IMG/VR virus record: IMGVR_UViG_3300025122_000122
Coordinates: 1 to 27,052 of that record
From: a virus
DNA: 27,052 nt
Strand: one strand, 5' to 3'
Part shown: piece after piece, positions 1 through 27,052 of the stretch
Position numbering within the stretch: position 1 is the first letter of the stretch
Layout: each line of letters opens with the position of its first letter
The notes under the pieces: model-generated
Database searches by the model: none
What the model was told of the DNA's origin: nothing
The model's input: only the letters and a program-made list of their open reading frames with translations
Position numbers and translations under genes: made by a program

Positions 1-224
1 GATCCTCTCCGTGTCCTTCACTATCGGGCAAAGTAAAGACAGGAACGCTGCTTCTCATTGTTGATGGTGAGATGGCTTCGGATCCAGACATCAGCAAGAG
101 ACTAGAATCCGCATTCTCCTACGTGGGCGGAAGGGCAGACACATTATTTTCAGGTGTCTATGTGAAGGAAGGTATCCCAGGATTGATTGCAATAACCATG
201 CTAGGGGGCATGACAGAGTCTTAA
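1..224 (+). CDS. C-terminal end of an unrecognised protein (partial)
   Basis: An open frame enters from the left edge (first whole codon at base 3) and ends at TAA 222-224, giving the last 73 residues of a protein whose start is outside the window. Codon use resembles the downstream genes. The tail includes a hydrophobic strand followed by an acidic turn (TLLLIVDGEMASDPDISKR), then YVGGRADTLFSG and a hydrophobic end (GIPGLIAITMLGGMTES). I do not recognise a family. It lies directly upstream of the neck genes, where T4 carries fibritin and tail-fibre genes, so a virion component is possible, but the residues shown do not support a specific name. Confidence 0.6.
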   Translation, partial: SSPCPSLSGKVKTGTLLLIVDGEMASDPDISKRLESAFSYVGGRADTLFSGVYVKEGIPGLIAITMLGGMTES

Positions 225-274
225 AATAATAATTGCCATTGGGTTTGAGAGACATAACGTTAAAGTTGTCGAAA

Positions 275-305
275 AGTTTCTAAGATCTTAGAGTTTCTAA
301 GATCT
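275..305. repeat. 14-bp direct repeat with overlapping palindrome in the gp13 leader
   Basis: AGTTTCTAAGATCT occurs at 275-288 and again at 292-305, 17 bases apart start to start. The first copy overlaps a perfect 14-base palindrome, TCTAAGATCTTAGA, at 279-292. Two spaced copies of a near-palindromic sequence before an operon look like a protein-binding site or an RNA structure. No binding protein can be named. Confidence 0.6.
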
Positions 306-310
306 CTTCT

Positions 311-333
311 CATGAATTTAATATGTATTCATG
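311..333 (+). promoter_or_regulatory. Leader hairpin before the neck operon
   Basis: CATGAAT (311-317) pairs with ATTCATG (327-333) around an AT-only loop apart from one G, 19 bases before the gp13-like start. No T-run follows the stem, so it is not a convincing terminator. The loop contains TTAATATGT, where an AT-rich promoter element would be expected relative to the start codon. With the direct repeat just upstream it makes 225-351 the only sizeable leader in the left part of the window. The role is inferred. Confidence 0.4.
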
Positions 334-351
334 TAGGATCAGGCACCGCCC

Positions 352-1533
352 ATGGCAACATTTGCAAACACTATAAAGCCCACACCCTTTGGATTTTTTG
401 ACTCAGACACAGATTTTCAAAATGAAGCTGATAATATAATTACGTTTGTTAAAAGAAAGCTAGGTGATGATATTCTTAGTGTTGAATTAACAAAAAAACA
501 AATCTGGGCAAACTTTGAGGAGTCATTTTTAGAGTATGGCAGCATACTAAATCAGTATCAGGCCAAATCTCAATTAGTTCAATTTTTAGGAATGCCTACC
601 GGAAGTATTTTATCTGGATCCGAGCAGAAATATCCGAGAGAAAATTTAGAATATCTGACTAGAGTCGCGGAACCCTACGGTATGGAGGCCTCCGTCGGAG
701 GATCCTATGATGAGATCTCGGGATCCATTCAGCTTGAAGCAGGAGTGCAAGATTACGATCTCTATAGCGATTTAAAAGGAGCTAACGGATCCACAGCTCT
801 CTATGCCTCCGGAACTTTTAATCAAAACCCTAGAACGAAGATGAAGATAACTGAGGTCTTCCATACCAGTCCTCAAGCTGCCTATAGATTCTTTGATACC
901 ACCTCTGCAATTAATTACTTGAATAATGAATTTGCATTTGAATCCTTTACCCCTGAGACAATATTTTACGTCTTACCCGTCTTTGAGGATATTCTGAGAG
1001 CGGGAATGCTTGATATTTCCAATAGGGTAAGAAGATCCAATTACTCGTATAAAGTAATTGGGACAAAAATTAGAATATATCCCACTCCTACAGGATCTGA
1101 GCCTAAGAAAATGTGGGTGAGAGTAAGATTTCGACCTGACCCTTTAAAAACTCCATATACAGATGATACCATGTACGGAATTTCTAATTTGTCAAATATT
1201 CCCTTTGGAAATTTAATCTACACGAGAGTCAATAGTATTGGACGCCAGTGGATTAGACAGTATGTGTTATCTCTCTCAAAAGAGCAACTAGGTTTGATTA
1301 GGTCCAAGTTTGGAACCATTCCAATTCCAAATGCAAATTTAACGTTAAATGGAACTGACTTAGTAACGCAAGGAAGAGAAGATAAGACAAATCTCATCAC
1401 TCAACTTAAAGAGATGTTGGAAACTATGACATATGACAAGTTAATGGAAACTGCTGCAGGTAGGTCTGAAGCAATTCAAAAACAGTTAAGGTTTGTTCCT
1501 ATGCCTAACGGCTTAGCAATCTTTATGGGATAA
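352..1533 (+). CDS. 13: Neck protein, gp13-like (head-tail connector)
   Basis: Predicted neck component that closes the filled head and provides the joining surface for the tail. At 393 residues it is longer than T4 gp13 (309). The N-terminal part has a compact helical block (KRKLGDDILSVELTKKQIW, about residues 34-52, then FEESFLEYG) of the kind seen in connector proteins of T4-like phages. The C-terminal part has an IRSKFGTIPIPNANLTLNG segment followed by a helix-rich end. The ATG at 352 has AGG 8 bases upstream; an upstream ATG at 331 is followed at once by a stop. The next gene starts 3 bases after the stop, and together with the gp14- and gp15-like genes this reproduces the T4 13-14-15 order, which is the main support. 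Assignment is by pattern and order only. Confidence 0.6.
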   Translation: MATFANTIKPTPFGFFDSDTDFQNEADNIITFVKRKLGDDILSVELTKKQIWANFEESFLEYGSILNQYQAKSQLVQFLGMPTGSILSGSEQKYPRENLEYLTRVAEPYGMEASVGGSYDEISGSIQLEAGVQDYDLYSDLKGANGSTALYASGTFNQNPRTKMKITEVFHTSPQAAYRFFDTTSAINYLNNEFAFESFTPETIFYVLPVFEDILRAGMLDISNRVRRSNYSYKVIGTKIRIYPTPTGSEPKKMWVRVRFRPDPLKTPYTDDTMYGISNLSNIPFGNLIYTRVNSIGRQWIRQYVLSLSKEQLGLIRSKFGTIPIPNANLTLNGTDLVTQGREDKTNLITQLKEMLETMTYDKLMETAAGRSEAIQKQLRFVPMPNGLAIFMG

Positions 1534-1536
1534 AAA

Positions 1537-2208
1537 ATGTCTAGACTTTTTATTACACAACGTGAAATTGATTTTATCAACGACACCACAAAAGAGATAG
1601 TCAAGGATGTGATCGGTCAAAAGATATACTTTTATGCGATCTCAGAGGTAAAATCTAATGTCCACGGAATTTATGAGGAAGCTCCCAATAAGGTATTTGA
1701 AAATCCTATTGAGATAGGATCATTAGTGAAATATCTCCCGCAAGAGATTAGAACAAATCAGTTTGGAAGTGAGGAATATTACTCCATTGAGGTGTATATT
1801 CAAAAAAGAGATCTTATTGATAAGGGAATTGAGATAAGAGAGGGAGATTTTTTCAGCTATGGTCAGACATTTTTTGAGGTCATTCAGGCACCGGACAGTG
1901 ATACCATCTATGGTGAAATTGAATACATGTCTTTCATTACCATAACCGGTAAGCAGGCTCGTCAGGGACAATTTGTTACACATCTTTTTGGTCCCACTAG
2001 CGAAGAATATTCAGATCCCGATGCAGTTCAAAAGACTTTTGTTCAACAGCGGGGATTTAAGAGAAATAAGGAAGGTATTACAGGAGACAAGCGGGCTTTA
2101 ATTGAGCAGGGAAAGGTAGAATTACCTCCTGCTCCCGCACCTGCTGAGGTATCTCCTGCTGGATCCCCGGGGACAAAGGGAGGCTCATCATTCTATGATG
2201 AGTCATAA
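1537..2208 (+). CDS. 14: Neck protein, gp14-like
   Basis: Predicted partner of gp13 in the neck at the head-tail junction. The 223 residues (T4 gp14 has 256) follow the gp14 style: an N-terminal helical region, a beta-rich centre with GDFFSYGQTFFEVIQAPDSD (about residues 106-125; compare the [20 protein letters not shown] region of T4 gp14), and a low-complexity C-terminal tail. The tail contains VQQRGFKR (similar in position to the VNNRGKSF motif of T4 gp14), a Pro/Ala-rich linker and a short aromatic end (SSFYDES). Start ATG 1537 lies 3 bases after the previous stop, so translation is probably coupled. The context between gp13-like and gp15 genes is strong; the sequence match is weak but ordered. 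Confidence 0.6.
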   Translation: MSRLFITQREIDFINDTTKEIVKDVIGQKIYFYAISEVKSNVHGIYEEAPNKVFENPIEIGSLVKYLPQEIRTNQFGSEEYYSIEVYIQKRDLIDKGIEIREGDFFSYGQTFFEVIQAPDSDTIYGEIEYMSFITITGKQARQGQFVTHLFGPTSEEYSDPDAVQKTFVQQRGFKRNKEGITGDKRALIEQGKVELPPAPAPAEVSPAGSPGTKGGSSFYDES

Positions 2209-2218
2209 GGGTTTATAA

Positions 2219-3430
2219 GTGCCATACAAACCGTCAAATTTAAGATCTGCCTATGAGGGTACAAATGTTCCTGATGATTTCTTTATGCCTTCTTGCGGGA
2301 TTGAGGATGTTGACAGAGCCCTGTTTAATCTTTTTGATAAGGATTTACAATTTGAGGTTAAAGTTAACGAACAGACCACCAAAGTTCCGGTTGTTTTTGC
2401 AGCTGGAGAGAGATTTGCATTGACTCGGAGAAGGCAACCTATCCGTGACAAGAATAATGCTCTCATACTTCCTGTGGTGGCGATTGCCCGAAAGTCTCTG
2501 GATCTCTCTCCTGATCTCGGAGGATTTGGAACTCCCATTGCTCCTCGAGATCAGGAGTCCTATATCGTTAGAAAAAAACTAAGTCCCAGGGATAGAGATT
2601 ATCAAAATCTTATCAACAAATTGATGCTAAAGAATCAGTCTAATGTGGCAACAAGAGCCAACTTTGGGAGCAATGATATTTTTCCAGGTAATACCTCTAA
2701 ACCGGGAACTGTAGCTTCCAGAAGAAATAAGGGAAATATGTCCTTTAAAACAAGTAAGAACGGATATTTGCTTAAACCTGATCTGGGAGACAATATTTTT
2801 GAAATTATTACCATTCCTTATCCTGAGTTTTTTCTAGCAGAATATGAAATAATTTTTTGGACTCAGTACACCATTCACATGAATCAGCTAATTGAGACAA
2901 TGATGGCAAGGTTTAGCTTTCAAGGTCATCAATTTCCACTATCAACTGACAAGGGATATGAATTTGTTGCATACGTAATACCTACTCTGACCAGTGGAGA
3001 TAATTTTTCTGATTATTCAAGCGAGGAAAGAATAATTAGATATTCTTTTACCATAAAGATTCCGGGATATTTAATAGCTCCAAAACAACCCGGGCTGCCA
3101 TCACCTTTTAGGAAGTTTTTATCAGCCCCCCAAATTGAATTTGGAACCAAGCAGGTGAGAGCAGACATGGCTAGAGATATAGAATCAGACGTCGGAACGA
3201 CAGACATCAATAAATTTATTCTCAGTGATGTGGAAATTTTGAACAAGAAAGGAGAGGTTCCCCTTCAAAGAGGTGAGGATGATTTTAAGTTGGTTGAAAC
3301 CATAGAGGATCCTTTTACAGGAAAAACTGTAAGAAGAAGAGTCAAGGTATTGACCAGAAATCAGAGATCCGGTGAGACCGTTGCCAGCTTTAGAATAGTG
3401 ACTGACCTCGATACCATTACTAACGAATAA
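2219..3430 (+). CDS. 15: Tail sheath stabiliser / tail completion protein, gp15 family
   Basis: gp15 forms the ring that caps the finished tail tube and sheath and binds the neck. This protein is 403 residues, longer than T4 gp15 (272), but shows the family landmarks in order: an N-terminal KVPVVFAAGERFAL strand (T4: RVPITYASKEHFMM), a central PYPEFFLAEYEIIFWTQYTI segment (T4: PSPIKMIYELSIFTRYEDD) leading into MNQLIETMMARF, and RYSFTIKIPGYLIAPK (T4: WSLTFEVNGWMYPP). A charged extra region and a C-terminal extension of about 100 residues account for the extra length. It starts at GTG 2219 with AAGGG upstream overlapping the previous stop. In T4, gp15 is followed by the terminase genes 16 and 17; here the sheath genes follow directly. 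Confidence 0.75.
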   Translation: MPYKPSNLRSAYEGTNVPDDFFMPSCGIEDVDRALFNLFDKDLQFEVKVNEQTTKVPVVFAAGERFALTRRRQPIRDKNNALILPVVAIARKSLDLSPDLGGFGTPIAPRDQESYIVRKKLSPRDRDYQNLINKLMLKNQSNVATRANFGSNDIFPGNTSKPGTVASRRNKGNMSFKTSKNGYLLKPDLGDNIFEIITIPYPEFFLAEYEIIFWTQYTIHMNQLIETMMARFSFQGHQFPLSTDKGYEFVAYVIPTLTSGDNFSDYSSEERIIRYSFTIKIPGYLIAPKQPGLPSPFRKFLSAPQIEFGTKQVRADMARDIESDVGTTDINKFILSDVEILNKKGEVPLQRGEDDFKLVETIEDPFTGKTVRRRVKVLTRNQRSGETVASFRIVTDLDTITNE

Positions 3431-3472
3431 TCGTTGAATATCATCTTGACATTTGATATCTAGCAAGATAGT

Positions 3473-3480
3473 TATAAATG
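3473..3480 (+). promoter_or_regulatory. Candidate T4-type late promoter for the first sheath gene
   Basis: TATAAATG matches the T4 late consensus TATAAATA at seven of eight bases and lies 27 bases before the ATG of the first sheath gene, in a 77-base gap after gp15. A similar box occupies almost the same position before the second sheath gene. T4 late promoters need only this -10 element. A TTGACA at 3446-3451 is present but the spacing (21 bases) is poor for a normal sigma-70 promoter. Confidence 0.55.
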
Positions 3481-3507
3481 TACAGTAAGTGCATAGGAGA
3501 TTGTTAG

Positions 3508-6500
3508 ATGGCCGAACAGACATTCAGATCGCCAGGGTTCTTCGAGAGAGAGATAGATCTCTCTCAGAGAGAGCAGGAGATCATTGGTACTCCAGGAGGA
3601 GTCATTGGAACTGCTGAGATGGGTCCAGCATTCGTTCCCGTCACTGTCGGCTCTTTTTCTGATTTTAGCGCCAGATTTGGAGAGCTAGATTCCACTAGAT
3701 TTGGACCGTATGCGGTTAATGAATTTTTGAAGCATCGTACAGCTCTCACTTATGTTAGAGTTCTTGGTGCTGGAGCCAATGAGACGTCCACCGACATCGA
3801 AAATACTCGCACCTATGGCACAGTTAAAAATGCAGGGTTTCAGGTGGTGGGCAGGGCCCCCACTGGAGCAGGAGTGGGACAAGGTGGCGTGCATTTCTTG
3901 TGTGCACGTCATCACGTGTCTGCCTCCTTAGAGGCAGTGGGATATCCTATCTTCTCTGATAATGACAGCTATGCATTAGCATCTAATGTTGCAAATCTTG
4001 TAAGAGGGGTTTTATTTCTCGCCACAGGGACATTTGCCCATGTTCTAGATTATAATGAGAATTTTCCTAAGTGGGGACTCTACTACGGCAGAGATGGGAC
4101 TGATTTATGCACAATTGGACCCAACGCAGATCCATACATGAAAGGAAAATTTAAGTTCATACTCTCAAGCTCAACTTCCGGTGCCAATTTTGGAAACGAT
4201 CAGGGAATCGCCGGCGTGAGAATTCTAACAGCCTCTCTTGATCCAGCCAATAAATCTTACATTGCTAATATTCTTAATACTGACCCGGGTAGATTTCAGA
4301 TCGATGAGCATCTTCTTTATCTAGATTTCGCTGTTGAGAATGAGGTTGCAACAGTTTCCACTCTGACGAGCTCTGTGGGTCTTGTGTCCGGAAGTTTAGC
4401 AACTGATTCAAAAAGCTCGGTGGCCTACAGAGATATCTATGGAAGATATGATACTCGATATAGTCCATCTACAACTCCCTCAATTATTTCGCAACCTTTT
4501 GGAAATAAAGAATATGATCTTTTTAGCTTTGAAACGATTTCAGATGGTGGTGCATCAAGTGATAAATATAAGATATCTATCTCTAATATTCAACGGTCAA
4601 TAAATCCACAAAGTGAGTATGGCACATTCACTGTTGAGGTTAGAAAGTTTGACGATACTGATACCAATAAGCAAACTGTGGAGCAATATCCGCTATGCAC
4701 TCTTGATCCCAATGATGATGATTTTGTTGCAAGAAAAATCGGAGATTTTAAGGTGGTGTTTGACTTTGATGCTGAGGATAAGGGTGAGAGAAGACTCTCC
4801 CTTTCTGGAAAATATCCTAATATTTCTTCTCGAGTGAGGATAAAAATGAGCACGCCCTTTGAGGAGGGAAATGTTCCTAAGTCAGCATTACCCTTCGGGT
4901 TTAAGGGAATTCCTGTCCTTAAGACAACTACAGGAATAACTGATTCAGAGGTAGGAACCAATTTGCTCTGGTGTTCAGGAAGTGTTAACACTAATGATGT
5001 CCTCGTAACATCGAGGACCTCTTTGACCTCGTCTATTGTTCCTCCACTTCCTTTTACATTTAAAACTACCCGAGGAGCAGTCAACACAAGCCCATCAATA
5101 GCAGCAGGATCACCTGGAGATGATGAGATTGCTGATAGCAGATACTACTGGGGAACAAAAGTTACTACACTTCCCCAGACATCCTCCTTAGCTAAAGCAA
5201 TCTTTAATTCAAATGCCAGCTCTAAAATTAATGAGCTTGTGAGGTCTTATACCAAGTTTATGGGAATTTCCAAGATGGGAGGTCTTCTGACAGGAACACT
5301 TGTGAATGATGTTAATGATAATAAATTTACTCTTTCAAGAGTAGCACTTTTTAATACTCTCGGGGGCAAAACTCTCAACAATGCAGTGGGTGCTGAAATA
5401 ACAGGATCACAAAACGAGCACATGCTTGAAGCCTGTTATCTCAGAAATGGTAATCCTGATGCGACTAATTATACGATAACAGATGGAGTACGGGCCGATA
5501 GACTAACACTAGCGTCTCTCCTCGCTGTAACATCCTCAGTTTATTTTAATAAATTTGCTGATTATAACAAATTTACGACACTATTTTATGGTGGCTTTGA
5601 TGGAAATAATATTTTAAATGCTGATATGAGAAAGATGGATGATAGAGCTTCTTCTGCTGATACAGGAGGCCTGGCAGTCGCAGACCCAAATGTTGGTCTC
5701 TATGCATACGGAGGAACCACAGCCTGGAACGCCGGCCTGGCAGATAAGAATAATACAGTGGCCTCATATCGAGCTGCTTCTGAAATAATCTTAGATCCAA
5801 TGCAAACTAGAATCAATCTCCTTGCAATCCCAGGCCAGAGGGATTCATACGTGACTGATTATGTTCTCGGTCTAACGAGTGATTATGCTCAAGCTCTATA
5901 TTTGCTAGATCTAGCTGCATATACTGACGACGGCACCCGAGTATTTGACAACGACACCAATATAAATAAGGTAGACGTGACCAAGACCTCAGAAAATTTT
6001 GATGGTCGAGCCGTTAATAACAACTATGCTGCCGCTTATTTTCCCGATATTTCTATCAATGATGATGAAAATGGCAGGCCCGTTCGGGTACCATCTTCCG
6101 TAGCCGCGATGGCAGCTATAGGATTTAATGATTCGATTGCCTACCCTTGGTTTGCTCCAGCTGGATTTAATCGTGCAGCTCTTGATTTTGTGGTTAATAC
6201 AGCTGCGAGATTAAATAAGGATGATAGAAATAAGCTGTATGACGCAAGAATTAATCCGATTGCCTCTTTTCCAAATGCTGGATTCGTAATATTTGGACAA
6301 AAAACTCTGCAACAGGCCAAAAGCGCTCTGGACAGGGTTAATGTTAGAAGAATGCTTCTTGAGGTTAAGAGAGTGGTTGGAAAAGTGGCTAACAAGATAG
6401 TATTTGAGCAGAATAATGCGGAGACCAGAGCAAGGTTCGTTTCTCAGGTGACTCCTCTACTGGCACTCATTCAAAGTCAACAGGGAGTCGACCAGTTTAA

Positions 6501-6645
6501 AATAGTCTGCGACTCCAGCAACAATAGCGATGAAGATGTTGAAAGTAATAGGTTGAATGGTAGAATTGTGGTTGTTCCCACTCGAGCTGTAGAATTCATT
6601 GCTATTGATTTTATTATTACCACATCAGGAGTGATCTTTGTTTAA
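3508..6645 (+). CDS. 18: Contractile tail sheath protein gp18, first copy
   Basis: Sheath subunit that polymerises around the gp19 tube and contracts during infection. The N-terminus has the sheath signature (FRSPGFFEREIDL, then GGVIGTAEMGPAFVPVTVGS and a YVRVLGAG strand), equivalent to the SPGIELKET and GKFQWGPAF segments of T4 gp18. The C-terminal core has YPWFAPAGF near residue 878, FGQKTLQQAKSALDRVNVRR near 930, and a final beta strand EFIAIDFIIT, the part that in contractile sheaths links neighbouring subunits. At 1045 residues it is much longer than T4 gp18 (659), so the surface-exposed middle domains are enlarged. ATG 3508 has AGGAG 8 bases upstream. It is followed by a second, diverged sheath gene. 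Confidence 0.92.
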   Translation: MAEQTFRSPGFFEREIDLSQREQEIIGTPGGVIGTAEMGPAFVPVTVGSFSDFSARFGELDSTRFGPYAVNEFLKHRTALTYVRVLGAGANETSTDIENTRTYGTVKNAGFQVVGRAPTGAGVGQGGVHFLCARHHVSASLEAVGYPIFSDNDSYALASNVANLVRGVLFLATGTFAHVLDYNENFPKWGLYYGRDGTDLCTIGPNADPYMKGKFKFILSSSTSGANFGNDQGIAGVRILTASLDPANKSYIANILNTDPGRFQIDEHLLYLDFAVENEVATVSTLTSSVGLVSGSLATDSKSSVAYRDIYGRYDTRYSPSTTPSIISQPFGNKEYDLFSFETISDGGASSDKYKISISNIQRSINPQSEYGTFTVEVRKFDDTDTNKQTVEQYPLCTLDPNDDDFVARKIGDFKVVFDFDAEDKGERRLSLSGKYPNISSRVRIKMSTPFEEGNVPKSALPFGFKGIPVLKTTTGITDSEVGTNLLWCSGSVNTNDVLVTSRTSLTSSIVPPLPFTFKTTRGAVNTSPSIAAGSPGDDEIADSRYYWGTKVTTLPQTSSLAKAIFNSNASSKINELVRSYTKFMGISKMGGLLTGTLVNDVNDNKFTLSRVALFNTLGGKTLNNAVGAEITGSQNEHMLEACYLRNGNPDATNYTITDGVRADRLTLASLLAVTSSVYFNKFADYNKFTTLFYGGFDGNNILNADMRKMDDRASSADTGGLAVADPNVGLYAYGGTTAWNAGLADKNNTVASYRAASEIILDPMQTRINLLAIPGQRDSYVTDYVLGLTSDYAQALYLLDLAAYTDDGTRVFDNDTNINKVDVTKTSENFDGRAVNNNYAAAYFPDISINDDENGRPVRVPSSVAAMAAIGFNDSIAYPWFAPAGFNRAALDFVVNTAARLNKDDRNKLYDARINPIASFPNAGFVIFGQKTLQQAKSALDRVNVRRMLLEVKRVVGKVANKIVFEQNNAETRARFVSQVTPLLALIQSQQGVDQFKIVCDSSNNSDEDVESNRLNGRIVVVPTRAVEFIAIDFIITTSGVIFV

Positions 6646-6648
6646 GCT

Positions 6649-6656
6649 AATAAATA
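6649..6656 (+). promoter_or_regulatory. Candidate late promoter for the second sheath gene
   Basis: AATAAATA fits the NATAAATA form of T4-like late promoters and lies 28 bases before the next start codon, nearly the same spacing as the box before the first sheath gene. It overlaps a perfect 12-base palindrome, ATAAATATTTAT, at 6650-6661. The whole gap between the sheath genes is only 39 bases. Confidence 0.5.
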
Positions 6657-6684
6657 TTTATGATAGAACTCGGAGAAGAAAATA

Positions 6685-9600
6685 ATGCCAGAGCTGACAT
6701 TTAAAAGCGCGGGAGTAAGTTCTCGAGAAATTGATCTAACATCCCCGTCACCCAGAAGACCTTCAGGGGTCCCAGCTGGAGTAATTGGAACTGCTGATGC
6801 GGGTCCCGCATTTGTTCCCGTTACTGTAGGCAGCATGTCTGATTTTACCACCGTGTTTGGAAATACAGACGGTGAAAAGTTTGGGCCTCTAGCTGTAAAC
6901 GAGTGGTTCAAGAATGCGCAAGCCTTGACCTATCTTAGGGTCCTCGGAGCTGGCGACGGAAAAAAGAGAGCCACTGACGGATCAGTGACGAATGCTGGAT
7001 TTGTTGTAGGTGAGCAGCAGGTGCAGGACAATGGAATAGTCGGGGCCAATCCGTATGCTATTGAGCTAGGCGAGCCCGGTAGATCCTATTTTCTAGGTTG
7101 CTACATGTCTGATTCTGCTGGATCCACCTATCTTAAGGACGCGGGATTGCAGGAGGCAGGGCTGTCAAGAGCCCACGCCATAATTCGAGGAGTGCTATTT
7201 GCAGCATCCGGGGTCATTCCATTGCTATCAGGAAGTAACACTGGAAATAATAATCAACCTTCAAGCACTGTGGCAATGCGTGACGAAGCTGTGGCCGTCG
7301 CTTCAGGCGGAGGAAATATTACAGGTTCTGTGAATCTGTCTGACGGAGGGTCCGAGTTCAAGCTGATCTTAAACGGTCACAAGTGGGCATCAGATGCTCC
7401 CAACTTCATCACCGCTTCCTTTGATCCTGCTAGCCCGATGTATTTTGCTAACGTCTTTAATCGAAGCCCGTTTGATCTCGAAAAGAAGGGCCATTATCTT
7501 TATACCCACTATGATGTCCATCCGGCTATAGCAGTGGTCACCGGAACACAGGTTTTAGTAAGTAGTGGATCCAACGCTCTCCTCGGAGGAATTGGAAATC
7601 ATAATGATTGTGCCTTTATTCTCACCTCCTCTCTTGGAAGAGATGCAGGATCTAGTACAGTTCCTGACTATGAGCAATTTAGGGACAGATTTAGAACGCC
7701 GTTCTCTCCCTATGTGGTGTCACAAAAGTTTGGATCGGTAACATACGATCTCTTTAGAGTCCATGCCCTTTCTGATGGTGAGGTTCCCAATCATAAGTAC
7801 AAGGTATCTGTTGAAAACATTAGACCCTCCACCTCAGACACCTATCAATATGGATCTTTTGATCTAGTGGTGAGAGACTTCTATGATAACGATCGTGAGA
7901 AAGTTGTCCTAGAGCAGTTTAGAGGGGTCAATCTGGATCCCGACTCAGATAGATTTGTCGCCAGGATCGTGGGAGATCAGAGAACATTCTTTGAATTTGA
8001 TAAGACATCCGACGCACAACGAATTGTGGTGGATGGAGACTACACCAATAAGTCCAATCGAATTAGAGTCCAGCAGTCCTCAAAATTAAAAGCTGGTCAG
8101 GTTCCTGCCACAGCACTTACCGTGGGTCACCGAGGTGTTTATCATCTGGTCACCTCTGGAGCCCAGGGAACAGCCACATGGGCATCACAGATTCTTGCTA
8201 ACGTCAGCTCCGGCACAACCGGAGACACCAAGTTCGGAGATGGCTCAATAAATGCCAACTACTTTGCTCTTGGTCTTTCGCAGTCTCTGGGTTGGGCAGT
8301 GGAACCCCCCGTTCCATTCAGAGATAATATCTATGTTGGAACCGGAGAGCAAAGAGCAGTTGATTCTCAACTTTATTGGGGAATGCAGTTTTCTCGGAAA
8401 ACTAGTGCAACGGAACCCAATAAAGCAGGTCTATTCGATAATACTTTCAATAGTTACGCAGGATTCTTTCCGTACTACCAAGTAACCAATAGAAATGTTT
8501 GGGTGGGTAACAATCCTGGAACAGCTGATGTCAACGGAGCAGTTTTAGATTCAGACAGGTTTAATAATAACATCTTTAGTTTAGAAAGGCTAAAGGTTAG
8601 AACTGGGTCTGACACCAACGCAGATCCGCTCTATTGGGTGAGTGCTTCTTATTCACGAAAAGGAGGGATTGCTACTGATGAGGCTACAAAGACAAGAGCT
8701 TTTAATGTGGATGATCTTAAGGTGATGGGAAATCGGACATATGCAAAATTCTCCTTTTTCTTACAGGGTGGCTTTGACGGATTAAATATCTTTAATAAGG
8801 ATAAATTTAAGATGGACAACAACGCTGCTAAGAGAGAGATGGATGATTCCACAAGCCAGGGTGGGAAAAACGGGCCCACAGTGGCATCTTATAGAAAAGC
8901 ACTTGATGTCATGGGAAATGAATCTGATGTTGACATAAAACTCTTAGCCATTCCAGGAATGAGACACAGCTCGATTTCGGATTACGCTATTTCAGTGGTG
9001 GAGGATAGATTTGACTCCCTGTACATCATGGATATCGAGGAAAGGGATACACTTAATAATGTTGTCACTTCATCAGCAGTTCAAAAGATAGGCGTGGGAA
9101 ATACTGTGGAGGCGTTTAAAAACAGATCTCTAAATACCTCATTTGCTGCAGCTTATTTTCCTGATGTCGTCTTACAGGATCCCACAACCCTGACTAACGT
9201 TAGGTGTCCCCCCAGTGTGGGTGTTTTGGGAGCATTTGCTCTGAACGACGCCGTGGGACATCCTTGGTTTGCACCTGCTGGATTCAGTAGAGGATCCCTT
9301 AACAATATTCTCTTTGCTGCAGTAGAGCTTAAAAGGGATAACCTGGATGAGCTCTATGATGCAGACATTAATCCCATTACTGACTTCCCTGGAACTCGTG
9401 TGGTAGTGTGGGGACAGAAAACCCTACTTGCTGCGCAGTCGGCACTGGACAGGGTTAATGTTAGAAGGCTGCTAATTGAGATTAGAAGAAAAGTTCGTGC
9501 TGTTGCTAACACTCTGCTATTTGAACCCAACAGAGCAGAGACTCTCAATAAGTTCTCCGCCCTGGTGAATCCCATCTTGCAGAGCATACAAGAGAGAAGC

Positions 9601-9759
9601 GGAGTGGAAAGATATAAGGTATTAATAGATACGACCACCACCACCCAGGCAGACGTTGAAAATAACACCATAAGAGGAAAAATATTCCTCCAGCCCACCA
9701 AGACGGCAGAGTTTATTGCCCTCGATTTTGTGGTTACCAATGCCGGAACTGAAATTTAA
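6685..9759 (+). CDS. 18: Contractile tail sheath protein gp18, second copy
   Basis: A second full-length sheath protein of 1024 residues, clearly paralogous to its upstream neighbour along the whole length. Shared landmarks include the N-terminal GVIGTADAGPAFVPVTVGS, a central FGSVTYDLFRVHALSDG (upstream copy: FGNKEYDLFSFETISDG), the HPWFAPAGF core motif, WGQKTLLAAQSALDRVNVRR, and a terminal strand EFIALDFVVT. The copies differ in the middle domains and in many core positions, so this is an old duplication and not an assembly repeat. It has its own leader with a late-promoter-like box and CGGAG before ATG 6685. All landmark segments are intact, so both proteins could be made and could form a mixed sheath, or one could be specialised for one end of the tail. 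This division of labour is inferred. Confidence 0.92.
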   Translation: MPELTFKSAGVSSREIDLTSPSPRRPSGVPAGVIGTADAGPAFVPVTVGSMSDFTTVFGNTDGEKFGPLAVNEWFKNAQALTYLRVLGAGDGKKRATDGSVTNAGFVVGEQQVQDNGIVGANPYAIELGEPGRSYFLGCYMSDSAGSTYLKDAGLQEAGLSRAHAIIRGVLFAASGVIPLLSGSNTGNNNQPSSTVAMRDEAVAVASGGGNITGSVNLSDGGSEFKLILNGHKWASDAPNFITASFDPASPMYFANVFNRSPFDLEKKGHYLYTHYDVHPAIAVVTGTQVLVSSGSNALLGGIGNHNDCAFILTSSLGRDAGSSTVPDYEQFRDRFRTPFSPYVVSQKFGSVTYDLFRVHALSDGEVPNHKYKVSVENIRPSTSDTYQYGSFDLVVRDFYDNDREKVVLEQFRGVNLDPDSDRFVARIVGDQRTFFEFDKTSDAQRIVVDGDYTNKSNRIRVQQSSKLKAGQVPATALTVGHRGVYHLVTSGAQGTATWASQILANVSSGTTGDTKFGDGSINANYFALGLSQSLGWAVEPPVPFRDNIYVGTGEQRAVDSQLYWGMQFSRKTSATEPNKAGLFDNTFNSYAGFFPYYQVTNRNVWVGNNPGTADVNGAVLDSDRFNNNIFSLERLKVRTGSDTNADPLYWVSASYSRKGGIATDEATKTRAFNVDDLKVMGNRTYAKFSFFLQGGFDGLNIFNKDKFKMDNNAAKREMDDSTSQGGKNGPTVASYRKALDVMGNESDVDIKLLAIPGMRHSSISDYAISVVEDRFDSLYIMDIEERDTLNNVVTSSAVQKIGVGNTVEAFKNRSLNTSFAAAYFPDVVLQDPTTLTNVRCPPSVGVLGAFALNDAVGHPWFAPAGFSRGSLNNILFAAVELKRDNLDELYDADINPITDFPGTRVVVWGQKTLLAAQSALDRVNVRRLLIEIRRKVRAVANTLLFEPNRAETLNKFSALVNPILQSIQERSGVERYKVLIDTTTTTQADVENNTIRGKIFLQPTKTAEFIALDFVVTNAGTEI

Positions 9760-9822
9760 AAATTTAATAGTAGAATAAAGTTGACTAGAGAAATATTTAA
9801 TACCGATTAGGAGAAATTTAAA

Positions 9823-10314
9823 ATGGCTGAAACACTCGCCGTAACGGACATGCTTCCCAACAAATTCGAACCCAAAAGAAAATTTCGATGGGTTTTTCAG
9901 CTCGAGGGAGTAGATGCGTTCCTTATGAAGACGGCAAATAGACCAACATTCACATTTGAGGAAGCTAAGCTGGATTATATTAACTCTTTTAGGTATCTTG
10001 CTGGAAAGATGACCTTTAATGAGCTGGAGTTAACACTATATGATCCCATCGCCCCCTCAGGAGCTCAACAGGTGATGGAGTGGATTAGAACTCACTACGA
10101 ATCTGTCTCAGCCCGCGCAGGATACGCTGATTTCTACAAGAGAGACTGCCAGCTTAAACTTCTGGATCCGGTTGGAACAGTTGTGGAGCTTTGGGATATA
10201 AAGGGAGCATTCATTAAATCAGCTAACTATCAGGATTTAGATTATGCTGCTACCAATGAGCCAGTTGCTATTACTCTCTCGCTCAGATTTGATAATTGCG
10301 TGTTACAGTTCTAA
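9823..10314 (+). CDS. 19: Tail tube protein gp19
   Basis: Major tube subunit whose stacked hexameric rings form the DNA channel inside the sheath. The length (163 residues) equals that of T4 gp19. The N-terminus carries FEPKRKFRWVFQLEGVDAF, typical of T4-like tube proteins. A ITLSLRFDNCVLQF ending matches the final beta strand of the family. The middle contains ELELTLYDPIAPSGAQQVMEWI, also typical. ATG 9823 has AGGAG 9 bases upstream. It lies directly after the sheath genes as in T4 (18-19) and is followed by an intrinsic terminator. The TATTTAATA at 9794-9802 may be a variant promoter box. Confidence 0.93.
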   Translation: MAETLAVTDMLPNKFEPKRKFRWVFQLEGVDAFLMKTANRPTFTFEEAKLDYINSFRYLAGKMTFNELELTLYDPIAPSGAQQVMEWIRTHYESVSARAGYADFYKRDCQLKLLDPVGTVVELWDIKGAFIKSANYQDLDYAATNEPVAITLSLRFDNCVLQF

Positions 10315-10338
10315 AATCGTTTGTCTTGTTCCTAATAG

Positions 10339-10361
10339 GGTCACCATTTGGTGACCTTTTT
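10339..10361 (+). terminator. Intrinsic terminator after gp19
   Basis: GGTCACC (10339-10345) and GGTGACC (10350-10356) form a perfect 7-bp GC-rich stem around the loop ATTT, followed at once by TTTTT. It starts 25 bases after the gp19 stop and separates the sheath/tube block from the gp26/tape-measure block. It is the only clear intrinsic terminator I found in the window. Confidence 0.88.
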
Positions 10362-10398
10362 AGTTTTAAATAATTATTTTACACTGCATTATTTCAAA

Positions 10399-10406
10399 TA
10401 TAAAAT
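10399..10406 (+). promoter_or_regulatory. Weak late-promoter-like box before the gp26-like gene
   Basis: TATAAAAT lies 25 bases before the GTG start and downstream of the intrinsic terminator, where a new promoter would be needed. It matches TATAAATA at six of eight positions. Confidence 0.35.
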
Positions 10407-10423
10407 CTAAAATAGGAGTTAAT

Positions 10424-11281
10424 GTGTCAGTTGACGATAGATTAAAGAAAAACCAGGTCTTTGGAGGTTCTGATATAGCTGCTGGAATGCCCACCAGCAA
10501 CGTTGTGGCAGATGACTTTGGTTGGGAGGTTCCGGTGGAAACTGTTCCTGTACCGTCAGAGGGAAAGACCTATCCGCCTGGATCTTCTTTACACGGGCTA
10601 AAGACCATAGACATCCGAGCCATGACAGCTCGGGAGGAAGATATTCTCACCTCTAGAGCTCTCATCAAAAAAGGAACAGTTATTACTCACCTGTTAAATT
10701 CATGTGTGGTAGATAAATCTATTAAAGTTGAAAATATGCTTTCTGGTGACCGAAACGCTCTAATGGTAGCTGTGAGAATAACAGGATACGGGACTAGCTA
10801 CAGAGTGGATGTAACGTGTCCCGAGTGCAACGAAAGATCAAACCAAGATCTAAGCTTAGGGGATCTCCCCATTAAAAGGCTTCAAATAGACCCGGTGGAA
10901 ATTGGAAAGAATTTATTTTCATATACACTCCCAGTTACCGGCAAGGAGGTATATTTTAGATTTCTCACAGGAAACGATGAGGAAGAGATGTCTGTTACTG
11001 CAGAGAGAAAAAGAAAAATGATGCCTGACTCACATTCTGACTCTCTGGTGACCTCAAGACTTGAAAAGTCTATCGTCTCAATAGACGGGGTATCTGATAG
11101 ATCCAAGGTAAATGCCTTCATTAGAAGCATGCCAGCTCAGGATTCTAGAAAGCTGAGAAATTACATAGAAGAAAATGAACCAGGAATTGAAATGAAAATC
11201 TGGATGGGGTGCCCGCGCTGCTCGGAGGATTCTAAAGTTCAGCTTCCTCTCAGTAGCGGGTTTTTTTGGCCTCGAGACTAA
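10424..11281 (+). CDS. 26: Baseplate hub / tail assembly chaperone, gp26-like (T4_baseplate family)
   Basis: 285 residues resembling the T4 gp26 baseplate family, which acts in hub assembly next to the tape measure gene. Visible landmarks are EVPVETVPVPSEGKTYPPGS near residues 35-54 followed by IDIRAMTAREEDILTSRALI, typical of this family in many myoviruses. Two CxxC pairs, CPEC and CPRC (near residues 132 and 264), could bind zinc. The start is GTG 10424 with AGGAG 5 bases upstream. The last codons run through GGG TTT TTT TGG and then stop, while a +1-frame ORF overlaps and continues, which suggests programmed frameshifting. T4 gp26 is 208 residues, so this copy is longer. Gene identity is good; the exact role (hub part or chaperone) is inferred. 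Confidence 0.75.
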   Translation: MSVDDRLKKNQVFGGSDIAAGMPTSNVVADDFGWEVPVETVPVPSEGKTYPPGSSLHGLKTIDIRAMTAREEDILTSRALIKKGTVITHLLNSCVVDKSIKVENMLSGDRNALMVAVRITGYGTSYRVDVTCPECNERSNQDLSLGDLPIKRLQIDPVEIGKNLFSYTLPVTGKEVYFRFLTGNDEEEMSVTAERKRKMMPDSHSDSLVTSRLEKSIVSIDGVSDRSKVNAFIRSMPAQDSRKLRNYIEENEPGIEMKIWMGCPRCSEDSKVQLPLSSGFFWPRD

Positions 11282-11302
11282 CCATCGAGAAGTGTTTCTC
11301 GA
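11258..11302 (+). promoter_or_regulatory. Candidate programmed frameshift site at the gp26-like / small ORF junction
   Basis: The gp26-like frame reads GGG TTT TTT TGG at 11258-11269, 9 bases before its stop codon. The seven T residues (11261-11267) let the Phe tRNA re-pair perfectly after a +1 or -2 slip. Either slip enters the frame of the downstream 64-codon ORF, which has no stop between the slip site and its GTG. A 7-bp hairpin, TCGAGAA / TTCTCGA (11285-11291 with 11296-11302), follows, and its 4-base loop holds that GTG. A CTCGAG at 11271-11276 could pair with CTCGAG at 11298-11303 as an alternative stem. No good ribosome binding site precedes the GTG. Function is inferred. Confidence 0.5.
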
Positions 11303-11486
11303 GCATGCTTTTCTTCTTCAATACTATTTGGGACTCTCCTATACTGAGTGCAGAAATATTCCAATTCAGTACAGGGTATGGTTCATCAATAGGGTGACTG
11401 CAGAGATCAAGAAGACAGCAAAAGCAAAATCATCTCGAGGATCAGACTCTAGAAATATAGATTTTGGATCAAAGAAATTCTCCTAA
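11292..11486 (+). CDS. Small tail-assembly protein or frameshift extension of the gp26-like chaperone
   Basis: The frame is open well upstream of the GTG at 11292, which lacks a ribosome binding site and lies in a hairpin loop. If entered by a slip in the T-run it would add about 73 residues to the gp26-like protein. The sequence (FLEHAFLLQYYLGLSYTECR, then IPIQYRVWFINRV) has the aromatic helix and LPxxxRxWFI-type pattern of small ORFs found after gp26-like genes in other myoviruses. In T4 the gene after 26 is 51, another hub-assembly factor. The C-terminus is basic and serine-rich. Whether it is a separate protein or only made as a fusion cannot be settled from sequence; the location just upstream of the tape measure region supports a tail chaperone role. 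Confidence 0.6.
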   Translation: MFLEHAFLLQYYLGLSYTECRNIPIQYRVWFINRVTAEIKKTAKAKSSRGSDSRNIDFGSKKFS

Positions 11487-11501
11487 AAAAATATGGGAAA
11501 A

Positions 11502-11517
11502 ATATGTATTAACATAT
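11502..11517 (+). promoter_or_regulatory. AT-rich hairpin in the hydroxylase leader
   Basis: ATATGT (11502-11507) pairs with ACATAT (11512-11517) around ATTA, 23 bases before the next ATG. The short stem has only two G-C pairs' worth of stability, so it may be a promoter-associated palindrome more than an RNA structure. It resembles the AT-rich hairpins before the gp13-like and tape measure genes in placement. Confidence 0.25.
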
Positions 11518-11540
11518 AGTGAGACCTTCGGAGAAAGATA

Positions 11541-12077
11541 ATGCTTGAAATATTTTTTCAGATTCTAGGAGGGTGGGTCTATTCTCACCTATCAGAATAT
11601 TCAATTCATCGATGGATATTGCACAAGGCAGGCAAGAAAAGGGGACACCTTTTTTCATTTCACTTTCACTCTCATCACTTCAGTGCCAGAAAGAATGCCA
11701 TGTTTGACCCCTCTTATGATCATCTCCGATGGGATGCTCACGGAAAGGAGTTAGCATCGTTACTTTTTCTGGCAATTGTTCACTCTCCGCTCGTGATGAT
11801 CTGGCCGTGGTCCTATGGGACTATCCTATTCTCCATCACCTCCTATTATCTGATTCACCGCAGAGCCCACACAAAGCCTGAATGGGGCAGGGTTTTTCTA
11901 TCCTGGCACTATGATCATCACATGGGCCCGGATCAAGATAAAAATTGGGGAGTTCGAACAGCGTGGCTGGATACCCTTTTCAGGACACGGGAAAAGTACT
12001 ACGGAACTCGACGAGAGAGAATTGAATTTCAAAGAAGATTGATTAGAACACTAAATAGACAAAGAAGACTGAGATAG
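11541..12077 (+). CDS. Membrane fatty acid hydroxylase-like protein (auxiliary metabolic gene)
   Basis: A 178-residue protein of the fatty acid hydroxylase / sterol desaturase superfamily, di-iron membrane enzymes that hydroxylate or desaturate lipids. All histidine boxes are visible: HRWILH (23-28), HFHSHH (41-46), HRRAH (106-110) and HYDHH (123-127), followed by NWGVRTAWLDTLFRT, the usual closing motif. Hydrophobic segments at about 1-17, 71-90 and 92-105 fit a membrane protein. ATG 11541 has CGGAG 7 bases upstream. It sits between tail chaperone genes and the tape measure gene, where no metabolic gene is expected, on the same strand and with similar composition. The likely role is altering host membrane lipids or carotenoid-like compounds during infection; the substrate cannot be predicted. 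It could be a cargo gene acquired by the phage. Confidence 0.85.
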   Translation: MLEIFFQILGGWVYSHLSEYSIHRWILHKAGKKRGHLFSFHFHSHHFSARKNAMFDPSYDHLRWDAHGKELASLLFLAIVHSPLVMIWPWSYGTILFSITSYYLIHRRAHTKPEWGRVFLSWHYDHHMGPDQDKNWGVRTAWLDTLFRTREKYYGTRRERIEFQRRLIRTLNRQRRLR

Positions 12078-12088
12078 CTTTTTAAGAG

Positions 12089-12110
12089 CTTCCTATTTAT
12101 GTCTAGGAAG
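12089..12110 (+). promoter_or_regulatory. Hairpin in the tape measure leader
   Basis: CTTCCTA (12089-12095) pairs with TAGGAAG (12104-12110) around TTTATGTC. It begins 12 bases after the hydroxylase stop. It is not followed by a T-run, so termination is unlikely. The element TATTTATG (12094-12101) spans the loop at roughly promoter distance from the next start. It may protect RNA ends or mark a processing or promoter site. Confidence 0.4.
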
Positions 12111-12126
12111 AGCATAAGGAAATAAA

Positions 12127-14532
12127 TTGGCCGAAATAAGCACTGAAGAACTTAGAACTCAGGCAGAGTTAATTAGCACCATAAATGCTAGTCTGAGAAC
12201 CACGAATACAGAGCTCCAAAGCGCTGCGGGGTGGGCTGCAGCTATGTCTCGATCACTTCGAGATGAGCTTGATGAGCTTGACGGGGACCTCGATAGAATT
12301 ACTGCATCGATGTCGAGATATACCGGAAGCGTTGAAGGAGGGGTGGCCAGTGCCTCCTCAAGCATTAGGGACTTGGCCTCTGAGGCTACGGAATCTGTAA
12401 ATCGATCTACAAGCAATGCTAGCACTGCACTTCAAAAAGCTACATATGTGGTGGATGAGGTATCAGTACAGGCTCAAAATGCAACTGAATTTATGCTCGG
12501 AAAATTTGATGAGATGTATGGATATCTAAGCAAGGATCACTGGATGAGTTTTAGATACTATCTTTACTCGATAAGAGATCAGTATGGCGGCGCTTTCGGA
12601 GACATGAGCAATGCAAATCAGGAGTGGTCGGATAGCATGGTGGCGCTAGGAGCCAGTCTCTACTCTAACTTCAGTCAGCCCATTGATGGCACAATGCTTA
12701 GCATGCGGAATATGTACGGGTCCATTGAGGAGACCCGAGAAGTTCTAGAGGCCATGACGAAGGATGTGGGATTCACCTTTATGTTTCTTCGGGATCAGAC
12801 TGAGGAGACCCTGGTGGATCTCAATGTCTATAGAAAAGGCTTGGGACTCAGCGCCGAGGAGCTCAGGGTATTTCTAGAAAGGCAGCAATCTCGATATACA
12901 GATAGCAGCAATGATATGCTTGATGAGGCAGCAATCTATGCTAAACGCATGGAGGCTGGCTTTGGAATCCCAGCCAAGGCCATAATACAAAATGTCGTTG
13001 GAATGACCGAAGCCACCAACACCTTTGGAAACATGAGCCAAAAGTCCATGGCTGCAGCATCCACACAGCTCACCCGACTAGGTCTGGATTACAGTCATAT
13101 GGATTCTCTAGTGAGCGGATTCACAGGATTTGAGGGCGCAGCATCTAAGGTAGCTGATCTAACTGCGGCATTCGGACTCCAAATTGACACAATGGACTTA
13201 GTGCAAGCAGCCAATGAGGATCCTCTCAAGGCCATGGAGATGATTCGACAGGCCATGCAGGACACCGGAATGGATGTTAGAGACCTTGGAATGCAGGAGA
13301 AAAGGTTCATCGCTGACAGACTCAATCTTGCAGACATAGGCGTTGTGGAGAAGTTGTTTAGCCCTGACGCTGCAACAGAGTCCATGGAGGACCTCTTAGC
13401 AGCAGCGGAGACGGCTGCTGCTGGGGTGGACGAAACATCGGCTGCTGCCCTCCTTGAGGCGGACATTGCTCGGGTAACAGACTCAGTTGATAACATGGGA
13501 GCCAGTCTCTCTGAGGCATTTGGTGGGGAAGCAGCTCAGGCAGCATATGAGGTATTTACACACAATGCTGCTGTAGCTTCTCAGAATTTAATTGAGTTTG
13601 GACAGGATGCAGTTAGTGTTGGAGCCCAGGTAACTCAGCAGGGATTAGAACCTATAAATCGACTGGCCGGAGTGGCTATTGAGAGATTTGAACCCTTTCT
13701 CGAGATCTTTAAAAATCTACAGCCTGTTTTAGAGGAGCTGACAGTAGTATTAACTACATTTACTGAAGCTGTTGCTACGGGAATAGAAGAGAACCTATTG
13801 CCTTCTGAAGAGGGAATACAAGAACTTGTTACTTCCTGGAACGAGGGAGTAGGGAAGATGATAGACGGAGCTATCCAGAAACTCGGTGCATCTAATTTTG
13901 TTGGAGAGGTCATTGAGACATTTTCTGGAGTTACAGCGCCATTTTTCGAGATTGGTCAAGGCTGGGCAGAAAGCATTTTTCTCGGTATGAAAACTCAAGG
14001 TGCAGATCAAGTCGATGAAGTGATTGACTCCCTTATTGAAGGAGTCAACGGCGCTCTCGAGTTGGACTCTCCGTCAAAAGTTGGCATGCGTCAGGGCGCG
14101 GACTGGGCAGAAGGAATAGCCTTAGGCCTGGACACAGGAATATCTAAGTTGGGAGATGCCATGTCCATTCCTGAAATACCCATAATAGAACCCTTAGCAG
14201 CTGCTGCTATCGACATATCGGAACAGGGAGCAAACTGGGTAGAAGACATAGCCCTAGCGCTGGACACAGGAATATCTAAGTTGGGAGATGCCATGTCCAT
14301 TCCTGAAATACCCATGATAGAACCCTTAGCAGCCACTGCCATCGACATATCAGAGAAGGTTAGCAAGTTTAATGAGCAGCTGGTGAGTCGGGTAATTGAG
14401 GCGAGACAAAATCAGCCTCCAATTCACCTAAATATCTCTCTCAACCTTGATCAACAGGGAATTACCGCTCTCTCTAGGGCCCTCGTTCAGCCTAATGATG
14501 ATGGTTTCTCTCTTGCGTCCGTAACAACTTAG
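12127..14532 (+). CDS. 29: Tail tape measure protein
   Basis: 801 residues, helix-rich, rich in Ala, Glu, Ser and Met, with a coiled-coil-like N-terminal third (about 1-125), a central region with repeated small-residue helices, and a Pro-containing C-terminus with the PSKVGMRQGADWAEGI pattern common in tape measure proteins (DSPSK...G...GI). These proteins fill the tail lumen and set tail length; T4 gp29 (590 residues) is the positional equivalent. The start is TTG 12127, with AAGGA 6 bases upstream, giving MAEIS, similar to other starts here. Two 44-residue tandem repeats at 657-700 and 701-744 are almost identical in their second half. It follows the chaperone genes as usual, except for the hydroxylase gene in between. 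No peptidase domain is visible. Confidence 0.82.
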   Translation: MAEISTEELRTQAELISTINASLRTTNTELQSAAGWAAAMSRSLRDELDELDGDLDRITASMSRYTGSVEGGVASASSSIRDLASEATESVNRSTSNASTALQKATYVVDEVSVQAQNATEFMLGKFDEMYGYLSKDHWMSFRYYLYSIRDQYGGAFGDMSNANQEWSDSMVALGASLYSNFSQPIDGTMLSMRNMYGSIEETREVLEAMTKDVGFTFMFLRDQTEETLVDLNVYRKGLGLSAEELRVFLERQQSRYTDSSNDMLDEAAIYAKRMEAGFGIPAKAIIQNVVGMTEATNTFGNMSQKSMAAASTQLTRLGLDYSHMDSLVSGFTGFEGAASKVADLTAAFGLQIDTMDLVQAANEDPLKAMEMIRQAMQDTGMDVRDLGMQEKRFIADRLNLADIGVVEKLFSPDAATESMEDLLAAAETAAAGVDETSAAALLEADIARVTDSVDNMGASLSEAFGGEAAQAAYEVFTHNAAVASQNLIEFGQDAVSVGAQVTQQGLEPINRLAGVAIERFEPFLEIFKNLQPVLEELTVVLTTFTEAVATGIEENLLPSEEGIQELVTSWNEGVGKMIDGAIQKLGASNFVGEVIETFSGVTAPFFEIGQGWAESIFLGMKTQGADQVDEVIDSLIEGVNGALELDSPSKVGMRQGADWAEGIALGLDTGISKLGDAMSIPEIPIIEPLAAAAIDISEQGANWVEDIALALDTGISKLGDAMSIPEIPMIEPLAATAIDISEKVSKFNEQLVSRVIEARQNQPPIHLNISLNLDQQGITALSRALVQPNDDGFSLASVTT
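14095..14358 (+). repeat. Tandem 132-bp repeat inside the tape measure gene
   Basis: Copy one is 14095-14226 and copy two 14227-14358, each 44 codons in frame. The protein copies share the pattern GA(D/N)W.E.IAL.LDTGISKL, then GDAMSIPEIP and IEPLAA.AIDISE. A stretch of more than 50 bases starting at CTGGACACAGG is identical between copies, including silent positions, while the copy starts differ at many bases. This suggests recent duplication or local gene conversion. Confidence 0.92.
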
Positions 14533-14542
14533 GTTTAAGAAA

Positions 14543-14788
14543 ATGCCAGATAATAAAAAATTTCTAAAAAAGTTAAAAGACGATCCCTTTTATACTTGGG
14601 TGGATAAAAAAGTTTCCGAAGATGATAAAAAAAATCTTCACGACTCAATAGAGTCTATTGGAAAGAGAATGGAGAGAAGTCTTGACACTTTAAGAGAGCT
14701 ACTTAAGGATCCAGAAGAGAGAAAAAGATTCGTGAAGAATGTGGATGAGGCTCTGTATCAGGTTGGAAAGACTGAGGGTGATAAGTAA
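14543..14788 (+). CDS. Small charged protein of unknown function
   Basis: 81 residues, very rich in Lys, Asp and Glu and predicted to be almost entirely helical (KKLKDDPFYTWVDKK at the start, LRELLKDPEERKRFVKNVDE later). No Cys, signal peptide or membrane segment is present. I do not recognise the family. It lies 10 bases after the tape measure stop, and its TAA overlaps the next ATG by one base (TAATG at 14786-14790), so it is co-translated with the large tail protein. The position fits a small tail or assembly factor, but this is only context. Confidence 0.7.
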   Translation: MPDNKKFLKKLKDDPFYTWVDKKVSEDDKKNLHDSIESIGKRMERSLDTLRELLKDPEERKRFVKNVDEALYQVGKTEGDK

Positions 14789-17700
14789 TGTCCCGTGAAA
14801 CTCTTAAAGATTTCTTAACCTCAATAGGATCTGGAGCGGATCAGATATCCTATGTCCTCGACGACAGTAACGCAAATGGCATGATAGACTCTGGAGATGA
14901 CTTGGGTAAGGACCCCGGAACCGGAGAGCAGCTGCTACAGCTAGACAAAACGGGTACTGGACTACTGGGGGATTATACGAAATTCATTATCTCTAATTTA
15001 AACTATTTTAAGCTGATGGGAGGAAATGAGGAGGCAGCGCCCACAGACCGGGGAAGTGTTATCAGCGTTGCTGAGAATCAGGGCGCTGAGGATGTTTTTG
15101 TGACCATATCTAATCCCTCCACCACACTGGGAATGGAACTGTCTCGTTATTCTAATAGCGGTGAGTTTGACGACACATCTCACACTCTTGACGATCTCAT
15201 TGATAAGACGGGAGACAATCCTGACGCAAATGGAAATTATTTACTAGCTGATATTGTGGGATCTGATATCAACGAGACCGGAACCACGCTGATCTCAACT
15301 CCCGAGGATTTGGGAACTGAAGTAACTGAGTCAACATATGAGATTTTTAAAAACAATAGCAGATTCTCACCCGGAGTGTTAGGAAAAGCATTTTCAGAGG
15401 TGACAACTCCCTCCTCAGAGCTAGACAGCTCAGATTTCACCACTGTGCAAAATGATTTCGGAGATTATGATAAGGACGCCCTAACTGTCGCGCTAGATGA
15501 TCTTAAAAAAATCGGAGGATCTCTAATGCTGAAGGCAACCGGATTTGATAATCAGGAGACAGCCTACAGCCCCTCGACCAGTGTGGATCCAGACGACTTT
15601 AACATTGATGATCTCACCAACCCAGAGACTGAGGCCTCCCGACAAATTGATTTTGAGCTGCTGAGATCTAAAAATGCCATGGGATTTCCCAGCATCGGAG
15701 ATGAGTCTGCCCGAGCTGGAAGCGGTGACTTTCTTTCTTTAGATGAGGCGACCAGCACCTCCTATGGTGCTACTAGCACACCAGACAGCCCGTTCAATAA
15801 GCCCTGGAGTAGCACAATAATCACACAGGCTGCTGCAGCCATTGTGGCCTTGGCTAATGTTGCGATTGATTTTGATGATCAGTTCATGGGAGCCATTTCT
15901 GATGTCGGAAAGTTTCCCCTGGGAAGAGGTCCTCTCCTGATGGGAGAGAGCTCCTCTGACGTTCCCGCCCAGACCAGGTTGATCCGAAGTCTCTTCTTAG
16001 TCAACACTGACTATCCGTTTAGACAGTGTGTCGACGAGGGCTCTAAGATATTTTTTGGTGATGTTTTGAGAGATCTAAGCCAGTCTGGTGTTGAAGGATA
16101 CCAGTTTATCTATGAGTCTCCAGGATATTTTTTATCCCTGGCCAGAAGCATTATTAGATCAGCTGATCTGATTTCTCAGGAGTTTGAGGAGGCCAGCAAC
16201 AGGGGGTTTGATTCGTCCTCCACTGTAAAGCTATTTCAGGTCATCTCTAGCTCTAAGGTCTTGAGTCTCTTTAAGGTGCTTGCCGTGACCGGAGATATAT
16301 CTCTCATTCGCTCCATGGGACAGGGAATTGAGAAGGCCATTGAGGATGATGGATTCTTTAATGTCGATAAGCTTCCAGATGGCCCTGCCACCAGAATAGC
16401 AAAAAGTCGTACGGACGACGGACTGACCAACATGTCTCTGTCCTGGAGAACCAGCTCCCAGCCTGCTCTCTATATTCTTCCTAGATCTGTCTACGGAGCC
16501 GTAGTTGATATGAGTACTGCGGCCATTGGAACGAACCCACTCAAGGGAATGATGGCGACGTCTCTCGTAACCAAGACGTACTTGGATAGAAGACTACAGG
16601 GAGACTCGTCCAGAATACCGGGAGATGTGGTGGAAAGAATGGAAAACCTTTTAGATTCTGAATACGTTCCCTTTTATTTTCATGATCTCAGAACCAATGA
16701 AATTTTAACTTTTCACGCATTCTTGAGCGAGCTTAGTGACACCTATACGGCTAACTATAACTCTTCTAAGGGATTCGGAAGAGTTGATCCCGTTTACACC
16801 TATTCTAATACAGACAGATCAGTTTCTTTTTCATTCATTATAGCCTCCACCTCAAAGGAGGATTTTAACGAGATGTGGTGGAAGATAAATAAGCTAACCA
16901 CCCTGGTCTATCCCCAGTGGTCAAGAGGTACCCTGGTTCAATCCGATGGGGGCTCCTCCTCGTTCATCCAGCCCTTTAGCCAGATGATCTCCTCCTCTCC
17001 TCTAATTAGATTAAGGATTGGAGACGTGATTAAGGGAAACTATTCTAAATTTAATCTTGCTAGAATATTTGGCATAGGTAATGATGATGTGTCACCCAGT
17101 GCTGACACCCTCGTGTCGATGGCTGCAGATGCTATTTCCGAGAAAGCCGAAGCATTTGTATCCGGCGTAGAAAATTTTGTGGATGCTGCTCGAATTGCTG
17201 TAATGGAGGCCTTCTATCTTGTGTATGGAACTCCGTTACAGTACGAGGGAGACCTGGGTGGACATAGTGTATCTAGAGCTGCAACCTCTGTAATTTCTCA
17301 GGGTTTAATTAATGGATTTGCCAATCCCATTGTTCTGGGAAATGTTATAAATCGACTTCAGGATCCCGACAGTCAGGCACTTTCTGTTCCCTCCTTCGGA
17401 GGAGCTCGAGCTGTGGTTCAGGGTGCAATTGACTCAATCTCAAGTGCTCTTTCTCTTTTTTCTAGTTTCATGGAAGATGAGTTCGGGTATCAGATAGGGG
17501 ATAATGTTTATGTAAAAGCTAGCGATGCGGGTCACTACGTAACCGATGATCAGACACTTGATCCTGACGGAAATCCGTATCGTCTGAGGCTTTTTAGACC
17601 TCTGCTGGGAAAGGTTATCCTCCGAGAGACCCTTTTTATCGAGACGATATCCGATGTAAATGAGGCAATGATCTTCCGCGGCGGAAGCACCCGAGGAAGA

Positions 17701-18330
17701 CAGCAGAAGACCATCTACACTGTCCGGCTAACTGACCTGGCAACTCCGGGAAAATTTAAAGATAAAAACATTAGGGTAACACACAATGATCTCTATCCGG
17801 ACCCAGACCAAGTTTTTAATAGGTTAATTCTTCCGCTGATGGACCCCATGCAGTGGGGAGCCTCCTTTCTCCAGCCAGTGGCCAATGAAGCAGCCTTAGC
17901 TGCAGGAGTTCCCGTGGACACAATTACTATGGATCTCACCCAAGCGTCCCAGTTCATGAGCGGATATGATGAGCTTCTTGGAAGAGAGGCTAACCCTGTT
18001 GCCAAGTCCTTTCGAAGCACCCGAGGCCGAGGCCTGGGAGGTGTTATTACGAGACTAGACTATACGTGGATAAATTCTGATACCACCTGGGAGATTGATT
18101 GGAATTCTCGGGCACCCAAACTTTGTAAGGTAACTGTTAGCTTCTCTCCCATTCATGATCTTCCTCCAGGTCTGGATAACGAAGGATTTAACAGGGCTCC
18201 CCTGTACAATGTGGGACAGATCATGGAGTATGTTGCGGGAGATGCTCATGAGGACTCTGGGGCAGCTTCAAAACTAGCCTTTAGAGATGCTGGAAGGCTC
18301 GGCCATAAAAGTAAAAAGTTTAACGAATAG
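14788..18330 (+). CDS. Very large tail/baseplate structural protein
   Basis: 1180 residues, probably a baseplate or tail-tube-initiation component; its place after the tape measure gene corresponds to T4 genes 48/54. The first ~340 residues are acidic and rich in Ser, Thr and Asp and look loosely folded. A hydrophobic Ala-rich segment (QAAAAIVALANVAIDF) lies near 345-360. A conserved-looking block at about 625-710 begins with EYVPFYFHDLRTNEILTFHA and includes YNSSKGFGRVDPVYTYS and MWWKINKLTTLVYPQWSRG; I associate this block with virion structural proteins of other large myoviruses. A Gly/Arg-rich region near 1080 precedes a beta-rich end (ITRLDYTWINSDTTWEIDW). ATG 14788 overlaps the previous stop. 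The precise T4 equivalent is uncertain. Confidence 0.7.
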   Translation: MSRETLKDFLTSIGSGADQISYVLDDSNANGMIDSGDDLGKDPGTGEQLLQLDKTGTGLLGDYTKFIISNLNYFKLMGGNEEAAPTDRGSVISVAENQGAEDVFVTISNPSTTLGMELSRYSNSGEFDDTSHTLDDLIDKTGDNPDANGNYLLADIVGSDINETGTTLISTPEDLGTEVTESTYEIFKNNSRFSPGVLGKAFSEVTTPSSELDSSDFTTVQNDFGDYDKDALTVALDDLKKIGGSLMLKATGFDNQETAYSPSTSVDPDDFNIDDLTNPETEASRQIDFELLRSKNAMGFPSIGDESARAGSGDFLSLDEATSTSYGATSTPDSPFNKPWSSTIITQAAAAIVALANVAIDFDDQFMGAISDVGKFPLGRGPLLMGESSSDVPAQTRLIRSLFLVNTDYPFRQCVDEGSKIFFGDVLRDLSQSGVEGYQFIYESPGYFLSLARSIIRSADLISQEFEEASNRGFDSSSTVKLFQVISSSKVLSLFKVLAVTGDISLIRSMGQGIEKAIEDDGFFNVDKLPDGPATRIAKSRTDDGLTNMSLSWRTSSQPALYILPRSVYGAVVDMSTAAIGTNPLKGMMATSLVTKTYLDRRLQGDSSRIPGDVVERMENLLDSEYVPFYFHDLRTNEILTFHAFLSELSDTYTANYNSSKGFGRVDPVYTYSNTDRSVSFSFIIASTSKEDFNEMWWKINKLTTLVYPQWSRGTLVQSDGGSSSFIQPFSQMISSSPLIRLRIGDVIKGNYSKFNLARIFGIGNDDVSPSADTLVSMAADAISEKAEAFVSGVENFVDAARIAVMEAFYLVYGTPLQYEGDLGGHSVSRAATSVISQGLINGFANPIVLGNVINRLQDPDSQALSVPSFGGARAVVQGAIDSISSALSLFSSFMEDEFGYQIGDNVYVKASDAGHYVTDDQTLDPDGNPYRLRLFRPLLGKVILRETLFIETISDVNEAMIFRGGSTRGRQQKTIYTVRLTDLATPGKFKDKNIRVTHNDLYPDPDQVFNRLILPLMDPMQWGASFLQPVANEAALAAGVPVDTITMDLTQASQFMSGYDELLGREANPVAKSFRSTRGRGLGGVITRLDYTWINSDTTWEIDWNSRAPKLCKVTVSFSPIHDLPPGLDNEGFNRAPLYNVGQIMEYVAGDAHEDSGAASKLAFRDAGRLGHKSKKFNE

Positions 18331-18338
18331 GAGACGAA

Positions 18339-18635
18339 ATGGCATTTAGTAGATACTCATCAACACCCAGGCTGGATAATAATAAATACTTGGGAACCTC
18401 TGTCACCCCTTCTTCAATATTTTTTGCCGTTTCACGAGGAACCCTGTTGTACACAACTAGGGTTGTAAAAGGGGAGGAGCGTCTCGATACCATTGCTGGA
18501 GAGGTGTATGGAAACTCTTCTTACTGGTGGGTGATAGCTGCAGCTTCAGGAATCGGGTGGAACCTTCAGGTTCCTCCAGGCACCCTTTTAAAGATACCAA
18601 GCGACCTGGGAAAGGTGGCAAAGCTAGCGAGATAA
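18339..18635 (+). CDS. LysM-like baseplate protein (gp53 / gpX type)
   Basis: 98 residues. After a short N-terminal arm comes a LysM-like fold: VVKGEERLDTIAGEVYGNSS, then YWWVIAAASGI and VPPGTLLKIPSDL (about residues 42-90). Such domains occur in small baseplate proteins of contractile tails, such as P2 gpX, Mu gp53 and T4 gp53, where they help attach hub and wedge; here the domain makes up almost the whole protein. ATG 18339 has AGGAG 5 bases upstream overlapping the preceding TAG. It is sandwiched between two giant tail proteins, with the next ATG one base after its stop, as expected for a subunit assembling with them. A cell-wall-binding role is less likely given this context. Confidence 0.72.
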   Translation: MAFSRYSSTPRLDNNKYLGTSVTPSSIFFAVSRGTLLYTTRVVKGEERLDTIAGEVYGNSSYWWVIAAASGIGWNLQVPPGTLLKIPSDLGKVAKLAR

Positions 18636-18636
18636 A

Positions 18637-21600
18637 ATGGGAAAAACTTCAAGTCAAATTTTAAGAGAAACTGGAATGGCATCGGTCCACGGAATGCTTG
18701 GATATTCAGACTGGATTGCCCTGATCTTAGAATCTGAAAGTGACACAGCTGCAGGACTCATATCAGATATTTCGGCAACTTTATCCAACGACACCTCTGA
18801 TGTTGGTTCAAAAGCTGATCAGATGACCTATGATCAGACTGTCGAGATCTGTGATATTCTTTTAAATGTATCTGAGGGAAGCTATTATGCTAAAGACCTT
18901 ATTACTAGAAGTGAGGATGTGGGATTAGAATCTCTTGATAGCATCGAGGGAGGTTTAAAAAAGATATTAAAAATATTTTATGAGTCCATCGAAGGTGCGG
19001 CCGTCCCTGATTATTTTGACTCCACAGTATCGATCAGAAACATGGTGTCAATAGGCAATGCACCTATCCAGGGAACTGCAGCGTCTGGAAATTCCTTAAT
19101 AAATGCAAACCCGTCTGCTCCAGAGAGAAATAGTTCTCCTGCACTTAGTGCCATTCAAATACAAGCTCCCAGAATCTCTCTCGCCTCTCGAGATTGTGCT
19201 GCCGTATCTTTTTTTATGAATTCAATTCCGGTGATGGAGATATCTCGGGCTGTTCCCTATGTGGATTTAAAGTTCATAACTGACACTCCTATGGTTAATA
19301 GGCAGGGAAAGATCACGGGAATGTCATTAATTAGATTTCTAGGCCAGACCGAGGCAGGAGATGATAATCCTATTAGTAATGCCCTTGCAACTGCACAGCC
19401 CGCTGCTGTTCAATCAGTCGTGACAGACCCTTCTACCGGCCTGGTGGCAAGTGCTGTGGAGCTCGTGAATACCTTAAAGGGAGAGGGGGGATCCTTCGAT
19501 TCTAGCTTAGGTCTAGGAAACGTATCTACAGCGGGATTAGAGCTCTTTTGCTCACCCCAGCTGCTAGTAAATGCCAATATTCATGATGCAGATCAAAGTC
19601 AATTCTCAGCTCCCGTGCTGGATAGATTTAGACCTTTTATGAGCTTAAATGAGGTAAGAATCAATGTTTACTCAGCTGGATCTAACATGGGACTGATGAA
19701 TTGTAGAAGATTATTTTTGAATATAACTCTTCATGATAGATCGAGACTATCGGAGATAGCTCCTTTGATTTCAGCTGGATCATTTAACCTGACATCAGTT
19801 ATCTTAAACTGCGGATGGTCTCACGGAGACGGAGCGATAGATAGTGAAAATATCTACGCAAGATTTTTAAACTCTCTAAGACTAAAAGGAGAGTTCACAA
19901 TTGAAAAAAGTGATTATAAGTTCACACAGAACGGCGAGGTGGACATTAATATTAAGCTCGGAGATAAAGCCACTAATGTCTGTAGAAATGCTTCCATTTC
20001 AACAGGATATCGGGTGGATACCACAGCTGTCATAGCTTCAATTAATAAAGCCATCTCCGCAGCACAGCACAGTATTACAAGAATCCCTGATGTAATGCCT
20101 CTATTGATTTTAAAGTCCCCTGATGTAACTGACAGCTTGAATACAATTCCATCCAATTTGAATGATGAGATCCAGGCAGTAATAAATTCCTATAACTCTG
20201 AGACACCAGGAGATATTGGTGTGCTGGTGTCAACAATCAAGTCGATACTGGGAGAAGAAGCCTCAGCTGGATTAGCTTTCAGCATATTTGAAATTATCAA
20301 TGATAAGCTTGCAAATCTTAATGCTAAGAATGAAAATGAAACCTACAAGACTGAAGATCCGTGGATAGATGATATAAATCAAGGTCCAAATTTAAATCTT
20401 GAAACCTACAGCTCTGAGACATTTAGGGATAGAGACAATTATGCCTCTTTTGGAAAGGCTGTGATGAGCTTTGTGGGAGCTCCGCTTGCAGCGACCAAAA
20501 AGTTCGATGAGGTCCAGGTGATATTTTATTCCTTCAATGATTCTGCTGGAGCTTATCACGGAGCTTCCATCGCCACTTTTCCGCTGAAGATATTAGAGAT
20601 TAGAAAAAGATTTGAGGAAAAGACAAAAAATAGTCGTAACTTATCAATCTGGCAAGCATTCGACATACTTTCTTCCTTTGTAGATGATGAAAGTGCCACC
20701 CCATACGGAATTGTTGAAACGGATGTCGAACAGGTGATAAATGCTTCTCCCGGAGCTCAGGAACAACCCCAGACTGTCCCGTCTCAGATGTCCGAAAGAC
20801 TCAGATCATTTGGTTGCGATTCTCCTGAGTTTATAACCCCGGATATTACATACTATCTAGAAACTGTTCCAGCGAACGTGGTTGATAGTGAGGGAGGGAT
20901 ATATAATTTACCGGGAAGAACAGTGGCCAAGATACACGTCTTTGATAAGACCACAAGTCCCAATTCCAGTGAAAAATTTCTCCTTCAGGCCTCCCAGGAT
21001 AAATCTCTTGCAATTCTCTATAACGGAGTTGATTCCGGTCAATCATCAAATTCTTCGGACTCTAGTTTAAATGTCAACGCTGTGGAGGGGGAAAAAAGGG
21101 GATTTCTATCACGTCTTCAGGAAAAAGATCTGCTTTCTTTTTTGGGGTCCAGCAAGGATGCTTCAGTTATCTCAGTTCAGACTCAAAATGAGAACATTAA
21201 AAGGCTTATCTCAAATACGGTTCCAACCATAAAGTTTGGAGTTTCAAATACAGCTATTAACAACATTTCAATTAACGGCACCACCTCCGGGGAAATGGCA
21301 GATATTTTTATGTATAGAGCTTATCAAAAACAAAAAGAGCAAAATCCCGAACAGGGCCAGGGAGCCTCTGATGAGATCGGAGATATCCATCTCATTCCCG
21401 CCTCCATAGATCTAGACAGCTTAGGGTGTCCTCTCATTAACTACGCTCAAGAATTCTTTATTGACATGGGCACTGGAACCTCCGTTGACTCAATATACGC
21501 TGTGAACGGATTAACCCACACTCTTTCTCCTGGATCCTTCACCACCAGGGCAAGCCTCCAGCCAACCAACCAAAATGTAATAAAGTCTTATCGAGACATG

Positions 21601-21648
21601 CTGGAGGGTGCGGTAACTGTCATAGAGGAAATTTCAGAAGCAGAGTAA
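18637..21648 (+). CDS. Large virion (baseplate hub-region) structural protein
   Basis: 1003 residues. The N-terminal ~130 residues are helical, followed by a Ser/Asn/Ala linker. A beta-rich block begins near residue 208 (YVDLKFITDTPMVNRQGK) and continues with PFMSLNEVRINVYSAGSNMG near 330, LNCGWSHGD near 393, and FTIEKSDYKFTQNGEVDINI near 420-440. The last third is mixed, with PEFITPDITYYLETVPAN near 730 and a C-terminal YAVNGLTHTLSPGSFTTRAS segment like the hub-type domains that close many baseplate proteins. No lysozyme or peptidase motif is visible. Its place after the LysM-like protein argues for a hub or tube-cap component (T4 gp27/gp48/gp54 area), but I cannot assign an exact equivalent. 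Confidence 0.65.
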   Translation: MGKTSSQILRETGMASVHGMLGYSDWIALILESESDTAAGLISDISATLSNDTSDVGSKADQMTYDQTVEICDILLNVSEGSYYAKDLITRSEDVGLESLDSIEGGLKKILKIFYESIEGAAVPDYFDSTVSIRNMVSIGNAPIQGTAASGNSLINANPSAPERNSSPALSAIQIQAPRISLASRDCAAVSFFMNSIPVMEISRAVPYVDLKFITDTPMVNRQGKITGMSLIRFLGQTEAGDDNPISNALATAQPAAVQSVVTDPSTGLVASAVELVNTLKGEGGSFDSSLGLGNVSTAGLELFCSPQLLVNANIHDADQSQFSAPVLDRFRPFMSLNEVRINVYSAGSNMGLMNCRRLFLNITLHDRSRLSEIAPLISAGSFNLTSVILNCGWSHGDGAIDSENIYARFLNSLRLKGEFTIEKSDYKFTQNGEVDINIKLGDKATNVCRNASISTGYRVDTTAVIASINKAISAAQHSITRIPDVMPLLILKSPDVTDSLNTIPSNLNDEIQAVINSYNSETPGDIGVLVSTIKSILGEEASAGLAFSIFEIINDKLANLNAKNENETYKTEDPWIDDINQGPNLNLETYSSETFRDRDNYASFGKAVMSFVGAPLAATKKFDEVQVIFYSFNDSAGAYHGASIATFPLKILEIRKRFEEKTKNSRNLSIWQAFDILSSFVDDESATPYGIVETDVEQVINASPGAQEQPQTVPSQMSERLRSFGCDSPEFITPDITYYLETVPANVVDSEGGIYNLPGRTVAKIHVFDKTTSPNSSEKFLLQASQDKSLAILYNGVDSGQSSNSSDSSLNVNAVEGEKRGFLSRLQEKDLLSFLGSSKDASVISVQTQNENIKRLISNTVPTIKFGVSNTAINNISINGTTSGEMADIFMYRAYQKQKEQNPEQGQGASDEIGDIHLIPASIDLDSLGCPLINYAQEFFIDMGTGTSVDSIYAVNGLTHTLSPGSFTTRASLQPTNQNVIKSYRDMLEGAVTVIEEISEAE

Positions 21649-21656
21649 TTGAACAC

Positions 21657-22895
21657 ATGACCTCTCCGGGTGTAAATTTACTCATGAATGTGTGTTTGCA
21701 TCGGAGAATGCTTGGTACTCGAAGACATCTGGACTGTGACCTCAATAGTCAAGAGTTTCGATGGACAAGCTCTATTCCAGACGAGAGCTGGATTTTCGGA
21801 GGAGGTGAATCTGAGAAAAAGAGTTTAAATATAATTCTTGAGTCTCTCAGAAAGTCTGTGAAAAGTTATCCCGCTGATTCTCATAAAAGGTCGTGGGAGA
21901 TAATTAGACCTGCTGGAATCAATAATGTTAAGTGGTATTGGGCTCTTCCCGATGAGACCTTTAAAAAGTATATTTCTGAGCTGCTAGATCAGCTTAGGTT
22001 GTTACTTGAGGAGGTGGATGATACATACTATACCCGAGAGATGGGCACGATTAGAGAGCTTCTCATAGACCTTCATCCGGCGAAGATAGATAGGAAAAAA
22101 TATTCTCTAATTGAGACAACAGAAAAAAATATGACCAATCTTCACACCCTGAAGAGCTTTAGACCTGATCAGTCAGGATACGCAAAAAAAACTATCTATA
22201 GCCACTCATCCTCGGTCACTGGAAGGCTTACAGTAAGATCAGGTCCCAACATTCTCACCTTAAAAAAAGAAAGTAGAAAAATTTTATCATCCCGATATTC
22301 GGATGGAGAGATAATGCACATCGATTTTGTGAGCCTTGAGCCCAGAATCATTCTAGCTGCTGCAGGTCAGGAAACACCCAGGGATCTCTACACTCACATC
22401 TCTAACAGTGTCTTCGGAGGAGAGGTCTCTAGGGAGATGTCAAAGATCTCAACGCTTAGCGCAATTTATGGAATGTCTCCTTATCGATTTAAAAGGAGTA
22501 CGGGAAGATCAGATGCTGCTAGAGTTTTAGGAGAGGTGAGACAATATTTTGGAATATCCTCCCTGGGAAGAAGACTTAAAAAGCAGATGGCAGATAAGGG
22601 TTACATAACGAATCTGTATGGCAGGCGGATATTTCCAGACTCAGACCTCTCTCATCTGCTGGTAAGTTACTACGCGCAGTCTTCCGGGGTAGATGCAGCA
22701 CTCCTGGGATTTTCACAAATTGTGCAGGAGATTAAAAAGGATGATTTATCTGCTCTTCCGCTGTTTGTGATTCACGATGCACTGATAATCGATGTAAAAA
22801 AATCACACGTAGAAGATCTTGTAAGAATAATAGGTGATGGGTTAAGCTTAGAAAAGCTCTCGGGAAAATTTCCCATGAGCATTGAAAAAATTTAA
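21657..22895 (+). CDS. Exonuclease-less family A DNA polymerase-like protein
   Basis: 412 residues with the PolA palm and fingers landmarks in order: LKSFRPDQSGY then SSVTGRLTVRSGPNIL (about 165-200, template/primer contact, as TGRLSS..PNLQN), motif A HIDFVSLEPR with catalytic D223, motif B R259...K263...L267...YG272 (O-helix), GYITNLYGRRIFPD (315-328) and motif C VIHDALIIDV with D374. Both catalytic Asp residues remain. The usual HDE of motif C is HDA, and the Phe/Tyr of the O-helix (Taq F667, E. coli F762) is Leu. The N-terminal ~150 residues are not recognisable as 3'-5' or 5'-3' exonuclease. T4-like phages replicate with family B gp43, so this is an extra polymerase. Start ATG 21657 lacks a clear ribosome binding site; in-frame ATGs at 21684 and 21708 are alternatives. 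Confidence 0.85.
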   Translation: MTSPGVNLLMNVCLHRRMLGTRRHLDCDLNSQEFRWTSSIPDESWIFGGGESEKKSLNIILESLRKSVKSYPADSHKRSWEIIRPAGINNVKWYWALPDETFKKYISELLDQLRLLLEEVDDTYYTREMGTIRELLIDLHPAKIDRKKYSLIETTEKNMTNLHTLKSFRPDQSGYAKKTIYSHSSSVTGRLTVRSGPNILTLKKESRKILSSRYSDGEIMHIDFVSLEPRIILAAAGQETPRDLYTHISNSVFGGEVSREMSKISTLSAIYGMSPYRFKRSTGRSDAARVLGEVRQYFGISSLGRRLKKQMADKGYITNLYGRRIFPDSDLSHLLVSYYAQSSGVDAALLGFSQIVQEIKKDDLSALPLFVIHDALIIDVKKSHVEDLVRIIGDGLSLEKLSGKFPMSIEKI

Positions 22896-22920
22896 TCACG
22901 GGATTCACATAATTATTGTT

Positions 22921-23691
22921 ATGAATTCTTCGGTCATCCTAACAGAAGACGATAATATTTCTGAACTGCTTCCTCACAAGAAGCTAAGCCAGATAATCTG
23001 GGAATCCGATAAGCTAAGGCCGGAAATAAGGGATCGACTTTTAAAAATAGCTGCTGAATTTTATTTCTTCCTTAGAATTCCCACACCCATAGAGGATATT
23101 CTTTTGACAGGTTCCATGGCGAATTACAATTACTCTAAGATGAGTGATATTGACCTTCATCTGTTGATAGATTTTTCAAAGGTGGATAAAAATCAAAAGA
23201 TTGTAAAAGATCTTTTAGATGCTAAACGTGCCCTCTGGAATGATCGACATGATATCACGATTAAAGCACATGATGTGGAGGTCTACGCTCAAGACAAAGA
23301 TGAAACACACTTCTCGACTGGAACCTACAGCGTCATTAGAAATGAGTGGATCAGAAAGCCCAAGCAGAAAAAAGTTGAGATAGATTTTGATGCAATTATA
23401 AAAAAATCTAAAAATCTAATGTCCGAGATAGACAAGGTCCTTAAAAGTCCCAATCGATTGGCAAAAATTGACAGGCTCAAGGAAAAGATTAAAAAGATGA
23501 GACAGTGCGGTCTAGAAGAAGGCGGAGAGTATTCAGTTGAAAATCTGACCTTTAAAATTCTCAGAAGAGAGGGATACCTTGAAAAATTATATGATACAGC
23601 CCGCGCTGATGTAGATGCACAGCTATCCCTCAACTCAGAATCTGTGGTGATGAAAAAAATTCTAAAAAAGCTCATTGAATTTAAACAATAG
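22921..23691 (+). CDS. Nucleotidyltransferase-fold protein (Pol beta superfamily)
   Basis: 256 residues from ATG 22921. The signature GS(M/x)...DxD is clear: LLTGSMANYNYSKMSDIDLH with G64-S65 and metal-binding D76 and D78; E120 in DVEVYAQD is a candidate third carboxylate. The C-terminal half is helical and very basic. Similar proteins recur in marine phage genomes, but the substrate is unknown; candidates are nucleotidyl transfer to RNA or protein, or an aminoglycoside/MNT-type reaction. A TTG at 22882 would extend the protein by 13 residues and overlap the polymerase gene; I prefer 22921 because the extension is hydrophobic and carries no recognisable motif, although neither start has a good ribosome binding site. 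Lying next to a polymerase gene and an HD-fold gene, it may belong to one functional unit. Confidence 0.82.
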   Translation: MNSSVILTEDDNISELLPHKKLSQIIWESDKLRPEIRDRLLKIAAEFYFFLRIPTPIEDILLTGSMANYNYSKMSDIDLHLLIDFSKVDKNQKIVKDLLDAKRALWNDRHDITIKAHDVEVYAQDKDETHFSTGTYSVIRNEWIRKPKQKKVEIDFDAIIKKSKNLMSEIDKVLKSPNRLAKIDRLKEKIKKMRQCGLEEGGEYSVENLTFKILRREGYLEKLYDTARADVDAQLSLNSESVVMKKILKKLIEFKQ

Positions 23692-23727
23692 TCCCTCCAT
23701 GTGAGAAAATATACTAGGAGGTTTATC

Positions 23728-24321
23728 ATGTCTGAATCCAGTGGAGAGGTTCAAAGGATTGAGGAAAATTGGAATCTATTTAGAAAGTTGTGTCAAAAGG
23801 TTGAGGGCAGGTCCGATCAGCTTCTCTCTCTGATCGATCACCTTGGTGAGAGGCTCGTTCTCTGTCCCAACAGGGATAGAAATCTCTGGAGATCATGCAA
23901 GCCTGGCGGCCTAATTGAATTTTCCCTAAGCACCTTTAAAAACATGAGAGCTATAAGCAAGTCTCTAGACTGGGATACTTCAACAGAATCCATGATCGTC
24001 GCCTCTCTTTTTCATGCGATGGGCAAGGTGGGAGATCTTGATAGAGACACCTTCCTGCCAAACGACTCGGACTGGCACATTGAAAAGCTGGGTCAGCTGT
24101 ACAAGTATGATCCTGATCTCCAGCGAATGACTGTGCCACACCGAAGCCTCCTGCTTCTTCAGCATTTCAGCGTTAATCTTTCTGAGGACGAGTGGCTCGC
24201 CATAGCCACCTCCCAGGGACCCTCGATGGAGGAGAACAAGTTTTACTCTGGATTTGAGCCGAAGCTAGCTACATTGCTGCAGATGGCTGTCAGAGCTACA
24301 AATTTAGAGGATAAGATATAA
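23728..24321 (+). CDS. HD-domain-fold protein with degenerate metal site
   Basis: 197 residues. The layout follows phage HD phosphohydrolases: CKPGGLIEFSLSTFKNM (57-73), SLFHAMGKVGD (93-103), NDSDWHIEKLGQLYKYDPD (112-130), VPHRSLLLLQHF (136-147) and a final helix. In active HD proteins these read GGL.EHS, LLHD.GK and a later Asp. Here the first His is Phe (F65), the HD pair is H96-A97, and the last helix (LLQMAVRATN) lacks the Asp. Hydrolase activity is therefore unlikely; it may bind a nucleotide or act as a scaffold. ATG 23728 has a perfect AGGAGG 6 bases upstream, so it is preferred over the in-frame GTG 23701. It follows the nucleotidyltransferase gene by 36 bases. Confidence 0.72.
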   Translation: MSESSGEVQRIEENWNLFRKLCQKVEGRSDQLLSLIDHLGERLVLCPNRDRNLWRSCKPGGLIEFSLSTFKNMRAISKSLDWDTSTESMIVASLFHAMGKVGDLDRDTFLPNDSDWHIEKLGQLYKYDPDLQRMTVPHRSLLLLQHFSVNLSEDEWLAIATSQGPSMEENKFYSGFEPKLATLLQMAVRATNLEDKI

Positions 24322-24341
24322 GATCTCACCTATTTAATAGT

Positions 24342-26339
24342 GTGGGAAAAAAGAAAATCAAAGAGGCTAGTGGCGCCATAACCGGAGTCCCTGTTCTGGG
24401 GGCAATGGGTGGGGGTGATGATTACAAGCAAAAGATCGGTCGTCCGACTAGACCCTGGTTTCAAACGAACGGAATTCCCAGCGCTGCGGCTGATGCGGGC
24501 TGGGCCTCCTGGATGTCCCGAGTAAATATGGGATATGATCCTGCTGAGGAAGAGTTCCCTATGTTCTTAGATCAGGATGAAGAAATTTATGATATTGAGG
24601 ATGAGGAGAATATTTATTTAAGAACCCGGAAGGTCCCTAAGAACTTTAGGGTAATGCAGCCAATCCGAAAAGGAATAAGTGAGAAAAATATGAAAGATAA
24701 ATACAGCCTCATGGCAGTTTTAGATGATTCTCCCCTTGAAGAGACGATAGATAAAGACCCGATGCATGAGGGTGCCTGGGGGGATGTGGTCACTGACATC
24801 CTTGGAGACGCAGGTATGGGAACATTAGGTCTTATACCAGGATTGGATATCGGTGTCTTGTTTCCGATGGCAATTGGGGTTAATATCACGCAGCTGCGAG
24901 ATTCCACACATCGTGGAGAAAAGCTAGCTTGCCAGCTCCTCCGTGATAATACTCCGATGGGTGCTGCTCGCCTTGCTAAGTACGATGGCCTCGCCGATGA
25001 AATGAGAGATACAATCAGCGACATGCTCAGAGATATGATGGATATGATCCAGAGATCTTTTGAGGCAATTCCCGATCCGGGAGCTTCTGAAGCTGGCTCC
25101 TTCGCTGGCGGCAGAATACAAAATTTAAAAACTTTGCTCAGTGCATTGTCGAGATACGGCCGCCAGGCCAAAGCGTGGCTGAGAACTAGCAGAAATCCTG
25201 TTGCACGAGTCACAAGGATGAGCGGAATAATGGGTCCTTCTCCCAACTGGATGAGATCCCCGGAGGCCATCATGGCGAATCCCAGAACTGCTGCTAGAGT
25301 TTTAGGAAAGGACATAGGCTGGATTACTGCACATCCGGATGCCGCATTCGCTGCTTTAACCTGGTTCCAAAGACGTGGCGGTTGGAAGACAGTGGCGTTC
25401 CCAGGAAGAAAGCTGGGAACTTCGGGTGCTGTGGTGGTCATCGCCAGAGCATTTCAGGAATTCATAGTTGAACTTTACGATATGGAAATATTGAGTGATG
25501 CAAATGTTCCCCCTGAAACGAGATTCGTCTTGTTTAAGATGCCCTCTGTGTTGATTCTTTTATCTGATATGGTTGAGGGATACTATGAGCAAAGAGAACA
25601 CCACCAGGCAGAAAATCCCCCACCGCTTTGGGACCATTTCCCCAAGAACCCCTATAACCCGGAGCTCCTGGAGCACGCCGGGTCGTTGGTGCCTGAGATC
25701 TGCCCAGGCGGCGACCGACCGATCACCGGACCACCCCGCGTGCCTGAAGCTCCCACAGACAGTGACTGTGGGAACGCTTATGACTGTTGGCTCCAGTCCC
25801 AGGAGGGAAGAGAATGGAGAGAGAGTGTGGAAGGTGAAGAGGAATTACAGGAATCGATTCAGCGATCCAGCCTTAGATCTTTTATTCTCGAGGCAGCTTT
25901 AGAATCTGACGATTCTGATGAGGAGACCGCCTATCGGAGCTCCCTGGGAGGCTATGCCCCCTATCCCACCATCGCCATGATGGGAATGGAGGTCAGCCCT
26001 GAGGAGGAAGAGGTCCTTGCCGATTATATCGTCAACTATAAGACTGACGTGGGATATAACGTGAGTCAGGCAGCTGAGGAGGATTCACAGTTGCGGGAGT
26101 TTGTCCGTGATCACCTCGAAGAAATTTTTGATCATGTGGATGAGACGAAGAAGAGATCAAAAAAAAAAGGTAAGAAACGGGTAGCCCCAGAAGAGGACCC
26201 TGATCTCGAGGAGTACAGCTCCGCGGGCGGAGCTGGAAGCGTTGGTAACATTGGATGGGTGGGACCCTTAAAGTCACCCACCAAAAAGCAAAGACAATCC
26301 CTTATGAGGATCGCTAAGGCTAGCTTCGGAGGCGGATAG
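24342..26339 (+). CDS. Large unrecognised, probably virion-associated protein
   Basis: 665 residues. Visible parts are a basic start (GKKKIKEASG), an acidic stretch near 65-93, and a hydrophobic hairpin-like region at about 147-183 (DVVTDILGDAGMGTLGLIPG, then LDIGVLFPMAIGVN). A long helical, Arg-rich middle has little recognisable pattern. A Pro-rich region with two Cys near 485-492 (DCGNAYDC) follows, then a Glu-rich part and a Lys-rich stretch (KKRSKKKGKKR), ending Gly-rich (GGAGSVGNIGWVGPLKSP). The glycine/proline hydrophobic hairpin resembles membrane-inserting segments of phage ejection proteins and polymorphic toxins, so a packaged or ejected protein is possible; this is inference. Start GTG 24342 has no ribosome binding site; ATG 24405 preceded by GGGGG is an alternative. 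Confidence 0.65.
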   Translation: MGKKKIKEASGAITGVPVLGAMGGGDDYKQKIGRPTRPWFQTNGIPSAAADAGWASWMSRVNMGYDPAEEEFPMFLDQDEEIYDIEDEENIYLRTRKVPKNFRVMQPIRKGISEKNMKDKYSLMAVLDDSPLEETIDKDPMHEGAWGDVVTDILGDAGMGTLGLIPGLDIGVLFPMAIGVNITQLRDSTHRGEKLACQLLRDNTPMGAARLAKYDGLADEMRDTISDMLRDMMDMIQRSFEAIPDPGASEAGSFAGGRIQNLKTLLSALSRYGRQAKAWLRTSRNPVARVTRMSGIMGPSPNWMRSPEAIMANPRTAARVLGKDIGWITAHPDAAFAALTWFQRRGGWKTVAFPGRKLGTSGAVVVIARAFQEFIVELYDMEILSDANVPPETRFVLFKMPSVLILLSDMVEGYYEQREHHQAENPPPLWDHFPKNPYNPELLEHAGSLVPEICPGGDRPITGPPRVPEAPTDSDCGNAYDCWLQSQEGREWRESVEGEEELQESIQRSSLRSFILEAALESDDSDEETAYRSSLGGYAPYPTIAMMGMEVSPEEEEVLADYIVNYKTDVGYNVSQAAEEDSQLREFVRDHLEEIFDHVDETKKRSKKKGKKRVAPEEDPDLEEYSSAGGAGSVGNIGWVGPLKSPTKKQRQSLMRIAKASFGGG

Positions 26340-26475
26340 ATTACCAGTTAGTTACGTTACATTAGGTTAAGATTTTTTTAAACATTTAGCATTTTAAAAA
26401 TATTATTAGAATGTAATATTAAAAATTTAGATATTACTTTATTGATCATTAATAAATTAAAATTTTGGAGAAAAA
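26340..26475 (+). promoter_or_regulatory. AT-rich leader of gene 32
   Basis: A 136-base gap, the largest in the right half. From about 26370 it is almost entirely A and T, with a weak inverted repeat AATATTA / TAATATT (26399-26405 and 26414-26420). AATAAATT at 26451-26458, 25 bases before the start, is a poor late-promoter match. GGAG lies 6 bases before ATG 26476. T4 gp32 represses its own translation by binding an unstructured A/T-rich leader, and this leader would suit the same control. No terminator is seen after the preceding gene. Confidence 0.45.
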
Positions 26476-27052
26476 ATGACAATTGATTTTGATGCGATCC
26501 GTCGCAAGCTTGATAAGTTAAGTGGAAATAATAGAAAGAGTTCCTTTTCATGGAGGCCAAAGGAGGGAGAGGAATATACCATTCGTCTGCTATCCTTCCC
26601 AGACAATGAGGGTCAACCCTTCAAGGAGTTGTGGTTCTACTATAATATAGGAAATAATCCAGGCCTGCTAGCCCCCTATCAGTTTGGAAGTCCTGATCCC
26701 ATCCAGGAGCTAATTACAAAGCTCAGAGACGATGGCTCTAAGGAGTCCTACGAGCTCGCTAAGAAGCTCTACCCTAAGATGCGGTGTTATGCACCAGTTA
26801 TCGTCCGAGGTGAGGAGGACAAGGGAGTTCAGGTGTGGGGATTTGGAAAGACTGTTTACCAGACTCTTCTCAACATCATGCTTGATGAGGACTACGGTGA
26901 TATCACTGATCTAGAAACAGGTCGTGATATTAAGGTTTCTTGCGCTAGAATGCCCGGAAGAAAGTGGGCCACGACTGAGGTTCGACCCCGAGGAAAGAGC
27001 TCTGCTCTCTCTAGTGACGCTGAGACCTCCCAAAAGTGGTCTGATGAAATTC
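26476..27052 (+). CDS. 32: Single-stranded DNA-binding protein gp32 (N-terminal part, cut by window end)
   Basis: 192 codons are visible before the right edge. The protein begins FDAIRRKLDKLSGNNRKSSF, a basic arm like the cooperative-binding N-terminus of T4 gp32, then WRPKEGEEYTIRLLSFPDNE and ELWFYYNIG, the first strands of the OB fold. PKMRCYAPVIVRGEED and VWGFGKTVYQTLLNI correspond to T4 SYWANILVVKD and YRFGKKIWDKINAM. gp32 coats single-stranded DNA in replication, recombination and repair. The zinc site of T4 gp32 (one His and three Cys) is absent: the segment between the first strands and PKMRC has the form GLLAPYQFGSPDPIQEL and no Cys pairs, as in cyanophage-like relatives. The start ATG 26476 has GGAG upstream. 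The acidic C-terminal tail lies outside the window. Confidence 0.93.
   Translation, partial: MTIDFDAIRRKLDKLSGNNRKSSFSWRPKEGEEYTIRLLSFPDNEGQPFKELWFYYNIGNNPGLLAPYQFGSPDPIQELITKLRDDGSKESYELAKKLYPKMRCYAPVIVRGEEDKGVQVWGFGKTVYQTLLNIMLDEDYGDITDLETGRDIKVSCARMPGRKWATTEVRPRGKSSALSSDAETSQKWSDEI

Follow-up and report, generated by a model that had tools for sequence, protein, structure and literature searches.

A predicted +1 frameshift at a conserved Phe-Phe-Trp site probably joins the two domains of a gp26-like tail assembly chaperone in a viral DNA record

The locus described here raises the question of whether a gp26-like tail gene and the small open reading frame (ORF) overlapping its 3′ end are two separate genes or are joined by a ribosomal frameshift, and in which direction such a shift would go. 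The window, that is, the whole stretch of 27,052 nucleotides that was analysed (IMG/VR record IMGVR_UViG_3300025122_000122, positions 1 to 27,052), was found to contain both reading frames on the plus strand. The sequence comparisons given below argue strongly for a tail assembly chaperone (TAC) made in two isoforms from this locus, with a putative chaperone function, and it is equally to be expected, with high confidence, that a programmed +1 frameshift at a T-run yields the long form (TAC-NC) from the gp26-like ORF.

The short form, TAC-N (10424-11281, plus strand, 285 aa), starts at a GTG codon preceded by the Shine-Dalgarno (SD) sequence AGGAG and was found to match PF12322 T4_baseplate (1.1e-17) and phrog_150 (7e-21) in profile searches. 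The AlphaFold model of TAC-N had a pLDDT of 87.7 and its best BFVD match was the baseplate hub subunit of SP-15; a PDB structure search with the model gave nothing significant, with HK97 gp13 (2ob9) listed at E = 2.6 and probability 0.23. The 3′ end of TAC-N was found to read AGC GGG TTT TTT TGG CCT CGA GAC TAA (...SSGFFWPRD in the zero frame), and the ending GGG TTT TTT TGG shortly before the stop, as it was described in an earlier note on this DNA, was confirmed in its coordinates and in its T-run. The seven T's occupy 11261-11267 within the slip site TTT TTT TGG C (11261-11270), followed by the presence of the zero-frame stop TAA (11279-11281) four codons past the start of the TGG codon. 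The P-site TTT (11264-11266) re-pairs at +1 onto the TTT at 11265-11267; the zero-frame A-site codon is TGG (11267-11269) and the corresponding +1 codon is GGC (11268-11270).

The +1 frame was found to be open from about 11193 to a stop at 11484-11486, with the translation FFGLETNHREVFLEHAFLL..., and the earlier reading of this frame as open through the junction held both in the window and in the relatives listed. The extension in this frame, TAC-C (11268-11486, plus strand), contains 72 residues from GLETNHRE to KKFS, for which the AlphaFold model predicts three helices (7-23, 27-32, and 35-58; pLDDT 78, and above 90 in the core); no significant match to this model was found in BFVD. Across 69 closed nonredundant loci, TAC-C was found to span 72-95 codons (median 87). 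Nucleotide diversity by codon position (first/second/third) was 0.42/0.28/0.64 for the domain in the +1 frame and 0.43/0.28/0.66 for its part beyond the zero-frame stop, which is a coding-type pattern. DUF6760 (PF20546) matched 31 of 55 TAC-C members (best 1.2e-7); the window's TAC-C by itself had no PF20546 match in the Pfam search, and the literature search gave no mention of DUF6760.

The IMG/VR scan gave at least 80 loci with relatives at 50-63% identity. All of the 80 relatives listed were found to have Phe-Phe-Trp-Pro or Phe-Leu-Trp-Pro close to the zero-frame stop, which lies 3-6 codons past the slip site, and in all 80 the +1 frame was open across that stop; four of them (L011, L014, L059 and L067) end at contig ends. 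The slip codons of the 81 sequences listed (the window and the 80 relatives) were TTT TTT TGG CC in 60, TTT CTT TGG CC in 18 and TTC TTT TGG CC in 3, with YUU followed by U (TTT TGG or CTT TGG) in every one of the 81. Searching with the small domain as query yielded L081 (TTT TTT) and L082-L084 (TTC TTT) in addition. The TTC TTT TGG variant was found in 6 loci (L009, L039, L042 and L082-L084), and it had at least three independent origins on the tree, where it is represented by 5 loci; the slip-type changes on the tree numbered 4, one of them for CTT. TTT TTT TGG CCT was also present in four MAG contigs (L109-L112) and in the more distant L113 (36% identity). The presence of the T-run or a one-base variant of it at the same place in all relatives listed is far more than expected by chance. 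The earlier note had suggested testing whether the T-run, a hairpin and the open overlap are conserved among relatives and the GTG codon in the hairpin loop is not; this was found for the T-run, the overlap and the GTG, and was not found for the hairpin. In L114, a Paracaedibacteraceae MAG contig, AAC TTC TTT CGG CCC was found near 3792 and the C-domain again lies in the +1 frame; here TTT_CGG_C takes the position of TTT_TGG_C.

The small ORF could be a separate gene, started at the GTG at 11292-11294 (plus strand) or at an internal codon, with no frameshift at all. This GTG exists in the window, where it opens 64 codons, and small separate ORFs are annotated at this place in SP-15, immuto and Mel-JY01. 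The GTG was found to lack a ribosome binding site, as was already stated in the earlier note, and it is judged not to be a start. In 65 of the 69 loci no ATG, GTG or TTG was present within the first 15 codons past the slip, and the ATG at codon 17 or 18, which sits inside the first TAC-C helix, was preceded by an SD in 0 of 60 loci. Both domains are, besides, carried in one chain by T4 gp51, and the synonymous constraint found on the slip site would be unneeded for an independent gene. A separate gene is considered very improbable. The programmed frameshift proposed in the earlier note gained support from the relatives listed, among which neither an SD with an own start for the small ORF nor a stop in the overlap was found.

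Synonymous constraint was analysed in 155 conserved codon columns of 74 nonredundant loci as codon uniformity relative to each gene's own usage. The six top columns of the 155 (z about 5.8 or more) were all located within the last 14 codons of TAC-N, and in this ancestry-uncorrected test the two Phe codons scored 5.9 and 5.8, the other four columns being Pro CCT (11.6), Ser TCG (8.6), Glu GAG (6.8) and Ala GCC (6.6). The rest of the TAC-N gene, used as internal control, had a mean z of 0.67 (sd 2.0) over all columns in the same test, which ignores shared ancestry. The constraint on CCT is attributed to the overlapping +1 codons GGC CTN (Gly-Leu), and the +1 frame would therefore be translated already before the zero-frame stop.

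The earlier note had proposed a slip of either +1 or -2, of which +1 was found to be much better supported. The +1 re-pairing works for every variant, with P-site YTT moving onto TTT and the A site changing from TGG to GGC; re-pairing is imperfect for CTT TGG, the variant with Leu, as it is in RF2. A Mu-like -2 slip would lead to the same downstream frame and to an unchanged fusion protein with one extra Phe. Mu-like phages are known to shift by -2 in their TAC genes, the seven T's of the window permit perfect -2 re-pairing, and TTT CTT TGG would let tRNA-Leu move onto UUC with one wobble. In the recurrent TTC TTT TGG variants (at least three origins), however, -2 re-pairing is broken and a -2 slip is ruled out because tRNA-Phe would need to sit on UCU, with a middle-base mismatch, whereas the +1 re-pairing stays perfect; overall, we regard the -2 route as quite unlikely. 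The junction peptide would be VQLPLSSGFFGLETNHR by the +1 route and VQLPLSSGFFFGLETNHR by the -2 route, and the zero frame gives VQLPLSSGFFWPR. The letters of the slip site are TTTTTTTGG, with TTCTTCTGG as synonymous counterpart and TTTTTTTAG as replacement for the A-site TGG.

Lambda and the cyanophages shift by -1, and S-PM2, P-SSM2, HTVC008M, Cr30 and phiM12 do so at the homologous site: at their Phe-Phe, which is homologous to that of the window and reads T TTT TTC/T, the C-domain was found in the -1 frame. In every relative listed, however, the conserved domain lies in the +1 frame, and in most of them the -1 frame closes about 2-21 codons from the stop, usually at the TGA in CCTGAC just before it. 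The reading frame excludes -1 as the route to TAC-C, and its probability is negligible. Slippage of RNA polymerase on the T-run would give a mixed mRNA population, for which seven consecutive T's are available in the window and in most relatives listed; yet the shifted frame was kept without a homopolymer in TTTCTTTGG, whose longest run is 3 T and which was found in 19 IMG/VR loci or named phages, and in TTCTTTTGG (longest run 4 T), and there is very little chance that this explanation applies.

Under the preferred reading, a programmed +1 frameshift, most ribosomes would stop at the zero-frame TAA, with the short TAC-N as product. In a minority of ribosomes, Phe-tRNA would be paired with the second TTT at the P site while the single-codon Trp TGG waits in the A site, and a one-base forward slip from UUU_UGG_C to UUU_GGC would be followed by the reading of 72 more codons, giving TAC-NC with its helical C-terminal domain. 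Pausing at TGG may help the slip, and we infer both that the shift occurs and its efficiency. By analogy with lambda gpG/gpGT, the tape measure protein would be coated by many TAC-N and few TAC-NC molecules, and recruitment of the tube protein would fall to the C-domain. Frameshifting in tail chaperones fixes the relative amounts of two proteins that control tail assembly.

The element GGAGG (11224-11228, plus strand), located within TAC-N, is the most conserved cis element. Synonymous constraint was found in the relatives at the codons TCG GAG GTG of this SD-like element, and a match to an SD over 5 nt or more was present in 66 of 74 loci, against 42 expected from synonymous shuffling, and absent from 8 loci. 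The distance from GGAGG(TG) to the first slip codon was 20-22 nt in 60 of the 66 loci having an SD match, and 32 nt in the window; to our knowledge, this is too far upstream for any known SD effect on frameshifting. The element may be a stimulator of unusual geometry or may have another role. A general internal start after the element was considered and rejected, the frame-0 codon 6 before the first Phe being ATG in 28 of 74 loci and CTT in 14. An RF2-type stimulation of an earlier shift was likewise rejected, a +1-frame stop being present between the element and the T-run in several relatives (for example, L053 and L066).

The window was also found to contain a 7-bp stem (11285-11291 paired with 11296-11302) with the GTG at 11292 in its loop. 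The presence of this hairpin was correctly described in the earlier note; its significance and its conservation were not borne out, as the fold at the window junction had z = +1.2 against shuffles (180 of 200 shuffles folded equally well or better) and no 3′ structure was conserved in the relatives (mean z -0.22 over 72 loci). The hairpin (11285-11302) was rejected as a stimulator, the fold signal being absent from the window and from the 72 relatives.

In T4, PF12322 was found to match gp26 as well as the N-terminal portion of gp51, and gp51 therefore corresponds to TAC-N plus the C-domain. The expectation of the earlier note that a fused form would be unusual in T4-like phages failed on this point, as gp51 itself is composed of TAC-N and TAC-C, and cyanophages fuse the two by -1. 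The TAC-C of the window and its relatives (the window group) matched the distant +1 phages at 98.1% in profile comparison, and the cyanophage and T4 gp51 C-terminal domains at 81.6% in hhalign (E 1.1e-5, 55 columns). The fused alignment had a weak direct hhalign score against single T4 gp26 or gp51, and the relationship was settled by the PF12322 match to both proteins. A tblastn with a short, approximate T4 peptide gave no match and was disregarded.

The +1 arrangement was found to be kept in Flavobacterium phage immuto (TTT CTT TGG) and in Microcystis phage Mel-JY01 and Rhodothermus phage RM378 (both TTT TTT TGG). In Bacillus phage SP-15 and in LIS04, GXN1, BRock and LR756508, the C-domain was also present in the +1 frame with different slip codons. 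SP-15, LIS04 and GXN1 (L085, L088 and L092, respectively) have CC CGA TTY in common just before the TAC-N stop, and may slip at NCC_CGA rather than at Phe codons. The records of SP-15, immuto, LIS04, Mel-JY01, BRock and RM378 contained no annotated joined TAC product, and neither did those of GXN1 and LR756508; in the six records named first, the C-domain is left out, cut short or entered as a hypothetical gene of its own, and the annotation is corrected by joining the C-domain in these records.

The direction groups were +1 at YUU_UGG_C (window group, immuto, Mel-JY01 and RM378) versus -1 at U_UUU_UUC (cyanophages, HTVC008M, Cr30 and phiM12), followed by a third arrangement, the single-frame fusion, in T4 gp51 and two contractile-injection-like bacterial loci. 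Upstream of the -1 site, GGAGGG was found at about 10 nt in S-PM2, P-SSM2 and Cr30. An SD-like sequence about 10 nt upstream is the classic arrangement for a -1 site and stimulates -1. In cyanophage-type TACs, the -1 site U_UUU_UUC is preceded by GGAGG at a distance of about 10 nt, whereas the window group combines +1 with an SD-like element 20-22 nt upstream. It is conceivable, as a tentative reading held at less than even probability, that one chaperone site switched its frameshift direction in evolution, the SD-like element moving from about 10 to 20-22 nt as a stimulator of an undescribed kind. A homologous site that is read +1, -1 or as a fusion provides a natural comparison of direction set by a few bases near Phe-Phe.

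Among the bacterial sequences, single-frame fusions of TAC-N-like and DUF6760-like parts were found in the loci L120 (859-1623) and L122 (reverse complement 799-1677) of bacterial genomes, with 255 and 293 codons of open frame, respectively, like T4 gp51. In the contractile-injection-like loci L119 (reverse complement 1115-1665) and L121 (1130-1674), a short TAC-N-like ORF was found to overlap an ORF for DUF6760 that lies in the -1 frame. The DUF6760 frame of L119 contained no ATG, GTG or TTG before the domain, and a frameshift may therefore operate there too.

A two-isoform TAC made by frameshift is already known in phages. The TAC-N/TAC-NC of T4-like phages belong to the same PF12322 family and have a related C-domain, with short and long forms as in the window; T4 has two genes (gp26 and gp51), whereas the window has a predicted frameshift in one. 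The lambda gpG/gpGT pair, which uses -1 at G_GGA_AAG, is unrelated in sequence to the window TAC; this pair and its relatives were reportedly described by Xu, Hendrix and Duda in 2004. The +1 site of prfB (RF2), CUU_UGA_C, is like that of the window in that the P-site YUU slips onto UUU using a base of a UGN codon. RF2, however, has a stop codon in the A site and an SD 3 nt upstream of the slip codon, whereas the window has the sense codon UGG, with the stop 3-6 codons later in the relatives listed, and the SD-like element of its group lies 20-22 nt upstream; the window site is RF2-like in re-pairing only.

The source given for the T4-like TACs in PMC10274946 and PMC12846349 is Vladimirov, Gautam and Davidson 2022 (Virology 566:9-15, PMID 34826709). 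PMC12846349 also describes polyT -1 signals within the TAC-N genes of T4-like phages and, for Pseudomonas phage Adele, a -1 site with the sequence GTTTTT. G-T frameshifting was described as widespread 'except T4' in PMC5009743, where the TAC of the haloarchaeal myovirus HSTV-2 was called 'very likely +1'. The HSTV-2 TAC resembles the window in being a +1 frameshift in a contractile-tailed virus, and its gene family differs from that of the window TAC because it had no PF12322 match. Less documented are a +1 shift at a sense Trp codon, a switch of direction between lineages and a distant SD-like element. As judged from the citing papers, it is not certain that the +1 direction is new within the T4-like TAC family.

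The TAC gene was found between a gp19-like tail tube protein gene (9823-10314, plus strand; phrog_4542, 4.5e-28), which precedes TAC-N, and a downstream gene for a probable tape measure protein (12127-14532, plus strand, 801 aa), with a short extra ORF also intervening in the window. The tape measure gene was assigned from its position, its length and synteny with annotated phages, and had no family match in the Pfam and PHROG profile searches. The intervening ORF (11541-12077, 178 aa), located between TAC-C and the tape measure gene, has its own SD and contained the histidine-box motifs HRWILH, HSHH and HYDHH, as in fatty acid hydroxylases/desaturases; it had no match in Pfam, PHROG, NCBIfam or PDB and was missing from all relatives retrieved, its sole partial relative (44.7%) being in Acinetobacter phage MD-2021a. 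The adjacent ORFs 3508-6645 and 6685-9759 (1045 and 1024 aa) were alike in their N-termini and C-terminal regions and gave no match in an NCBIfam search; from their position before the tube gene, they are probably paralogous tail sheath proteins. The tail module was also found to contain a 412-aa family A DNA polymerase-like ORF at 21657-22895 (PF00476, 3.6e-14).
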